Source: Winogradskyella haliclonae (GTDB taxonomy: Bacteria; Bacteroidota; Bacteroidia; Flavobacteriales; Flavobacteriaceae). From it: 64,000 nt of DNA. Location: the NCBI RefSeq assembly GCF_014635865.1, contig NZ_BMDQ01000001.1, positions 682,001 to 746,000 on the forward strand, written 5' to 3'. A model generated the notes under the pieces. That model was not told the origin of the DNA. It worked only from the letters and a program-made list of their open reading frames with translations, and did no database searches. Every line of letters starts with the position of its first letter. Position 1 is the stretch's first letter. The position numbers were made by a program, and so were the translations under genes. Positions 1 through 64,000 of this stretch are shown piece by piece.

Positions 1-89
1 ATACTATCTTTTTGGATGGTTTTATCTCTAATTTCAGATATAAATGTATTTAAAATTGAAGGCCTTTCAGAAAGATGGTGAATGTGCAT
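1..89 (-). CDS. upp: Uracil phosphoribosyltransferase, N-terminal part (cut by window edge)
   Basis: Only the first 29 codons are visible, read leftwards from the ATG at 87-89. The peptide begins MHIHHLSERPSILNTF and continues into SEIRDKTIQKDS, which I recognise as the usual start of Bacteroidota uracil phosphoribosyltransferase. This enzyme salvages uracil with PRPP to make UMP in the cytoplasm. The catalytic PRPP loop lies outside the window, so the call rests on the N-terminus alone. It is divergent from the DUF4254 gene, with about 70 bp between the two starts. Confidence 0.72.
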   Translation of the reverse strand, partial: MHIHHLSERPSILNTFISEIRDKTIQKDS

Positions 90-132
90 AATTTCAGTTG
101 AGTATTGAATCTTTAAAGTTAATAATTCAGAC

Positions 133-140
133 TATATTTG
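133..140 (+). promoter_or_regulatory. -7 promoter element TATATTTG
   Basis: TATATTTG fits the Bacteroidota housekeeping -7 consensus TAnnTTTG exactly and lies 20 bp before the ATG at 160. No TTG stands at the usual 17-23 bp upstream; the nearest, at 105-107, is 25 bp away. I infer a promoter for the DUF4254/glycosyltransferase pair with a very short leader. Confidence 0.5.
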
Positions 141-159
141 CATATTAAATTTTATTACA

Positions 160-768
160 ATGTTTTCAGAAAAAGCAAACACCATATTTCAAGACGTTAT
201 TAAAACCTATAAAGTCTTAAACACAGTTGACCAACCATTTACGAACAAGTTTGATAAAAACGAAGATGTCATTTCGCATCTATTATACAGAAAATGTTGG
301 ATTGATACTGTACAATGGGCTTACGAAGACATTATTAGAGACCCAAATATAGACCCTGTTGGCGCTTTAAAACTTAAGCGTATGATTGATGCATCTAACC
401 AAGACCGTACGGATACGGTTGAATATATTGATAGCTATTTTTTAGACAAGTATAAAAATGTAACACCAAAGTCTGATGCTAAGATTAATTCTGAAAGCCC
501 TGCATGGGTTATTGATCGTTTATCTATTTTGGCATTAAAAATTTACCACATGCATATAGAAACTGTGCGTGAGGACGCTAGCGATAGTCATAAAGCAGCT
601 TGCCAGAAAAAACTAGATGTTTTATTAGAACAACGTGTTGATTTAAGTACTGCTTTAGATGATTTATTAAATGATATAGCTAATGGCGACAAGTACATGA
701 AAGTTTACAAACAGATGAAAATGTACAATGACGATGAGCTTAATCCTGTACTTCGAGGCCAGAAGTAA
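160..768 (+). CDS. DUF4254 family protein
   Basis: A 202-residue soluble, mostly helical protein that I recognise as the DUF4254 family of Bacteroidota. Features include the segment HLLYRKCWIDTVQWAYED near residues 40-58 and LALKIYHMH near 125. It has no signal peptide or membrane segment. The biochemical role is unknown. It lies 7 bp upstream of a family 9 glycosyltransferase, so a link to lipopolysaccharide or surface glycan synthesis is likely by context only. The ATG at 160 follows a good promoter element. Confidence 0.75.
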   Translation: MFSEKANTIFQDVIKTYKVLNTVDQPFTNKFDKNEDVISHLLYRKCWIDTVQWAYEDIIRDPNIDPVGALKLKRMIDASNQDRTDTVEYIDSYFLDKYKNVTPKSDAKINSESPAWVIDRLSILALKIYHMHIETVREDASDSHKAACQKKLDVLLEQRVDLSTALDDLLNDIANGDKYMKVYKQMKMYNDDELNPVLRGQK

Positions 769-775
769 TTAACTT

Positions 776-1810
776 TTGCCAAAACCAAAACACATACTCG
801 TTTTACGTTTCTCGGCAATGGGAGACGTAGCAATGTCTGTACCAGTTATTCGTGCAATACAATCTCAAAATCCAGATGTAAAAATCACTGTTGTAACCAG
901 ACGTTTTTTCGCTCCTTTTTTTAGAGGTATAAAAAATGTTGTCATTTACGAGGTAGATTTAAAAACAAAATACAAAGGCATTTTAGGGCTTTATAAACTA
1001 TCCAAAGACTTAAAAGCTTTAGAATTTGATGCTGTTGCCGACATACATAATGTACTACGGACTAAAATATTAAAGTTGTTTTTAACAGGAAAAAAAGTTG
1101 TACAAATAGATAAGGGTCGTACTGAAAAAAAGGCATTAGTTTCTGGAGAAAAATTTGAGCAACTTAAAACAACACACCAACGCTATGCGGATGTTTTTAC
1201 TAAGTTAGGGTTACATGTAGATTTATCCAACCCAGTTTTTCCTGATATAGTTGAATTAAACCCTAAATTAAAGACCTATATAAGTGATTCTAACTTACCT
1301 GTAATTGGTATTGCACCTTTTACAGCATTTGAAGGTAAGATGTATCCTTTAGATAAAATGAAGTCGGTCATAAAAGAGCTTTCAAAAAATAATAATATTA
1401 TACTGTTTGGTGGCGGAAAAACTGAAGTAGAACAACTAGATGTTTTTGAAGCAGAATTTGAGAACACTGAATCTGTTGCAGGAAAGTTAAGCCTTGATGA
1501 AGAGTTAGATATTATTTCCAATTTAGATGTGATGCTATCTATGGATTCAGGGAATGCGCATATTGCCGCAATGTTAGGTATTATGGTAGTGACCATTTGG
1601 GGTGTTACACACCCATATGCTGGATTCGCGCCATTCAATCAGCCTAAAGATTATGCGTTATTAGCAGATAGAAAGCAATATCCTGAAATACCAACCTCCA
1701 TATATGGTAATAAACAACCTGAGGCTTATGAAAATGCTGCAGGAAGTATTTCTGCAGAAACTGTGGTATCCAAAATTAAAACCATTATTTCTAACAGCGA
1801 AGCAGTCTAA
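776..1810 (+). CDS. Glycosyltransferase family 9 (heptosyltransferase-like)
   Basis: 344 residues starting at a TTG (776), 7 bp after the preceding stop; no closer ATG fits the conserved N-terminus ILVLRFSAMGDVAMSVPVIR, the usual GT9 opening in which a donor-binding loop follows the first strand. The C-terminal half holds the family signature MDSGNAHIAAMLGI around residues 257-270 and IWGVTHPYAGFAP after it, which bind the nucleotide sugar. The family transfers heptose or similar sugars to lipid A-core at the inner face of the cytoplasmic membrane. The actual sugar cannot be told. It probably forms an operon with the DUF4254 gene. Confidence 0.82.
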   Translation: MPKPKHILVLRFSAMGDVAMSVPVIRAIQSQNPDVKITVVTRRFFAPFFRGIKNVVIYEVDLKTKYKGILGLYKLSKDLKALEFDAVADIHNVLRTKILKLFLTGKKVVQIDKGRTEKKALVSGEKFEQLKTTHQRYADVFTKLGLHVDLSNPVFPDIVELNPKLKTYISDSNLPVIGIAPFTAFEGKMYPLDKMKSVIKELSKNNNIILFGGGKTEVEQLDVFEAEFENTESVAGKLSLDEELDIISNLDVMLSMDSGNAHIAAMLGIMVVTIWGVTHPYAGFAPFNQPKDYALLADRKQYPEIPTSIYGNKQPEAYENAAGSISAETVVSKIKTIISNSEAV

Positions 1811-1831
1811 AATCTTACTTCTATAATCTTT

Positions 1832-2887
1832 TTAAACATCATCATAATCGACAACAACTTTCGCAGTTGTAGGATGAGCTTGGCAAGTTAAGATTAGACC
1901 TTCAGCGACTTCATTATCTGTTAAAATATTGTTTTGCCTCATCGCAGCTTCGCCTTCAGTAACTCGTGCTATACAGCTACTGCAAATACCGCCTTGGCAA
2001 GAATAAGGAGCGTCAATATCTTTTTTTAAAGCTGCATCAAGGATAGAAACATCTTGAGCCGTCTCAAACTCAAACTCTTCATCATCTACAATAATTTTTA
2101 ACTGTGATTTTCCATGACCTACTTCAGTTGAAGTTTCAGTAGTTTCTGTTGGCGCTGTAAACAACTCAAAATAAATGTTCTTTTCCTTAATGTTATTTTC
2201 AATCAATACATCTTTTACGGTATGTATCATCGCTTCTGGTCCGCAAAGGTAGAAACTATCTATAGTGACGCCTTTGTACTTGTTTTTAACCATTAAGTTG
2301 ACAGTGCTTTTTTCGATACGACCAAAAAGAGCATCCGCCTCTTGAGCTTGACTATAAATAAAATGCACATGGAAGCGATTACCATATTTTTGTTTTAATG
2401 TTACAATCTCTTTAGCAAACATGGCATCATTTAGCTTTTTATTACCGTAAACCAAAATAAAATTGCTAAAAGGTTCATCTTCCAAAAGTGTTTTAGTAAT
2501 ACTTAAAATTGGCGTAATACCACTACCAGCAGCAAATGCAGCAATAGTTCTTGTTTTGGCCTCGTTAGCTTCAAAGACAAAGCGACCATTGGGTTCAGCA
2601 ACGTCAATAGTGTCACCTACATTGAGCTTTTCGTTTGCATAAACTGAAAAAGTGCCATTTTCTACGGCCTTAATGGCAACAGTTAAATGACCACTATTTA
2701 CTGAAGAACAGATTGAATAATCTCTACGAACGTCTTCACCATTAATTTCTGTTTTAAGAGTGATGTACTGACCCGCTTTAAATTTGAAATTGTCTTTTAA
2801 ATTTTCAGGAATACCAAAAGTTAATACCACAGATTTTTCTGTAATGCGATTAATAGATGTTATAGTGAGATTATGGAATTGTGCCAT
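1832..2887 (-). CDS. PaaE-like flavin/2Fe-2S oxidoreductase
   Basis: 351 residues from the ATG at 2885-2887. The order is an FAD-binding barrel (RRDYSICS, about 58-65), an NAD(P)H domain (AAGSGITPI about 120, LCGPEAMI about 215) and a C-terminal plant-type 2Fe-2S ferredoxin domain with CQGGICSSC and a fourth Cys in LTCQAHP. The family moves electrons from NAD(P)H through FAD and the iron-sulfur cluster to a partner oxygenase or acceptor; PaaE of phenylacetate degradation is the best-known member. No paa genes are nearby, so the partner is unknown. A reading frame opens at a TTG (2905), but a promoter -7 element covers that codon, so I use the ATG. Confidence 0.82.
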   Translation of the reverse strand: MAQFHNLTITSINRITEKSVVLTFGIPENLKDNFKFKAGQYITLKTEINGEDVRRDYSICSSVNSGHLTVAIKAVENGTFSVYANEKLNVGDTIDVAEPNGRFVFEANEAKTRTIAAFAAGSGITPILSITKTLLEDEPFSNFILVYGNKKLNDAMFAKEIVTLKQKYGNRFHVHFIYSQAQEADALFGRIEKSTVNLMVKNKYKGVTIDSFYLCGPEAMIHTVKDVLIENNIKEKNIYFELFTAPTETTETSTEVGHGKSQLKIIVDDEEFEFETAQDVSILDAALKKDIDAPYSCQGGICSSCIARVTEGEAAMRQNNILTDNEVAEGLILTCQAHPTTAKVVVDYDDV

Positions 2888-2902
2888 TGCAATATTTTTT
2901 TG

Positions 2903-2910
2903 CAAAAATA
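2903..2910 (-). promoter_or_regulatory. -7 promoter element TATTTTTG
   Basis: On the minus strand TATTTTTG matches TAnnTTTG exactly, 15 bp before the ATG at 2887. It overlaps the alternative TTG start at 2905, so transcription would begin downstream of that codon and leave a leader of roughly ten bases. Confidence 0.5.
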
Positions 2911-3227
2911 AGGAAGGCTTTTGTTTTATGAAGCATCTTGGTTACATATTGAGCCAAAGTCTAAAAAAAGCATCTCAATTTTTTAAAATTTATCAAATCA
3001 AGGAGCTATTTTTTAATTATATAGTTTGAAATAGGATTAGAATCTTAATTAAACCTTATAGAATTTAAAATAATTAAAATTATATTGCTTTTTCGCGCCC
3101 TGATTTTTCCTTTTTAAAGCTTTTTTTTCCTCTTCATGTTCTTTTAAGCCCCGTCATTGTTAGGTTATATTGAATTCGGCCACTAAAGGCCTGATTAAAA
3201 AAATTTGATTTTTAAAAAAAAGAAAAC
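2911..3227. other. Divergent intergenic region, 317 bp
   Basis: Very AT-rich spacer between the divergent reductase and repeat-lipoprotein genes. A small GGCC/GGCC hairpin (GGCCACTAAAGGCC, 3178-3191) lies about 37 bp before the lipoprotein start. I see no convincing ORF on either strand and no clear promoter for the rightward gene. Confidence 0.5.
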
Positions 3228-4622
3228 ATGAAAAAAATGAAAAAGTTTATTTTATTATTACTATTACCAGCATTTATTTTAAACTGTAGCAACGATGACG
3301 ATAGTATAGTTATTGAAGAAGAAAATATAACACCTGGTGTTATAAGAATTTCACAGGTAGATACGCAAGCAGATTTGGTAGTTCTATCAAATTTAGGAAC
3401 AACGACTACAGATATCGCTGATTATTTTTTATGCTTAGGACCTGGAACTTATGTCAGAGTTTCTGATGCAGCTAATGGCAACACAAATTTAGCCCCAAAC
3501 CAAAGCATTACATTATCATATGATGTAAATGAAGCTGTTGGAGGATTAAGTGTTTTTTCTACAAACACATTTAGCTCCAGTGATCCAAATATTTTATTAG
3601 ACTATTTGCAATGGGGTGCAGGAAACCAAGCAAGAGTTGCTCAAGCGGTAAGCGCTGGTCGTTGGGATAATGCAAACAATTTTGTGCCTGTAGGCGCTTC
3701 TTATAATTTTATTGGAGAAGCCAATGAATTTGGAGCTTCGTTTTATGAGACTATTGCAGCAGAAGAAACGACACCTATAGTGCGTATATTACAAGTGGAT
3801 GCTACTGCTGATCTTGTATGGTTATCAAACTTTGGAACAGAATCTGTAGATGTTGGAGATTACTTTCTATGCTTAGGACCTGGGACATATGTTAGAGTTT
3901 CGGATGCAACAAATGCTTCAACAAACTTAGCGCCTGGAGAGAATATAATGTTGTCTTATGATGTCAACGAAACTGAAGATGGCTTAAGTATTTTTTCGAC
4001 AAACACATTTGGCTCAAGTGACCCTAATATATTGTTAGATTATGTACAATGGGGTGCAGGAAACCAAGCAAGAGTTGCTCAAGCGGTAACAGCAGGTCGT
4101 TGGGATAACGCCAATAACTTTGTAGCAAACGGATCGCCATATGTTTTTAATGGAAATTCAGATGAATTTGGTTCAACATTTTGGGAAGGAACAGAAGAAG
4201 AAGAGTCTACAGTTGTAAGAATAGCACAAGTTAATGCCAATACAGACCAAGTTTGGTTAGCAAATTTTGGTAATGTTTCTGTAGATGTTGGAGATTACTT
4301 TCTATGCTTAGGACCTGGGACTTATGTTAGAGTTTCGGATGCAACAAATGCTTCAACAAACTTAGCGCCTGGAGAGAATGTAATGTTGTCTTATGATGTC
4401 AATGAAACTGTAGGTGGCTTAAGTATTTTCTCAACAAACTCCTTTGGCTCAAGTGACCCTAATATATTGTTAGATTATGTACAATGGGGTGCAGGAAACC
4501 AAGCAAGAGTTGCTCAAGCAGTAACAGCGGGTCGTTGGGATGATGCTAACAATTTTATAAACGGAGGACCATCGTATACGTTTAATGGTAACGCAGATGA
4601 ATTTGGATCTACGTTTTGGTAA
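3228..4622 (+). CDS. Lipoprotein with three tandem lamin-tail-like repeats
   Basis: 464 residues. A lipoprotein signal (KKFILLLLLPAFILNCSND) puts the modified Cys near residue 20, followed by acidic residues, as in surface lipoproteins of this phylum. The rest is three repeats of about 145 residues, beginning near 38, 184 and 329. Each has the plan RIxQVxxxxDxVxLxNxG, DYFLCLGPGTYVRVSDA, LAPxxxxxLSYDVNE, SSDPNILLDYxQWGAGNQAR, GRWDxANNF. The strand-rich pattern ending in an aromatic-Gly motif resembles lamin-tail (LTD) domains, which often decorate secreted proteins, but I am not sure of the family. Copies 2 and 3 are almost identical at DNA level. Function is unknown; a surface adhesin or structural role is possible. 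Confidence 0.65.
   Translation: MKKMKKFILLLLLPAFILNCSNDDDSIVIEEENITPGVIRISQVDTQADLVVLSNLGTTTTDIADYFLCLGPGTYVRVSDAANGNTNLAPNQSITLSYDVNEAVGGLSVFSTNTFSSSDPNILLDYLQWGAGNQARVAQAVSAGRWDNANNFVPVGASYNFIGEANEFGASFYETIAAEETTPIVRILQVDATADLVWLSNFGTESVDVGDYFLCLGPGTYVRVSDATNASTNLAPGENIMLSYDVNETEDGLSIFSTNTFGSSDPNILLDYVQWGAGNQARVAQAVTAGRWDNANNFVANGSPYVFNGNSDEFGSTFWEGTEEEESTVVRIAQVNANTDQVWLANFGNVSVDVGDYFLCLGPGTYVRVSDATNASTNLAPGENVMLSYDVNETVGGLSIFSTNSFGSSDPNILLDYVQWGAGNQARVAQAVTAGRWDDANNFINGGPSYTFNGNADEFGSTFW
3843..4556 (+). repeat. Near-identical tandem coding repeats (435-bp period)
   Basis: The DNA of repeat 2 (from about 3843) recurs 435 bp downstream (from about 4278) with only scattered mismatches over some 270 bp, including silent positions. 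Repeat 1 lies 438 bp upstream of repeat 2 and is more diverged. This points to recent duplication or gene conversion of units 2 and 3. Confidence 0.85.
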
Positions 4623-4697
4623 AAGCCTAACTCTGCCACTTTGATTGTTTGGGAGGACAATAACATAAAACCTACTTTTTTATGTTTTGGTTGATTG

Positions 4698-4740
4698 AGA
4701 GGTCGTATAGATATCATTCTGTGCGGCCTCTTTTATTTTT
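4698..4740 (+). terminator. Rho-independent terminator
   Basis: AGAGGTCG pairs with CGGCCTCT (4724-4731) with one G-T pair, followed by TTTATTTTT. It ends the repeat-lipoprotein gene. Confidence 0.7.
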
Positions 4741-4841
4741 AAAACTGCAGACGAGTTCTTTTTAAAGTTATAAATTCACTTAATTTGTGTAACAAATAGT
4801 TTATAACTGCTACTAACACCAACAGATAACCTAACCAAACT

Positions 4842-6320
4842 ATGATAAAGCACTTCTTGAATTTAGAATGGAAACAGTATTTCCGTTCTTCCTATTGGCA
4901 AAAAAATCTAGCGCTTAATATCCTTTTAGTGTTTTTTGCACTATATATGATTGGGATATTTGTGTTTTTGGGAATATTCTTATTTAAGATATTATCAAAA
5001 ATGTTTCCTGAGCAAGACCCATTTATTGTTGCAAATAGCTTTATATTTTTCTGGATTTTGGGAGAGATTGGTATGCGATTTTTTCTTCAAAAATTACCGG
5101 TCATGAGCGTTAAGCCATTATTGACTTTACCGATAAAACGATCAACGATAGTTAATTTCGTCCTAGGAAAATCGGCATTATCATTTTTTAACTTTTTTCC
5201 ATTGTTTTTGACAATACCGTTTGGTATTTCACTTTTAAATAATGGATATTCAGCAAGTGTGGTTTTAACATGGCTAGCCACAATGTTTTTAATATCACTT
5301 ATTGCAAACTTTTTAAACTTTATACTTGAAGCGTTTTCAGCAGAAAGAGAGCTATCCTTTCTACCATTAATAATTCTTGTGGGAGGATTGTATGGACTAA
5401 ATTATTTTGAAATCATTTCATTTCAAGACATTGTTAGCAGTGGAATTTTAGCAATTACAGAAAATCCCATATATCTACTAATTCCATTCGTGGTATTAGT
5501 TGCGTTATACACGTTCAATTATAGCATACTGCGCAAAAAGCTATTCCTTGATGCATCACTAAAAACAAAGGTTAAAGAAGTAAATGCTTCGGACTTATCA
5601 TGGACAAAGCGTTTTGGAGATATTGCGCCATTTATGCAATTAGATTTAAAACTCATATGGCGCAATAAGCGTACAAAATCTATGGCTTTTTTAATGGTTA
5701 TAGGGTTATTGTATGGATTGTTTTTCTACCCACAACCTATGTATAGAGAAATGGAGTTTATGTGGGCTTTTATCGGAATTTTTTCTACAGGATTTTTCTT
5801 AATCAATTTTGGGCAGTTTATTCCTGCGTGGGACAGTGGATATTACAAGATGCTAATGAGCCAGAATATAAAATATGAGCAATACTTGCGCTCTAAATTT
5901 ATACTCATGGTCATGAGTGTGGTCATTATGTTTGTACTTGGTATACCATACGCATTTTTTGGATGGAAAATCTTAATTGCTCATGCAGCAGCTGCAGTTT
6001 ACAATATAGGGGTGAATTCTCATGTCATTTTATGGGGTGGTTCTTACAATAGAAAAAAGATAGAACTTGACAAAAAAGCGGCTTTTAATTACCAAGGCAC
6101 AGGCGCAGTACAATGGTTAATTGGTATTCCTTTAATGGCATTACCAATGGCTTTATTTGGATTGCTTAATTGGCTTATTAATTTTGAAATAGCTATAGCT
6201 ACTCTAGTAATTATGGGTGTTATAGGAATATTACTCCATAAAAAACTAATGGCATTTATTACTCAAAAATATCTAGATTCTAAATACAAAATGATTGCTG
6301 CCTTTGGCAAAGATTCTTAA
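4842..6320 (+). CDS. DUF5687 family ABC-type permease
   Basis: 492 residues with about ten to twelve hydrophobic segments, a pattern I recognise as the DUF5687 family of Bacteroidota ABC permeases. It has a cytoplasmic N-terminus (MIKHFLNLEWKQYFRSSYWQK) typical of ABC-2 type exporters. The ATPase gene follows after 12 bp, so the two should form one inner-membrane exporter. The substrate is unknown. Confidence 0.75.
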   Translation: MIKHFLNLEWKQYFRSSYWQKNLALNILLVFFALYMIGIFVFLGIFLFKILSKMFPEQDPFIVANSFIFFWILGEIGMRFFLQKLPVMSVKPLLTLPIKRSTIVNFVLGKSALSFFNFFPLFLTIPFGISLLNNGYSASVVLTWLATMFLISLIANFLNFILEAFSAERELSFLPLIILVGGLYGLNYFEIISFQDIVSSGILAITENPIYLLIPFVVLVALYTFNYSILRKKLFLDASLKTKVKEVNASDLSWTKRFGDIAPFMQLDLKLIWRNKRTKSMAFLMVIGLLYGLFFYPQPMYREMEFMWAFIGIFSTGFFLINFGQFIPAWDSGYYKMLMSQNIKYEQYLRSKFILMVMSVVIMFVLGIPYAFFGWKILIAHAAAAVYNIGVNSHVILWGGSYNRKKIELDKKAAFNYQGTGAVQWLIGIPLMALPMALFGLLNWLINFEIAIATLVIMGVIGILLHKKLMAFITQKYLDSKYKMIAAFGKDS

Positions 6321-6332
6321 TACAATACAACC

Positions 6333-7058
6333 ATGATATATACAAAAGACATTTCAAAATCATATAGCGGAACACAAGTTCTTAAAATAGACGAATTAGA
6401 AATCCCTAAGGGGCAAAGTTTTGGACTTGTTGGAAACAACGGTGCTGGTAAAACGACGTATTTTAGTTTGCTATTAGATTTAATTAACCCTTCTACAGGG
6501 ACAATTACTAACAATAGTGTTGTGGTATCGCAAAGCGAGGACTGGAAACCATTTACATCGGCATTTATAGATGAAACCTTCTTAATAGGCTATTTAACAC
6601 CAGAAGAGTATTTCTATTTTATAGGTGATTTAAGAGGTCAAAATAAAGCAGACGTTGATAAGTTAACGGCTAAGTTTGAAGATTTCTTTAATGGCGAAAT
6701 CATCGGAAAGAAAAAATACCTTCGTGACTTAAGTAAGGGTAACCAAAAGAAAGCGGGCATTGTTGCAGCACTTATTGGTAATCCAGAAGTGATTATTTTA
6801 GATGAGCCATTTGCTAACTTAGATCCAACTACACAAATCCGTTTAAAGCAAATCTTAAAAGATTTAGCAGAAAAACAAGGTGTTACTGTTTTGGTATCTA
6901 GTCATGATTTAATGCATGTGACAGATGTTTGCGAGCGTATTGTGGTGTTAGAAAAAGGTGAAGTCGTAAAAGACTTAGAAACCAATCCAACAACATTAAA
7001 GGAGCTAGAAGCACATTTTGCTAAAAGTGCAGTTTCGGTTTCTCAAGAGGAAGAATAG
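6333..7058 (+). CDS. ABC transporter ATP-binding protein
   Basis: 241 residues with all ATPase motifs: Walker A GNNGAGKTT (about 35-43), the signature segment LSKGNQKKAG (about 133), Walker B VIILDEPF (about 153) and the switch histidine SSHD. The signature is LSKGN rather than LSGGQ, a common variant of ABC-2 exporters. It energises the DUF5687 permease encoded just upstream. Confidence 0.88.
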   Translation: MIYTKDISKSYSGTQVLKIDELEIPKGQSFGLVGNNGAGKTTYFSLLLDLINPSTGTITNNSVVVSQSEDWKPFTSAFIDETFLIGYLTPEEYFYFIGDLRGQNKADVDKLTAKFEDFFNGEIIGKKKYLRDLSKGNQKKAGIVAALIGNPEVIILDEPFANLDPTTQIRLKQILKDLAEKQGVTVLVSSHDLMHVTDVCERIVVLEKGEVVKDLETNPTTLKELEAHFAKSAVSVSQEEE

Positions 7059-7076
7059 TATATTATACTTAAAGTA

Positions 7077-7112
7077 AAAAGAGTCTAAGATTTTATTAGG
7101 CTCTTTTATTTT
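7077..7112 (+). terminator. Rho-independent terminator
   Basis: AAAAGAGTCTAA (7077-7088) pairs with TTAGGCTCTTTT (7096-7107) with one wobble pair, followed by ATTTTT. It separates the ABC exporter from sprE. Confidence 0.8.
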
Positions 7113-7147
7113 TAAAACAATTGCAAATCCTCTAAAACCATTGAATT

Positions 7148-7180
7148 TTGGTCGAAAATTCAAAAAGATGTTTATTTTTA
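7148..7180 (+). promoter_or_regulatory. Probable promoter for sprE
   Basis: TTG (7148-7150), 22 bp, then TATTTTTA (7173-7180), one base from TAnnTTTG. Transcription would start near 7186, about 50 bases before the TTG start codon. It may drive the whole sprE-bactofilin-atpZ unit. Confidence 0.4.
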
Positions 7181-7238
7181 CGACTTAGGATAACAAAACC
7201 CTAATGTTTTCGTTATTCATAAACCAAAAAACCATCTT

Positions 7239-9827
7239 TTGAAAACATTTACAAAAGTCTCAATATTAGTCGTTTTAATGGCGATTATCGCTCAGAGTTG
7301 CTCTCGCAAAAAAGATAACTTTATCAATAGGGCATGGCATTCTGTAGGTACAGAATACAACATACTATACAATGGCGAAATTGCATTACAACAAGGTCTA
7401 CAAACTGTTAATAATGCGTTTACAGAAAACTTTTGGGAGCAACTACCTATAGAACGTTTTGAGGCTAAGGATGAAGTGCGCCTTGGTAATGAGGCCGAAA
7501 ATTCAGACTTTGAACGCGCTGAAGAAAAAGCAACCAAAGCCATTCAAAAGCACAGCATGACTATTAACGGGAAAGAAAAAAACCCACAAATCGATGAATC
7601 ATATCTCTTGTTAGGAAAGGCAAGATATTACGATCAACGTTTTATACCTGCATTAGCAGCATTCAATAATATCTTAAATAAATATCCAACGAGCGATAAG
7701 ATTAACCAAGTAAAAGTTTGGCGAGAAAAAACCAATCTTCGTTTGGGGAGTCCAGAGTTAACGATAAAAAATCTTAAACGTCACTTAAAACAAGAAGAAG
7801 TTGAAGGACAAGATTTAGCTGATATAACAGCAGTATTAGCAGATGCTTATTTAGTCATTAAGGAAAAAGACACGGCATTAAAATATTTGGATACTGCAGC
7901 TGTTGCTACAAAAATTAATGCGCAAAAAGCGCGATATCATTTTATTAGAGGTCAATTGTACAATCAATTTGGTAAAAAAGATAGTGCCAATATGGCTTTT
8001 GATGAGATTATAGATATGCATCGTAAAATCCCTAGGGCATTTTACATCAATGCACATTTAGCAAAATCCGATAATTTTGATACCGAAAATGGGGATAAGT
8101 TATTATTTATGGAATATCTCACAGAGCTAGAAGATAATAGAGAAAACCGTCCTTTCTTAGACAAAATATACCATAGGATTGCTAGATTCCATCAAGCAGA
8201 ACGTAGAGATAGTCTATCTGAAGTCTACTATAATAAATCGATAAAAGCAACACAAGGAGATAAAGAATTAAACTCTAGGAACTATCTCATACTCGGTGAT
8301 ATGTATTTTGATAGAACAGAATACAAAACAGCTGGAGCATACTATGATAGCACACTTACAAATATGGTTGAAAAGACAAAACCATATCGTGTAGTTAAGA
8401 AAAAAAGAATAAACCTTGATGATGTTATTTATTACGAAGGTGTTGCAAGGGCAGGTGATAGTATACTTAATGCTGTAAGTTTACCTAAAGAGCAGCAAAT
8501 AGCACTTTATACTGATTATATAAAAGAATTAAAAGCTCAAGATTCTATTGCTGCCGAAGTTGAAAAGAAAAGAGCACAAAAAATAGCGAGTAAAGCTTCC
8601 GGGAAAGGAAATGGTATAGCGGGATTTAATAAACCTCAACGTGCTAATTTACCAGGTATTCCAGGTAATAATAGTGGAGGCAATACAGATTTTTATTTCT
8701 ACAACCAGTCAACTGTAGCTTATGGTAAAAATGAATTTTTAAAATTATGGGGAGAACGAAAAAATCAAGACAACTGGAGGCTTTCTAACGCTCGTGGTAA
8801 TTCTGGTTCTGGTTCTGGAAAAGAAGAAGGTGTTGAAGAAAATATTACTCAACTTGAGCGCTATGACCCTGAATTTTACATCAAAAGACTACCGACAGAT
8901 AAAGTCGTTTTAGATAGTATTGGTAAAGAAAGAAACTTTGCGTATTACCAATTGGGATTAATCTACAAGGAAAAGTTTAAGGAGTATGTCTTAGCCAAAG
9001 ATAAACTTGAAGGGCTGCTAAAAAACAACCCTGAAGAACGCTTAATTTTACCTTCAAAATACCAACTATATAAAATATATTTACTTCTAGGACAGAATGA
9101 CGAGGCCGAAATTGCAAAAAACAGAATTATTGCCGAACATCCAGATTCTAGATACGCCGAAATATTACGTAACCCAGATTCTCAATTAGCCAAAGATCAA
9201 AATAATCCAGAAACCGTATATGAGAATTTATATAGGAAGTTTGAAGCTCAAGAATATGTAGAAGTTGTTGCGTCAGCTGAAGAAAATATTAAGCGCTTTG
9301 AAGGTGATGGTTTTGTACCAAAGTTTGAAATATTAAAAGCCTCAGCACTCGGCCGCTTAAAAGGATACGAAGCGTACAAGGATGCTGTAAATTATGTGGC
9401 ATTAACTTATCCTAATTCCGAAGAAGGAAAACAAGCGCAGCAAATTTTAGCGAATGCACTTCCTGCACTTAAAAACAAAGATTTCTTGCCCGAAGATGAA
9501 GGCAATTCGTTCCATGTTATTTATCAATTCGATAGCTCAAATAAAGAAGATATAAAACAATTTAAAGAAGAGCTCTCAAAAATAATGGAAAGATTGCCAT
9601 ACCCAGATATAAGTCTTTCAAAAGATGTATACGATGAAAACACTACCTTTATAGTAGTTCATGGTTTAAAATATATTACATCGGCTTTAGGTTTTGGTCC
9701 TACACTTCAAGATTATAAAGAAGAAAACACGAAAGGTATTACAAAGGAATATTTTACAATATCTTCTGCTAATTACGCCATTGTTCAAAGACACAAAAAT
9801 TTAGGAGATTACATTAATCCAGAATAA
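7239..9827 (+). CDS. sprE: Gliding motility / type IX secretion lipoprotein SprE (PorW)
   Basis: 862 residues from a TTG start. A lipoprotein signal ends in AIIAQSC with Cys21, followed by SRKKDNFINRAWHSVGTEYN, the typical opening of SprE/PorW. Tetratricopeptide-type helical repeats fill about 100-400 and 560-720, separated by a low-complexity segment (about 440-530) rich in Gly, Asn and Ser. The C-terminal region (about 750-860) is a compact domain. SprE is needed for type IX secretion and gliding and links the outer-membrane translocon to periplasmic parts. Its place upstream of bactofilin and the ATP synthase genes matches other flavobacteria. Confidence 0.82.
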   Translation: MKTFTKVSILVVLMAIIAQSCSRKKDNFINRAWHSVGTEYNILYNGEIALQQGLQTVNNAFTENFWEQLPIERFEAKDEVRLGNEAENSDFERAEEKATKAIQKHSMTINGKEKNPQIDESYLLLGKARYYDQRFIPALAAFNNILNKYPTSDKINQVKVWREKTNLRLGSPELTIKNLKRHLKQEEVEGQDLADITAVLADAYLVIKEKDTALKYLDTAAVATKINAQKARYHFIRGQLYNQFGKKDSANMAFDEIIDMHRKIPRAFYINAHLAKSDNFDTENGDKLLFMEYLTELEDNRENRPFLDKIYHRIARFHQAERRDSLSEVYYNKSIKATQGDKELNSRNYLILGDMYFDRTEYKTAGAYYDSTLTNMVEKTKPYRVVKKKRINLDDVIYYEGVARAGDSILNAVSLPKEQQIALYTDYIKELKAQDSIAAEVEKKRAQKIASKASGKGNGIAGFNKPQRANLPGIPGNNSGGNTDFYFYNQSTVAYGKNEFLKLWGERKNQDNWRLSNARGNSGSGSGKEEGVEENITQLERYDPEFYIKRLPTDKVVLDSIGKERNFAYYQLGLIYKEKFKEYVLAKDKLEGLLKNNPEERLILPSKYQLYKIYLLLGQNDEAEIAKNRIIAEHPDSRYAEILRNPDSQLAKDQNNPETVYENLYRKFEAQEYVEVVASAEENIKRFEGDGFVPKFEILKASALGRLKGYEAYKDAVNYVALTYPNSEEGKQAQQILANALPALKNKDFLPEDEGNSFHVIYQFDSSNKEDIKQFKEELSKIMERLPYPDISLSKDVYDENTTFIVVHGLKYITSALGFGPTLQDYKEENTKGITKEYFTISSANYAIVQRHKNLGDYINPE

Positions 9828-9838
9828 AAGTATTAATC

Positions 9839-10264
9839 ATGTTTTCAGACAAAAAACAAAAATCGATTATGGATACAAGCTCACAACAAAATATCATTGC
9901 ACATGGGACAAGAATCGTTGGGGATATTGAAAGTAAAGGTCCTTTTAGAATTGACGGTTCAGTTGAAGGTAACGTTAGAACCGAAGGTAAGGTTGTCATT
10001 GGTAAAGCAGGTAATGTCACAGGAACCCTAGAAGGTGTTAATGTAGATGTAGAAGGGAAGTTTTCTGGAAAGCTTCTAATAAAAGGAACATTATCACTAA
10101 AATCTTCAGCTCATATTGAAGGCGAAGTACAAGTCAGTAAACTTGCAGTAGAGCCAGGAGCAACATTTAATGCAACCTGTAGTATGAAAGGTGCCGTTAA
10201 AGCACTTAACAATGGAGAAAAAACATCCCAAAAAAACGATAAAGGAACAGAAAGAACGGCTTAA
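9839..10264 (+). CDS. Bactofilin family cytoskeletal protein
   Basis: 141 residues. After a short tail (MFSDKKQKSIMDTSSQQN) comes a right-handed beta-helix of the bactofilin (DUF583) family, with regular hydrophobic/glycine spacing (IAHGTRIVGDIESKGPFRID, then VRTEGKVVIGKAGNVTG and so on, residues 20-115). Bactofilins form nucleotide-free filaments that position envelope machinery. The C-terminus, rich in Lys and Asn, overlaps the next gene by 53 bp. The start lies 11 bp after sprE; a shorter start at MDTSSQQN (residue 11) is possible. Confidence 0.85.
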   Translation: MFSDKKQKSIMDTSSQQNIIAHGTRIVGDIESKGPFRIDGSVEGNVRTEGKVVIGKAGNVTGTLEGVNVDVEGKFSGKLLIKGTLSLKSSAHIEGEVQVSKLAVEPGATFNATCSMKGAVKALNNGEKTSQKNDKGTERTA

Positions 10265-10463
10265 TATCTATGCTCGTTTTTCTGGTATTGCCATACAAAT
10301 GGCAGCTATTATTGCCATAGGGACATTTGTTGGTGTTAAACTCGACAAGAAATACCCTAATAAAAGCAACCTTTTTACACTTGGTTTTACTTTAGGGTCA
10401 GTAATTACATCAATAGTTTATGTAATAAGACGTATTATTGCAGCCTCAAAAGATAATTCTTAG
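10212..10463 (+). CDS. atpZ: AtpZ/AtpI-like F-type ATPase accessory membrane protein
   Basis: 83 residues from the ATG at 10212 (MEKKHPKKTIKEQKERLN). Two transmembrane segments (about 24-42 and 52-72) flank the loop KLDKKYPNKSN, the usual AtpZ hairpin with a conserved glycine-rich first helix. Members help assemble or tune the ATP synthase and may carry magnesium or calcium. The gene overlaps the end of the bactofilin gene by 53 bp in another frame; the frame is open further upstream, but MEKK is the natural start. Confidence 0.75.
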   Translation: MEKKHPKKTIKEQKERLNIYARFSGIAIQMAAIIAIGTFVGVKLDKKYPNKSNLFTLGFTLGSVITSIVYVIRRIIAASKDNS

Positions 10464-10471
10464 AAGTTACC

Positions 10472-10867
10472 ATGGAAGCATTTAAAAAGAGACAGATTTC
10501 GTTTTTATTACAACTTATTGCTGTGACAGCTATTTTACTAGGGCTTCACATATATTTATTAAGTTACTTTGCTGAGGAAATAGATTTCTTTTTCCCTGTT
10601 TGGCATATTTATGTATTTCATTTTTTAGTCACTGCAGCATTCTATACAATCATTAATCATAGATTCTCGTCTGGTAAAACAAACATCTTCAATTTGTTTA
10701 TGGGACTTACATTTGTAAAAATGATTTTTGCAATTCTTTTTCTCTTACCATTATTACTTTCTGATTTTGAAAACAAGCAACCTGATGTTTTCAATTTTTT
10801 CATTCCTTATTTTATGTATTTATTTTTTGAAGTTTATGCACTGACCAAGTTTCTTCAAAAGGTATAA
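10472..10867 (+). CDS. Four-helix membrane protein at the AtpI position (DUF6168-like)
   Basis: 131 residues with four predicted transmembrane helices (about 10-32, 43-62, 72-92, 105-127). It sits between atpZ and atpB, where other bacteria encode AtpI or AtpR, 8 bp after atpZ. I recall this small protein from ATP synthase operons of flavobacteria under the name DUF6168, but am not certain. A role in c-ring assembly is an inference from position. Confidence 0.55.
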   Translation: MEAFKKRQISFLLQLIAVTAILLGLHIYLLSYFAEEIDFFFPVWHIYVFHFLVTAAFYTIINHRFSSGKTNIFNLFMGLTFVKMIFAILFLLPLLLSDFENKQPDVFNFFIPYFMYLFFEVYALTKFLQKV

Positions 10868-10921
10868 AAACCAATGAAATATAATGCAAAAAACACTTTA
10901 AAAATTATATCAAAATTAGTG

Positions 10922-10952
10922 TTTGTCAATTCATTTAATGTCCGTACATTTG
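10922..10952 (+). promoter_or_regulatory. Internal promoter of the atp operon
   Basis: TTTG (10922-10925), 19 bp, then TACATTTG (10945-10952), an exact match to both parts of the Bacteroidota housekeeping promoter. Transcription would start near 10958. The element lies inside the longer atpB reading frame that opens at 10874, and so argues for a start at 10991 or 10997. Confidence 0.72.
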
Positions 10953-10990
10953 CACCGAATTTAAAGCAAGGTATTTTTAACCCCGTAAGA

Positions 10991-12079
10991 ATGAGAATGA
11001 ACACTTTAAAAAACATCATATTATCTGCATTATTTATTGCAGTATTTAGTGTAAGTTTTGCCTCTGAAACAAAAGAAGGTGGAGAGGATGAAAAGTTCGA
11101 TCCAAAAGAAATGATTTTACATCACGTAAAAGATGCTTACGGCATGCATTTATTCGACTGGAATGACCATCCTGTGTCTATCCCATTACCTGTAATCACT
11201 TACACTGATAAGGGTTTAACAATGTTTTCTTCATCGGAATTTCACCATGATTATAATGGAGAAGTTATTGTAGAAAAGAATGGACAACGTTTTGTAAACG
11301 TTCATGAGAAAGTATATGTGTTAGATGAAGGAGCATCGGGAGTAACTTATGACGCTGAACACCACCCTACAAATGCCCATAGACCTAAGTTTGACCTCTC
11401 TATCACTAGAAATGTATTTATGATGTGGGTGTCAATAGCTGTTTTATTATTAATATTTTTAACTGCAGCGAGGCGTTACAAAAAGTCAGAAGACAATATA
11501 CCTTCTGGAATAGCAAGCTTTATTGAGCCATTAGTTTTGTTTGTTAGGGATGAAATTGCTAAGCCAATGATTGGTGAGCATAAGTACAAAAGATACATGC
11601 CATATTTATTGACGATATTTTTCTTTATATGGATCAATAACATCTTTGGATTGATTCCAATACTAAATGGCGCTAACTTAAGTGGTAACATTGCATTTAC
11701 TTTTACTTTAGCAGCTATCACATTTATCATAACAACATTTAGTGGTAACAAAAACTATTGGCAACATATTTTCTGGATGCCAGGCGTTCCTGTACCAATG
11801 AAAATATTTTTAATGCCAATTGAGATTATCGGAATGTTTGTAAAACCAATATCTCTTATGATTCGTTTGTTTGCAAACATTACTGCAGGTCACGTTATCA
11901 TACTAGCATTAATGTCATTAATATTTGTATTTAAGACAATTGCAATTGCACCAGTTTCTGTAGCGTTTTCATTATTTATAACGGTTATAGAGGTTATTGT
12001 AACGGCAATACAGGCATATATATTTACAATATTGTCAGCCTTATATTTTGGTATGGCAACTGAAGAAGCACATCATTAA
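10991..12079 (+). CDS. atpB: ATP synthase F0 subunit a
   Basis: 362 residues from the ATG at 10991 (or 360 from 10997). A signal-like helix (LKNIILSALFIAVFSVSFAS) opens the protein, followed by a periplasmic segment of about 120 residues and the usual helices of subunit a. The essential arginine is in PISLMIRLFANITAGHV; the last helices run through VIVTAIQAYIFTILSALYF. Subunit a carries protons to the c-ring. The long N-terminal periplasmic domain is usual for this phylum. The frame is open back to 10874, but that extension contains a full promoter and no sensible protein. Confidence 0.92.
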   Translation: MRMNTLKNIILSALFIAVFSVSFASETKEGGEDEKFDPKEMILHHVKDAYGMHLFDWNDHPVSIPLPVITYTDKGLTMFSSSEFHHDYNGEVIVEKNGQRFVNVHEKVYVLDEGASGVTYDAEHHPTNAHRPKFDLSITRNVFMMWVSIAVLLLIFLTAARRYKKSEDNIPSGIASFIEPLVLFVRDEIAKPMIGEHKYKRYMPYLLTIFFFIWINNIFGLIPILNGANLSGNIAFTFTLAAITFIITTFSGNKNYWQHIFWMPGVPVPMKIFLMPIEIIGMFVKPISLMIRLFANITAGHVIILALMSLIFVFKTIAIAPVSVAFSLFITVIEVIVTAIQAYIFTILSALYFGMATEEAHH

Positions 12080-12083
12080 TTAA

Positions 12084-12308
<225 letters not shown>

Positions 12309-12317
12309 TGAAACTAG

Positions 12318-12358
12318 AATACAGAAGTAACGGTTGGTTGCTTCTGTATTTTAAAATT
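12318..12358 (+). promoter_or_regulatory. Intercistronic stem-loop between atpE and atpF
   Basis: AATACAGAAGTAAC (12318-12331) pairs with GTTGCTTCTGTATT (12337-12350): 14 bp with one G-U pair, a five-base loop and TTAAAATTT after it. It could stabilise the atpBE end of the message or cause partial termination, either of which would raise subunit c over the downstream subunits. Confidence 0.7.
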
Positions 12359-12382
12359 TAAGTTATTTAAAACAAAACAAGA

Positions 12383-12877
12383 ATGGATTTAATTACACCG
12401 GAATTTGGATTAGTCTTTTGGACCTTAATTACATTTTTAATCTTACTTTTTATATTAAGAAAATTTGCTTGGAAACCAATACTTGGTGCTGTAAGCGATA
12501 GAGAAGAGGGTATCAAAGATGCTTTAGCCTCTGCTGAAAAAGCACGCCAAGAAATGGAAAACCTTACAGCAGATAACGAGCGTATTTTACAAGAAGCACG
12601 TGCTGAGCGTGAAGCCATGTTAAAAGATGCTCGTGACATGAAAAATAAGATGATTGCTGATGCAAAAGACGAAGCACAAGAGCAGGCTAACAAAATAATT
12701 GAGCAAGCTCAAGCAGCAATAGAAAGTGAAAAGAAAGCAGCTATGGCAGAATTAAAAAGCCATGTTGCAGGTCTATCAATAGATATCGCAGAAAAAGTAG
12801 TGCGTAAAGAATTATCTAACAAAGACAGTCAAGAGAAATTGGTTGAAGAGATGTTAGGTGAAGCAACTTTAAACTAA
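12383..12877 (+). CDS. atpF: ATP synthase F0 subunit b
   Basis: 164 residues. A single N-terminal membrane helix (about 8-28, FGLVFWTLITFLILLFILRK) leads into a long charged coiled coil (KARQEMENLTADNERILQEA onward) that forms the peripheral stalk. It lacks a second b-type gene. It is 6 bp upstream of atpH. Confidence 0.93.
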   Translation: MDLITPEFGLVFWTLITFLILLFILRKFAWKPILGAVSDREEGIKDALASAEKARQEMENLTADNERILQEARAEREAMLKDARDMKNKMIADAKDEAQEQANKIIEQAQAAIESEKKAAMAELKSHVAGLSIDIAEKVVRKELSNKDSQEKLVEEMLGEATLN

Positions 12878-12883
12878 TTATAA

Positions 12884-13420
12884 ATGTCAGGATCAAGAGC
12901 AGCAATACGATATGCTAAAGCAGTTTTAGCTCTAGCGCAAGATCAAAAAGCAGCAGATGCAGTAAATGGAGATATGAAACATATCGTTAATGCTATTGCT
13001 AAAAGTGATGAGCTAAGCCAGATGCTTCAAAGTCCTGTTGTAAGATCTTCGGACAAAAAAGCAGTGTTGTCTTCAGTATTTGCTAATGCAAATGTTAATA
13101 CAACCAATCTTATAGATACATTAATTTCTAATAAAAGATTGGCTTTATTAAATGAAGTAGCTTCTAGTTATATCAATTTATACGACCAGTTAAGAGGAAG
13201 TCAAATTGCAAAAGTAACTACAGCTGTAGCTTTAACTTCAGAATTAAAAACTAAAGTTTTAGCTAAAGTAAAAGAGCTTACAGGTAAAGAAGCAGAATTA
13301 GAAAACATTATAGACGAGACCATTTTAGGTGGTTTCATTTTACGAGTGGGTGATATTCAGTATAACGCTAGTATTGCAAACAAGCTCGACAAATTAAAAA
13401 GAGAATTTACATTAAATTAA
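12884..13420 (+). CDS. atpH: ATP synthase F1 subunit delta
   Basis: 178 residues of usual delta architecture: an N-terminal helical bundle beginning GSRAAIRYAKAVLALAQDQK that binds the tip of subunit alpha, and a C-terminal part with the conserved DETILGGFILRVGDIQYNAS. It joins F1 to the b-subunit stalk. It lies between atpF and atpA. Confidence 0.92.
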   Translation: MSGSRAAIRYAKAVLALAQDQKAADAVNGDMKHIVNAIAKSDELSQMLQSPVVRSSDKKAVLSSVFANANVNTTNLIDTLISNKRLALLNEVASSYINLYDQLRGSQIAKVTTAVALTSELKTKVLAKVKELTGKEAELENIIDETILGGFILRVGDIQYNASIANKLDKLKREFTLN

Positions 13421-13447
13421 GATAATATCTATCTAATATAAATAAAG

Positions 13448-15028
13448 ATGGCAGAAGTAAAACCAGCTGAAATATCAGCAATCTTAAAACAACAACTTTC
13501 AGGTTTTGAAGCAGGTGCTTCATTAGACGAAGTAGGAACAGTATTAACTGTAGGTGATGGTATTGTACGTGCTTACGGATTAGCTAATGCTCAATATGGA
13601 GAATTAGTTGAATTCGAAGGTGGTGCAGAAGGCATTGTACTTAACCTTGAAGAAGATAACGTAGGTATAGTACTATTAGGAGATTCTAAAGCTGTAAAGG
13701 AAGGATCAACTGTAAAACGTACTGAGCGTATCGCATCAGTAAAAGTAGGTGAAGGCATTGTAGGCCGTGTTGTTGATACTTTAGGTAACCCAATTGATGG
13801 TAAAGGACCAATTGCGGGTGAGACTTATGAAATGCCAGTAGAGCGTAAAGCACCTGGTGTTATCTATAGAGAGCCAGTAACTGAACCATTACAAACAGGT
13901 ATTAAGGCAATTGATGCTATGATTCCGGTAGGTAGAGGTCAGCGTGAGTTGGTAATTGGTGACCGTCAGACAGGTAAGACTACGGTTTGTATCGATACCA
14001 TCTTAAATCAAAAAGAATTTTATGATGCAGGTGAGCCTGTATACTGTATATATGTAGCTGTTGGACAAAAAGCCTCAACAGTTGCAAATATTGCAAAAAC
14101 ATTAGAAGAAAGAGGCGCTTTAGCTTATACTACGATTATAGCTGCTAATGCATCAGATCCAGCAGCTATGCAAGTGTATGCACCAATGACTGGAGCTTCT
14201 ATTGGAGAATATTTTAGAGATACTGGTCGTCCAGCATTAATCATTTATGATGATTTATCTAAACAGGCCGTAGCTTACCGTGAGGTATCTTTATTATTAC
14301 GTCGTCCTCCAGGACGTGAGGCGTATCCTGGTGATGTATTCTACTTACACTCAAGATTATTAGAGCGTTCTGCAAAAATTATTAATGATGATACTATAGC
14401 TAAGGAGATGAATGATTTACCTGATTCTCTTAAGCCAATGGTAAAAGGTGGTGGATCTTTAACAGCTTTACCAATCATTGAAACACAAGCTGGTGATGTA
14501 TCTGCATATATTCCAACTAACGTGATTTCTATTACTGATGGTCAGATTTTCTTAGATGGGGATTTATTTAACTCAGGTGTTCGTCCAGCAATTAACGTAG
14601 GTATTTCTGTATCTCGTGTTGGTGGTAATGCTCAGATTAAATCTATGAAAAAAGTATCAGGTACATTAAAACTAGATCAAGCACAATTCCGTGAATTAGA
14701 AGCGTTTGCTAAGTTTGGTTCTGATTTAGACGCCTCTACATTAAACGTAATTGAAAAAGGTAAGCGTAATGTTGAGATTTTAAAGCAAGCTCAAAACGAC
14801 CCGTTTACTGTTGAAGATCAAATTGCAATCATCTATGCTGGTTCTAAGAACTTATTAAAAGATGTTCCTGTAGAGAAGGTAAAAGAATTCGAAAGAGATT
14901 TTGTTGAGTTCTTAAATGCAAAGCATAGAGACACTTTAGACACATTAAAGTCTGGTAAGCTTACTGATGAGGTAATTGATACATTAACAAATGTGGCAAA
15001 AGACCTTACAGGAAAGTATAGAGCTTAA
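13448..15028 (+). CDS. atpA: ATP synthase F1 subunit alpha
   Basis: 526 residues, full length. Walker A is GDRQTGKTT (about 173-181); the arginine finger region is [20 protein letters not shown] (about 280-299). The N-terminus carries [20 protein letters not shown]. It forms the catalytic hexamer with beta, whose gene atpD is not in this window. The organisation, with atpD and atpC at another locus, is common in flavobacteria. Confidence 0.97.
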
Positions 15029-15039
15029 TAATTAAACTA

Positions 15040-15074
15040 ATGTCACTCTGAGCCTAGTTGCAAAGAGTCTTTAT
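15040..15074. repeat. REP-like intergenic element
   Basis: TGTCACTCTGAGC, then CTAGTTGCA and AAGAGTCTTT fit a short imperfect palindrome (ACTCT/AGAGT) of the kind I know as widely scattered repeats in flavobacterial genomes. It fills most of the 56 bp between atpA and atpG. Only one copy is seen here, so the repeat nature is from memory of the pattern. Confidence 0.4.
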
Positions 15075-15084
15075 AATATAAAGG

Positions 15085-15948
15085 ATGGCAAACTTAAAAG
15101 AAATACGTAACAGAATATCGTCAGTATCCTCTACGATGCAGATCACAAGTGCCATGAAAATGGTATCTGCTGCGAAGTTAAAGAAGGCCCAAGACGCTAT
15201 TACTGCAATGCGTCCGTACTCTAATAAGTTAACAGAATTACTTCAGAGTTTAAGCGCTACTTTAGACGCTGACTCTGGCAGTAAGTATTCTGTTGAAAGA
15301 GAACTTAACAATGTTTTAGTTGTTGCTATAACATCTAATAGAGGCTTATGTGGTGCTTTTAATTCTAACATTATTAAACAGACTAATGCTTTGATTAATG
15401 ATGTTTATTCAGATAAAAATGTTTCTGTTTTAGCTATTGGTAAAAAAGCAAATGATGCTTTTGCTAAACAAGACAGGGTCATTGCAAACAAAAGTGAGGT
15501 ATTTGATGCATTAACATTTGAAAATGTTGCTGAAATTGCCGAGATGATAATGAAGAAGTTTGTAGAAGGTGAATATGATAAAGTTGAGTTAGTTTATAAT
15601 AGCTTTAAAAATGCTGCTACTCAAATTGTAATGACAGAGCAGTATTTACCTATTGTTCCTATTGAAGGTGAAGATGCACATGCAAATTTAGACTACATAT
15701 TTGAACCATCTAAACAAGAAATAGTTGAAACTTTAATACCCAAATCATTAAAGACACAATTATTTAAAGGCATTAGAGACTCTTTCGCATCTGAGCACGG
15801 TGCACGTATGACCGCAATGCATAAGGCAACGGATAATGCTACAGAGCTAAGGGATCAACTTAAGCTAACTTATAACAAAGCAAGACAAGCTGCTATTACT
15901 AATGAAATCCTTGAGATTGTTGGTGGTGCAGAAGCGCTTAATAATTAG
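15085..15948 (+). CDS. atpG: ATP synthase F1 subunit gamma
   Basis: 287 residues. N-terminal NLKEIRNRISSVSSTMQITS and the C-terminal helix (MHKATDNATELRDQLKLTYNKARQAAITNEILEIVGGA) form the rotating coiled coil of the central stalk; the Rossmann-like middle (about 70-220) is standard, with SNRGLCGAFN at about 92. It is the last gene of the operon and is followed by a terminator. Confidence 0.95.
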   Translation: MANLKEIRNRISSVSSTMQITSAMKMVSAAKLKKAQDAITAMRPYSNKLTELLQSLSATLDADSGSKYSVERELNNVLVVAITSNRGLCGAFNSNIIKQTNALINDVYSDKNVSVLAIGKKANDAFAKQDRVIANKSEVFDALTFENVAEIAEMIMKKFVEGEYDKVELVYNSFKNAATQIVMTEQYLPIVPIEGEDAHANLDYIFEPSKQEIVETLIPKSLKTQLFKGIRDSFASEHGARMTAMHKATDNATELRDQLKLTYNKARQAAITNEILEIVGGAEALNN

Positions 15949-15973
15949 ACTTAAGTCAAATATTTAAAATATT

Positions 15974-16005
15974 AAAAACCTCACTTTTTAAGTGGGGTTT
16001 TTTTA
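15974..16005 (+). terminator. Rho-independent terminator of the atp operon
   Basis: AAACCTCACTT (15976-15986) pairs with AAGTGGGGTTT (15990-16000) with one wobble, followed by TTTT. The A-rich left flank makes it usable in both directions. Confidence 0.85.
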
Positions 16006-16161
16006 TGGATTATTGTTTTATAAATAGAAAGGCGTAATAACTATAAAATATTACTTTTTTGATGTAATGTATTGCATTTAGTTGCGTCTATTTAAGAATA
16101 TCTTAATCATATTTTCAATATCGAATAAAATTGAAGATATTTGATTTCCAAAAAAAGTAAA

Positions 16162-19100
16162 ATGAAAAAGAAACTTTTATTTGGTTCAAGTATCCTGCTT
16201 GGACTGGCATTTATTGTTACATTATTGTTCCCGAGTCAGAACCCTAAATCTGAGAAACTTTCAAATGATGATATTGTAAAAATTCACAAAGAGAATTTAG
16301 ATAATAGCCCCTTTAAGGAAACCTTAAAGTTGACCAAAAAAGAACGTAAAGCTTTAGGTATTCCTCCAGATAGGTATTATGAAGATGAGTACGAGTTGAC
16401 CATGAACCCTTTGTTGGGAAGACCAACTCCAGAAAACTTAGAATCCATAAGAGAATCTATTGAAAATCAAGCTTTTGCTCGTATTCCTGGAGATGGTGTT
16501 GATAATGATTGGGAATCCCGTGGGCCAGATAATGTTGGTGGTAGAACAAGAGGTTTAATGTTTGACCCTAATGATGCAAGTAATCAAACAGTTTTTGCTG
16601 GAGGCGTAAGTGGTGGTTTATGGAAAAATACAAATATTTCAAGTCCAATCTCTACATGGACTAGAGTGGATTTACCTGAAAATCTAAATGTTTCTGTTAT
16701 TGTTGCAGACCCAAATAATCCTAATATATTTTATATAGGAACAGGAGAATCTTACACCAATGGAGATGTAAGTGGTGACGGTGTGTGGCAATCGACAGAC
16801 GCTGGTACAACCTGGGCGAGAGTTTTAGGAGGTGTTTCAGGTCCAACAACTTTTGAGTCAGCATCAAATATTACGATTAATGCTCCGGCAAGTGTTTCAG
16901 GAGATTACAACTCTAGAGAGTCAACAAATTTTGGAATTCAAGCATCTTCAGTTGTTACAGGAAATCTAATTTTAGCTAATGATCCAACAGGAACTCCAGA
17001 AGAAGGATGTAATGGTTTTGGTGCAGATGCGACAGGAAGAATTGCCTTAATCAGAAGAGGAAATTGTCCTTTCATTGACAAGGTAAGAAATGCTCAAGAT
17101 GCTGGAGCGATTGCTGCTATTGTGCTAAATAATGTTGGTGGCGCACCAATAGACATGGGAGGTACAGATGGTTCTATTACAATTCCTGCAGTTATGATTT
17201 CCAAGGAAGATGGTGACGCTATAGTTGCGGCCATGCAAACCGGTACGGTGAATGGTTCAGTAAATCCCGCAACAGGAACTTTTACTGGAACTTTAGTGCC
17301 AGGAATCCAACAAATCAATGATATTAAAATAAAAGATAATAATGGTGTTTCTGAAGTATATGTGGCTGCAGGGGATGCCTTTTATGGATCTGCAAATGTT
17401 GCTACGTTTTTGGGAGGAACAGAATTAGGCATATTTAAATCTGTGGATCAAGGAGCAACGTGGACTCAGGCAAACATACCTCAAACACCAAATGGAAATG
17501 ATTACGAACCAAATGACATCGAAGTTGGAGCTGATGGCAAAATATGGATGTCTACAACAGATAGCTCTATTTTTGGTGATGGAGGCGGCGCTATTTTTTC
17601 TTCGAATGATGGACAAAATTTCCAATTGGAGAATACAATTAATAATGCTGATAGAACACAAATAGCTGTATCTTCTCAAAATGCAGGAACTATTTATGTA
17701 TTAGCAGAAGTTCCCGGGGGCGTTTTCATGCAAGGCACAACAGATGGCTTTGTTTCAGATATATTTAATCTTGAATTACCAAACGATGTAGACAATGGGA
17801 TTCCTGCTGATGATTTTACTCGAGGTCAAGCATTTTATGATTTGCTGCTAGAGGTTGACCCAAATAATGATCAAACCTTATATGCAGGCGGAATTGATTT
17901 GTTTAAGTCTACCAATGGAGGAGAAGATGGCAATTCAGATTCATGGGAACAAATTTCCAAATGGTCTAATAATAACAATCTAGCAAATCTAAATGTACCT
18001 TTAGTTCATGCAGATCAGCACGCGATGGTTTTTTCCCCTGGTAATTCAACTATCGCAATTTTTGGTAATGATGGAGGCGTCTACTATTCAACAAACGACG
18101 GTAATAATATAAGTTCAAGAAATAACGGTTTTATAACATCTCAGTTTTACACAGTTGGTGTTGCACCCACAGATGCCTTTACAGGAGATACAGATCATTT
18201 TATAGGCGGGCTTCAAGATAATGGAACACAATTATTTAATGGTGTTGGGGCAGGAATAAATAGCTCTAGCACGGCATTTGGGGGTGACGGTGCTGCAAGT
18301 TTCTTCGATCAAGATGGTACAGACAGGTATTACATAACCAACTTTGTCTTTAATCGGGCAGTAAATTTATTTAATTTCAATGGACCTAATGTTACTATAA
18401 ATAGTGAGAACACAAGTAATGGATCTTTTATAAATCAGCAAGCATTAGACTCTAATTTAGATATTTTATATTCTAATTACTCTTCAGGTGGAAATTCAAT
18501 AATAAGAAGATATTCAGGCATCAAATCAGCTGGAACTTTAGAAAAAACAAATCTAAGCAACCCCGTTTTAACTAGTAGACCAACAGCACTAGAAGTTTCT
18601 CCATTTACAACATCTTCTACAACTCTTATAGCAGGTACTGTATTAGGAGATATCATTAAAATTGAAAATGCAGATTCTACTCCAATATGGACAAACATTG
18701 AAACAGATAATCTCATTGTAGGAAGTATATCAGACGTACAGTTTGGAGTCACAGAAAACGATATTTTTGCTACAGTCCATAATTATGGTGTTAATAGTAT
18801 TTGGTATACAAACGATGGTGGATTAACGTGGTCTTCTAAACAAGGTGATCTTCCTGATTTACCAGTAAAAGCCATTCTTCAAAATCCAGGGAACTTAAAC
18901 GAGGTTATAATAGGTACAGAACTTGGGATTTGGGCTACTAGTAATTTTTCTTCATCAAGTCCAAATTGGACTTCATCTCAAGCAGGCATGTCTAATGTAA
19001 GAATTACCGATATAGATTTAAGAGACGATAATGCAATATATGTCTCCACATATGGACGTGGTGTTTTTTCTGGACAATTTGCTATCGACCCAAGTCAAGA

Positions 19101-19974
19101 TGTCGATGGAGATGGGATTCTAAATGCCATTGACAACTGCCCAGATAATGCAAATTCAGACCAACAAGATTCTAATGGAAATGGAATAGGAGATGTTTGC
19201 GACACAAGTTATGAAGACCCAAACAATATAACTTTAGAAATAACATCTGAGCGATGTGAAGGTCAAGAAAATGGTGAAGCTAGAGTTACGATATTTCAAA
19301 CGTTTGTGAATTACACGGTAAGTTTGACGGGTACAGGAATTAATGAAACACAAACAATTACTGGAGCAAATACAACTTCAGTATTTACAAATTTGAGTGT
19401 TGGTTCTTATACAGTTTGCGTTAATGTAGATGGAAGGGATTTTGAACAATGTTTTGAAATCAATATTGATGCTGCACCTGCCTTAGGTGGTGTATTTAGT
19501 GTTGCTAGTAATAATGATGGAAACGAAAGTTCTTCATCAGGAGCTTCAAGCACTGCTGTAAATATTGAAACAGGAACTGCGCCATACACAGTAGTGTTTA
19601 ATAACGAGGTTGTTATGGTAACAAGCCAAACGTCTTTTAATGTAGATACTTCTGGAGGTGGTCTTCTAGAAGTGACTTCAGCCATAGCTTGTGAGGGTAA
19701 ACTTAGTAGAGTTGTAGAAGACTTTACTCCGTTAACGTTGAGTTATGGACCTAACCCAGTTGTTAATGACTTAAGAATAAACATACCTAACGCCCCAGAA
19801 AATGGTGTAGGTGTACAAGTATATGATGTTCATGGAAAACTTATTGTAAATCAGAATTTATCTGTTCAAAATGGTATTTATATTAACATTCCATTTGCTA
19901 ATCTTACCCAAGGGATTTATTTCGTAAGACTCGATATAGAAAAAGCTGAAATGATTAAAATCATTAAAAAATAA
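16162..19974 (+). CDS. Secreted beta-propeller protein with inserted PA domain and T9SS sorting domain
   Basis: 1270 residues from the ATG at 16162 (the frame opens at a TTG, 16141). A signal/anchor helix is at 5-22. Residues about 115-960 are sortilin/BNR-type propeller repeats (WESRGPDNVGGRTRGLMFDP, GGVSGGLWKNTN, STDAGTTWARV, SVDQGATWTQ, TNDGGLTWSS). Between two blades, at about 224-380, sits a protease-associated (PA) domain (RIALIRRGNCPFIDKVRNAQ, AIAAIVLNN, IPAVMISKEDG). A calcium-binding DxDxDG segment (DVDGDGILNAIDNCPDNANS, about 977-1000) follows, then a beta domain and a type A T9SS sorting domain (YGPNPVVNDLRINI to the end KIIKK). No protease catalytic motif is visible. It should be exported by the type IX system and held at the surface or released. 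The role is unknown. Confidence 0.8.
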   Translation: MKKKLLFGSSILLGLAFIVTLLFPSQNPKSEKLSNDDIVKIHKENLDNSPFKETLKLTKKERKALGIPPDRYYEDEYELTMNPLLGRPTPENLESIRESIENQAFARIPGDGVDNDWESRGPDNVGGRTRGLMFDPNDASNQTVFAGGVSGGLWKNTNISSPISTWTRVDLPENLNVSVIVADPNNPNIFYIGTGESYTNGDVSGDGVWQSTDAGTTWARVLGGVSGPTTFESASNITINAPASVSGDYNSRESTNFGIQASSVVTGNLILANDPTGTPEEGCNGFGADATGRIALIRRGNCPFIDKVRNAQDAGAIAAIVLNNVGGAPIDMGGTDGSITIPAVMISKEDGDAIVAAMQTGTVNGSVNPATGTFTGTLVPGIQQINDIKIKDNNGVSEVYVAAGDAFYGSANVATFLGGTELGIFKSVDQGATWTQANIPQTPNGNDYEPNDIEVGADGKIWMSTTDSSIFGDGGGAIFSSNDGQNFQLENTINNADRTQIAVSSQNAGTIYVLAEVPGGVFMQGTTDGFVSDIFNLELPNDVDNGIPADDFTRGQAFYDLLLEVDPNNDQTLYAGGIDLFKSTNGGEDGNSDSWEQISKWSNNNNLANLNVPLVHADQHAMVFSPGNSTIAIFGNDGGVYYSTNDGNNISSRNNGFITSQFYTVGVAPTDAFTGDTDHFIGGLQDNGTQLFNGVGAGINSSSTAFGGDGAASFFDQDGTDRYYITNFVFNRAVNLFNFNGPNVTINSENTSNGSFINQQALDSNLDILYSNYSSGGNSIIRRYSGIKSAGTLEKTNLSNPVLTSRPTALEVSPFTTSSTTLIAGTVLGDIIKIENADSTPIWTNIETDNLIVGSISDVQFGVTENDIFATVHNYGVNSIWYTNDGGLTWSSKQGDLPDLPVKAILQNPGNLNEVIIGTELGIWATSNFSSSSPNWTSSQAGMSNVRITDIDLRDDNAIYVSTYGRGVFSGQFAIDPSQDVDGDGILNAIDNCPDNANSDQQDSNGNGIGDVCDTSYEDPNNITLEITSERCEGQENGEARVTIFQTFVNYTVSLTGTGINETQTITGANTTSVFTNLSVGSYTVCVNVDGRDFEQCFEINIDAAPALGGVFSVASNNDGNESSSSGASSTAVNIETGTAPYTVVFNNEVVMVTSQTSFNVDTSGGGLLEVTSAIACEGKLSRVVEDFTPLTLSYGPNPVVNDLRINIPNAPENGVGVQVYDVHGKLIVNQNLSVQNGIYINIPFANLTQGIYFVRLDIEKAEMIKIIKK

Positions 19975-19978
19975 AATC

Positions 19979-20671
19979 ATGAAAAAAGAAATAAAATTAA
20001 TAATAGCCATATTTTCAGTATTACTATTAGTTGCATGTGGAGGTAGTGATGATGGGCCACCACCAAATTCTGCACCAACGCAAGTATCTCAAGTTGTATT
20101 TCCAACGTCAAATTTGTTATGTACAGATAATACAATTACATTTCAATGGAATGCTTCTACTGATGTAGATAATGACCCAATTACTTATAGAATTATAATC
20201 GCGACAGACAGAGACTTAAACAATATTGTAGAAAATAGAATAGTAACTACAAATAGTGTGACAATAACCTTACAACAAGGTGTTGCCTATTATTGGAGTG
20301 TTACAGCAATTGATAGCGAAGGTAACGAGGCCGATGCATCAACAACATTAGCATTTTTTACTTCAGGACCTGGTATTTCTAATTATGCGCCTTTTACAGC
20401 GGCATTAAATGCGCCAGGAGATGAAAGTAGTGTAACAGCCGGAACAGTAAATTTAAATTGGACCGGTGGCGATACAGATACTGGAGATATACTCGTTTTT
20501 GATGTTTATTTTGGTTTAGCAATGGATCCACCTTTGATTGAGTCAGGATTATCAACTGAAAACACTAACGTAACTACAGTTTCGGGGAATACTTATTATT
20601 GGCGAATAGATACAATTGATGATTCCGGGGTTAAAACTATCGGACAACTATGGTCGTTTGATACCAACTAA
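19979..20671 (+). CDS. Lipoprotein with two fibronectin-III-like domains
   Basis: 230 residues. The lipoprotein signal (IKLIIAIFSVLLLVACGG) puts the Cys near residue 20. Two beta-sandwich domains follow (about 35-130 and 140-230), each ending in a Trp-rich strand: TFQWNASTDVDNDPITYRI with AYYWSVTAID, and NLNWTGGDTDTGD with TYYWRIDTIDDSG. It begins 4 bp after the propeller gene, so the two should be co-expressed and may act together at the cell surface. Confidence 0.7.
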   Translation: MKKEIKLIIAIFSVLLLVACGGSDDGPPPNSAPTQVSQVVFPTSNLLCTDNTITFQWNASTDVDNDPITYRIIIATDRDLNNIVENRIVTTNSVTITLQQGVAYYWSVTAIDSEGNEADASTTLAFFTSGPGISNYAPFTAALNAPGDESSVTAGTVNLNWTGGDTDTGDILVFDVYFGLAMDPPLIESGLSTENTNVTTVSGNTYYWRIDTIDDSGVKTIGQLWSFDTN

Positions 20672-20723
20672 AATATTTGGCATAGCTATTGAAACATTGT
20701 AGTTGTTATAGAAAAGATTCATT

Positions 20724-21215
20724 ATGAAATTGATCCGTAAAGCATTTAGATTTTTATCCATAGCTATTATATCTGTTAGCTTTGCTCAATGTGCTAGTAC
20801 TATGAAATTAGAAAAAGAAGCACCTACTACCTTTGGAGACGTATATTGCCAGAGTTGGGTTGCAGGTGTTAAAGGTGGGGGCTCAGGCACTAATATTTTT
20901 ATTGAAACGCTTAAGGATGATATCGTTTTAGATAGTGTGTTTTTTAGAGGGAAAGTATCTAAATTAGAAACCAAGCCCAAAAACAGACAATTATTTATAG
21001 GCCGATTTTTATCTACATCTAATACTGAAGGCGTCAATTTAGAAAACTCTAAAAGTGATATAATAAGTGGCAAAGATTTCCCTTTCGAGTTAGAAAATAA
21101 CGAATGTGTAGTAAGCTATATAAAAGAAGGAAAGACAAGATATTACAAACTAAGCAATATTATAGAACGACAAACAGATGCTTTACCAATGTCTACACCG
21201 CCTAATAAAAACTAA
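20724..21215 (+). CDS. Hypothetical lipoprotein
   Basis: 163 residues. The signal FRFLSIAIISVSFAQCAST suggests a lipobox with Cys at about 23. The mature part has two further Cys (QSWVAG segment preceded by YCQ, and NNECVVSYIKEG) and a proline/asparagine tail. I do not recognise a family. It lies 52 bp after the preceding lipoprotein gene and before a terminator, so it probably ends the transcript. Confidence 0.6.
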   Translation: MKLIRKAFRFLSIAIISVSFAQCASTMKLEKEAPTTFGDVYCQSWVAGVKGGGSGTNIFIETLKDDIVLDSVFFRGKVSKLETKPKNRQLFIGRFLSTSNTEGVNLENSKSDIISGKDFPFELENNECVVSYIKEGKTRYYKLSNIIERQTDALPMSTPPNKN

Positions 21216-21234
21216 GAGCCAAAATTATATAATA

Positions 21235-21265
21235 AAAACCTCACTATATCAGTGAGGTTTTTTTG
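21235..21265 (+). terminator. Rho-independent terminator
   Basis: AAAACCTCACT pairs with AGTGAGGTTTT around a five-base loop and runs into TTTTGTTTT; a strong, perfect 11-bp stem. Confidence 0.88.
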
Positions 21266-21304
21266 TTTTAAAAATGGTATTTTTAGCAATAATATTCAAT
21301 ATCC

Positions 21305-22762
21305 TTGAGCGCATTTCAAAAACTTTTTAAGCAGACGTTTATTTATGGGCTAGCAACGGTGCTTCCTAGAATGTTGACGTTCTTGTTAACACCACTTTAT
21401 ACCGATGTTATGGCTGTTGGTGTTTATGGTAAAGTGACCATTATCTTTTCGTGGTTTGCTATTTTTAATGTGATTTTAGCCTACGGAATGGAAACAGCAT
21501 TCTTTAGGTTTTTTAATAAAAAAGAGGATAAAGAGCGTGTTGTTGGTACATCAGCTTTATCAATAATTTTTACATCCTTAGTAATTTTTGCATTTGCATT
21601 TCTGTTTAAAAGTGAGATAGCTCAAATTACTGATATTAAAGCAGAGTATATCAATTTTGTGATATGGATTTTATTACTAGATGCTTTAGTTATTATTCCG
21701 TTTGCTTGGTTGCGTGCTAAAGAGAGACCAATAAAATATGCAGTAATTAAAATTGCAAATGTGGCTATTAATATTGGGCTAAACTTATTCTTCTTTTTAT
21801 GGCTTGCAGACTTAGCAACTGGTAATTCTTTCTTTGAGTCAATATACAAACTAAATTTTGAGATAAGTTATGTGCTTATAGCTAATGCAGCAGCAAGCGG
21901 TATAACACTATTATTAATGGTTCCGTTTTATAGTAAAATTAAATACATATTCGACGCTAAACTTTGGAAGCAAATGTTGGGTTATGCTTTTCCTGTTTTA
22001 ATTGCTGGCTTAGCGTATACAATTATTGAAATGTTTAATAGGATTTTGCTAGACAGTCCACTATCAAATGCGGCAGACCCCGAAGCAGAAGTTGGTATGT
22101 TTTCGGCGTGTTATAAAATTGCATTATTCATGACTTTGTTTGCTACTGCATTTCGATTAGGGATTGAGCCGTACTTTTTTAGTCATGCAAAAAGCAATAA
22201 TCCTCAAAAAAATTATGCTCGAATATTAGAATATTTTGTAGCCTTAGGCTCTATTATTCTCTTAGCCGTAGTCGTATTTTCAGATATAATTAAAGCGTTA
22301 ATTATTAGAGATGAGGCGTTTTGGGAAGCCATGTGGATTGTCCCTATTGTACTTTTGGCTAGTTTTTGTTTAGGTATATACCATAACCTTTCAGTTTGGT
22401 ATAAGATTACAGACAGAACCAAATTTGGTGCATATATTTCGGTATTTGGCGCAATCGTAACTTTAGGACTAAACTTTTGGTTGATTCCTATAATAGGATA
22501 CAAAGGTTCAGCAATTGCAACTTTGGCCGCTTATGGTAGCATGGTATTGTTATCTTATTATTACGGAAGAAAGCATTACCCAATTCCATATAATTTAAAG
22601 AGAATAGGAACTTACTTAGGGTTATCCATAGTATTTTCAGGAATTTACTTTTATCAATTTAGACAAGACTATTTTATTGGAATTCCTTTACTACTAACCT
22701 ATATAGGAATTGTATTTTTGCTGGAAAGAAAAGAACTGAAAAAATTATTAAATACTAAATGA
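21305..22762 (+). CDS. Polysaccharide flippase (Wzx/MATE-like)
   Basis: 485 residues from a TTG start ([20 protein letters not shown], the usual opening of this family). About 14 transmembrane helices are spread along the whole length; [20 protein letters not shown] forms the first. Members flip lipid-linked sugars across the cytoplasmic membrane for surface polysaccharide or lipopolysaccharide. The gene overlaps dut by 4 bp and starts an envelope-related gene run up to 27628. Confidence 0.8.
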
Positions 22763-23193
22763 CGATTAAGATAATTAACAAATCCAACCATGACTTGCCG
22801 CATTATGAAACCATTGCATCAGCGGGGATGGACTTGCGCGCACATATTTCAGAACCAATAAGCTTAAAACCATTAGAACGCACCATTGTAAAAACAGGTT
22901 TGTTTATTGAGTTACCCATTGGCACAGAAGCACAAGTTCGACCAAGAAGTGGTTTGGCAGCAAAAAAAGGAATTACAGTACTCAATGCACCAGGAACAGT
23001 AGATGCAGATTACAGAGGTGAAATAGGCGTGATTCTAGTTAATCTTTCAAATGAAGATTTCACAATAGAAAACGGAGAGCGCATCGCTCAATTGGTTATC
23101 GCAAAACATGAACGTGCAGATTGGGAAGAAGTAGAAGTCTTATCCGAAACATCTCGTGGTGAAGGCGGTTTCGGTAGCACTGGAATAAAATAA
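22759..23193 (+). CDS. dut: dUTP diphosphatase
   Basis: 144 residues of a trimeric dUTPase. Five conserved motifs are present: AGMDLRAHI (motif 1), [12 protein letters not shown] (2), [20 protein letters not shown] (3), RIAQLVI (4) and the C-terminal [10 protein letters not shown] (5). It converts dUTP to dUMP and keeps uracil out of DNA. ATGA overlap with the flippase indicates coupled translation. Confidence 0.96.
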
Positions 23194-23215
23194 TTAAGAA
23201 AAAGAAATTAGAAAT

Positions 23216-24235
23216 ATGAAAATAATAGTCCCAATGGCAGGTCGTGGCTCACGCCTAAGACCACATAGTTTAACCGTTCCAAAACCATTAATTCCTGTTG
23301 CAGGTCAACCGATTGTTCATCGTTTGGTAAAAGACATTACAAAAGTTTTAAAGCAACCTATAGAAGAAATTGCATTTGTACTTGGAGACCCAGCTTTTTT
23401 TGGAGAAGATGTTGTATCGAGTTTAAAGCAATTAGCAGAAGGTTTAGGAGCAAAAGCATCAATTTATAGACAAGACCAACCTTTAGGCACAGGGCATGCT
23501 ATTATGAGTGCTGAGCCATCTTTATCTGGTCCTGCTGTAATCGCTTATGCAGATACCTTAATTAGAGCTGAGTTTGACTTAGATCCCAATGCTGATAGCG
23601 TTATTTGGACAAAACGTGTTGCTAATCCAGAAGCTTATGGTGTTGTAAAACTAAATGATAAAGAAGAAATCGTAGAGCTTGTAGAAAAGCCTGAAACTTT
23701 TGTGAGTGACCAAGCTGTAATAGGCATTTATTATTTTAAAGATGTTGCCGTTTTAAAATCGAAACTCCAAGAAGTATTAGATGAAAACGTTATGAATGGT
23801 GGCGAGTACCAAATTAATGATGGCATTAAACGCATGATGGCAGATGGTAGAATCTTTAAAACAGGGACAGTAGATGAGTGGATGGATTGCGGAAATAAAG
23901 CTGTTACTCTTGAAACTAATGCTAAAATGCTAGGTTTTCTTAAGGCGGATGGAGAAGAAAAATTGGTTGATGATTCTGTGATTTTAGAAAATTCAACAAT
24001 TATAGAACCTTGTTTTATTGGTAAAAATGTAGTGCTAAAAAACAGCACAATAGGACCTAATGTTTCTATCGGAAATGATACCATTATCGAAAATTCCTTC
24101 GTTAAAAATAGCTTAATTCAAACGCAAACCATTGTGAAAAACGCTACTTTAGATGAGGCTATGATTGGTAATCATGTTAAATATAATGGTGGGTTTACCA
24201 AAATTAGTATTGGCGATTATACGCAAATGGAATAA
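23216..24235 (+). CDS. Sugar-1-phosphate nucleotidyltransferase
   Basis: 339 residues. The N-terminal Rossmann domain has the nucleotide signature MAGRGSRLRPHSLTVPKPLIPV (residues 7-28) and QPLGTGHAI; the C-terminal part (about 255-335) is a left-handed beta-helix with hexapeptide repeats (VVLKNSTIGPNVSIGNDTII). This fold makes NDP-sugars such as dTDP-glucose or GDP-mannose; the substrate is not settled by motif. It may feed the glycan pathway served by the flippase two genes upstream. Confidence 0.85.
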   Translation: MKIIVPMAGRGSRLRPHSLTVPKPLIPVAGQPIVHRLVKDITKVLKQPIEEIAFVLGDPAFFGEDVVSSLKQLAEGLGAKASIYRQDQPLGTGHAIMSAEPSLSGPAVIAYADTLIRAEFDLDPNADSVIWTKRVANPEAYGVVKLNDKEEIVELVEKPETFVSDQAVIGIYYFKDVAVLKSKLQEVLDENVMNGGEYQINDGIKRMMADGRIFKTGTVDEWMDCGNKAVTLETNAKMLGFLKADGEEKLVDDSVILENSTIIEPCFIGKNVVLKNSTIGPNVSIGNDTIIENSFVKNSLIQTQTIVKNATLDEAMIGNHVKYNGGFTKISIGDYTQME

Positions 24236-24255
24236 AATTTGAATAGCTTCATATC

Positions 24256-25617
24256 GTGAAACCTAACTTAAACATTACAAAGCTTTTTACTGTACTTCTG
24301 CTAGTACCAATGTTTGCATTGGCTCAAGTAGATTTTAATAAAAAGCCTGACGATGATTTAGGAAATGTAAAAGACGAATATCAAGAGCATTTTTTTGAAG
24401 CACTAAAACAAAAAGGCATTGAAAATTACGAACGTGCCGTTGAAGCGCTTCAAAAGTGTTTAGAGATAGATAATACAAAACCTGTTATTTATTTCGAACT
24501 TGGTAAAAATTATAACCAACTCAAAAATTTTGGAGCTGCTGAAGATGCTTTAAAAAAAGCCATTTCTATGCAACCAGATAATGAGTGGTTTTTAGATGAA
24601 CTTTATGATGTTTACTACAGGCAGGATGATGTAGACAATGCCATCAAAACAGTTAAACAACTGGTAAAGTATCATCCTGATTATAAGATGGATTTAGCCA
24701 CCCTTTACATCAAAAAAGAAAAATTTAATACCGCTTTACGAGTTTTAGATGAGTTAGATCAAGAGTTGGGAACAAATGATTTGCGTGACCAAATGCGTAA
24801 TAGTATTTATAATAAAACTGGAGATGCAAAAGATAGAATAGATAACCTTAAAGCTCGAATTTCTGCTAATCCAAATAATGAAAACAATCATTTACAACTT
24901 ATCTACAGATATAGTCAAACGGGAAAAACAAAAAAAGCATTTGAAGCAGCAAAAGAACTGTTGAGAATAAAGCCAGACTCTAAGTTAGTCCATTTAGCAT
25001 TATATAAATTCTACTTAGATGGAGATGAAGTAGATAAGGCAGTTGCATCTATGAAACTAGTGTTAAACACTCCTGAAATAGATGGGCAAGTAAAATCTAA
25101 AGTTCTCCAGGATTTTGTAAAATTTGTTGAAAAAAATCCGCAATATCAAAAAGACCTCATTGAAGCAACAGATAATGTTGATACCGAAAAAAACTCAGAA
25201 TCTCTTTCAAATTTAGGTGCCTATTATTCAAAGACTGGAGACAAACAAAAAGCACTTAAAAATTATAAAGAAGCGTTGCGTAAAAACCCAAGTGATTTTA
25301 AATTATTACGAGATGTAATTTTAATTCAAATTGAATTAAAGAATTATGAGCAGGCGTTAACTGATACCAATAGCGCTTTAGAATTATACCCAGCGCAACC
25401 TATTTTGTATTTATTAAATGGAGTTTCTAATATCAATTTAAGTCAACCCCAAAAAGCAATTGAAAACCTAGAAATGGGGCTTGATTTTCTTGTAGAAAAC
25501 CCACAAATGGAACGTGATTTTTACCTACAATTAAGTCAGGCGTATAAATTAGTTAATAATAATGCCAAGTCTAGAACGTTTGCTAAAAAGGCAGAAGCTA
25601 TAAAAGTCCAGCAATAA
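24256..25617 (+). CDS. Exported tetratricopeptide repeat protein
   Basis: 453 residues from a GTG start. The signal peptide (LFTVLLLVPMFALAQ) is cut near residue 24. Repeated TPR motifs run through residues 45-440, for example ERAVEALQKCLEIDNTKPV, GAAEDALKKAISMQPDNEW and KALKNYKEALRKNPSDF. It is likely a periplasmic scaffold. The DUF4292 gene starts directly after its stop codon, and the same trio (TPR, DUF4292, EnvC-like) is familiar from other flavobacteria. Confidence 0.78.
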   Translation: MKPNLNITKLFTVLLLVPMFALAQVDFNKKPDDDLGNVKDEYQEHFFEALKQKGIENYERAVEALQKCLEIDNTKPVIYFELGKNYNQLKNFGAAEDALKKAISMQPDNEWFLDELYDVYYRQDDVDNAIKTVKQLVKYHPDYKMDLATLYIKKEKFNTALRVLDELDQELGTNDLRDQMRNSIYNKTGDAKDRIDNLKARISANPNNENNHLQLIYRYSQTGKTKKAFEAAKELLRIKPDSKLVHLALYKFYLDGDEVDKAVASMKLVLNTPEIDGQVKSKVLQDFVKFVEKNPQYQKDLIEATDNVDTEKNSESLSNLGAYYSKTGDKQKALKNYKEALRKNPSDFKLLRDVILIQIELKNYEQALTDTNSALELYPAQPILYLLNGVSNINLSQPQKAIENLEMGLDFLVENPQMERDFYLQLSQAYKLVNNNAKSRTFAKKAEAIKVQQ

Positions 25618-26406
25618 ATGATGAAAATTCTAAATGGTAATACGATAAAGATAATAGCCATCACACTTATAATTGGTTTTACAAGTTGTAAGTCGTCAAA
25701 GGCTATTATATCTTCTGGTGTTGCAAGCTCAAAACTTTCGGCGAAACAGGTTATTAAAGAGCACGGCAAAAGTGATGTTAATTTTAAAACATTACAGGCC
25801 AAAGCAAAAATTGATATTACTCAAGGCGAAAAAAAGCAAAGCGCAACCTTTAATCTTCGTATAAAAAAAGATGAAGTTATTTGGCTGAGTGCACCACTAG
25901 GCTTAGCACGTATGATGATTACTCCCAAAAAGGTTCAGTTTTATAACAAAACAGATAACACTTATTTTGATGGTGATTATGCATTGTTAAGTGATTTTGT
26001 AGGTTTTGAATTAGACTTTTTAAAAGTGCAAAATATTTTAATGGGACAAGCGATATATGATTTAAATGGACAAGCCCATGAGGTCGATATTCAGGACAAT
26101 TCGTATGTATTGCAGCCAAAGAAGCAAGATGTTTTGTTAGAGTTGTTTTATTTAATGAATGCGTCTCACTTTAAGCTTAATTCTTTGCAAATGGCGCAAC
26201 AGGTAAAGCGAAGAATTCTTCAGGTAGATTATAAATCTTACCAAGACATAGATAAAAACGTCATTCCAAAAGAAATAAAGGTTATTGCTGTTGAAAATAC
26301 AGATGAAGCTTTAATTGATATGGAAATAAAATCTGTAAGTTTAAATGGTGAAGTACGTTTTCCTTTCAGAATTCCTTCAGGATATAAAGAAATAGAATTA
26401 AAGTAA
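25618..26406 (+). CDS. DUF4292 lipoprotein
   Basis: 262 residues. The signal IKIIAITLIIGFTSCKSSK has its Cys near residue 22. The body is strand-rich with the family hallmarks FKTLQAKAKIDITQGEKKQS and VIWLSAPLGLARMMITPKKV, much like a LolB/LppX-type lipid-binding half-barrel. By that likeness it may help move lipids or lipoproteins to the outer membrane; this is inference. It starts right at the upstream stop codon and ends 1 bp before the EnvC-like gene. Confidence 0.72.
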   Translation: MMKILNGNTIKIIAITLIIGFTSCKSSKAIISSGVASSKLSAKQVIKEHGKSDVNFKTLQAKAKIDITQGEKKQSATFNLRIKKDEVIWLSAPLGLARMMITPKKVQFYNKTDNTYFDGDYALLSDFVGFELDFLKVQNILMGQAIYDLNGQAHEVDIQDNSYVLQPKKQDVLLELFYLMNASHFKLNSLQMAQQVKRRILQVDYKSYQDIDKNVIPKEIKVIAVENTDEALIDMEIKSVSLNGEVRFPFRIPSGYKEIELK

Positions 26407-26407
26407 T

Positions 26408-27628
26408 ATGCGCGCGAAAAGCATTTTTATACTTGTAATTATAACTCTTTTTTCGGTTTCAGTAGTATCGGCACAAAGTGACAAACAAAAAGCTTTAGAA
26501 GCCGAGCGTCAGCGTCTTTTAAAAGAGATTAATCAACTTAATTCTCTTTACAGGTTAGACAAGAAAAAAGAAACGTCTGTAGTTGAGCAAGTCGAAGATG
26601 TTAATTTTAAAATTAGAGTTCAGCAAAATCTTATAAAAGTTATTAATGAACAGGCTAATCAATTAACACGAGAGATTAATGCCAACCAAAGCGAGATTAC
26701 TCAGCTCAGAGATCAATTAAAAGAGCTTAAAGAAGATTATGCTAAGATGATTGTAAAGTCCTACAAGAGCAAGTCAGAGCAAAGTAAAGTCATGTTTTTA
26801 CTCTCGTCGGATAATTTTAAACAGGCCTATAAACGCTTGCAATATATTAATCAATACAAAGCTTACCAGAAGAAACAAGCCGAGGATATAAAGGCTAAGA
26901 CTTTAGATTTGCAAAACCTTAATCTGGAATTATCTAAACAAAAAGAAGATAAAAAGAAACTTATTGCCGAAAATAGGAAAGCTAAAAAGGCACTTGAATT
27001 AGAAATGAAAGCTCAAGAAGAGCTTATGGTTTTAATACGTAAGGATTTAAAAAAGCATGCAGCAGAGATACGTGCAAAGCGTCAAGAGGCAGACCGTATA
27101 GATAGAGAAATCAATAAATTAATTAAAGAAGCGATTGCAGCTTCTAATAAAAAAGCAGGTAAAACAACCTCAACAGGAAAATTTGTATTAACACCTGCTG
27201 CAAAAAAACTCGCCGCTAATTTTGAGGCTAATCGCGGTAAATTACGTTGGCCAGTAGACCGAGGCGTTATAAAAAGTAGATATGGATTACAGCGTTCTAT
27301 TACAGATAAGTCAGTAAAAAATAATTATAAGAGTATTTATATAGCTACAGAGAAAAATGCTAAAGTAAAAGCGGTTTTTAATGGCGAAGTTTTCAGAATA
27401 CAATTGATTAAAAATAGTAACCCTGTAATATTAATAACTCACGGAGACTATACGACTGTTTACATGAATATGTCTAAAATCAATGTAAAGCCAGGTCAGA
27501 AAGTAAAAACTGGTCAAGTTATAGGCGAAGCATTTACCAATAAAAAAACAGGAAAAACCTTATTAGGGTTTAGAGTCTATAAAAACGACGCGACCCAAAA
27601 CCCCGAATATTGGTTATCTAAAAACTAG
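26408..27628 (+). CDS. EnvC-like murein hydrolase activator (degenerate M23)
   Basis: 406 residues: signal peptide (about 1-22), long coiled coil (about 24-245), then an M23/LytM domain (about 275-406). The metal ligands of active LytM enzymes are missing: the usual HxGID element reads NNYKSIYIAT, and the HxH element reads YMNMS. This matches EnvC, which has no hydrolase activity but turns on amidases at the division site. The C-terminus overlaps the end of a convergent small lipoprotein gene by 4 bp. Confidence 0.82.
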   Translation: MRAKSIFILVIITLFSVSVVSAQSDKQKALEAERQRLLKEINQLNSLYRLDKKKETSVVEQVEDVNFKIRVQQNLIKVINEQANQLTREINANQSEITQLRDQLKELKEDYAKMIVKSYKSKSEQSKVMFLLSSDNFKQAYKRLQYINQYKAYQKKQAEDIKAKTLDLQNLNLELSKQKEDKKKLIAENRKAKKALELEMKAQEELMVLIRKDLKKHAAEIRAKRQEADRIDREINKLIKEAIAASNKKAGKTTSTGKFVLTPAAKKLAANFEANRGKLRWPVDRGVIKSRYGLQRSITDKSVKNNYKSIYIATEKNAKVKAVFNGEVFRIQLIKNSNPVILITHGDYTTVYMNMSKINVKPGQKVKTGQVIGEAFTNKKTGKTLLGFRVYKNDATQNPEYWLSKN

Positions 27629-27843
27629 ATGTTTACGATAACATAACCGTTTCTAGTTTTACGGTAACGTTTCCCATTCCAAGTATAATAACGTTTCCCA
27701 TTAACACGGACTACTTTATAATTTTTAGGAAGTTTTTTAACGACTGTGACATTTGTAGGTTGTCTAACAACTACGCGTCGTGCACAAGAATTTAGACTTA
27801 AAAAAAATATAAGACCGAGTAAAACAAATAAATTTCTCATCAT
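27625..27843 (-). CDS. Small basic lipoprotein (DUF6515-like)
   Basis: 72 residues from the ATG at 27841-27843 (the frame is open to a TTG at 27864). The signal NLFVLLGLIFFLSLNSCARR puts Cys at residue 20. The mature part is short and basic with VRVNGKRYYTWNGKRYRK and ends GYVIVNI, reminiscent of DUF6515 repeats in which Tyr/Gly-rich strands dominate. Function unknown. It is downstream of the thioesterase gene and convergent with the EnvC-like gene. Confidence 0.6.
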   Translation of the reverse strand: MMRNLFVLLGLIFFLSLNSCARRVVVRQPTNVTVVKKLPKNYKVVRVNGKRYYTWNGKRYRKTRNGYVIVNI

Positions 27844-27897
27844 TAAAAGATTTAGGTTTAACAATGAGTAAGACTTAAAAAAGTAGAATAGGTTTAA

Positions 27898-28407
27898 TTA
27901 CTTAAACAATGCTTTTAACTCACTAGCATCATCAGGCTTCATTTTACCAGCCAATACAAGGCTTAGTTGTTTACGTCTTAAAGCGGCTTCAAAACGTTCT
28001 TTTTCTAATTCAGTTTCAGGTATAAGTTCAGGCACTTTTGTAGGTCTTCCAGTTTCATTAACGGCAACAAATGTATAGATAGCTTCGTTAGCTTTAATGC
28101 ATTCGCCAGACTCACGGTCTTCAATCCAAACATCCATATAGACTTCCATAGAAGATGTAAATGCACGGGATACTTTAGCTTCAATAGTTACAACACTTCC
28201 TAGTGGTACAGAACGATTAAACGCCACATGGTTTACAGAAGCAGTGACTACAATTCGTCTTGAATGACGACGCGCAGCAATACTAGCGGCACGATCCATA
28301 CGTGCCAAAAGTTCACCACCAAAAAGATTATTTATTGGATTGGTTTCACTCGGTAAAACGAGGTCAGTTACTATAGTTTTAGACTGAAATGCTGTTTTTG
28401 CTTCCAT
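27898..28407 (-). CDS. Acyl-CoA thioesterase (hotdog fold)
   Basis: 169 residues from the ATG at 28405-28407. The hotdog helix is NPINNLFGGELLARMDRAAS, and the strand after it TASVNHVAFNRSVPLGSVV. This pattern is that of YciA/BACH-type acyl-CoA thioesterases, which hydrolyse fatty acyl-CoA in the cytoplasm. A longer frame runs to 28491 and would overlap the SPOR gene, but the family starts at MEAKTAFQSK and a -7 element sits 19 bp before that ATG. Confidence 0.85.
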   Translation of the reverse strand: MEAKTAFQSKTIVTDLVLPSETNPINNLFGGELLARMDRAASIAARRHSRRIVVTASVNHVAFNRSVPLGSVVTIEAKVSRAFTSSMEVYMDVWIEDRESGECIKANEAIYTFVAVNETGRPTKVPELIPETELEKERFEAALRRKQLSLVLAGKMKPDDASELKALFK

Positions 28408-28425
28408 AACATATTTAATTCTCGA

Positions 28426-28433
28426 CAAAGGTA
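28426..28433 (-). promoter_or_regulatory. -7 promoter element TACCTTTG
   Basis: Exact TAnnTTTG match before the thioesterase ATG. The same octamer occurs before trpS (31727) and trhO (36564). No clear TTG was found 17-23 bp upstream. Confidence 0.45.
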
Positions 28434-28460
28434 AATTAAAAAGAAGGAAGCAGGAAGTAA

Positions 28461-29399
28461 TTATTTGCTCAAATCTTTGACGAGCAACCAAGCATCCTTA
28501 TTATGCGCTTTTCGGATAGTGTACATGGCACGTTGTGCTTCAGTTCTATTGTCATAACTTGAGTAAACAACCTCATGTAAGCCATACCTATTAACACCAA
28601 TTTTACGAGCTTTATAACCCAAATCTCGGAGTTGCTTTACTTTTTTATCGGAGTTTGCTTCTACTCTAAAAGCACCGGCAACAATATGGTAATTACCTAT
28701 TTGCTTTTCTACAGAAAATGTTGCAGCTGGTAATGGATTACTAATAAAAAAAGTAGCTTCTTGTATCTTGTTATCAATCTGCTCGTTAGCTTCTTGCTGT
28801 GCAACTTGGTTATGTTGACTAATAGTATTGCTATAATATTTACCAACACCAAAACCACTTAAACCTAATATAATAACTGCTGTAGCGGCATACCTTAACC
28901 AATTGCTAGAACGCTTTTCTGGTGTTAATACAATAGGCGCTTTTTCTTCAATAGCTTCTGCGTCTTGCTTGTAAACTTCACGAGTAACATCTTTAGCATT
29001 AAAATGTGATAAGCCAAAAGCATCTGTTAAATAATTAATGTGATACGAAGGGTTAAACACAATACTACCTTCTTTATTTAATAATAAATCACCAATATTC
29101 TGAAATGAAATAGTTTCGCCTTCTACTAAATAAGACGTAATAGACTTCACTTGTTTTGCAATTTTTTCTACAGCAACTTGATACGGAATCTTCTCTACTT
29201 CAGCAATATAATTTGCTAAAAGTCCATCATTATTTTGAAGTTGCTCATTAAAAGATAACACCTTTTTTGGAGGATAAAATGTATGTGTAGATTCGTGTAT
29301 TTTGGCAGACACACGATGCGTTAAAAATGCACCAAAATTAGGTACAGTCACACAGTCATATCTGTATAATAAATCGCTGATGTAAGTTTCTAACTGCAT
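28461..29399 (-). CDS. HU-CCDC81/SPOR-domain membrane protein
   Basis: 312 residues. Two N-terminal HU-like units (about 1-60, ISDLLYRYDCVTVPNFGAFL; about 62-125, ending NIGDLLLNKEGSIVFNPS) belong to the CCDC81-type HU family of Bacteroidota. A single membrane helix lies at about 168-188 (YAATAVIILGLSGFGVGKYY), and the C-terminal SPOR domain (about 230-310, NYHIVAGAFRVEANSDKKVK) binds denuded septal peptidoglycan. So a cytoplasmic, perhaps DNA- or protein-binding, head is tied to a periplasmic wall sensor, which would suit a division protein. Confidence 0.8.
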   Translation of the reverse strand: MQLETYISDLLYRYDCVTVPNFGAFLTHRVSAKIHESTHTFYPPKKVLSFNEQLQNNDGLLANYIAEVEKIPYQVAVEKIAKQVKSITSYLVEGETISFQNIGDLLLNKEGSIVFNPSYHINYLTDAFGLSHFNAKDVTREVYKQDAEAIEEKAPIVLTPEKRSSNWLRYAATAVIILGLSGFGVGKYYSNTISQHNQVAQQEANEQIDNKIQEATFFISNPLPAATFSVEKQIGNYHIVAGAFRVEANSDKKVKQLRDLGYKARKIGVNRYGLHEVVYSSYDNRTEAQRAMYTIRKAHNKDAWLLVKDLSK

Positions 29400-29593
29400 A
29401 TATCAATGGTCTATAGAAAGCGCAAAGACTTTAAGGTAAAAAAATTAAGGCATTACAACGTCTTTCACTAAATGCCAAATCTCGATTATCGAGTATAACA
29501 AATTTAGAAATTTTTGAATGCGATATCCAAGTATAACATCTAATTTATTAACATCTCAGAAAAATAGTATTTTTAAAGTCTATCTAGATTTAA

Positions 29594-30709
29594 ATGACTG
29601 AAGAAGAACTTTTAAATATTCTGGCATTACAGCATGTTCCAAAAATAGGTGCAACTACTGCTAAAAAACTAATTGCACATTGCGGTAGTGCAGAAGCTGT
29701 TTTTAAAGAGCGGAAAAGTAATATTCTGAAAATTGATGGTATAGGCACAGTAACAATAGAAGGTTTGCATGACAAGATTCATTTTGAAGAAGCCAAAAAC
29801 GAAATACGATATATAAAAGATAACGCTATTGGCTTTTCGTACTTTACAGATAACAATTATCCAGAACGGTTAAAACATTGTATTGATGGACCACTATTAT
29901 TATTTCAATCTGGGAACATTAATCTAGAAAATAAATATATCATTAGTATTGTTGGTGCCCGGAAAATTACAACAAGCGGCATTACTTTTTGCGAAAAACT
30001 AGTTGAAGAATTGGCGCCATACGACCCAGTAATTATCTCTGGATTTGCTTACGGAACAGACATTACAGCTCATAAGGCAGCTTTAAAACACAACCTACAA
30101 ACTATTGGCTGCTTAGCGCATGGCTTAAATCAAATCTATCCAAAAGTGCACAAAAAATATATGAGAGATGTTGAAAAGCATGGAGGGTTTTTCACTGACT
30201 TTTGGAGTTCAGACACATTTGATAGGAAAAATTTTTTAAAACGAAATCGCATCATTGCTGGATTAAGTGAAGCGACTATAGTTGTAGAATCAGCCGAAAA
30301 AGGAGGAAGTTTGGTTACTGCAGATATTGCAAATTCGTATAATCGAGATGTGTTTGCAGTTCCAGGAAGAACAACAGATAGTCAGAGTGTAGGCTGTAAT
30401 AATTTGATTAAAACCAACCAAGCTCATTTGTTATCAAGTCCTTTGGATGTGCCATATTTGTTGGGTTGGGAATTAGATGCTTCGACGAGCTCGGCATCCC
30501 AGAAAAATGTACAGAAGCAGCTATTTGTGGAATTAGATTCTGATGAAAAAATCATTTATAATTTTTTGAAAGAAAACAATAAGGCATTACTCGATGTTAT
30601 TGCTCTAAACTGTAATATGCCAACCTACAAACTTGCAGGGCTGTTACTTAATATGGAATTAAAAGGAGTCGTCAGACCTTTACCTGGTAAATTGTTTGAG
30701 CTTATTTAA
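29594..30709 (+). CDS. dprA: DNA-processing protein DprA
   Basis: 371 residues. The N-terminal helix-hairpin-helix region (VPKIGATTAKKLIAHCG) precedes a Rossmann core with VGARKITTSG, ISGFAYGTDITAHKAAL and EKGGSLVTADIA; the C-terminal winged helix (about 310-371) closes the protein. DprA loads RecA on incoming single-stranded DNA in natural transformation. The recA gene lies 5 kb away. It overlaps trpS by 4 bp at the convergent 3' ends. Confidence 0.93.
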   Translation: MTEEELLNILALQHVPKIGATTAKKLIAHCGSAEAVFKERKSNILKIDGIGTVTIEGLHDKIHFEEAKNEIRYIKDNAIGFSYFTDNNYPERLKHCIDGPLLLFQSGNINLENKYIISIVGARKITTSGITFCEKLVEELAPYDPVIISGFAYGTDITAHKAALKHNLQTIGCLAHGLNQIYPKVHKKYMRDVEKHGGFFTDFWSSDTFDRKNFLKRNRIIAGLSEATIVVESAEKGGSLVTADIANSYNRDVFAVPGRTTDSQSVGCNNLIKTNQAHLLSSPLDVPYLLGWELDASTSSASQKNVQKQLFVELDSDEKIIYNFLKENNKALLDVIALNCNMPTYKLAGLLLNMELKGVVRPLPGKLFELI

Positions 30710-31677
30710 TAGCCAATTTTTTCACGAACTCGCTTCAATACTTCATTAGCAACATCGCTGGCTTTTTTTGCACCAACAGCTAAAGCAGTATCAACTTCGT
30801 TGAGGTTTGCCATATAGTAATTATAACGCTCACGAGGTTCTGTAAAACGCTCTAAAACGAGTTCGTACAAAGCCTGTTTAGCATGTCCGTATCCATAATT
30901 ACCATTTTCATAGTTAGCTTTCATTTGGTCAATAGCATTATCATTTGCTAACAAACTATAAATAGCAAAACAATTACATGTAGACCAATCTTTAGGTTCT
31001 TCAAGTGGTGTGCTATCGGTTTGGATAGACATAATTTGTTTGCGGAGTTTCTTTTCTGGTAAAAAGATGTCAATGATATTGCCTTTACTCTTGCTCATTT
31101 TTGCGCCATCAGTACCAGGAATAAGCATCGTATCTTTTTGGACATCAGCTTTTGGTAATACAAAAGTTTCACCGCCGATTTTAGCATGAAAACGAGACGC
31201 CACATCGCGGGTCATTTCAATATGTTGCTCTTGGTCTTTACCAACTGGGATAATCTCTGCATCATATAATAAAATATCGGCCGCCATTAGCATCGGATAG
31301 GTAAATAGTCCAGCATTAACATCTTCTAATCTATCAGCTTTGTCTTTAAAACTGTGCGCCAAGGTTAATCTTTGATATGGGAAGAAACAGCTCAAATACC
31401 AAGATAATTCAGTCACCTGTGGCACATCACTTTGTCTATAAAACACTGTTTTGCTAATGTCTAATCCAAAAGCTAACCAAGTTGCAGCAGTAGAATAAGT
31501 GTTTTGTCTTAGTTTTTCAGCATCTTTTATTTGCGTTAGCGAATGCATATCAGCAATAAATAAATACGAGTCGTTAGCGTCGTTTTTTGCTTTTTCTATC
31601 GCTGGAATTATTGCGCCTAAAATATTACCTAAGTGAGGTATTCCTGTACTTTGTATTCCTGTTAGTATTCTTGCCAT
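30706..31677 (-). CDS. trpS: Tryptophan-tRNA ligase
   Basis: 323 residues from the ATG of MARILTGIQSTGIPHLGN (an in-frame ATG lies two codons earlier). Class I motifs are visible: the HIGH variant PHLG (residues 14-17) and KMSKS in GAKMSKSKGNIID (about 192-196). It charges tRNA-Trp in the cytoplasm. The gene is convergent with dprA. Confidence 0.96.
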   Translation of the reverse strand: MARILTGIQSTGIPHLGNILGAIIPAIEKAKNDANDSYLFIADMHSLTQIKDAEKLRQNTYSTAATWLAFGLDISKTVFYRQSDVPQVTELSWYLSCFFPYQRLTLAHSFKDKADRLEDVNAGLFTYPMLMAADILLYDAEIIPVGKDQEQHIEMTRDVASRFHAKIGGETFVLPKADVQKDTMLIPGTDGAKMSKSKGNIIDIFLPEKKLRKQIMSIQTDSTPLEEPKDWSTCNCFAIYSLLANDNAIDQMKANYENGNYGYGHAKQALYELVLERFTEPRERYNYYMANLNEVDTALAVGAKKASDVANEVLKRVREKIGY

Positions 31678-31726
31678 AATCATTTCCCGTGCAAACAGGA
31701 ATTTCTTTAAAATTCAAACTAAGAAA

Positions 31727-31734
31727 CAAAGGTA
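31727..31734 (-). promoter_or_regulatory. -7 promoter element TACCTTTG before trpS
   Basis: Exact TAnnTTTG match, about 50 bp before the trpS start. It is also close to the divergent plsC start at 31763. No clear -33 TTG. Confidence 0.5.
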
Positions 31735-31762
31735 ATTTTTTCTATTATACTATTTAATTTAT

Positions 31763-32527
31763 TTGTCTAGTTTTGAAGCTGTGAAATTATTTAAGTACAT
31801 CTTTTGGATTTTCTATCGCGTATGGTTTTATGTACTTGTGGCAATTCCTATTATAGGATTAATGCCTCTGTTATTAATATCTATATCTAGGGAACAATGG
31901 TATCCATACTTTTTTAAACTAGCGCGCTTTTGGGCTAAGTTTATTTTAGTAGGAATGGGTTTTAGTTATAGAATTAAGAAAGAGGAGATTCCCAATCCAA
32001 AATCCAGTTACATGTTTGTAGCTAACCATACTTCGATGACAGATATTATGTTAATGCTAGTGTCTGTAAAAAACCCCTTTGTTTTTGTTGGAAAAAAGGA
32101 ATTAGCCAAAATTCCACTTTTCGGATTCTTTTATAAACGCACTTGTATTTTGGTAGACCGTAGTAGTCCTAAAAGTAGACAAGCTGTTTTTTTAAGAGCT
32201 CAAAGACGATTACAACAAGGATTGAGTATCTGTATTTTTCCTGAAGGTGGTGTCCCAGATGAGTCTATTTTGTTAGATGAGTTTAAAGATGGTGCTTTTA
32301 GAATGGCAATTAACCAACAAATACCAATTGTTCCGATGACGTTTTACGATAATAAAAAGCGTTTTCCTTTTTCTTTTTTTAGTGGCGGTCCAGGAAAAAT
32401 GCGAGTTAAAATTCACAATTTCTTTTCTACAGAAGGCTTAACTACTGAAGACACAAAAGACTTAAATAAATCTGTAAGAGTATTGATTTTAGAAAACCTT
32501 TATCAAGATCAAAAACTCATAGACTAA
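31763..32527 (+). CDS. plsC: 1-acyl-sn-glycerol-3-phosphate acyltransferase
   Basis: 254 residues. An N-terminal membrane helix (about 17-37) is followed by the acyltransferase motifs ANHTSMTD (HX4D, about 92-99) and FPEGG (about 165-169), and by VPMTFYDN. It adds the second acyl chain in phospholipid synthesis at the inner membrane. The start is a TTG (31763); a GTG six codons on (31781) is equally possible. Followed by a strong terminator. Confidence 0.87.
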   Translation: MSSFEAVKLFKYIFWIFYRVWFYVLVAIPIIGLMPLLLISISREQWYPYFFKLARFWAKFILVGMGFSYRIKKEEIPNPKSSYMFVANHTSMTDIMLMLVSVKNPFVFVGKKELAKIPLFGFFYKRTCILVDRSSPKSRQAVFLRAQRRLQQGLSICIFPEGGVPDESILLDEFKDGAFRMAINQQIPIVPMTFYDNKKRFPFSFFSGGPGKMRVKIHNFFSTEGLTTEDTKDLNKSVRVLILENLYQDQKLID

Positions 32528-32562
32528 AAAAGTCGCTCAAACCACTGAGCGACTTTTTTTAT
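32527..32562 (+). terminator. Rho-independent terminator
   Basis: AAAAAGTCGCTCA (about 32527-32539) pairs with TGAGCGACTTTTT (32546-32558); perfect 13-bp stem followed by T residues. Confidence 0.9.
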
Positions 32563-32619
32563 AGTTATTGTCATCATTGCTTTATAGAGTTTACAATAAC
32601 TACCTATCTAACTAAAAAC

Positions 32620-34131
32620 CTAAAACTTAAAACTTAAGCCTGTATATACTCCAATAAAAAATGGCCTAAAATCACCAGAGGTATTATTGAATGTATTTAT
32701 TTGATACTTGAACTTTGGTTCAAGATTTATATTAATCTTATCTGTTAAACTGTAATCAACACCTACACCAAAATTAGCGCTAAAGCTAGTGTCTCTAAGG
32801 TTATTGGCCTCTCCAATCTGTGTGCTTTGCCCGTTAACATCTGCAAAAATTTCATTTTCGTTAAGTAGTAATGTGCTAAAACCACCACTAAGGTTTACAC
32901 CTAGTTTTTTATCTACAAGGCGATACTCTACTTCAAGAGGAATTTCAATAAAACCAAAGCGTTGTTCAAGATTACCTGTTTGTAAAGTATTAATGGCTTC
33001 TGACACAGTATTATTACTAATTGAAGAGCGGCTTAGAAGCATTAATGATGCATGATTAACACTGTTGCTTAGTTTTACATTCTCTAGATTACCGTTTGAA
33101 GAGTTTGAAGCTCTAGATGAAAATGCATTATCTGATAAAGCAATAACATCATTTGTTGTATTATTAAAACTAACTTTGTTAATACCCGCAGTCACTTTAA
33201 GTCTGTTGTTTACAGCATAGCTTCCTTTAACGCCATAACTCATACTTATGTCACTACTAGTGTTATTATCATTAAACTGTGCATCAATTGAGGAGCCTTG
33301 ACCTAAAGAATTAAAATACACCGGCGCTACATTAGGCGAAATGCTCCACCGGCGTAGTTCTTTTTCTTCTTCTTCATTTATTTTCTTAGCTTCAGCAATA
33401 GCTTCTTCTATATCTTGTCCTTTTTCTTCTTTAGTCTCTTTTTCTTTTAAGATTTTAGAGACTTTATCTTCTCCGGCCTTACCATCTTCTTTTTCTGTTG
33501 ACGCAACTGTTGTAGCAGATTTAGTAGAAGAATTAATTATTTCATTAATCTCTGACTCTGATTTTATTTGTAAGTTATCAGTCGTGATAGACTTAGTGCT
33601 ATTAGTAGATGCTACAATAGTTTCTATAGTATTTTTATTATTGTTTTTAGAGATGAGATTTGTTGTGTTTTCTTTAGATTTTTCTGATGTTGAATTTTGA
33701 TAAGCGACTACGTCTTCTTTATTATTAGATTTATAAAGTTGTTTTTGCGAAGTTTTTTCTTCTTCATTTACTGTTGAAGATTCATTATTCTCATTTGAGT
33801 CAATTATGTCTTCTGAAGCTATTTGAGTACTGCCTTTTTGAGATGCATTATCAATATTGTTTTTCGTCGTATCTTCTACCTGTTGTTTGTCTATATCTAC
33901 TATAATTGGCGTGTCAGGATTATTATTGATTAGCATATTACCAACGGTAAACATGAGTACAATGGCAGCAGCAACACCACCTAATTGCCACCAAATAGGA
34001 ATAATACGTTGTTTTTTCTTCTTTTTCTCAAGTCTAGCTTCAATACCTTCCCAAACAGCATCGTTTGGCATAACGTCAAAGTCTTTAAACTTCTCTTGAA
34101 AGATACGGTCGATATGTTTTTTATCGCTCAT
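32620..34131 (-). CDS. Dual-membrane-spanning anti-sigma-like protein with outer-membrane beta-barrel
   Basis: 503 residues, 1 bp after the ECF sigma gene. Residues 1-45 are a cytoplasmic head (IDRIFQEKFKDFDVMPND, VWEGIEARLEKKKKKQR), 46-68 a membrane helix (IWWQLGGVAAAIVLMFTVGN), 69-258 a linker rich in Ser, Thr, Asn, Lys and Glu, and 261-503 a strand-rich barrel (RRWSISPNVAPVYFN, FGVGVDYSLTDKININLEPK) ending in Phe as outer-membrane proteins do. A head able to hold the sigma factor, joined through both membranes to a barrel, matches the dual membrane-spanning anti-sigma (Dma) proteins described in Bacteroides thetaiotaomicron. That the head binds this sigma is inference from gene order. Confidence 0.75.
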   Translation of the reverse strand: MSDKKHIDRIFQEKFKDFDVMPNDAVWEGIEARLEKKKKKQRIIPIWWQLGGVAAAIVLMFTVGNMLINNNPDTPIIVDIDKQQVEDTTKNNIDNASQKGSTQIASEDIIDSNENNESSTVNEEEKTSQKQLYKSNNKEDVVAYQNSTSEKSKENTTNLISKNNNKNTIETIVASTNSTKSITTDNLQIKSESEINEIINSSTKSATTVASTEKEDGKAGEDKVSKILKEKETKEEKGQDIEEAIAEAKKINEEEEKELRRWSISPNVAPVYFNSLGQGSSIDAQFNDNNTSSDISMSYGVKGSYAVNNRLKVTAGINKVSFNNTTNDVIALSDNAFSSRASNSSNGNLENVKLSNSVNHASLMLLSRSSISNNTVSEAINTLQTGNLEQRFGFIEIPLEVEYRLVDKKLGVNLSGGFSTLLLNENEIFADVNGQSTQIGEANNLRDTSFSANFGVGVDYSLTDKININLEPKFKYQINTFNNTSGDFRPFFIGVYTGLSFKF

Positions 34132-34132
34132 T

Positions 34133-34675
34133 TTATAATGATTGCGAATTTAAATTCGCTTTGTAATTTTCAATTTTTTGCTTTAAAATCTGTCTAGCTC
34201 TTGCGAGATTAGACTTAGAGGTTCCAGTTGAAATATCCAACATTTTACTTATTTCGTTATGCGAAAACCCATCCATTACATATAGGTTAAATACCAATCG
34301 ATACCTATCTGGCAAGTTTTGAATAATTTGAAGTAGAAAATCTAAATCTATTTCATCGTTATCAATCTCTATAGAAACATCTTCAATAGCATTTTCGTCA
34401 ATGATATTAAAAACGCCTATTTGTCTGTAGCGTTGCAAAGCAGTATTTATAGCTATGCGTTTCATCCAACCTTCAAAAGAACCTTTTTGCTTATACTGTT
34501 CTATTTTATTAAAAATAGTCACAAATGCATCTTGCAGATTATCCTCTGCTTCGACATAATTTTTGGAATACTTAAGGCATAGAGAAAATAATTTACTTGC
34601 ATATTGCTTGTATAACTGACCCTGTGCGTTAGCATCCTTTTCTTTACATTGATTAATGAGTTCTTTTAAACTCAC
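34133..34675 (-). CDS. ECF-type RNA polymerase sigma factor
   Basis: 180 residues from a GTG start. Region 2 (about 20-90) holds AEDNLQDAFVTIFNKIEQYK and SFEGWMKRIAINTALQRYR; region 4 (about 115-170) holds LPDRYRLVFNLYVMDGFSHN, EISKMLDISTGTSKSNLARA. Regions 1 and 3 are missing, as in ECF factors. It lies between a small lipoprotein gene (21 bp upstream) and the anti-sigma-like gene (1 bp downstream). I infer that it recognises the GCAACC-15-CATCT element found before this operon. Confidence 0.92.
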   Translation of the reverse strand: MSLKELINQCKEKDANAQGQLYKQYASKLFSLCLKYSKNYVEAEDNLQDAFVTIFNKIEQYKQKGSFEGWMKRIAINTALQRYRQIGVFNIIDENAIEDVSIEIDNDEIDLDFLLQIIQNLPDRYRLVFNLYVMDGFSHNEISKMLDISTGTSKSNLARARQILKQKIENYKANLNSQSL

Positions 34676-34696
34676 ATTTTAATTGGTTTAATTAAT

Positions 34697-35104
34697 TTAT
34701 TGAATAACCGGTACTTCAACTATTAAATATTGGTCTTCCCCAGCTTGAGAGGTTCCCTGAAAAAATTGAAAAATATGTGTTTCAGCACTTGTTACAGAAA
34801 ATTCAAAAGAAACAGAGGCTTCAATACTAGATTGTGTACAGCTAATATTAGAATATACTGTATCAACTACAGCTATTGTCCTTGTATTTCCATTAGTTTG
34901 TGGGATAAAGCTATTAAATTCATAGCATCCATTAGGTCTTGTATAGTTTACAGTAATCACATGTGTATTACCAATTATAAACTCAGTAGGAACTTCAACA
35001 CTTTCTATAGGCATTATTTCTACTGTAAAGTCTTGTAATTCTTCACCACCTATATCACATGAGAAGAAAGTTATTAAGAGTATAAGTATTATTAGCTTTT
35101 TCAT
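34697..35104 (-). CDS. Small lipoprotein heading the ECF sigma operon
   Basis: 135 residues from the ATG at 35102-35104. The signal MKKLIILILLITFFSCD has Cys16. The mature part is strand-rich with two Cys in the middle (NGCYEF, NISCTQSS) that could form a disulfide, and reads like a single beta-sandwich. The open frame continues upstream to 35224 but would run through the sigma-type promoter and the recA terminator, so that extension is rejected. No known family recognised. As first gene of the operon it may be sensor, cofactor or target of the envelope response. Confidence 0.68.
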   Translation of the reverse strand: MKKLIILILLITFFSCDIGGEELQDFTVEIMPIESVEVPTEFIIGNTHVITVNYTRPNGCYEFNSFIPQTNGNTRTIAVVDTVYSNISCTQSSIEASVSFEFSVTSAETHIFQFFQGTSQAGEDQYLIVEVPVIQ

Positions 35105-35139
35105 TATTTTACATTTGATTTCACTACTTGCTTTAAGCA

Positions 35140-35168
35140 AGATGCAAAAACTATAAAATGGTTGCGTC
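35140..35168 (-). promoter_or_regulatory. Putative ECF sigma promoter (copy 1, operon autoregulation)
   Basis: On the minus strand GACGCAACCATTTTA (35168-35154) leads, with GCAACC as -35, over a 15-bp spacer to CATCT (-10, 35144-35140). The start of transcription would be near 35133, about 30 bases before the lipoprotein ATG. An almost identical element is at 36284-36312. Neither part fits the housekeeping consensus. Confidence 0.68.
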
Positions 35169-35174
35169 TCAAAA

Positions 35175-35207
35175 CAAAAAAATCCTGAAAATTTCAGGAT
35201 TTTTTTG
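35175..35207 (-). terminator. Rho-independent terminator of recA
   Basis: AAAAAAATCCTGAAA pairs with TTTCAGGATTTTTTT as a long palindrome just after the recA stop; it also shields the sigma operon promoter that begins 6 bp further on. Confidence 0.88.
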
Positions 35208-36215
35208 TTAAGCCACATTTTCATTGACTTTTTCTCTTACTTTTTCTTCGAGTTCGTCCATTAATTCTGGGTTGTCTTTAATCAATGCTTTAACAGCATC
35301 TCGTCCTTGTCCCAATTTAGTGTCATCATAACTAAACCAAGATCCGCTTTTCTTTATAATATCATGCTCAACTGCTATATCTAAGATTTCACCAACTTTA
35401 GAAACGCCTTCTCCATACATAATATCAAATTCGGCCATTTTAAAAGGTGGCGCTACTTTATTTTTCACCACTTTAACTCTAGTTTTATTACCCATTACAG
35501 TGCTGTTGCTATCTTTAATTTGAGTAGAGCGTCTTATGTCTAGTCTTACAGAAGCATAAAATTTCAGTGCATTACCACCAGTAGTAGTTTCAGGATTACC
35601 AAACATTACACCAATTTTTTCACGTAATTGATTAATGAAAATCATTGTACAGTTGGTTTTGCTAATTGAGCCTGTTAATTTTCTTAAGGCTTGAGACATT
35701 AAACGTGCATGAAGCCCCATTTTAGAATCTCCCATTTCACCTTCAATTTCACTTTTTGGCGTTAAAGCCGCAACAGAATCTACAACAATAATATCAATTG
35801 CACCTGAACGCACTAAATTATCAGCAATTTCCAATGCTTGCTCACCATTATCTGGTTGAGATATAATCAGGTTTTCTAAATCTACACCTAGTTTTTCCGC
35901 ATAGAAACGATCAAAAGCATGTTCTGCATCAATAAATGCAGCAATACCTCCAGCTTTTTGAGCTTCAGCAATAGCATGAAGGGTCAGTGTTGTTTTACCC
36001 GATGATTCAGGACCGTATATTTCTATAACTCTTCCTCGAGGATATCCGCCAACACCCAAAGCAATATCTAAACCAAGTGAACCAGATGATATTGCATCGA
36101 CATCTTCAATCGCTTGATCACTCATTTTCATTACGGTGCCTTTGCCATAGGCCTTATCTAGCTTGTCTAAAGTTAATTTTAAAGCTTTTAATTTTGCGTC
36201 TTTTTCACTACTCAT
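35208..36215 (-). CDS. recA: Recombinase RecA
   Basis: 335 residues. Walker A is GPESSGKTT (about 68-76), Walker [14 protein letters not shown] (about 141), loop 2 region [20 protein letters not shown] (about 193-212). It makes filaments on single-stranded DNA for strand exchange and SOS co-proteolysis. It is transcribed alone, between its own promoter and terminator. I see no LexA-type box. Confidence 0.98.
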
Positions 36216-36247
36216 TTATTCTAAATTTTCTCTATTAATCGTGACGA

Positions 36248-36278
36248 TAAAAATAACACTTCTTTTAAGAGATTACAA
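36248..36278 (-). promoter_or_regulatory. recA promoter
   Basis: On the minus strand TTG (36278-36276), 20 bp, TATTTTTA (36255-36248), one base from TAnnTTTG. Transcription would start about 25-30 bases before the recA ATG. It is back to back with the ECF-type promoter at 36284-36312. Confidence 0.5.
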
Positions 36279-36283
36279 TTTAC

Positions 36284-36312
36284 GACGCAACCATTTTACA
36301 CTTTTTACATCT
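36284..36312 (+). promoter_or_regulatory. Putative ECF sigma promoter (copy 2, drives the small intergenic unit)
   Basis: GACGCAACCATTTTA (36284-36298) with GCAACC at 36287-36292, a 15-bp spacer and CATCT at 36308-36312. It shares a run of 15 bases, the TTTTT block and the -10 with copy 1, and CTTAA after it. It points rightwards into the space before trhO; transcription would start near 36319. Confidence 0.65.
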
Positions 36313-36318
36313 ACTTAA

Positions 36319-36553
36319 TGAAAAAGGAAATAATTGCTATGAATTAGCTTAAGGTTTTAGGTAAAATGAAATTTTTAGGAAAAATTGTTCTCAGTAAAAC
36401 TTTAGGTGAGACAACAGCCGTCTTCTTATTCTGCTGTTGTAAAGCCGATGGAGGTTAGCTCGTTATAATATGATTTAATTTAAAAAAAATTAATATTAAT
36501 AACGAGTTAGTCCTCAAAAAAGCACTTTGGTAAAAATCAAAGTGCTTTTTTCG
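36319..36553 (+). ncRNA. Candidate sigma-controlled small RNA / leader transcript
   Basis: A unit of about 235 nt bounded by the ECF-type promoter and a perfect terminator. It holds a 30-codon ORF and two hairpins. Hairpin A: ACAACAGC (36411-36418) with GCTGTTGT (36433-36440). Hairpin B: CTCGTTAT (36459-36466) with ATAACGAG (36499-36506), extended by GAGG/CCTC (36451-36454, 36512-36515). The gene after it, trhO, has its own -7 element beyond the terminator. It may act as a small RNA, as the message of a peptide, or as a leader of trhO. All of this is inference from sequence. Confidence 0.5.
36366..36458 (+). CDS. 30-residue peptide ORF ending in a triple-cysteine motif
   Basis: ATG at 36366 to TAG at 36456-36458 encodes 30 residues: MKFLGKIVLSKTL, then GETTAVFLFCCCKADGG. 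Three Cys codons (TGC TGT TGT, 36432-36440) lie in the 3' arm of hairpin A, and the stop codon lies at the foot of hairpin B. Clustered Cys codons are known from leader peptides that sense cysteine supply by ribosome stalling (poly-Cys leader ORFs in mycobacteria). The next gene is a rhodanese-type protein, which fits such a role, but that gene also seems to have its own promoter. A free-standing peptide is the alternative. I do not recognise a named family. Confidence 0.5.
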   Translation: MKFLGKIVLSKTLGETTAVFLFCCCKADGG

Positions 36554-36554
36554 C
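36516..36554 (+). terminator. Rho-independent terminator of the small unit
   Basis: AAAAAAGCACTTTG (36516-36529) pairs perfectly with CAAAGTGCTTTTTT (36538-36551) around an eight-base loop. Confidence 0.9.
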
Positions 36555-36563
36555 TTAAAAAAT

Positions 36564-36571
36564 TACCTTTG
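36564..36571 (+). promoter_or_regulatory. -7 promoter element TACCTTTG before trhO
   Basis: Exact TAnnTTTG match, 41 bp before the trhO ATG and just after the terminator. The -33 position is T-rich without a TTG. Confidence 0.5.
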
Positions 36572-36612
36572 CAATTGAAAATTCAATCTTTAACCTTAAA
36601 AATTAGTATAGC

Positions 36613-37677
36613 ATGCAACTGTACAATAACTTAAGCGGTAAAGAAAGGGCAGAACTTATTAAAAAAGCAGGCAAAGACCGGCTTACGATCTCTTTCTACA
36701 AATACGCCAAAATCGGAAACCCCGAACTTTTTAGAAATCATATTTTTATCAACTGGAATGATATGGACGTTCTAGGAAGAATATATGTTGCTCACGAAGG
36801 TATTAATGCGCAATTATCTGTTCCGGCGGATAACTTTGACGTGTTTAAAAGTCATTTAGATTCAATCATTTTTTTAGAAAATGTAAGACTAAATATTGCT
36901 GTTGAGCATGATAATTTTGCATTTTTAAAGCTAAAAGTGAAAGTGCGAAATAAAATTGTAGCTGATGGCTTAAATGATGAAACTTTCGATGTTACGGACA
37001 AAGGGATTCATGTTAATGCAGAAAAGTTCAATCAACTTATAGAGGATCCAGATGCTGTTTTGGTCGATATGCGCAATCACTACGAAAGTGAAATAGGACA
37101 TTTTAAAAATGCGATAACACCAGATGTAGACACATTTAGAGAATCCTTAGATTTAATAGAAGAAGACTTACGCGAGCACAAAGAAGATAAGAAATTAGTC
37201 ATGTATTGCACGGGCGGCATACGATGCGAAAAAGCAAGTGCTTATTACAAACACAAAGGGTTTAAAAATGTATTTCAGCTAGAAGGCGGCATTATTAATT
37301 ACGTACGCCAAATTGAAGCTGAAGGTTTAGAAAATAAATTTATAGGAAAGAACTTTGTATTTGATCAACGGCGTTCTGAAAGAATTTCGGATGATGTAAT
37401 TGCAAATTGTCACCAATGTGGTGAGCCAGCAGATATGCATACTAACTGTATAAATGAAGCCTGTCATCTATTGTTTATACAATGCGATAGCTGTAAAGAA
37501 AAAATGAATAATTGCTGCTCTACCAACTGTATGGAAATTATCAAGTTGCCATACGAAGAGCAAAAAGAATTACGCAAAGGTCAAGGTAATAGTAACGACA
37601 TTTTTAAAAAGGGTCGAGCGGACCATCTACCCTACAAAAAAGATTTACGAAATATTTTCGATACACTAAACAAATAA
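36613..37677 (+). CDS. trhO: tRNA uridine(34) hydroxylase, rhodanese family
   Basis: 354 residues. The N-terminal acylphosphatase-like part (about 1-110) carries FINWNDMDVLGRIYVAHEGI and NAQLSVP; the rhodanese domain (about 135-240) has active-site Cys199 in YCTGGIRCEKASAYY; the C-terminal part binds metal through many Cys (CHQCGEP, CINEACH, CDSCKEKMNNCCSTNC). Members of the TrhO (YceA) family hydroxylate U34 of tRNA with prephenate-derived or oxygen-dependent chemistry. Bacteroidota members are usually near this length. A terminator follows. Confidence 0.88.
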   Translation: MQLYNNLSGKERAELIKKAGKDRLTISFYKYAKIGNPELFRNHIFINWNDMDVLGRIYVAHEGINAQLSVPADNFDVFKSHLDSIIFLENVRLNIAVEHDNFAFLKLKVKVRNKIVADGLNDETFDVTDKGIHVNAEKFNQLIEDPDAVLVDMRNHYESEIGHFKNAITPDVDTFRESLDLIEEDLREHKEDKKLVMYCTGGIRCEKASAYYKHKGFKNVFQLEGGIINYVRQIEAEGLENKFIGKNFVFDQRRSERISDDVIANCHQCGEPADMHTNCINEACHLLFIQCDSCKEKMNNCCSTNCMEIIKLPYEEQKELRKGQGNSNDIFKKGRADHLPYKKDLRNIFDTLNK

Positions 37678-37681
37678 ACTC

Positions 37682-37713
37682 AAGCCTTAAAGACATCTTT
37701 AAGGCTTTTTCAT
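37682..37713 (+). terminator. Rho-independent terminator
   Basis: AAGCCTTAAAG pairs with CTTTAAGGCTT (to 37707) and leads into TTTT. Confidence 0.83.
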
Positions 37714-37828
37714 TGCTATGCATTTAATAGCATAAAGTCCATAAATAATTTTATCTTTACTTCTTTAAGATTTATGAATCCTTCTTTCAGAATTTTATAC
37801 AATTCTGAAGTATATATAATACATTATT

Positions 37829-39016
37829 ATGGCTTGTAACAGTTGCTCAACTGGCAAAGACGGCCAACCAAAAGGATGTAAAAACAATGGTACATGCGGC
37901 ACAGATAGCTGCAATAAACTCACTGTTTTTGACTGGCTGGCCAACATGTCGCTTCCTAACGGACAAGACCCTTTTTTAGGGGTTGAAGTTCGGTTTAAAA
38001 ACGGCAGAAAACAATATTATAAAAACACAGAAAACTTAACCTTAAGCATAGGAGATATCGTTGCTACTCAAGCAAAATCTGGCCATGATGTAGGTATGGT
38101 CACACTTACCGGAGAGCTAGTTCGTGTACAAATGAAGCGCAAAAAGGTAGATATAGACGACAAAGAAAATGTCTTAAAAATATACCGAAAGGCTTCACAA
38201 AAAGATATAGACATTTGGTCTGCGGCCAGAGATAAAGAAGAACCAATGAAGGTTAAAGCAAGGCAATTTGCTATTGACTTAAACCTTAAAATGAAAATTT
38301 CTGACATTGAGTTTCAGGGCGATGGTAGTAAGGCTACTTATTATTATACCGCTGAAGAACGTGTAGACTTTAGAGAGCTTATAAAAGTATTTGCCAGAGA
38401 GTTTAGAACACGTATTGAGATGCGTCAAGTAGGGTTTAGACAAGAAGCAGCTAGACTTGGTGGGATAGGCTCATGCGGTCGAGAACTGTGCTGTTCTACT
38501 TGGTTAACCGATTTTAGGTCAGTCAGTACTTCTGCGGCAAGGTATCAACAATTATCACTTAACCCATTAAAGTTGGCAGGGCAGTGTGGTAAACTTAAAT
38601 GCTGTCTTAATTATGAATTGGATTCTTATTTAGATGCATTAAAAGCATTTCCTAAAAAAGAGAAAAAATTACAAACCGAAAAAGGTACAGCCGTTTGTCA
38701 GAAGACCGATATTTTTAAGGGATTAATTTGGTATGCTTATGAAGGTGAGTGGATGAATTGGCATGTTATTTCTACAGAACAAGCCAATGAAATTATAGCG
38801 CTAAACAAAAAAGGTGAAAAAGTTGCTAGCCTTGAAGAGTATGCAGCAGAGCATATTGAAGACACTAAAGTGGAGTTCGAAAACGTTGTTGGTCAAGACA
38901 GTTTAACGCGCTTTGATAATCCAAAACGCAATAAGAGACGTAAAAATAATAAGAACCGTAACCGAAATAATAAACGTCGTAACCGAAACACAAATAATAA
39001 TGCCAAGAAAAGCTGA
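37829..39016 (+). CDS. ricT: PSP1-domain protein RicT (YaaT-like)
   Basis: 395 residues. It opens with a Cys cluster (MACNSCSTGKDGQPKGCKNN, then GTCGTDSC), continues with the PSP1 domain (about 45-160), and has a second conserved Cys block RLGGIGSCGRELCCSTWLTD and LAGQCGKLKCCLNYELD (about 210-270). The C-terminal 30 residues are almost only Asn, Arg and Lys. RicT is a subunit of the iron-sulfur Ric complex in Bacillus, which affects RNA processing; its role in Bacteroidota is open. It overlaps gldH by 17 bp. Confidence 0.85.
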   Translation: MACNSCSTGKDGQPKGCKNNGTCGTDSCNKLTVFDWLANMSLPNGQDPFLGVEVRFKNGRKQYYKNTENLTLSIGDIVATQAKSGHDVGMVTLTGELVRVQMKRKKVDIDDKENVLKIYRKASQKDIDIWSAARDKEEPMKVKARQFAIDLNLKMKISDIEFQGDGSKATYYYTAEERVDFRELIKVFAREFRTRIEMRQVGFRQEAARLGGIGSCGRELCCSTWLTDFRSVSTSAARYQQLSLNPLKLAGQCGKLKCCLNYELDSYLDALKAFPKKEKKLQTEKGTAVCQKTDIFKGLIWYAYEGEWMNWHVISTEQANEIIALNKKGEKVASLEEYAAEHIEDTKVEFENVVGQDSLTRFDNPKRNKRRKNNKNRNRNNKRRNRNTNNNAKKS

Positions 39017-39497
39017 TGTCTTCTTTTTAGGATTGTTTTTAATAGTTCTGTTAACATCCTGTGATTCTAAAGCTATTTATGATGAGTATCAATCATTGCC
39101 AAACCAATGGAATAAAGACAATATTATTTCATTTAAAGTAGAAGCGCCAGATACAATAAATGCATATAATTTATATGTTAACCTTAGAAATAATAGTGAT
39201 TACAAATACAGTAATTTGTTTCTAATTACAAGTTTAGAGTATCCAAATGGTAGGACTCTTATCGATACTTTAGAATATAAAATGGCTGCTCCAGACGGCA
39301 CACTTTTAGGAACTGGATTTGCAGACGTCAAAGAAAATAAGTTGTGGTATAAAGGGTATAAATCACCTTTTGTTTTTAAAGAAACGGGTACATATACATT
39401 TCAAGTTCAGCAAGCCATGAGAAAGTTTGGTAATGCAACTGGAGTTGAAGATTTAGATGGAGTTACAGAAATAGGATTTAGAGTAGAAAACAAATAA
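39000..39497 (+). CDS. gldH: Gliding motility lipoprotein GldH
   Basis: 165 residues from the ATG at 39000. The signal ADVFFLGLFLIVLLTSCDSK has Cys21. The mature part fits GldH: AIYDEYQSLPNQWNKDNIIS, YNLYVNLRNNSDYKYSNLFL and the end VTEIGFRVENK. GldH is an outer-membrane-directed lipoprotein needed for gliding in Flavobacterium johnsoniae. The ATG lies inside the ricT reading frame; the longer frame from 38913 would give a hydrophilic leader with no signal and is rejected. PBP1A follows after 2 bp. Confidence 0.88.
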   Translation: MPRKADVFFLGLFLIVLLTSCDSKAIYDEYQSLPNQWNKDNIISFKVEAPDTINAYNLYVNLRNNSDYKYSNLFLITSLEYPNGRTLIDTLEYKMAAPDGTLLGTGFADVKENKLWYKGYKSPFVFKETGTYTFQVQQAMRKFGNATGVEDLDGVTEIGFRVENK

Positions 39498-39499
39498 TT

Positions 39500-41857
39500 A
39501 TGGCTAAAAAGCAAGCGGCAAAAAAGGAGAGTAATACTCAAGATTTTTCAAAATATATTCGTTGGTTTTGGATGACATTTTCATTCGGGATATTGTCTGT
39601 AATACTAATATTTCTATTGGCATCTTGGGGAGCTTTAGGCGAAATGCCAGACCACACTTTATTAGAAAACCCTCGTACAAATTTAGCTTCAGAGGTCATT
39701 TCATCTGATAATAAAACGCTTTCTAAATTCTATTTTGAAGATAATAGAACCCCAATCGGTTTTGATGAGTTGCCAAAAAATTTAGTTGACGCATTAGTAG
39801 CTACTGAAGATATTCGTTTTTACGAACACTCAGGGATAGACGCTAGAGGGTTCTTAAGAGCCATATTTGCTAAACTTACACTGAGAGATAAAGGGGGAGC
39901 CAGTACAATAACGCAACAATTAGCTAGACAATTATTTGTTGGAATTGCATCAAAGAACACCATAGAAAGGTTAACCCAAAAAGTAAAAGAATGGGTTATT
40001 GCAACACGTTTAGAGCGTCAATACACTAAAGAAGAAATCATAGCGATGTATTTTAACATCTATGACTTCGGTAACAATGCAGATGGTATTCGTTCTGCTG
40101 CACGTATTTATTTTGGCAAAGAACCTAAAGATTTAGATTTAAAAGAGTCGGCAATGCTTGTAGGGATGTTTAAAAATTCGTCATTATATAATCCTCGCCC
40201 ACACCGTAATCCTGTTGGGACCAAAAATAGACGTAATGTGGTTTTAGCTCAGATGGCTAAATACGAATACATCACTGAGACAGTAAAAGATTCTCTTCAA
40301 AAAACAGAATTGAATCTTAACTATTCTCCAGAATCTCATCGAGAAGGATTAGCAACATACTTTAGAGCGAACTTAGCAGAATTTATGAAAGATTGGATTA
40401 ATGATAATCCAAAACCAGATGGAGAAAAGTATAATCTATATAATGATGGGTTAAAAATTTATACAACTATAGATTATCGCATGCAAAAATATGCTGAAGA
40501 AGCTGTAGCCCAACACATGCCTAAACTTCAAGCGGAGTTTGATAATCAAAACACGCCAAAACGTAATCCAACAGCACCTTTTTTAGAGCTCGATCAAAAA
40601 GAAATTAAAAGCCTAATGAATGTAGGCATGCGTCGAAGTGAGCGTTGGCGTCATATGAAAAATGATTTAGGAAAGTCAGAAAAAGAAATCATAGCGTCTT
40701 TTGATAAACCCGTTCAAATGGAAATTTTTGCATGGAAAGATGGAAAGTATACAGAGATAGATACGGTTATGAAGCCTATGGATTCTATGCGCTATTACAA
40801 ATCGTTTTTGCGCCCAGCTATGATGTCTATGGACCCACAAACAGGACATGTAAAAGCGTGGGTTGGCGGTATGAATTATAAGCATTTTAAATACGATATG
40901 GTAAAACAAGGTAAGCGTCAAGTAGGGTCTACGTTTAAACCATTTGTTTATGCAACAGCCATAGATCAGTTACAAATATCACCTTGTGATAGCTTGCCAA
41001 GAACGCCAATTACAATTGAGGCAAACAAGTTCGGCAACCCTGAACCTTGGACCACTAGAAATACGGGCGGCAATTACAAAGGCTATCAGACATTAAAAGC
41101 AGCTTTAGCAAATTCTACAAATACAATTACTGCACGTTTGATGAATGAAATTGGACCTCAGCCTGTAGTAGAAATGGCCAAAAAACTAGGTGTTGAGCAG
41201 GAGATTTTACCTGTACCGGCAATTGCATTAGGAACACCAGATATTAGTGTTTACGAAATGGTAGCAGCTTACTCTACCTTTGCTAATAAAGGGGTTTATA
41301 ATAAGCCTGTCTTAGTAACGCGTATCGAAGATAAAAACGGAACGGTATTGTATCAGTTTAAACCAGAGAGTAGAGATGTTTTAAGTGAAGAAGTAGCTTA
41401 TGTTACAGTAAATTTAATGGAAGGTGTTGTACAATCTGGTTCGGGTGCACGTTTAAGAGATAACTGGCGAAAAAATCAGGGCTTTACTAAAGAAATGTTA
41501 ACGGGGTATCCTTGGGAATTAACTAATCCTATTGCAGGGAAAACAGGGACGACACAAAATAATAGTGATGGATGGTTTATGGGTATGGTGCCTAATCTGG
41601 TTACAGGTGTTTGGGTAGGTTGTGAAGATAGAGCTGCACATTTTAGAGATACAAAGTATGGTCAAGGCGCATCTACAGCATTACCAATTTGGGCGCTTTA
41701 TATGAAGGCATGTTACGAAGATAAAAGCCTAAATGTTTCTAAAGCAGAATTTGAAAAACCTTCTGATTTATCCATTAATACTGATTGTAGCAAAGCGTCA
41801 AATAATGATGTCTCAGGAGATGATAATGTAGACGAAGACTTCGGTATTGACTTCTAA
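39500..41857 (+). CDS. Bifunctional penicillin-binding protein 1A
   Basis: 785 residues. A membrane helix (about 24-46) anchors the protein. The glycosyltransferase domain (about 60-240) has EDIRFYEHSGIDARGFLRA with the catalytic Glu, and GGASTITQQLARQLF. The transpeptidase domain has SxxK (Ser477, STFKPF), SxN (STN in LANSTNTITAR) and KTGTT (from 681). It polymerises and cross-links peptidoglycan in the periplasm. The acidic C-terminus is short. It is the last gene of the ricT-gldH-PBP operon. Confidence 0.93.
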   Translation: MAKKQAAKKESNTQDFSKYIRWFWMTFSFGILSVILIFLLASWGALGEMPDHTLLENPRTNLASEVISSDNKTLSKFYFEDNRTPIGFDELPKNLVDALVATEDIRFYEHSGIDARGFLRAIFAKLTLRDKGGASTITQQLARQLFVGIASKNTIERLTQKVKEWVIATRLERQYTKEEIIAMYFNIYDFGNNADGIRSAARIYFGKEPKDLDLKESAMLVGMFKNSSLYNPRPHRNPVGTKNRRNVVLAQMAKYEYITETVKDSLQKTELNLNYSPESHREGLATYFRANLAEFMKDWINDNPKPDGEKYNLYNDGLKIYTTIDYRMQKYAEEAVAQHMPKLQAEFDNQNTPKRNPTAPFLELDQKEIKSLMNVGMRRSERWRHMKNDLGKSEKEIIASFDKPVQMEIFAWKDGKYTEIDTVMKPMDSMRYYKSFLRPAMMSMDPQTGHVKAWVGGMNYKHFKYDMVKQGKRQVGSTFKPFVYATAIDQLQISPCDSLPRTPITIEANKFGNPEPWTTRNTGGNYKGYQTLKAALANSTNTITARLMNEIGPQPVVEMAKKLGVEQEILPVPAIALGTPDISVYEMVAAYSTFANKGVYNKPVLVTRIEDKNGTVLYQFKPESRDVLSEEVAYVTVNLMEGVVQSGSGARLRDNWRKNQGFTKEMLTGYPWELTNPIAGKTGTTQNNSDGWFMGMVPNLVTGVWVGCEDRAAHFRDTKYGQGASTALPIWALYMKACYEDKSLNVSKAEFEKPSDLSINTDCSKASNNDVSGDDNVDEDFGIDF

Positions 41858-41951
41858 ATATCATTTCTTCATTTATTAAGGTTTTAATATAAATTACGGT
41901 AGTATTTTCTACTATTCTTTTGTAATTTACGTCTGCAAATAATCCATAAGT

Positions 41952-42653
41952 ATGATTAATAAAAAAGTAACTAGCGTAGAGGAAGCTTTAAATGGTGTAG
42001 CCGACAACATGACCTTTATGTTAGGTGGATTTGGGCTTAGCGGCATTCCAGAAAATGCTATAGCTGAGCTTGTAAAAAGAAAAGTAAATGGCTTAACCTG
42101 TATTTCTAATAATGCAGGTGTTGATGATTTTGGCTTAGGATTATTACTCCAAGGAAAGCAAATCAAAAAGATGGTGTCTTCTTATGTTGGTGAAAATGAT
42201 GAGTTCGAACGCCAGATGCTCAGCGGTGAGTTAGATGTTGAGTTAATACCTCAAGGCACACTTGCCGAACGTTGTAGAGCAGCACAGGCAGGTTTTCCAG
42301 CAATCTATACACCAGCAGGATATGGTACTGAAGTCGCTGAGGGAAAAGAAACACGAGAGTTTGATGGTAAAATGTATGTTTTAGAACATGCGTTTAAGGC
42401 AGATTTCGCCTTTGTAAAAGCATGGAAAGGTGACGTTGCAGGGAATCTTATTTTTAAAGGTACTGCTAGAAACTTTAATCCCAATATGTGTGGCGCTGCA
42501 AAAATTACTGTGGCTGAGGTTGAGGAACTCTTACCTGTTGGAGAACTAGATCCAAATCAAATTCATATTCCAGGGATATTTGTGCAACGTATATTTAAGG
42601 GAGCACATTATGAAAAACGAATTGAGCAGCGAACAGTTAGACAAACAAGTTAA
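41952..42653 (+). CDS. scoA: 3-oxoacid CoA-transferase subunit A
   Basis: 233 residues of the CoA-transferase alpha family: [20 protein letters not shown] (the glycine-rich substrate loop, about 20-40) and [18 protein letters not shown]. With subunit B it transfers CoA from succinyl-CoA to acetoacetate. The B gene follows after 3 bp. Confidence 0.92.
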
Positions 42654-42656
42654 TTT

Positions 42657-43310
42657 ATGTTAGATAAAAATGGCATCGCTAAACGCATTGCAAAAGAAGT
42701 CAAAGATGGGTACTATGTTAACCTTGGCATAGGCATACCAACGCTTGTAGCAAATTTTGTAAGAGAAGATATCGAAGTTGAATTTCAGAGCGAAAATGGG
42801 GTCTTAGGAATGGGGCCTTTTCCATTTGAAGGAGAAGAAGATGCTGATATTATTAATGCAGGTAAACAAACAATCACAACTTTACCTGGGGCTTCTTTTT
42901 TTGATTCAGCAACAAGCTTTTCTATGATACGAGGTAAGCATGTAGATTTAACAATTCTAGGCGCTATGGAAGTTGCAGAAAATGGAGATATTGCCAATTG
43001 GAAAATCCCTGGAAAAATGGTAAAAGGTATGGGTGGCGCTATGGATTTGGTAGCTAGTGCAGAGAATATAATCGTTGCTATGATGCATACCAACAGGGCA
43101 GGTGCTTCAAAATTACTTAAAAAGTGTTCATTACCATTAACAGGTGTTGGCTGTGTAAAAAAGATAGTTACCAATTTAGCAGTAATGGAAGTGACTAAAG
43201 ATGGCTTTAAATTACTAGAACGCGCTCCAGGAGTTTCTGTTGAGGACATAAAAACTGCTACTGAAGGACACTTAATTATAGAAGGAGATATCCCCGAAAT
43301 GACTATTTAA
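42657..43310 (+). CDS. scoB: 3-oxoacid CoA-transferase subunit B
   Basis: 217 residues. The catalytic glutamate is Glu46 in FQSENGVLGMGPFP, followed by GGAMDLVASAENIIVAMMHT. N-terminal GYYVNLGIGIPTLVANF is typical. It forms the heterodimer with ScoA for ketone-body or acetoacetate use. Followed by a terminator. Confidence 0.93.
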   Translation: MLDKNGIAKRIAKEVKDGYYVNLGIGIPTLVANFVREDIEVEFQSENGVLGMGPFPFEGEEDADIINAGKQTITTLPGASFFDSATSFSMIRGKHVDLTILGAMEVAENGDIANWKIPGKMVKGMGGAMDLVASAENIIVAMMHTNRAGASKLLKKCSLPLTGVGCVKKIVTNLAVMEVTKDGFKLLERAPGVSVEDIKTATEGHLIIEGDIPEMTI

Positions 43311-43327
43311 GTTCAATACAGCATTAC

Positions 43328-43356
43328 AAGTCGCTTATGTAAAAGCGGCTTTTTTG
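43328..43356 (+). terminator. Rho-independent terminator of scoAB
   Basis: AAGTCGCTT (43328-43336) pairs with AAGCGGCTT (43343-43351) with one wobble; T-rich tail. Confidence 0.78.
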
Positions 43357-43380
43357 TGTCTAAAACGCAGTAAATGTTAA

Positions 43381-43535
43381 AATTTAATGCATTTCATCGA
43401 TTATTAATGTATTTAATCGTTATAAATGAAAAATTGTTTCATATTAGCAGTCCCAAATCAAGATAACCAAGTTAACCAGATTTACCATAAACTTAATTTA
43501 TGATTTGTCCCCAAATCTATCATAAATTTATACTT
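43381..43535. other. Structured intergenic region with direct and inverted repeats
   Basis: Two imperfect direct repeats, ATGCATTTCATCGATTATTA (from 43387) and ATGTATTTAATCGTTATAA (from 43407), 20 bp apart, suit a regulator that binds on one DNA face. Further on, AATTTATGAT (43495-43504) pairs with ATCATAAATT (43519-43528), with TTTG/CAAA inside the loop. The hairpin ends 7 bp before the ATG of a 39-codon ORF. I do not know a named element of this kind. Confidence 0.4.
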
Positions 43536-43655
43536 ATGAAAAATAAACCAAATCTACCAGAACCTACTTTTGAAGAGAAAACTTCTAAATTAAAAAATAC
43601 GCTAAGATTAGTTTCTGGCGTATTTTATTTAACTAAAAAGATATTTTTTCTATAG
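43536..43655 (+). CDS. Possible 39-residue peptide
   Basis: ATG at 43536 to TAG at 43653-43655. It starts MKNKPNLPEPTFEEKTSKLK, followed by a helical, hydrophobic end (LVSGVFYLTKKIFFL). The composition is protein-like, with an acidic-basic first half and an amphipathic second half. Against it: a terminator hairpin used by the opposite ABC gene lies inside the ORF, and the ORF overlaps that gene's 3' end by 6 bp. Confidence 0.3.
   Translation: MKNKPNLPEPTFEEKTSKLKNTLRLVSGVFYLTKKIFFL
43594..43626 (-). terminator. Rho-independent terminator of the fused ABC ATPase gene
   Basis: AAAATACGC pairs with GCGTATTTT around a 15-base loop; on the minus strand it is followed by TTTAA. It lies 24 bp after the ABC stop codon. 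Confidence 0.65.
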
Positions 43656-45341
43656 CCCTTTTGGAATAGCATCTATTAGTCTTTTTGTGTATTCTTTTTG
43701 TGGATTTCTATAAATATAATCCGCTTCATTTAACTCTTCAATTTTACCTTTATTCATAACCATAAGTTGGTCTGCCATATACTTGACCACAGCTAAGTCG
43801 TGGGAAATAAATATATAGGTAAACCCAAACTCTTCTTTAAGAGTATTCAAAAGATTCAATACTTGCGCTTGTACAGAAATATCTAATGCAGAAACCGACT
43901 CGTCACAGACAATGAGTTTGGGATTTAAAGCAATAGCTCTTGCTATACCAATACGTTGACGTTGACCACCGGAAAACTCATGAGGATATTTATTAAAATC
44001 ACCTTCACTAAGACCAACGTGGTTTAATAGTTCTAAAACCTTTTTCTTTCTCTGACTGGTATTGTCTTCTATATTATGGACCTTCATAGGTTCCATAATT
44101 GCATAACCAACAGTGAGTCTAGGATTTAAAGAAGCAAAAGGATCTTGAAAAATAATTTGAATGTCTTTACGAAGTGCTCTTAATTCTGTTTTATTGAGAT
44201 TAGTAATGTCTTTACCATTATATTTTATGATTCCAGAAGTCGCTTTATCTAATAGCAGTATCGCATTTCCTAAAGTAGATTTTCCGCAACCAGATTCTCC
44301 TACCAAACCTATAGTCTCACCAGGATATACTTTAAAGCTTACGTTATCTACGGCTTTAAATTGCGATTTTGGACCAAACCATCCTTTTTTAGAAAGATAA
44401 GTCTTTTCCAAATCAATAACCTCTAACATAGGCGGTTGTTTATACAAATCTTCATGCTTTAGTTTGCGTTCAGATTCTGAAATAACATCTGTTTTTAGCG
44501 TATCATTTAAAAAATCACTTACTGTAGGAAGCTGCTTTAATCTTACCTTAGGTGATGGTCTTGAATTAAATAAGGCCTTAGTGTAAATGTGTTTTGGAGC
44601 TGTAAAAATTTGATGAACATCGCCTTGCTCAACAATTTCACCTTTATACATAACCAATACTCTATCTGCTAACTCAGATACTAATGCTAAATCGTGCGAA
44701 ATAAATATAACACTCATCTTAGTGTCTTCTTGCAATGTTTTAAGTAAGTCTAAAATGTCTTTCTGTACAGTGACATCTAACGCCGTAGTAGGCTCATCAG
44801 CAATTAATATTTTCGGCTTGCAAGAGATAGCCATGGCTATCATAACTCGTTGTTTTTGCCCGCCAGAGATTTCATGTGGATATGCATGATAAGTGCGTTC
44901 TGGTTCAGGAAGTTTAACTTTTTCAAAGAGAGAGCACACTTCTTTTTTTATCTCAACTTTAGACAAAGAAGTATGTTGTGTAATAATTTCGGCAACTTGT
45001 TTCCCGCATTTCATAGAAGGATTTAAAGAACTCATAGGTTCTTGGAAAATCATTGAAATATCATTGCCCCTAATAGATTGAAACTCTTTTTCTGAAAGTG
45101 TTCTTAAGTTTTTTTTTTCAAATTTAATAGACCCAGAAGTGATTTTAGAAATCCTTTTAGGTAAGAGTCCCATAATAGACAGAGATGTGATTGATTTTCC
45201 CGAACCAGATTCGCCAACTATGGCTACAATTTCATTAGAATTTAAATTGAAAGACACATCACGTATTACTTCAATTTCATCTTTTTTTGAACAAAAGCTG
45301 ACGCTAAGATTCTGTATTTTAAGGATTTCAGAGTTTTGCAT
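43650..45341 (-). CDS. Fused dipeptide/oligopeptide ABC ATPase (DppD-DppF type)
   Basis: 563 residues from the ATG at 45339-45341, with two complete nucleotide-binding domains in one chain. Domain 1 (about 3-260): GESGSGKSIT, SGGQKQRVMIAMAI, ILIADEPTTALD. Domain 2 (about 310-560): GESGCGKSTL, SGGQRQRIGIARAI, LIVCDESVSALD. In Escherichia coli these are two proteins, DppD and DppF, or OppD and OppF. No permease or binding protein genes are next to it, so the partners are elsewhere. The frame is open to a TTG at 45371, which overlaps a -7 promoter element and is not used here. Confidence 0.9.
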   Translation of the reverse strand: MQNSEILKIQNLSVSFCSKKDEIEVIRDVSFNLNSNEIVAIVGESGSGKSITSLSIMGLLPKRISKITSGSIKFEKKNLRTLSEKEFQSIRGNDISMIFQEPMSSLNPSMKCGKQVAEIITQHTSLSKVEIKKEVCSLFEKVKLPEPERTYHAYPHEISGGQKQRVMIAMAISCKPKILIADEPTTALDVTVQKDILDLLKTLQEDTKMSVIFISHDLALVSELADRVLVMYKGEIVEQGDVHQIFTAPKHIYTKALFNSRPSPKVRLKQLPTVSDFLNDTLKTDVISESERKLKHEDLYKQPPMLEVIDLEKTYLSKKGWFGPKSQFKAVDNVSFKVYPGETIGLVGESGCGKSTLGNAILLLDKATSGIIKYNGKDITNLNKTELRALRKDIQIIFQDPFASLNPRLTVGYAIMEPMKVHNIEDNTSQRKKKVLELLNHVGLSEGDFNKYPHEFSGGQRQRIGIARAIALNPKLIVCDESVSALDISVQAQVLNLLNTLKEEFGFTYIFISHDLAVVKYMADQLMVMNKGKIEELNEADYIYRNPQKEYTKRLIDAIPKGL

Positions 45342-45368
45342 GTGTAAATTTAATGTAATAATTCTATG

Positions 45369-45400
45369 CAAAAAAACACTTGTTATTGAGAAATTGACAA
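45369..45400 (-). promoter_or_regulatory. Promoter of the fused ABC ATPase
   Basis: On the minus strand TTG (45400-45398), 21 bp, TTTTTTTG (45376-45369), one base from TAnnTTTG. It supports the ATG start at 45341. Confidence 0.45.
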
Positions 45401-45413
45401 CATTTTATCGAAA

Positions 45414-45612
45414 ATGTTGAGAATTTCACTGACCGTTAACATTATTTTAATATTTTGGACTATCGAAAACACTCTAAGATTTTATCCAAACCCTGCATCA
45501 TCTTCAGTAAATGTAGGTTTAAGAATGGATATGCAAAACGGAGCTGTTGATATGACGTTATCCATTTATGACTTGACAGGTAAATAAGATACAAAAACTT
45601 ATGAAAAAATAA
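45414..45612 (+). pseudogene. Remnant of a T9SS cargo gene (broken C-terminal sorting domain)
   Basis: From about 45475 the frame reads RFYPNPASSSVNVGLRMDMQ, then NGAVDMTLSIYDLTGK and a stop at 45585-45587. FYPNP and SIYDLTGK are the two hallmark blocks of a type A sorting domain, but about 40 residues of the usual end are missing. In another frame just after, QKLMKK and a stop resemble the normal last residues, so a frameshift or deletion is likely. No body of a cargo protein precedes it; only a short hydrophobic lead from an ATG at 45414. A terminator follows at 45643. Confidence 0.65.
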
Positions 45613-45639
45613 GTATAACCTAAATCTAATTTTGATATA

Positions 45640-45670
45640 AAGCCTAGATGAGAAATCATCTGGTTTTTTT
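45640..45670 (+). terminator. Rho-independent terminator after the remnant
   Basis: CC(T)AGATGA pairs with TCATCTGG around GAAA, followed by TTTTTTT. It fits as the former end of the decayed cargo gene. Confidence 0.7.
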
Positions 45671-45844
45671 AATTTTCATATAATTTTTGTAGCTGTTTTC
45701 TTCAATATAGGTGTGGAAAAACCGTAGTTAAAAAAATGTTAATGTTATTCGTCGAAAAACAGCTTAGGTAATTTTTGAATTAGCATAATTTTAATACATT
45801 GACAGAGAATTTAACAAATTTAATACTAAATTATTTTACTTTTT
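45671..45844. other. Upstream region of the metalloprotease gene
   Basis: AT-rich, 174 bp. Stretches such as TAATTTTTGAATT near 45768 resemble a -7 element with one extra base, but no firm promoter is visible. Confidence 0.3.
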
Positions 45845-48800
45845 ATGAAAAAAACAATACTCACTCTGTTTTTTTTAAGCACTATAATTGCATTTTCGCA
45901 AGGGCAATCGCTATGGAAAAAACAAAACGCTAGCACTTCTAACATTAAAGAAAGTAGGAAGAATCTTCCAAATAAGGAAACTTACTCGTTAGATATTAAT
46001 AATCTTAAATCAGCTTTGGAACTAGCTCCCAAAAGAGGAGAGTTTAGTGGACAATCTGATGTCATTATAACTTTTCCAAATGATAATGGTGAGTTTGAAA
46101 GATATCGTGTTATGGAAGCTTCAGTAATGCATCCTGATCTTGAAGCTAAATACCCTAATATTAAATCTTATGCAGGACAAGGTGTTGACAATCCTTCTGA
46201 TAGAATTCGTTTCAGTATATCACCGTTAGGTTTGCAGAGTATGAGATTATCTGCTGATAAACCAGCAACATTTATTGAGCCTTATACTAATGATTTATCT
46301 CAGTATGCAGTATACAAAAGACAGGATAAATTAGCCGATCAAGATAATTTTGAATGTGAAGTGATTGCGAAGGCTAACAGCCTTATACAAGGAAATGGAA
46401 ATGCACTAAGAAATGCAGATGACTCAATTTTGAGAACGTATAGATTAGCCGTTTCTACGACAGGCGAATACACTCAATATCATGGAGGTACAAAAGCACA
46501 AGCTTTAGCAGCAATTAATACAACGATGACACGTGTGAATGGGATTTACGAAACCGATTTTAACGTGACTATGGTATTAATTGCTAATACGGATGATGTG
46601 ATATATACTAATGGTAATTCGGATCCATATTCTAATGGCAGTTTTAATAGTCAAGTGCAAAACACTTTAACAAGTATAATAGGTGAAGCGAATTATGATG
46701 TTGGTCATTTATTTGCAAGGGCTTCAGATAATGGTAACGCAGGATGTATAGGCTGTGTTTGTGTTAATGGGCAAAAGGGTAGTGCATTTACATCTCGTTC
46801 AACTCCAGAAGGAGATCCATTTGATGTAGATTATGTAGCTCATGAACTAGGACATCAATTTGGAGCTAACCATACATGGACACATGGCGGAAACGAAGGT
46901 AGAAATGTACAAATGGAACCAGGTAGTGGTACTACAATAATGGGATATGCTGGTATTACAGGACCAAATACTGATGTACAACCTAATAGTGATCCTTATT
47001 TTCATGCAATTTCTATTCAGCAAGTCACTAATTATGTTAAAAGTACAAGCTGTCAAACAAATACAAATACTGGTAATGCTGTGCCTACTGCTAACGCAGG
47101 AATTAATTACACTATCCCAAAAGGAACAGCATTTGTTTTAACAGGAGCAGGGTCTGATGCTAATTCGCAAGACGTATTGACGTATTGTTGGGAGCAGATA
47201 GATGAAAATGATTCAGCAACTTCTAAGCCTAGTGTCACTGCTACTTCAGGACCAGCTTTTAGGTCTTACAATCCTAGTACAGACAATAAGAGGTATTTCC
47301 CTAGGTTATCTACAATTAAGACTGGAGCTACAGCATGGGAATGGGAGGCAGTTCCAAATGTTGCAAGAACTTTAAATTTTAGATTAACAGTTAGAGATAA
47401 TAGAGCCGGAGGTGGAACTAATAATAGTGATGACACACGTATTACAGTAAATGGTACAGCTGGACCTTTTGTACTTAACTCACCAAATACGAGTGTTACT
47501 TGGGATGCTGGTACAACGCAAACTGTAACATGGGATGTTGCTGGTACAACAGGTAATGGCGTAAATGCTGCAAATGTAGATATCTTTTTATCAACAGATG
47601 GTGGAGATACTTACCCTATCACTTTAGCTTCAGGAGTTACTAATGATGGGTCACATGATATTGTAGTACCTAATAACCAAGGATCTCAAAACAGAATTAT
47701 GGTTAGAGGTTCTAACCACATCTTCTTTGATATTTCTAATGCTAATTTTACTATTGGTGCGCCAGTAACTTGTAATGCTACAACACCAAGTGGATTAGCC
47801 GCTTCAAATGTTGGGTCTTCTACAGCGACTTTAAGTTGGAATGCAGTTTCAGGAGCATCTTATGATTTAAGATATAGAGTAGTGGGGTCTTCAACATGGA
47901 CAACAAATGGGGTAACTGGAATATCTTCTAACCTAACAGGACTTGCTACCCAAACGCAGTATGAAGCTCAAGTAAGAAGTAAATGTACTGGAGGAAGTAA
48001 TTCATCGTATAGTGCTTCAGTAAACTTTACAACTACTGAAGTACAATTAACGTATTGTGCGTCTAATGGTCAGATTATTACAGATGAATACATTTCGCGA
48101 GTTCAGCTAGGTAGTATCGATAATGTTTCTGGAGCATCTACTGGAGGTTATGCAGACTTTACGTCGCAATCTACAGTATTGACTAAAGGAGTATCTAACA
48201 CCATTACTATTACGCCAACTTGGACAGGAACATTGTATAATGAAGCTTATGCTGTTTGGATAGATTATAATAAGGATGGGGATTTTACAGATGCCGGAGA
48301 ACAAGTATTTGCACAAGCACCAACACAAGCTACACCTGTAAGTGGAAACTTTACAGCCCCGGAGGCTGCTGTTGAAGGTGCTACACGTATGCGTGTGTCT
48401 ATGAAATACAATGCAGCTCCAACATCATGTGAGTCATTCCAATACGGAGAAGTTGAAGATTATACAGTTGTAATAGAAGGTTCTGGACCAGACACTACTG
48501 CACCGGTGATTACGTTGAATGGCTCCTCTAATATTAGTTTAGAGTTAGGAGAGACTTACACAGAATTAGGCGCAACAGCTACAGATAATGTAGATGGTGA
48601 TTTAACGTCGAGTATAGTTACTACAGGGTCAGTTAATACAAGTTTGGCAGGGACTTATACAATAACGTATAGTGTAAGTGATGCGGCAGGTAATAATGCG
48701 AGTGCCACCCGAACAGTTACTGTAAATCCAGACACCACAGCACCAGTAATCACACTTAATGGTGCATCAACGATTAACTTAAATGTAGGCGATGCTTATA

Positions 48801-50488
48801 ACGAGCAAGGCGCTACAGCTACAGATAATATAGATGGTGATTTAACAGCGAGTATTGTAACGACAGGAACTGTTAATGCCAACGTAGCAGGCACCTACAC
48901 AGTAACGTATAGTGTAAGTGATGCTGCAGGAAACTCGGCAAGTGCAACCCGAACAGTAGTTGTAAGTGCAGATACAACAGCACCAGTGATTACATTATTA
49001 GGTTCAGCAACGGTTAACTTAACTGTGGGTGATGCTTATACAGATGCTGGAGCTACAGCAACGGATAATATTGATGGCAACTTAACATCAAGTATTGTTG
49101 TAACGGGAAGTGTAGATACCAATACAGCAGGGACTTATACATTGACTTATAATGTTAGTGATGCAGCAGGAAATGCGGCAACACCAGTAGTGAGAACTGT
49201 GAATGTAAATGAGGTATCAACTGGTTGTTCAGGAGGTATTTCAACATTCCCATATACTGAGAGTTTTGAATCTGGTGATGGATGGACACAAGCAGGTGGT
49301 GATGATGGTAATTGGGTTAGAAATAGTGGTAGTACACCATCAAATACAACAGGCCCAAGTTCAGCTGTGAATGGTTCTTTCTATATGTTCTTAGAGGCAT
49401 CAACTAATAATAGCCCAGGACAAATAGGTCCTAATGCAACAGCTATTTTAGTAAGTCCATGTTTTGATTTAACCAATGAAACTCAAGCTACTTTTAGTTT
49501 CCAGAATCATATGTATGGTACAAACATAGGGTCATTATCTTTAGATGTATCTACAGATGAGGGAAGTTCATGGACTTCAGTATGGAATTTATCAGGTAAC
49601 CAAGGTAATCAATGGAATCAAGTATCTGTAGACTTAGCGTCTTACGTTGGTCAGTCAATAACAATGCGATTTGTTGGTATAACAGGATCTAGTTGGAGAA
49701 GTGATATTGCAGTTGATAATTTATCACTAACTACTGATGGCGGTTCTACTGGAGGATGTGATGTGCTTAATTTTAATAACTATACGTTAAATTCATTCTC
49801 TACACAAGATAGTAACGGAGCAAACTCTATTGGCAATGGCGGAACTTCACTAACATTAAGTAATAATACATGGAAATATATCGATTTCCCATATACAGTT
49901 ACTACAAATACTGTAATTGAGTTAGAATTTAGTAGTACTTCTGAAGGAGAAATTCATGGAATTGGATTTGAAAATGATAATTCATTAACGTCTTCATTCT
50001 ATTTTAAGTTCCACGGAACGCAAAATTATGGTATTACTAACTTTGATAATTATACAAGTGGAACTAGAACATATGTTATTCCTGTGGGTGATTCTTACAC
50101 TGGAGTTATGGACAGATTAGTGTTTATAAATGATAATGATGCGGGTTCTGGTAATAACTCTACATTTGCTAACGTAAAAATCTATGAAACGTCTTGTACA
50201 ACATCTAAAGATAAAATCGTTTTTGGTGAAAGAGTAGATATATTGGGTAATGAAGATGAAGATGCATTTGGTATGAAAATGTATCCTAATCCGGTAACTA
50301 ATACCTTATACGTTGAGACTCTAGGTGTTGATAACGCAACATACAGAATCGTAAATATGCTAGGTCAAACAGTATTACGCGGGTCTAATATTAACCAAAT
50401 AGAAGTTGGTGGATTAAATAAAGGTGTGTACTTCTTAGAGGTAAGCACAGAAAATAAATCAGTATCAAGAAAGTTTATCAAGAACTAG
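45845..50488 (+). CDS. Secreted reprolysin-like metalloprotease, multidomain, with T9SS sorting domain
   Basis: 1547 residues. Signal peptide 1-19 (ILTLFFLSTIIAFSQG); propeptide-like part to about 185; catalytic domain with HELGHQFGANH (zinc ligands His333, His337, His343; Glu334) and the Met-turn IMGYAG (about 366). Then a beta domain (about 410-640), a fibronectin III domain (about 645-735), a GEVED domain (about 755-878, ending YGEVEDYTVV), three DUF5011-type Ig repeats (about 883, 962, 1042, each TTAPVITLxGxxxxxLxxG), a MAM-like domain (about 1129-1300, FESGDGWTQAGGDDGNWVRN) and a type A sorting domain (YPNPVTNTLYVE to KFIKN). The type IX system should export it and cut the end. It likely degrades extracellular proteins. 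Confidence 0.9.
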   Translation: MKKTILTLFFLSTIIAFSQGQSLWKKQNASTSNIKESRKNLPNKETYSLDINNLKSALELAPKRGEFSGQSDVIITFPNDNGEFERYRVMEASVMHPDLEAKYPNIKSYAGQGVDNPSDRIRFSISPLGLQSMRLSADKPATFIEPYTNDLSQYAVYKRQDKLADQDNFECEVIAKANSLIQGNGNALRNADDSILRTYRLAVSTTGEYTQYHGGTKAQALAAINTTMTRVNGIYETDFNVTMVLIANTDDVIYTNGNSDPYSNGSFNSQVQNTLTSIIGEANYDVGHLFARASDNGNAGCIGCVCVNGQKGSAFTSRSTPEGDPFDVDYVAHELGHQFGANHTWTHGGNEGRNVQMEPGSGTTIMGYAGITGPNTDVQPNSDPYFHAISIQQVTNYVKSTSCQTNTNTGNAVPTANAGINYTIPKGTAFVLTGAGSDANSQDVLTYCWEQIDENDSATSKPSVTATSGPAFRSYNPSTDNKRYFPRLSTIKTGATAWEWEAVPNVARTLNFRLTVRDNRAGGGTNNSDDTRITVNGTAGPFVLNSPNTSVTWDAGTTQTVTWDVAGTTGNGVNAANVDIFLSTDGGDTYPITLASGVTNDGSHDIVVPNNQGSQNRIMVRGSNHIFFDISNANFTIGAPVTCNATTPSGLAASNVGSSTATLSWNAVSGASYDLRYRVVGSSTWTTNGVTGISSNLTGLATQTQYEAQVRSKCTGGSNSSYSASVNFTTTEVQLTYCASNGQIITDEYISRVQLGSIDNVSGASTGGYADFTSQSTVLTKGVSNTITITPTWTGTLYNEAYAVWIDYNKDGDFTDAGEQVFAQAPTQATPVSGNFTAPEAAVEGATRMRVSMKYNAAPTSCESFQYGEVEDYTVVIEGSGPDTTAPVITLNGSSNISLELGETYTELGATATDNVDGDLTSSIVTTGSVNTSLAGTYTITYSVSDAAGNNASATRTVTVNPDTTAPVITLNGASTINLNVGDAYNEQGATATDNIDGDLTASIVTTGTVNANVAGTYTVTYSVSDAAGNSASATRTVVVSADTTAPVITLLGSATVNLTVGDAYTDAGATATDNIDGNLTSSIVVTGSVDTNTAGTYTLTYNVSDAAGNAATPVVRTVNVNEVSTGCSGGISTFPYTESFESGDGWTQAGGDDGNWVRNSGSTPSNTTGPSSAVNGSFYMFLEASTNNSPGQIGPNATAILVSPCFDLTNETQATFSFQNHMYGTNIGSLSLDVSTDEGSSWTSVWNLSGNQGNQWNQVSVDLASYVGQSITMRFVGITGSSWRSDIAVDNLSLTTDGGSTGGCDVLNFNNYTLNSFSTQDSNGANSIGNGGTSLTLSNNTWKYIDFPYTVTTNTVIELEFSSTSEGEIHGIGFENDNSLTSSFYFKFHGTQNYGITNFDNYTSGTRTYVIPVGDSYTGVMDRLVFINDNDAGSGNNSTFANVKIYETSCTTSKDKIVFGERVDILGNEDEDAFGMKMYPNPVTNTLYVETLGVDNATYRIVNMLGQTVLRGSNINQIEVGGLNKGVYFLEVSTENKSVSRKFIKN
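48488..49215 (+). repeat. Three tandem DUF5011-type coding repeats
   Basis: Units start near 48488, 48730 and 48972 (about 240 bp each) and share GATGGTGATTTAACG-like and AGTGTAAGTGATGC segments. The protein units are clearly related but the DNA has diverged more than in the 3.2-4.6 kb repeat gene. Confidence 0.75.
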
Positions 50489-50507
50489 AGATAAGATTCT
50501 CATTAAC

Positions 50508-50541
50508 AAAAAAGCCCAGTAGTAATGCTGGGCTTTTTTAT
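50508..50541 (+). terminator. Rho-independent terminator
   Basis: AAAAAAGCCCAG (50508-50519) pairs with CTGGGCTTTTTT (50528-50539) around TAGTAATG. It serves the metalloprotease gene and, in reverse, can serve the exonuclease gene. Confidence 0.9.
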
Positions 50542-51251
50542 ATATGTTTTATTTCATCTTCATGAAGAAGTTCATCGCCTCTTAGTCGCAAAAGTATTTG
50601 CGCTACAGCAATCGTGTCTTTTTCGCAATAGGTAATAATGCGATCTATATCATTGTCATTATAGTAAACACTACAAACATCACTTCCATCGATATCATCT
50701 TTAGGAGAAGGTATGCCTAAAACATTGGTCAAAAGCTTAAGGGACGTATAGGTTTTGTAATCTCCAAACTTCCACAATTCTAAAGTGTCTAAGTGCGGAA
50801 CTTCCCAAGGTTTTTTTCCAAACAAATTGAGTTTATAAGGTAACTCAATATGATGTATAATCATACGTCTAGCGATGTAAGGGAAGTCAAATTCCTTTCC
50901 ATTATGAGCACAAAGTAAATGTTTAGTCTGACTAAAATGTGAAATCAATAGATTTTTAAAATCTTTTAGAATTTGAATTTCATCACCATAGAAGGAGGTA
51001 ACTCTGAAGCTTCTAATATCACCTTGCATCTTAAAATAACCTACAGAAATACAGATGATTTTCCCAAATTCTGCCCATATGCCTGCGCGGTCATAGAATT
51101 CCTCTGCTGTAAAATCGTCTTTTCGCTGATACTTTGATTTTAGTTCCCAAAGCTGTTGTTTGGTTTCGTCTAAATCCGAAAAATTATGTGTTTCAGGAAC
51201 GGTTTCAATATCTAAGAATAAAATATTTTCAAGATGAAGTTTAGAAATCAT
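50538..51251 (-). CDS. Predicted 3'-5' exonuclease (PolB-like DEDD fold)
   Basis: 237 residues. The ribonuclease H-like exonuclease motifs are: ILFLDIETVPE (DxE, residues 14-16), LLCAHNGKEFDFPYIARR (about 113-130, with the catalytic Asp) and YCEKDTIAVAQ (third Asp). The family (DNA_pol_B_exo2) acts on DNA ends, but its cell role is not settled. It is the last of three leftward genes behind penicillin acylase. Confidence 0.8.
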   Translation of the reverse strand: MISKLHLENILFLDIETVPETHNFSDLDETKQQLWELKSKYQRKDDFTAEEFYDRAGIWAEFGKIICISVGYFKMQGDIRSFRVTSFYGDEIQILKDFKNLLISHFSQTKHLLCAHNGKEFDFPYIARRMIIHHIELPYKLNLFGKKPWEVPHLDTLELWKFGDYKTYTSLKLLTNVLGIPSPKDDIDGSDVCSVYYNDNDIDRIITYCEKDTIAVAQILLRLRGDELLHEDEIKHI

Positions 51252-51263
51252 AGTGCAAGAAAA

Positions 51264-51620
51264 CTATTTAGAGGTCACTAATAAAGATACTTGTTTTCCA
51301 AATAAAGCCGAAATCCCAGCAGCAATACCGCCTACTATTCCTGTAACTAGCATAAGCAGATATTCGTTTCCGCCTAGAGGCAATAAAACAGCTATTTTTT
51401 TAGCTAGTATGAAATCATTGGCGTTACCTAAATAAAAGGCATAAGCTATCCAAAACAAGGTAATTGCGAGAAAAGGCACAAAGAAGACAGCACTCTTTTT
51501 TAAACGAATTGATAATGCCGAAATAAAACTTGCCAGCATTATTGACCACCATGGTAGAAATTGCGATAAAATGATAGCTAAAACAATTGTAATGATAAAG
51601 TTGATACTATTACGTTTCAT
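51264..51620 (-). CDS. Small inner-membrane protein
   Basis: 118 residues with three to four hydrophobic segments (about 7-23, 25-40, 44-62, 80-108). The C-terminal helix is Gly/Ala-rich (VTGIVGGIAAGISALFGKQ). No family recognised for sure. It starts 1 bp after the penicillin acylase stop, so it is co-translated with it, and ends 12 bp before the exonuclease gene. Confidence 0.6.
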   Translation of the reverse strand: MKRNSINFIITIVLAIILSQFLPWWSIMLASFISALSIRLKKSAVFFVPFLAITLFWIAYAFYLGNANDFILAKKIAVLLPLGGNEYLLMLVTGIVGGIAAGISALFGKQVSLLVTSK

Positions 51621-51621
51621 A

Positions 51622-54042
51622 TTATTTAGAGGGCTTTAAAGTTTGAGTAGATTGGATTGAAGTGGAATCACTTTCAGATTGCATGAAATTAATCTCAAAA
51701 TAGTTGCCTTTTGCCCAATCGTCTATAAAATTATCGTAATATTTACTACCAGGATTTCCAGATTGTCCACCAGGATAGATGCCGTAAGCTTTTGGTATAT
51801 CTCCCATTTCTACAATCATTCGCCATGAAGGGCCATGATTTCTTGTCATGGCATTTACGGTATTACCATCGCCACCAATTGGGATATTTTGTACTGAAAA
51901 TGCAGGCAATGCTTGTAGCAAATGTCCAACATAAGAACGCTTGTAGTTTTTCCAATCATAATCGCCATTCTTTTCTTTCCATTTATTTAATTTTTCAACC
52001 GTTTCTTTAAAAGATTGCTGAATTAAATCCTCTGCTATTTCTATTTCAGGTGTTTCTAAAACATCCATGAATTTATCATTAGGATGATTTTTTAACATAT
52101 ACATGTATTGATAGGTAAAAGGCCATTTTAAAGTTTCATCCTCAACATCAAATTCATCCCAAATCATCGTGTAAAGATTGTTATTCCAACTTGCAAATAG
52201 GCCTGGTGCTTTACTATCGATGTGATTGTCGAAATCCCAATTTTTCAAAATATCCAAAGCTTCTTTTTCATCTGGATTAAAATCAGAAATATTTAAGTTT
52301 TTAATAAGGTAGGGCACAATTTCACTTGCTTTTAAATTGAAATTGTTATTCTGTAAATCTTTGAAATCTTCAACATTAAACTTCTCCTTAGACCTAAAGA
52401 AGTTATTGATAATACGTGAACGGTAGGTGTCGTAGCCATCGTTAAACACATAAAACGGATACATAGAATCCGTTGGATGCTGATTGGCAGAACTTACAAA
52501 ACCGCGTTCAGGATTTTTGGTATGTGCGTTATAATCTGATGGGATAAGATTTTTCCAGTCATGGTCTGGGTTACTACCATCCATTAAGAATTTACCTTGA
52601 CCTTTCCATTTGTTTGGAAATTGTCCTTGTACCCACATAGCAATATCTCCTGTTTTTGAGGCGAATACAAAGTTTTGTGCAGGCGCTACATGGTTTTTAA
52701 TCGCATTTCTGTAATCGTCATAATTTTTAGCACGATTGAGTTTATAAAACAAATCCGTAAAATTATGACCAATATGACCTGCCCATTTCATAGCATAACC
52801 TTTAAGCTCATTATCACTTTTAAATTTATGGTCATAACTCACTGGACCATGATGTGTGTAGATTACAGAATCTATAAAAGTCTCTTTACCTTTTATTTTA
52901 ATGTCTTCAAGTCTTACTGAGGTGTCTTTCCATTGATCATCGTACTTGTAGGCTTTTCGACTTTGGTCTTGAAAATCGATTTTGTACCAATCCTTTACAT
53001 CACGTGTGGCGTTGGTAACACCCCAAGAAATGTCATTATTAAACCCAATAATAACGCCTAAAGCTCCTGGTAAAGTAGCGCCATAGACATTATGCTCTGG
53101 AGTAGATAGCTGCATTACAAACCAAATAGAAGGCAGATTTAAGCCCAAATGTGGGTCGTTGGCTAAAATTGCGTTTCCTGAAACAGATTTTGAAGGCCCA
53201 ACTGCCCAATTGTTACTTCCATTATTTGGGTGTGGTTTAGCCATCATTTCAGAAATTGAAACAGAATCTTTTACCATTTCGTCTTTCGGAATTTCTGCCA
53301 TTGGTGTATCAATAAAGCTCCAATCGGTTTCTTTAGGAATTACAGGATCAATGCTATCGTAAAAGTCAGGAAATAACATATCAAAACGTTTCTTACCAAA
53401 TTTTTTAATGGTATTGGTAAACTCCAAATCGTAATCACGACCGCAAAGCATGTCGGTCATGTACATGAGAAGATGCATGGTTTTATCAATAGTCCACGCT
53501 TCTGGTTTGTAGCCTAAAAGTTTGTATTCTACGGGATATTTTTCTGGTTCTAGACTATTGATATATGCGTTAACGCCATAACTATAAGCTTCGAGAAGTG
53601 CTAGAGCTTCTGGGTCCTGCTTTACGACATCTAAACTGTTTTCTGCACCGAAAAGCATACCATTACGACGTTGCGAACGGTCATAATCAAGTGCGCCTTC
53701 TCCGATTATTTCAGATAAGCGACCAGCCGCAGCATAAGTTTGAAATTCCATTTGCCATAAGCGATGCTTAGCAGTAATATAGCCTTGAGCTTTGTATAAA
53801 TCTGAGTCGTTTTTTGCAAAAATATGAGGAATCAATTGTGCATCATAATGTACGGTTACGACATCTTTAAGGCTAGGAATATTAACTTCTCCAGTGATGA
53901 TATCATCCGTTTCGTTTTGCCAAATGCCTTGATTTGGCGCCAAGAATTTTCCTAATGCAGGGATGTCTCCAAACTTGTTATTTAGGCCATAAAAAATGGC
54001 TGCTGTGAGGATAAAAGATAATAGTAGTTTTAAGTATTTCAT
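51622..54042 (-). CDS. Penicillin acylase family N-terminal nucleophile hydrolase
   Basis: 806 residues. An N-terminal signal/anchor (about 4-20) is followed by the alpha chain with HYDAQLIPHIFAKNDSDLYK and AKHRLWQMEFQTYAAAGRLS. The nucleophile is Ser276 in NNGSNNWAVGPSKS, which becomes the N-terminus of the beta chain after self-cleavage. ILANDPHLGLNLPSIWF follows. Such enzymes hydrolyse amides; in Gram-negatives they may degrade acyl-homoserine lactones or other amides. The true substrate is unknown. It leads a three-gene leftward operon. Confidence 0.9.
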   Translation of the reverse strand: MKYLKLLLSFILTAAIFYGLNNKFGDIPALGKFLAPNQGIWQNETDDIITGEVNIPSLKDVVTVHYDAQLIPHIFAKNDSDLYKAQGYITAKHRLWQMEFQTYAAAGRLSEIIGEGALDYDRSQRRNGMLFGAENSLDVVKQDPEALALLEAYSYGVNAYINSLEPEKYPVEYKLLGYKPEAWTIDKTMHLLMYMTDMLCGRDYDLEFTNTIKKFGKKRFDMLFPDFYDSIDPVIPKETDWSFIDTPMAEIPKDEMVKDSVSISEMMAKPHPNNGSNNWAVGPSKSVSGNAILANDPHLGLNLPSIWFVMQLSTPEHNVYGATLPGALGVIIGFNNDISWGVTNATRDVKDWYKIDFQDQSRKAYKYDDQWKDTSVRLEDIKIKGKETFIDSVIYTHHGPVSYDHKFKSDNELKGYAMKWAGHIGHNFTDLFYKLNRAKNYDDYRNAIKNHVAPAQNFVFASKTGDIAMWVQGQFPNKWKGQGKFLMDGSNPDHDWKNLIPSDYNAHTKNPERGFVSSANQHPTDSMYPFYVFNDGYDTYRSRIINNFFRSKEKFNVEDFKDLQNNNFNLKASEIVPYLIKNLNISDFNPDEKEALDILKNWDFDNHIDSKAPGLFASWNNNLYTMIWDEFDVEDETLKWPFTYQYMYMLKNHPNDKFMDVLETPEIEIAEDLIQQSFKETVEKLNKWKEKNGDYDWKNYKRSYVGHLLQALPAFSVQNIPIGGDGNTVNAMTRNHGPSWRMIVEMGDIPKAYGIYPGGQSGNPGSKYYDNFIDDWAKGNYFEINFMQSESDSTSIQSTQTLKPSK

Positions 54043-54083
54043 TATAAATTATGTGATTTAATAAAAATCTAAACTTTAGAAAA

Positions 54084-55043
54084 TTATTTGTCTATAAATT
54101 TTAAGTATCTTTTTTTGTAGAAAAACAAAGTAATAGAGTATACGACTCCTGTCATGGATACTATGAAAAGTAAAAATAGGAACGAAAAATACATCCAAGA
54201 GGACGCACCCAAATCATTCATTTTAAAATATACAGAAGTTGATTTCGTGTCCTTTTCCCCATATTTATCATCAATATCAACTGGGAAATCTTCTGTTTTT
54301 CCTTCAAATAATAGAATAAACCCAGACCTTTCTTCCACTATTTTTTCTTTTAAGCTTCTAATATTTTTGTAAGAATAAATAGCAGAGTAATCTAACTTTT
54401 TGTTTGTTTCAGAATTATATGCAGTTATGTCATATGTATTTATATCATTATAATAATATGCTATTTGAAGGGGCAAAATCAAGAGAATGATTGATATTAT
54501 CAAAATAAAAAAACTTGATTTTAATGTTTCAATATTAAATTTATTAATTGTTGGAATATTTGGTATTCTATGATGAAACTCTATAATTTTTTTTAAGTTT
54601 AGTTTATCAACATCTTCATTTATTTCTACAATTCCCTCATATTCAAAAAATTCTTTGCTTTTAAACAAATCAAAATTCAAACTCACTTCATTTTTATTAA
54701 TATCTTTTTTAATCTTCATCCCTTTTGACTTATCAACAATTTTATAATCCAGCCATTTAGAGTTTTCAGGGATAGTTATGTTTATAGTATTTTTTTCATT
54801 AGAAATATCTTTTTTCCCATGACAGATTATAAAACCACTGATAAAAAAAATATTCTTTTGTACTTCAACGCCTTTATATTTTATTGAAAGGTCGTCAAAG
54901 TTTTTGAGCAAATCATCTTTAAGATTGATTAGTTGTTTTTCTAAGTAGACTATTTTAGTCTGATTAATTTTGAAGAGAGTAATTAAACTTGGTATTCCTA
55001 AGACTAATGTTATGGCAATAGATATTATTCCCTCTGTACTCAT
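54084..55043 (-). CDS. Unrecognised membrane protein, AT-rich
   Basis: 319 residues. One membrane helix is near the N-terminus (about 5-24), a coiled-coil stretch at about 28-55, a soluble strand-rich part (about 60-165), then a membrane helix at about 175-195, a second soluble part (200-275) and a last helix at about 283-308. Ile, Lys, Asn, Asp and Phe are unusually common, and the DNA is more AT-rich than its neighbours. It is 13 bp after the serine hydrolase stop. I do not recognise a family. The composition suggests an acquired gene. Confidence 0.6.
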   Translation of the reverse strand: MSTEGIISIAITLVLGIPSLITLFKINQTKIVYLEKQLINLKDDLLKNFDDLSIKYKGVEVQKNIFFISGFIICHGKKDISNEKNTINITIPENSKWLDYKIVDKSKGMKIKKDINKNEVSLNFDLFKSKEFFEYEGIVEINEDVDKLNLKKIIEFHHRIPNIPTINKFNIETLKSSFFILIISIILLILPLQIAYYYNDINTYDITAYNSETNKKLDYSAIYSYKNIRSLKEKIVEERSGFILLFEGKTEDFPVDIDDKYGEKDTKSTSVYFKMNDLGASSWMYFSFLFLLFIVSMTGVVYSITLFFYKKRYLKFIDK

Positions 55044-55055
55044 ACTTTTTATGAA

Positions 55056-56210
55056 TTATTTTTCAAGCATTTTATAACCTTCTTCAATATATAAGCTTAT
55101 ATCATCCGTGAAGGTTTTAGTCCCAATGTCTGGAGATTTTTGATGGCCTAAACGCACAATAATTACGTTATCTTCTGGCTGTACAAATACATATTGCCCT
55201 AAGTGTCCGCGCATCATAAAAAAGTCTTTACCTAAGTGTTTTTTTAACCACCAACCATAACCATATTCTGGGCTTTCAGGAAAACGTGGCACTACAGATT
55301 TGGCGACAAAAGCAGAATCTAAAATTTGCGTTCCATTCCATTTTCCGTGGTCTTTGTAGAGTTTTCCAAAGCGTGCAAAATCTTTGGCATTACTAGCAAT
55401 ACAGCAATAGGCTTTTACCAAATCATGATCTTCACTATCGACCTGCCAAAGCGTAGCATTTTCACTACCTAACGGTTTCCAAAAGCTTTCTTCAAAGTAA
55501 TCGTATAGCGGTTTTCCTGTTGCTTTCTCTATAACCATAGCTAGCATTTGAGTATCGCCACTGGCATATTTAAATGCTTGTCCAGGGTCAGTTTCCATCT
55601 TAAGACCATTCATGACTTTAGCTAAATCATCATCAAAATAAGCGCGAGTGGTAATTGATAATGGCGAATAATAGGCTTCGTCCCAATTGGTGCCAGATGC
55701 CATACTACTTAAGTCACCAACCGTCATTTTTGCAGCTTTACCCTCGCAAAACGCAGGAAGAAAATCACAAACGGGTTGGTCTAAACTCTTAATATGACCT
55801 TGCATAATCGCTTTTCCCATTAAACCAGACACATAACTTTTTGCCATAGAAAACGAGTTGGATTTAGAGTCTTCATTAAATCCGTCGTAATAATTTTCAA
55901 ACCAAATACTATCGTTTTTAATAATTACATAGGCAATGCTTCCCCAATCAGCATTAGCTTTTGACAAACGCTCCGTTTCAGTTACAGAATTGTAATCTAT
56001 ATGATTGGGCCAGGCTTGTGGATTGCTACTTGCATCTATCGATTGATTATCAAAATGCTTGTAATCCTCAAGATAGGCAGTTGTGTGCCCTCTAAAATAG
56101 ATAGTTCTTACAGCCTTTAATAAATAATCTGTATCTGTAACATAAAGTACAGCAACTAGTAAACCAAAAAATATGATTAGGAATTTGAATAGTTTTTTTA
56201 GGAATTTCAT
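55056..56210 (-). CDS. Serine hydrolase (class C beta-lactamase family)
   Basis: 384 residues with a signal/anchor helix (about 8-27). The nucleophile motif is SMAK in NSFSMAKSYVSG (about 145), the tyrosine motif is YAS in FKYASGDTQM, and the third box reads RGHLGQYV. The family includes beta-lactamases, esterases and D-amino acid peptidases. Here the tyrosine motif is YAS instead of YxN, which is common in the wider family. It is periplasmic and substrate is unknown. Confidence 0.85.
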   Translation of the reverse strand: MKFLKKLFKFLIIFFGLLVAVLYVTDTDYLLKAVRTIYFRGHTTAYLEDYKHFDNQSIDASSNPQAWPNHIDYNSVTETERLSKANADWGSIAYVIIKNDSIWFENYYDGFNEDSKSNSFSMAKSYVSGLMGKAIMQGHIKSLDQPVCDFLPAFCEGKAAKMTVGDLSSMASGTNWDEAYYSPLSITTRAYFDDDLAKVMNGLKMETDPGQAFKYASGDTQMLAMVIEKATGKPLYDYFEESFWKPLGSENATLWQVDSEDHDLVKAYCCIASNAKDFARFGKLYKDHGKWNGTQILDSAFVAKSVVPRFPESPEYGYGWWLKKHLGKDFFMMRGHLGQYVFVQPEDNVIIVRLGHQKSPDIGTKTFTDDISLYIEEGYKMLEK

Positions 56211-56222
56211 TAATAGAATGTA

Positions 56223-56744
56223 TTAGTTCTTTGTTTTACGCTTTTGGAGTTTTTCTTTATAAAAATGTTTATTTGCGATGTAAAGTGTTTTATTAAAAGT
56301 AGCAATTATATTCTGCTTTTCGTCAACGAGATTCATGGTTTTTACAATATCTGTTTCGTTATCGTTGGCAATATTTTGTTTTAGAGCTTCAATTTCATCT
56401 TTAGTAAAAATAAATTCACCATAAATAGTACTCTTTGCAGGTCTTCTATAACGTGCTTCTACTGCTTTGTCCCATACAACATAATCATTACCAAGTATTT
56501 GGATGAGCTGAATCATATATATTGGATCTGTAGCAGATAACATGCTGCCTCCAAAAATAGAACCTGCATAATTGCGATTTTTCCAATTAAGCTTAAGCCT
56601 AATTTTTACATAATGCAAATCTTCGCTGACCTCAATTAATTTAGCGGTTGAGCGTCTGTACATTGGTGACCAATTAAAACCATATTTATAAATCGTAGAA
56701 ACTTTGACGAATCGTTTTAAAAACTCTGTGCCTGACTTATACAT
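56223..56744 (-). CDS. DUF4442 hotdog-fold protein
   Basis: 173 residues of the DUF4442 family: MYRRSTAKLIEVSEDLHYVK, KNRNYAGSIFGGSMLSATDP and KAVEARYRRPAKSTI. The fold is a thioesterase-like hotdog. The last bases overlap the start of nothing, but its own ATG shares one base with the end of the MGMT gene. The C-terminus is basic (KEKLQKRKTKN). Function unproven. Confidence 0.8.
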   Translation of the reverse strand: MYKSGTEFLKRFVKVSTIYKYGFNWSPMYRRSTAKLIEVSEDLHYVKIRLKLNWKNRNYAGSIFGGSMLSATDPIYMIQLIQILGNDYVVWDKAVEARYRRPAKSTIYGEFIFTKDEIEALKQNIANDNETDIVKTMNLVDEKQNIIATFNKTLYIANKHFYKEKLQKRKTKN

Positions 56745-57217
56745 TAAAATAAGGTTTGCTGTTTATGTTCGCTCTCATGATTAATAAGCCATTGTTTTCT
56801 ATGTAAACCTCCAGCATATCCTGTTAAGCTACCGTCACTTCCAATAACACGATGACATGGTATAATTACCCAAAGTGGATTCTTGCCATTAGCATTGGCA
56901 ACAGCTCTTATCGCTTTTGGGTCACCTATTTTCTTTGACAATTCTAGATAAGAACAGGTTTTTCCAAACGGAATTTGCTGTAAGTATTGCCATACTTTTT
57001 TCTGAAAATCAGTACCGACAGGGTTGAGTTTTAAGTCAAAATCCTGTAATTCATCTCTAAAATAGGCTTTGAGTTGCGTAACACAATCCAATAAATCTTC
57101 AGGAATAAATTCTGACAGCTCTTCAGTTGTATCTCCTATTGAAACTTTAGATATACCATTTGCATCACCAATAATTTTGGCATGACCTAATGGCGTTTCA
57201 ATAGTACAACTTTGCAT
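56744..57217 (-). CDS. ogt: Methylated-DNA-protein-cysteine methyltransferase
   Basis: 157 residues. The active-site Cys is in WVIIPCHRVIGSDGSLTGYA (about 123-142), and the DNA-binding helix is about 80-115 (QKKVWQYLQQIPFGKTCSY). It removes O6-methyl from guanine in one suicide step. The N-terminal domain is short, which fits Ogt rather than Ada. Its neighbours suggest no special induction. Confidence 0.94.
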   Translation of the reverse strand: MQSCTIETPLGHAKIIGDANGISKVSIGDTTEELSEFIPEDLLDCVTQLKAYFRDELQDFDLKLNPVGTDFQKKVWQYLQQIPFGKTCSYLELSKKIGDPKAIRAVANANGKNPLWVIIPCHRVIGSDGSLTGYAGGLHRKQWLINHESEHKQQTLF

Positions 57218-58335
57218 TAATCTTCTGTATTATCTTCTTCAATAATGCCCAAACGTTTGGCTCTGGTTTCCCAGCTTTTACGTGCTAGCATTTGAAGGTC
57301 AGAGACATTATCACTCTCGTCCATAATTTCTAGCCCAAGAAGCGTTTCAATGACATCTTCCATAGTCACTAAACCACTTACTGAGCCATATTCATCTACA
57401 ACCAAAGCCATGTGGTTTCGGCTTTCTACCAGTTGCTCAAATAAGGTTGGAATTGGTAAGCTTCGATTAATGATAATGATATCTCGTTTTAACTCAGACA
57501 AGAGTTTAGCACCATTTCCAAAGGCCATTTCTTTAAAAACATCATCTTTTAAAACTAATCCTGTAATATTATCGGACTCGTCAGTATAAACAGGAATTCT
57601 AGAAAATCTAATATTTGAATTGGCATTAAAAAAAGCTTCTACTGTCATGGTTTCATTTTCGGTTTTCATAACCGTACGGGGAGTCATCACATCTTTGGCT
57701 TGTACATCTTTAAAATTGAGTAAGTTCTTGATGACTTTACTCTCATTTTCTTCAAAAACACCTTCTTCATGTGCAATTTCAGTCATTGCCACAAAACCTT
57801 CACGGCTTAAAACACTACCGTGACCTTTACCGCCAATAAGCTTTGTGGTGAGTTGTAATACCCATAAGATGCCTGTCCATTTTAATGGAAATATTAAAAC
57901 ATTGAGAGCCTTAGTAGTAAAATTAGCAAGTTGTTTCCAATAGGTAGCACCAATGGTTTTTGGGATAATCTCTGAAGCCACTAATATTAAAATGGTCATA
58001 ATTGTAGACACGACACCAACCATAACCTCTTCGGTAAATTCAAGACCTAAAACAGAGTGCGTTTCAGTACCATAAATTTCTGCATAAGCGACTTTAGCTT
58101 GTACACCAACTAAGATGGCACCCACAGTATGGGCAATTGTATTTAAGGTTAAAATAGCAATTAGCGGTCGATCCACGTCTTTTTTTAGCGCCTCTAAATC
58201 CGAAGCATAAGCTTTACCTTCATTCTTTTTAAGATTAAGAAAAGTAGGCGTAATACTTAATAGTACAGCTTCTAAAATGGAACATAAAAACGAAAAAAAT
58301 ATTGAAATAAGTGCGTAAAAAACGAGTAAACCCAT
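57217..58335 (-). CDS. CNNM/CBS-domain transporter-like protein (hemolysin C family)
   Basis: 372 residues. The CNNM membrane domain (about 1-180) has four hydrophobic segments with LLSITPTFLNLKKNEGKAYA and VASEIIPKTIGATYWK; a CBS pair follows (about 208-340; VKDVMTPRTVM-like KDVMTPRTVMKTEN, VVDEYGSVSGLVTMEDVIET). CNNM/CorC proteins are held to move magnesium or other cations. Its end overlaps the MGMT start by 1 bp. Confidence 0.85.
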   Translation of the reverse strand: MGLLVFYALISIFFSFLCSILEAVLLSITPTFLNLKKNEGKAYASDLEALKKDVDRPLIAILTLNTIAHTVGAILVGVQAKVAYAEIYGTETHSVLGLEFTEEVMVGVVSTIMTILILVASEIIPKTIGATYWKQLANFTTKALNVLIFPLKWTGILWVLQLTTKLIGGKGHGSVLSREGFVAMTEIAHEEGVFEENESKVIKNLLNFKDVQAKDVMTPRTVMKTENETMTVEAFFNANSNIRFSRIPVYTDESDNITGLVLKDDVFKEMAFGNGAKLLSELKRDIIIINRSLPIPTLFEQLVESRNHMALVVDEYGSVSGLVTMEDVIETLLGLEIMDESDNVSDLQMLARKSWETRAKRLGIIEEDNTED

Positions 58336-58391
58336 TAATGGTATATTGAATTAGTTACTGCTAATTTACGAAATGAAAGATTAAAAATAAA

Positions 58392-58425
58392 TCAAAAACC
58401 CATAACTCTTAAAGTCATGGGCTTT
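58392..58425 (-). terminator. Rho-independent terminator
   Basis: CCCATAACT pairs with AGTCATGGG with one A-C mismatch; on the minus strand TTTTTGATTT follows. It ends the coiled-coil protein gene. Confidence 0.7.
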
Positions 58426-58447
58426 TATATTTTTTAAAAGAATTTTA

Positions 58448-59098
58448 TTAATTTTTTTTGGCGCGCTCAGCAGCTCTTTTACTTCGTTCTAAATCTCTTT
58501 GGGCACGCTCAAGGTCTCGTTGTGCACGTTCCATATCGCGTTTAGCACGTTCAACTTTTTTAGCTTGTTCTTCTTCCTTACTAGAACCCGAGATGTAATA
58601 TTTTAAATCTTGCCCCATGTTTTTAAGCTTAGCTAAAAATTTATCCGAAGATGATTCTAAATCTAAGTAGATTCGAAGTTTTCCGCTGGTTAATTTACAT
58701 TCAAAAACCTCATCTCCATTTTCGCTTTCTGACCACAAATAGGTGTTCCCGTTGACTTTTAATCCTTCTCGACCAAGCTTCTCTAGTAAAATTTGCTTTA
58801 CGCCTTGGTTTTTAGATTTGTGATAACTTGCTCTAAACTTATACGTGTCATCTGATTCTGAAATAGAGACAGAACTGTTATGCTGCTTGTCATCGTCATT
58901 TTCAATTGTAATAGAATATGAGGTTCCTGAAGAGGAATTTGTCCCTGGAGCTTTTGGCGGTGTTGGAGGTTCTGGTGTTCTTTGTGCATTAAGGCTTAAT
59001 GTTGAACATAAAGCCATCATAAACATTAAACAAACAGTTCTTTTTACATCTATTATTCTGATGCTTTGGTCTACGTTTTTTGATTTTTTGAAATTCAT
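58448..59098 (-). CDS. Exported coiled-coil protein, target of the adjacent two-component system
   Basis: 216 residues. A signal peptide (TVCLMFMMALCSTLSLNAQ) is cut near residue 39, after a charged N-terminal tail of about 20. A Pro-rich stretch (RTPEPPTPPKAPG) follows, then a strand-rich domain (about 60-160). Residues 165-216 are a coiled coil with repeated KRDMERAQRDLERAQRDLER. No family recognised. It has the same operator-promoter module as the kinase operon (38 bp spacing), so I infer that the regulator encoded next to it controls this gene. Confidence 0.68.
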   Translation of the reverse strand: MNFKKSKNVDQSIRIIDVKRTVCLMFMMALCSTLSLNAQRTPEPPTPPKAPGTNSSSGTSYSITIENDDDKQHNSSVSISESDDTYKFRASYHKSKNQGVKQILLEKLGREGLKVNGNTYLWSESENGDEVFECKLTSGKLRIYLDLESSSDKFLAKLKNMGQDLKYYISGSSKEEEQAKKVERAKRDMERAQRDLERAQRDLERSKRAAERAKKN

Positions 59099-59126
59099 AA
59101 GTATTCGTTTTTAATTGATTATGATA

Positions 59127-59134
59127 CAAATGTA
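59127..59134 (-). promoter_or_regulatory. -7 promoter element TACATTTG
   Basis: Exact TAnnTTTG match 28 bp before the coiled-coil protein ATG, followed by TATCATAATCAATTAAAAA, which is nearly the same as the leader at 61516. No -33 TTG, as expected if an activator is needed. Confidence 0.68.
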
Positions 59135-59147
59135 GATGACAAAACCG

Positions 59148-59184
59148 GTGTAAAAAAGAAAATGCTAGGCGTTAACCTAGCATT
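59148..59184 (-). terminator. Terminator of the kinase-regulator operon, overlapping the operator
   Basis: On the minus strand AATGCTAGG, loop TTAACG, CCTAGCATT, then TTCTTTTTT. The stem shares bases with the TTAACC operator at 59172-59188. Confidence 0.65.
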
Positions 59185-59188
59185 AACC
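59172..59188. promoter_or_regulatory. Operator box, direct repeat TTAACC-N5-TTAACC (copy 1)
   Basis: TTAACC at 59172-59177 and 59183-59188, 11 bp apart, inside GTTAACCTAGCATTAACC. It is 38 bp from the -7 element. OmpR-type regulators bind direct repeats one helical turn apart. The same 18-mer is at 61560-61577. Confidence 0.68.
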
Positions 59189-59204
59189 AAGCGCTTATGC
59201 TGTA

Positions 59205-59891
59205 TTAACTTACTTTGAATTCTAGCCCAACATTTCTAATACTTTCTATAGAGATTGATGGGTCTTGTTTAAAGTATTTGCGAAGTCTACTGATAAAGAC
59301 ATCCATGCTACGACCAGAAAAGAAGTCGTCATTTTTCCAGACGGCTTTTAAAATATCTTCTCGTTTTAAAAGTTGATTTTTATGATGATATAAAAAGAGT
59401 ATGAGTTCTCCTTCTTTTTGAGTAAGTTGTTTTTTATAGTCCTTACAGGTCAATTCTAATCTTTTGGTGTCAAGGCGGTAATTACTGATGGTTATGGTTT
59501 CTGACTGCTGTAATTGTGTCGAAGCCTTTTCTGTACGTTTTAGAATATTTTTAAGGCGTAAAACTAGCTCATCAGCTTCAAAGGGTTTAACGATGTAATC
59601 ATCTGCACCGAGCTTGAGACCCTTAATTTTATCTTCTTTGAGTTTACGAGCCGTTAAGAATATAAAAGGAATTTCAGGGTTATAATCTATTACTTTTTCT
59701 GCCAATGTAAAACCATCCATTTTTGGCATCATCACATCAAAGACACAAATATTATAGTTGTCTTTTTTGAGTAATTCTAAAGCTTCTTCACCATCTTTTG
59801 CCCAAGTAATGAAATAGCCAGAGATTTCTAAATATTGTTTTAGAATATTTCCGAAATCCAAATCATCTTCTGCTAATAAAATACGTTTCAT
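59205..59891 (-). CDS. OmpR-family response regulator
   Basis: 228 residues. The receiver domain (1-118) has the acidic pair AEDD, phosphorylation site Asp52 in CVFDVMMPKMDG and the Lys in DDYIVKPFEADE. The winged-helix domain (about 130-228) has LTQKEGELILFLYHHKNQLL and RSMDVFISRLRKYF. Encoded 11 bp after the kinase. I infer it binds the TTAACC repeats at 59172 and 61561. Confidence 0.93.
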   Translation of the reverse strand: MKRILLAEDDLDFGNILKQYLEISGYFITWAKDGEEALELLKKDNYNICVFDVMMPKMDGFTLAEKVIDYNPEIPFIFLTARKLKEDKIKGLKLGADDYIVKPFEADELVLRLKNILKRTEKASTQLQQSETITISNYRLDTKRLELTCKDYKKQLTQKEGELILFLYHHKNQLLKREDILKAVWKNDDFFSGRSMDVFISRLRKYFKQDPSISIESIRNVGLEFKVS

Positions 59892-59902
59892 AAGACAAGG
59901 TT

Positions 59903-61297
59903 TTAGTTAAAAGGAATGGTTAAAATAAAAGTAGTGCCTTTGCCTTTTTTACTTTTAACAGTAATATCTCCTTGATGTGCTTTTATAATTTGATGGGTAT
60001 AATACAAGCCAAGCCCAAGCCCTTTTACGTTATGAATCTCTCTATTTCCTGCTCGGAAAAACTTCTCAAAGATTTGCTGTTGGTCTTTGTCAGAAATACC
60101 AATGCCATTGTCTTTAATTTCGATTTTTAGAGCATTATCTACTGTTACGTGACAGTCTATTACTAATGCATTACCAGAATATTTCACGGCATTTTCTAAG
60201 ATATTTAGTAAGGCTGTAGTAAAGTAAAACTTATCGATACCTATAGTTTTAGTTTTACCAGAGAATGACCTGTTTACAGTAATAGTTTTATCATTTAGAG
60301 ATAACTCAAAATCATTTAGAAGGGTATTGATATAGTCTTCTATAGCAATGTTTTCTTTAGTGAGTTTAATTTCGCGATAGCCTAAACTATTATTTAAAAC
60401 TTGATCAATAAGTTTTTGTAAGCGTTTGTTTTGGCGCTCAATGGTATTTACAGTATTATCAATAATCTCTGGTTGTTGTTTTACATGGTCTGTTTTTAAC
60501 ATTTTGGTAGCCAAAGTCAAAGTGGCCAAAGGCGTTTTTAGCTCGTGAGTAATATTATTGACAAAGTCGGTTTTGATATCAGCAATTTTCTTCTGAGTGA
60601 TTAAACTTTTAATGGAATAATAAAGTAGCCCTATTACAACTGCAAAAATCAGTAGCGATAATAAAAGCAGTCCTCGCATTCTATTAAATACCAATGATTT
60701 CCAGTTTTCGATATCCATTTGGTCTTGAGTTATAAATAAAAGATAGAAAGTCACTTCTTTGTTTTCTCCATTTATTAACCTACTAGAAGTATGGTCAGTT
60801 TGCCATGTTGTAGTACTTACGCGATGTGCATTTTCTTCACTAATAGAATCGCCTAAAACAATCAGCTTCGGTGTTTTTTTAATATCAAAAATGGTATCGT
60901 TTTTTGTGGAGTCTAATAAAATAATAGCGTTTATTTTTTTGTGAAACTTAATACCGTAAGGGATATTATTTTTTATGAGTTCTTTTTGATATTCTGTTCT
61001 GTAGGTGTCGTTAATAGAATCAATTATAAATTCTAACCCGTCAATAACATCACCTCTTTCCGCTAATCCATATTTATAATCTGTTAAGTTATTAAGAAAC
61101 TTTTCTTGCCAAATATCAGATAGCGAATCTAAAGCGGGAGAAAAATCATCTAACTGAGAAATAGAGCGCCTTGTTTCTGTAATGAAAGCTGATTTTTTAA
61201 GCTTGTAAGTATTATTAATTAAGTAGCCTTGAATGATAGACAAAGCTATTAAGCCAAGAATAGAAACAATGATTAAAAGATTTATTTTTCTTTTCAT
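59903..61297 (-). CDS. Sensor histidine kinase
   Basis: 464 residues. Two membrane helices (6-27 and 208-229) enclose a periplasmic sensor of about 180 residues with no family I know. Then the phosphoacceptor helix, His251 in NNITHELKTPLATL, and the ATP-binding domain with N box LLNILENAVKYSG, G1 DNGIGISDKDQQQIFEKFFR and G2 GLGLGLYYTHQI. It should phosphorylate the regulator encoded next. A 28-codon ORF and a stem-loop precede the gene. Confidence 0.92.
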   Translation of the reverse strand: MKRKINLLIIVSILGLIALSIIQGYLINNTYKLKKSAFITETRRSISQLDDFSPALDSLSDIWQEKFLNNLTDYKYGLAERGDVIDGLEFIIDSINDTYRTEYQKELIKNNIPYGIKFHKKINAIILLDSTKNDTIFDIKKTPKLIVLGDSISEENAHRVSTTTWQTDHTSSRLINGENKEVTFYLLFITQDQMDIENWKSLVFNRMRGLLLLSLLIFAVVIGLLYYSIKSLITQKKIADIKTDFVNNITHELKTPLATLTLATKMLKTDHVKQQPEIIDNTVNTIERQNKRLQKLIDQVLNNSLGYREIKLTKENIAIEDYINTLLNDFELSLNDKTITVNRSFSGKTKTIGIDKFYFTTALLNILENAVKYSGNALVIDCHVTVDNALKIEIKDNGIGISDKDQQQIFEKFFRAGNREIHNVKGLGLGLYYTHQIIKAHQGDITVKSKKGKGTTFILTIPFN

Positions 61298-61319
61298 ATA
61301 ATACTCTAAATTAAAAATA

Positions 61320-61384
61320 AAACAGAGTTTATAGTTTTAAGATTGATTGATTTTTTTTGATTGATGACACTATAAACTCTGTTT
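61320..61384 (-). promoter_or_regulatory. 16-bp stem-loop between the small ORF and the kinase gene
   Basis: AAACAGAGTTTATAGT (61320-61335) pairs perfectly with ACTATAAACTCTGTTT (61369-61384), loop of 33 bases. On the minus strand TTTTATTTTTAATTT follows. It can act as a terminator or attenuator that lowers the kinase and regulator genes below the small ORF. The loop holds ATCAATC repeats like those in the leader before the small ORF. Confidence 0.7.
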
Positions 61385-61399
61385 GAGAAATTAAAACCA

Positions 61400-61486
61400 T
61401 TATCTAAAGCGTCTTTTAATATTCCAGTTATACGCTTTAGTTCTTTGGTCTCGTTCTGTAATTTGATTGTTGTTTAAAGTTCTCAT
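61400..61486 (-). CDS. 28-residue basic peptide ORF heading the kinase operon
   Basis: ATG at 61484-61486 to TAA at 61400-61402. The peptide starts MRTLNNNQITERDQRTK and ends AYNWNIKRRFR. It begins about 30 bp after the -7 element and is followed by the stem-loop. Arg and Lys make up 9 of 28 residues. It could be a leader peptide, a small regulator of the kinase, or a co-induced product. Confidence 0.5.
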   Translation of the reverse strand: MRTLNNNQITERDQRTKAYNWNIKRRFR

Positions 61487-61515
61487 AATTAAATGATTTT
61501 TGATTGATGATGATA

Positions 61516-61523
61516 CAAATCTA
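61516..61523 (-). promoter_or_regulatory. -7 promoter element TAGATTTG of the kinase operon
   Basis: Exact TAnnTTTG match; the bases after it, TATCATCATCAATCAAAAA, nearly match those after the 59127 element. No -33 TTG. Confidence 0.68.
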
Positions 61524-61560
61524 GAATGATGATTTTAGAGAAAAAAGAAAATAAGGAAGG

Positions 61561-61577
61561 TTAACCTAGCATTAACC
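61561..61577. promoter_or_regulatory. Operator box, direct repeat TTAACC-N5-TTAACC (copy 2)
   Basis: TTAACC at 61561-61566 and 61572-61577 inside the same 18-mer as copy 1, again exactly 38 bp from the -7 element. Here the flanks also make AAGGTTAA/TTAACCTT an inverted repeat. It suggests autoregulation of the operon. Confidence 0.7.
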
Positions 61578-61599
61578 TTAAAACATGAGGAAACACTGT

Positions 61600-61634
61600 T
61601 TTTACTATAAAATAAAGAGTTTGATTAAACTCTT
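61600..61634 (-). terminator. Rho-independent terminator of hemB
   Basis: AAGAGTTT pairs with AAACTCTT around GATT, followed on the minus strand by TTATTTTATAG; 22 bp after the hemB stop. Confidence 0.6.
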
Positions 61635-61655
61635 GTTAACAAAGAAAAATGATAT

Positions 61656-62645
61656 CTAAGACATTAATTTAACCACATCCTTAGCAAAATAACTTGCTAT
61701 AATATCTGCGCCTGCACGCTTAATAGAGGTGATTTGTTCTAACATTACGGCATCATGATCTAACCAACCTTTTTCGGCAGCAGCTTTGAGCATGGCATAT
61801 TCGCCAGACACTTGATACACTGCAATTGGGACATCAAAACTGTTTCTAATATCACGAACAATATCTAAGTAAGACAATCCCGGTTTTACCATAACAATAT
61901 CCGCACCTTCGTTAATATCCATTTCTGTTTCACGGATGGCTTCTTCACGATTGGCAAAGTCCATTTGATATGTTTTTTTGTCCTTTGGAACATCTTGAAC
62001 ATCTACAGGTGCTGAATCTAAAGCATCCCGAAAAGGACCATAAAAAGCCGAAGCATATTTGGCAGAATAGCTCATAATACCAACATCTAAAAAGTTGGAT
62101 TGGTCTAAGGCTTCACGAATGCCTAAAATACGGCCATCCATCATGTCGCTTGGCGCTACAAAATTAGCACCTGCCTCAGCATGAGAAATACTCATTTCGG
62201 CTAAAACTTCAACAGTAGTATCGTTTATGATTTTTCCATTTTCGATAATTCCATCATGCCCGTAAGAAGAAAATGGATCAAGTGCGACGTCTGTCATCAC
62301 CAACATATCTGGACAAACAGATTTTACTGTTTTAATAGCGCGTTGCATTAATCCATCAGGATTTAAAGCTTCAGTACCTTTATTATCTTTAAGGGTATCA
62401 GGGACTTTTACAAAGAGCAAAACGGACTTGAGACCTAAACTCCAAAGTAATTTTATCTCGTCTTTTAGTAAATCTAAACTGTATCGGTAATAATTAGGCA
62501 TCGAATCAATTTCTTCTTTGATGCCAGAACCTTCTACAACAAAAAGTGGTACTAAGAAGTCGTTTGGTGAGATATAGGTTTCTCTTACTAAACTTCTAAT
62601 AGCTTCATTGGTTCTTAGTCTTCTATTTCTTCTTATTGGGAACAT
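61656..62645 (-). CDS. hemB: Delta-aminolevulinic acid dehydratase
   Basis: 329 residues. The two Schiff-base lysines are in IMSYSAKYASAFYGPFRDA (about 196) and IVMVKPGLSYLD (about 249). The metal loop reads TDVALDPFSSYGHDG, with Asp and Ala in place of the zinc-binding cysteines, so the enzyme belongs to the magnesium-dependent group. It joins two 5-aminolevulinates to porphobilinogen. hemF lies 53 bp upstream in the same direction. Confidence 0.96.
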   Translation of the reverse strand: MFPIRRNRRLRTNEAIRSLVRETYISPNDFLVPLFVVEGSGIKEEIDSMPNYYRYSLDLLKDEIKLLWSLGLKSVLLFVKVPDTLKDNKGTEALNPDGLMQRAIKTVKSVCPDMLVMTDVALDPFSSYGHDGIIENGKIINDTTVEVLAEMSISHAEAGANFVAPSDMMDGRILGIREALDQSNFLDVGIMSYSAKYASAFYGPFRDALDSAPVDVQDVPKDKKTYQMDFANREEAIRETEMDINEGADIVMVKPGLSYLDIVRDIRNSFDVPIAVYQVSGEYAMLKAAAEKGWLDHDAVMLEQITSIKRAGADIIASYFAKDVVKLMS

Positions 62646-62698
62646 ATCTTTTCAATCATAAGTTGTAAGTGTAAAGTTATGAGTTTCTCACTCAAACT

Positions 62699-63601
62699 CT
62701 AAACCCAATCTACGGGATTCTCTAATATTTTAATTAAGCGCTCTTCTTCACTGCCAACTTCTGGATTATGGTTATAAACCCATTGTACATGAGGTGGTAA
62801 ACTCATAAGAATACTTTCTATCCGTCCATTTGTTTTTAAGCCAAATAATGTGCCTTTATCATGCACTAAATTAAATTCAACATAACGTCCACGACGAATT
62901 TCTTGCCAGTTGCGTTGTGCTTCTGTATACTCCAAATCTTTTCTTTTTTCTACAATAGGAACATAAGCATCAAGAAAGCTATCACCAACCTCGGTTACAA
63001 AATTATACCAATCTTGCATTTGCATAGCCTCATTTGCTTTACAATAATCGAAGAATAGACCACCAATACCACGAGCTTCGTTGCGATGTGCATTATAAAA
63101 ATACTCATCACAACGCGCTTTGTATTTTGGATAAAATTCAGAGTTATGTCTGTCGCAAGCTATTTTACAAATCTGATGAAAATGTTTAGCGTCTTCATCA
63201 AACAAATAATAAGGTGTTAAGTCTTGGCCACCGCCAAACCATTGGTCAGCAATATTTCCCTCGTTATCATACATTTCAAAATAACGCCAATTGGCATGTA
63301 CGGTTGGTACCATTGGGTTTTTAGGATGTAAAACCAGACTTAAGCCACAAGCAAAAAAGTTGGCATCTGCTACACCAAAATGTTGCTGTATGGTTTTAGG
63401 TAATTCGCCATGAACAGCAGAAATATTGACGCCACCTTTTTCAAAAACACGGCCATTTTCTATAACTCGTGTGCGTCCACCACCACCTTCTGGGCGCTTC
63501 CATAAATCTTCTTGAAACCTAGCAATACCATCTATTTCCTCAAGTTTTGAGGTGATGCGGTCTTGTAAAATTTGTATGTATTCGTAAAATTTATCTTTCA
63601 T
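62699..63601 (-). CDS. hemF: Oxygen-dependent coproporphyrinogen III oxidase
   Basis: 300 residues. Typical blocks: RPEGGGGRTRVIENGRVFEK (about 36-55), VPTVHANWRYFEM (about 97-109, with a catalytic His region), QWFGGGQDLTPYYLFDEDA and GIGGLFFDYC. It turns coproporphyrinogen III to protoporphyrinogen IX using oxygen, so the organism makes heme aerobically. Its ATG touches the GNAT gene's stop codon. Confidence 0.96.
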   Translation of the reverse strand: MKDKFYEYIQILQDRITSKLEEIDGIARFQEDLWKRPEGGGGRTRVIENGRVFEKGGVNISAVHGELPKTIQQHFGVADANFFACGLSLVLHPKNPMVPTVHANWRYFEMYDNEGNIADQWFGGGQDLTPYYLFDEDAKHFHQICKIACDRHNSEFYPKYKARCDEYFYNAHRNEARGIGGLFFDYCKANEAMQMQDWYNFVTEVGDSFLDAYVPIVEKRKDLEYTEAQRNWQEIRRGRYVEFNLVHDKGTLFGLKTNGRIESILMSLPPHVQWVYNHNPEVGSEEERLIKILENPVDWV

Positions 63602-64000
63602 CTATACCATTGTTTTATTACAAAATGTGGCATATTCTATATATAACTCAAACAACTCCATATCCAGTGGTTTTTCTCCAGGAGGTGCATAACTTTCTTT
63701 AAGAGTTTTTACCCATTTAAAGTTGTTTTTTTCTGCAACTTTAACGCTACCAATGTTAGTTTTATGAGATATGATTTGAAGTATTTCTAAACCCAAATTT
63801 TCAAAAGCATGTTTTGATAATGCTTTAACAGATTGAGAGATTAAGCCTTTGTTTTCAAAATTATAGCCAATACAATAGGCAAACTCGCCTTGTTTTTTGT
63901 TCCAATCGAGTTCTTTTATGTAAATAAGTCCAGCAAGCTCCCTAGTTTCAGAATGTTTTAGAGTAAATAAGAATACCTCTTTGTTTTCAAAGGCTTTTAC
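63602..64000 (-). CDS. GNAT family N-acetyltransferase, C-terminal part (cut by window edge)
   Basis: 132 residues are visible and the frame runs open to the window end, so the start is outside. Seen are ELAGLIYIKELDWNKKQGEF, AYCIGYNFENKGLISQSVKA (the acetyl-CoA loop is NKGLIS) and ISHKTNIGSVKVAEKNNFKW, which are GNAT motifs of the RimJ/RimL type. An apparent TTG start at 63796 is just a Leu codon within the domain. The target is unknown. It abuts hemF. Confidence 0.8.
   Translation of the reverse strand, partial: VKAFENKEVFLFTLKHSETRELAGLIYIKELDWNKKQGEFAYCIGYNFENKGLISQSVKALSKHAFENLGLEILQIISHKTNIGSVKVAEKNNFKWVKTLKESYAPPGEKPLDMELFELYIEYATFCNKTMV

Follow-up and report, generated by a model that had tools for sequence, protein, structure and literature searches.

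The window analysed here is a 64,000-nucleotide stretch of the Winogradskyella haliclonae genome (contig NZ_BMDQ01000001.1, positions 682,001 to 746,000), and the unit that we study lies within it between recA, which is read divergently, and trhO (Table 1). An ECF-type promoter leads into a conserved 5' element, a 30-codon open reading frame (ORF), two hairpins and an intrinsic terminator, and the transcript would start near 36318. Past recA, a second ECF-type promoter precedes an operon that holds a lipoprotein-like gene, an ECF sigma factor and a 503-aa protein. The preliminary description of this DNA had reported the ORF, both hairpins and the perfect terminator, with trhO as the next gene, and all are found where it placed them; its further statement that the stop codon lies in hairpin B holds for the extended stem, within which the codon falls, but the TAG (36456-36458) only abuts the CTCGTTAT arm. 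The present analysis adds three things: the ECF promoter, the sigma operon past recA, and the observation that most Winogradskyella have lost the ORF.

Table 1. Features of the unit and of its surroundings, in window coordinates.
Feature	Position	Strand	Detail
503-aa protein, third gene of the sigma operon	32620..34131	-	OMP_b-brl_2 27.2 bits (cut-off 27), OmpA_membrane 22.2 (21)
ECF sigma factor	34133..34675	-	Sigma70_r2 54.8 bits, Sigma70_r4_2 52 bits; TIGR02937 85.7 bits (cut-off 42.9)
First sigma-operon gene, lipoprotein-like	34697..35104	-	MKKLIILILLITFFSCDIGG; named by eye
Second ECF-type promoter, before the sigma operon	35140..35165	-	GCAACCATTTTATAGTTTTTGCATCT
recA	35208..36215	-	neighbour between both ECF-type promoters; named from sequence
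ECF-type promoter of the unit	36287..36312	+	-35 GCAACC, 15-nt spacer, -10 CATCT
Conserved 5' element of the predicted transcript	36320..36343	+	GAAAAAGGAAATAATTGCTATGAA
Micro-ORF ATG AAT TAG	36339..36347	+	its ATG is the peptide's own start codon in relatives, e.g. L077, L179, L184
30-codon ORF	36366..36458	+	encodes MKFLGKIVLSKTLGETTAVFLFCCCKADGG; member of a conserved small-peptide family
Hairpin A, within the ORF	36411..36440	+	arms ACAACAGC 36411-36418 / GCTGTTGT 36433-36440
Hairpin B, stop codon inside	36450..36515	+	arms CTCGTTAT 36459-36466 / ATAACGAG 36499-36506; 3' arm ATAACGAGTTAGTCC
Intrinsic terminator	36516..36551	+	AAAAAAGCACTTTG 36516-36529 / CAAAGTGCTTTTTT 36538-36551; perfect stem of 14 bp, with a T-run
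trhO's own -7 box, housekeeping-type: TACCTTTG	36564..36571	+	assigned by consensus
trhO, tRNA uridine(34) hydroxylase	36613..37677	+	NF001133 264.9 bits (cut-off 170); neighbour, outside the predicted transcript

The 271-nt stretch 36300-36570 has a predicted fold of -72.2 kcal/mol, lower than every one of 200 dinucleotide shuffles, which fold at -45.3 +/- 4.1 (z -6.57). An Rfam scan of the window returned no family at its gathering score, and a permissive scan of 36200-36650 listed 20 matches, every one below its gathering score; a consensus promoter and terminator scan missed both the ECF site and the unit's terminator. When the unit is compared by BLASTN with 60 relatives (37 of the genus), most or all of it is matched in 6 genomes, its own and 5 others, and in the other 31 genomes of the genus the match covers mainly the first 40-55 nt, with the terminator region as well in some. 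This well-matched 5' segment holds the putative promoter and the first part of the predicted transcript. With recurrence in 5 other genomes of the genus, and of the peptide in many genera, the unit is, on comparative grounds, beyond chance.

We use a profile of 29 peptides, the window's own included, to follow the peptide through a family sample of 397 genomes from 237 genera at E <= 0.01. The profile matches 84 genomes and 57 genera, with a best E of 1.3e-15, or 79 genomes and 53 genera without the 5 genomes that rest on partial matches alone (8 partial places with E from 1e-4 to 0.01 were left out: G412, G441, G244, G343, G133, a second in G325 and two in G189). At 7 of the 79 places retained the peptide is the same as one of the profile rows, and of the 99 distinct peptides 70 had no part in building the profile; the window peptide scores E 3.5e-13, but is itself a profile row. 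At loci fetched with the sigma protein, a 30-residue ORF that ends as in the window follows the divergent promoter in Mesonia, Salinimicrobium, Gillisia, Aquimarina, Psychroflexus, Salegentibacter, Haloflavibacter and Lacinutrix, among other genera. In an order sample of 246 genomes, an unstated share of them from outside the family, there are 5 matches at E <= 0.001, all within Flavobacteriaceae.

The sequence of the peptide is strongly patterned. Its ending follows the form [K/R]-x-[D/E]-G-G, with Gly-Gly in 98 of the 99 distinct peptides, Asp or Glu before it in all 99, and Lys or Arg two positions before that in 95, and its length is exactly 30 residues in 85/99 (these statistics omit lengths outside 27-31 residues, such as the 35 residues of L076, where the stop codon is lost). 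The first position lacks ATG at 7 of 110 loci (111 were scored, and L113, at 15 bits, was left out), and carries TTG or GTG where the codon is seen. Among pairs of distinct ORFs that differ at 5-20 nt, which are not independent of each other, dN is smaller than dS in 219/223 and smaller than half of dS in 188/223. The window ORF compared with L004 gives dN 0.11 and dS 0.98, and two Salinimicrobium loci (L109 and L152) give 0.06 and 0.74; on the other side stand two Mesonia loci (L087 and L095) with 0.15 and 0.14, and the window ORF against its nearest relatives (L002, L060, L074) with dN 0.07 and dS 0.08-0.15. Measured by these codon comparisons, the peptide is real and under purifying selection. 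Among the checks that the preliminary description had proposed were those on peptide conservation in other Flavobacteriaceae, on synonymous substitution and on RNA covariation, and the first two come out in its favour. It had also drawn attention to the three consecutive Cys of the window peptide; CCC occurs in only 2 of the 99 distinct peptides, and this cluster is a local oddity. Cys occurs once or not at all in 68/99 and is missing altogether in 6/99.

Now we consider the promoter. The pattern GCAACC-N14..16-CATCT has 2 matches in the window where 0.06 are expected, and none of 100 shuffles reaches 2. An extended form of the pattern finds only 2 perfect sites in the whole 3.05-Mb genome, both of them flanking recA; the third site of the genome has 3 mismatches, a laxity at which the reversed-pattern control also gives 1 match. 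Because these are the sole perfect sites in the genome, one small regulon seems to have the sigma operon and the RNA at its core. The promoter of the unit matches that of the sigma factor's own operon, and we infer that the ECF sigma factor regulates both.

The same association holds across the family. At 106 of the 110 peptide loci the upstream 500 nt hold a loosely defined ECF site, at a distance of 13-254 nt, and in control stretches of 500 nt it is found in 12/5500 shuffled and 5/110 reversed sequences. The 4 loci at which this search finds none are L089, L092, L200 (where a degenerate site is visible) and L251. Since L089 and L092, both Salegentibacter, keep the peptide, its control may have changed there.

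A second sample was fetched with the sigma protein, and 80 loci of 548 were kept. The loose ECF-like site is present within 1300 nt before the sigma gene at 72 of these 80, and recA is adjacent at 61, of which 42 have the divergent site, 31 the peptide and 29 both. On the sigma-protein tree of these 61 loci, the presence or absence of the peptide needs at least 8 changes, 5 of them forced by well-supported branches, and it has therefore been gained or lost repeatedly; part of its absence is a matter of detection, as at L088 (Aquimarina), where a relative of the peptide is visible below the threshold. At four Croceivirga- or Croceitalea-like loci (L135, L144, L149, L151) the divergent ECF-type site past recA is kept with the peptide unrecognisable, and by eye a hairpin with a T-run lies downstream.

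What else the sigma factor might read can be gauged within the genus, where a looser pattern with up to 2 mismatches has matches in 68/68 genomes, 379 in total by our count, compared with 22 for the reversed control; the control matches fall in 17 of the 68 genomes, so that the pattern also matches by chance. We read 20 stretches away from recA (L153-L172), made up of 19 full matches among the matches listed and one site of the window's own genome with 1 mismatch, and named the genes at all 20 by eye. At 12 of the 20 the next gene is TonB-receptor-like, of one type, with a leader of roughly 170-180 nt from the -35; at the remaining 8 it is exported-, lipoprotein- or barrel-like. Genes of these kinds behind the sites point to a role of the sigma factor in the envelope, and the ECF-type sites probably mark an envelope regulon.

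Two irregular arrangements of the promoter pattern appear among the matches listed. In 3 genomes two same-strand copies lie 1-2 kb apart beside the unit, suggesting duplication (G034:C1:1085257 and 1086962; G463:C11:608721 and 610388; G029:C1:414548 and 415603). In 5 others (G021, G005, G017, G013, G461) about 5.3 kb separates the two divergent matches in place of 1.1 kb, and from this spacing genes have seemingly been inserted between them.

Of the other two genes of the sigma operon, the lipoprotein-like one has no Pfam or NCBIfam match. The 503-aa protein starts with an N-terminal segment and ends in a C-terminal beta-barrel, and by eye it has a single probable membrane span; from gene order it is presumed to be the anti-sigma factor or sensor. 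It seems to combine a cytosolic start, a membrane span and an outer-membrane-type barrel in one chain, and may be a one-piece sensor and anti-sigma factor that reaches across both membranes.

We now turn to the RNA. For hairpin A we use 80 distinct ORFs of exactly 93 nt, and here, as in all swap and shuffle statistics that follow, shared descent is ignored. The 11 pairs of the hairpin are formed in 80.2% of cells, as compared with 72.0% when 3' arms are swapped among species and 74.6% when synonymous codons are shuffled with the proteins held fixed, and in neither case is any of 1000 trials as high; sliding the partners by 1 to 3 columns leaves 26-56% paired. The energies tell the same story, with a mean of -13.45 for the natural sequences and -9.59 +/- 0.32 for 200 synonymous shuffles. 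In the partner swap, hairpin A scores -12.56 kcal/mol with its own arms and -8.55 with swapped ones, the terminator -9.21 and -5.39, and hairpin B -13.13 and -10.55, with 0/2000 swaps as low for each of the three; a control pair of ORF segments gives -2.45 and -2.19 (54/2000). Although hairpin A lies within the ORF, its co-variation exceeds what keeping the protein would require, and the covariation check is thus answered positively as well. The terminator stem is kept and co-varies in relatives, and the column alignment of hairpin B (69 sequences) shows mainly one-sided changes, with two-sided change at 1 of 8 consensus pairs. Alignment A4 took in 69 of 98 units and A3 37 of 42, and 99 distinct units with a site served for the sequence survey. 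By these tests the RNA features are selected independently of the protein, and a role in cis would also fit.

A further hairpin near the 5' end, P1, was considered as a core part and set aside: it has no consensus pair, and in ORF-less copies 1116/2000 swaps are as low. Among units with a long leader (N 43) it does respond to the partner swap.

The clearest view of the RNA without its peptide comes from the genus itself. The end of the promoter (-10) together with the 5' element, at up to 3 mismatches, is found in 60 of 68 Winogradskyella genomes and in none of the reversed-pattern controls, and the peptide profile at E <= 0.01 matches 11/68 genomes, 8 strongly (E below 1e-9) and 3 in a weak or partial way. 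One of the weak matches, G473, has an intact 30-codon ORF ending KAEDG, as in L075; a strong one, G026 (L005, L076), has lost the stop, and its frame runs five codons longer. Counting the 8 strong matches and G473, the ORF is present in some form in at least 9 of the 68 genomes. Among 40 copies of the unit that we read, 7 have the ORF and none of the other 33 has an ORF with a DGG-type ending; a few of these ORF-less copies (L014, L048) still hold an ATG towards the upstream end of the frame. After 13 of the 33 were omitted for missing anchors or odd length, 19 distinct copies remain, and in these hairpin A scores -9.35 with its own partners and -6.90 with swapped ones (0/2000, N 19); the 3' hairpin gives a weaker swap signal (92/2000). 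Because promoter, 5' element, hairpin and terminator outlast the loss of the ORF, a function at the level of the RNA is the best explanation. That the ORF might be incidental, broken as it is in most Winogradskyella, was a candidate view that ORFs with the same ending at the sigma loci of other genera overturned.

The 5' element deserves a separate word. When its genus form, with the -10, is scanned against the family it is matched in 3/397 genomes, all of the genus, and the exact form is therefore a genus feature; related forms (GGGAAA..TTGCTATGAAA) are seen in other genera. At L077, L179 and L184 the element stands directly before the start of the peptide, and as read from this placement it may serve the start of translation and not be a seed for pairing.

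Our preferred reading, to which we give a probability of roughly 0.55, is that the unit encodes an ECF-controlled dual-function RNA, at once the message for the peptide and a structured RNA with a role of its own. Since the peptide is conserved in many genera and lost elsewhere with the RNA kept, the RNA is probably both, and it probably belongs to an envelope response. In the course of events that we infer, an active envelope-linked ECF system would have the sigma factor make its own operon and, from the far side of recA, the free-standing RNA of about 235 nt. That RNA would serve as a small mRNA for the 30-residue, basic-then-hydrophobic peptide, and its structured part (the 5' element, hairpin A overlapping the ORF, hairpin B at the stop codon, and the terminator) would have its own role; it would probably adjust messages, perhaps those of outer-membrane proteins, by pairing with them, and the peptide would act at or in the membrane in the same response. 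The preliminary description had leaned to a free small RNA or a secreted or modified peptide, as separate options. Part of the first survives in the conserved structure of a separate, putatively ECF-driven unit, and part of the second in the purifying selection on the peptide.

The main rival is a plain small mRNA with cis structures. The peptide alone would matter, the hairpins would control its translation and the stability of the RNA in cis, and the ORF-less copies would be relics. This is unlikely in our estimate, if a serious competitor: it sits well with a peptide that is conserved across many genera and whose dN is for the most part far smaller than its dS, with a 5' element that meets the peptide start in some relatives, and with a stop codon covered by hairpin B. 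The ORF-less majority of the genus, however, keeps the 5' element (60/68) and a co-varying hairpin A, and this counts against it; the keeping of hairpin A beyond the protein's needs does so too, though a cis role could explain that as well.

There is also a bolder form of the dual-function reading, which we regard as doubtful. Here about 30 nt would be under double selection, for a regulatory hairpin and for the codons of the peptide with its Gly-Gly end. In the membrane the peptide would feed back on the sigma factor and its beta-barrel anti-sigma, the RNA would silence outer-membrane messages, and lineages could lose the peptide but retain the RNA side.

The composition of the peptide allows another interpretation, that of a miniature lipoprotein, in which a signal-peptide-like stretch is cut to leave a lipidated hexapeptide, C-K/R-x-D-G-G, that acts as a signal or an envelope effector. 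The starts of Bacteroidetes lipoproteins resemble the N-terminal layout of the peptide. Its N-terminus carries a charge of +2 or +3 in 96/99, its core has no charged residue or just one in 89/99, and a Cys stands sixth from the end in 85/99 distinct peptides. In the other 14, though, this Cys is replaced by S, F, A, Y or T, so there is no conserved lipobox with an invariant Cys; the residue that precedes this position is N or S in 82/99. The Cys codon, moreover, is part of the hairpin A stem, and some of its conservation may be due to that. We consider this quite improbable.

Two further readings are more improbable still. The unit could be an ECF-dependent small RNA of the RybB or MicA kind (neither is known to encode a peptide), without any coding role and with an incidental ORF; a 5' element that is kept across the genus as the body diverges, and an ORF lost in most Winogradskyella, are what such an RNA would show, but profile matches down to E 1.3e-15 in other genera, the excess of dS over dN and the nearly invariant Gly-Gly end speak against it. 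Equally remote is a type I toxin-antitoxin system, in which a membrane-active peptide is held in check by an antisense RNA. The peptide is short and basic-hydrophobic, and its control is presumably by stress; its core is only mildly hydrophobic, however, with a mean Kyte-Doolittle value of 1.07, and only 4/99 units carry a -7 box in antisense orientation (CAAANNTA as read on the + strand), a count that covers this promoter type only.

The placement of the unit bears on the last alternative. It is divergent to a relative of recA in 102/102 copies distinct by their first 90 nt, and trhO lies downstream in 90 of these, with 12/102 having no trhO in the stretch examined. A box of the form TAnnTTTG stands between the unit and trhO in 90/90, as compared with 459/4500 shuffles (about 10%) and 2/90 reversed strings, which supports the earlier view that TACCTTTG after the terminator is a sign against a trhO leader. 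A Cys-codon attenuation leader for trhO, the first option of the preliminary description, has the three Cys codons of the window copy and the usual presence of trhO in its favour but fails, and is next to negligible, because both of the defining features that were examined are missing, in that there is no conserved run of Cys codons (CCC in 2/99, one Cys or none in 68/99) and the supposedly controlled gene has a promoter-like box of its own; in 12/102 units it is also absent from the stretch examined. As a separate observation, the leader and start of trhO (36591-36630, TTAACCTTAAAAATTAGTATAGCATGCAACTG) are nearly unchanged in the flanks of many relatives, more so than would be expected of a plain leader.

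It is useful to set the dual-function reading beside systems that are already known. SgrS/SgrT of enteric bacteria (compare PMC4021124) is likewise a stress-induced RNA with a short ORF and conserved RNA features; the phylum and the regulator are different, and in the present unit hairpin A overlaps the ORF itself. VcdRP of Vibrio cholerae (PMC8672173) also has two functions, for it encodes a peptide of 29 residues and contains a segment that base pairs. CRP represses it, and its effects are on carbon metabolism, where this unit is linked to an ECF sigma factor. RybB and MicA (PMC1804206) are small RNAs made by the envelope-stress ECF sigma factor Sigma-E, and the likeness lies in the control by sigma; pairing with outer-membrane messages is putative for this unit. 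By analogy, then, the RNA would resemble SgrS and VcdRP in its working and the Sigma-E small RNAs in its control, with pairing in trans as a putative feature.

Nearer in phylogeny, the Rfp small RNAs of Flavobacterium psychrophilum (e.g. Rfp18) are structured, independent transcripts in Flavobacteriaceae (PMC9723704). The ECF-like motif SM6 of that study has a CGT -10 box, as opposed to the CATCT of this unit, and the word recA is absent from the main text of the paper. Among our own loci, three with Flavobacterium in their titles (L100, L113, L127) have a divergent ECF site in 0/3. In the openly licensed literature we recognised no description of this RNA, peptide or promoter, nor any Bacteroidota case of a small RNA that is under ECF control and encodes a conserved peptide.

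What emerges is an RNA and peptide family in at least 53 of the 237 sampled genera, tied to a sigma operon that is seemingly self-regulated. Because versions with and without the ORF occur naturally in one genus, the role of the RNA without its peptide can be asked about directly, and so can the question of how a protein-coding stretch doubles as a conserved structure.
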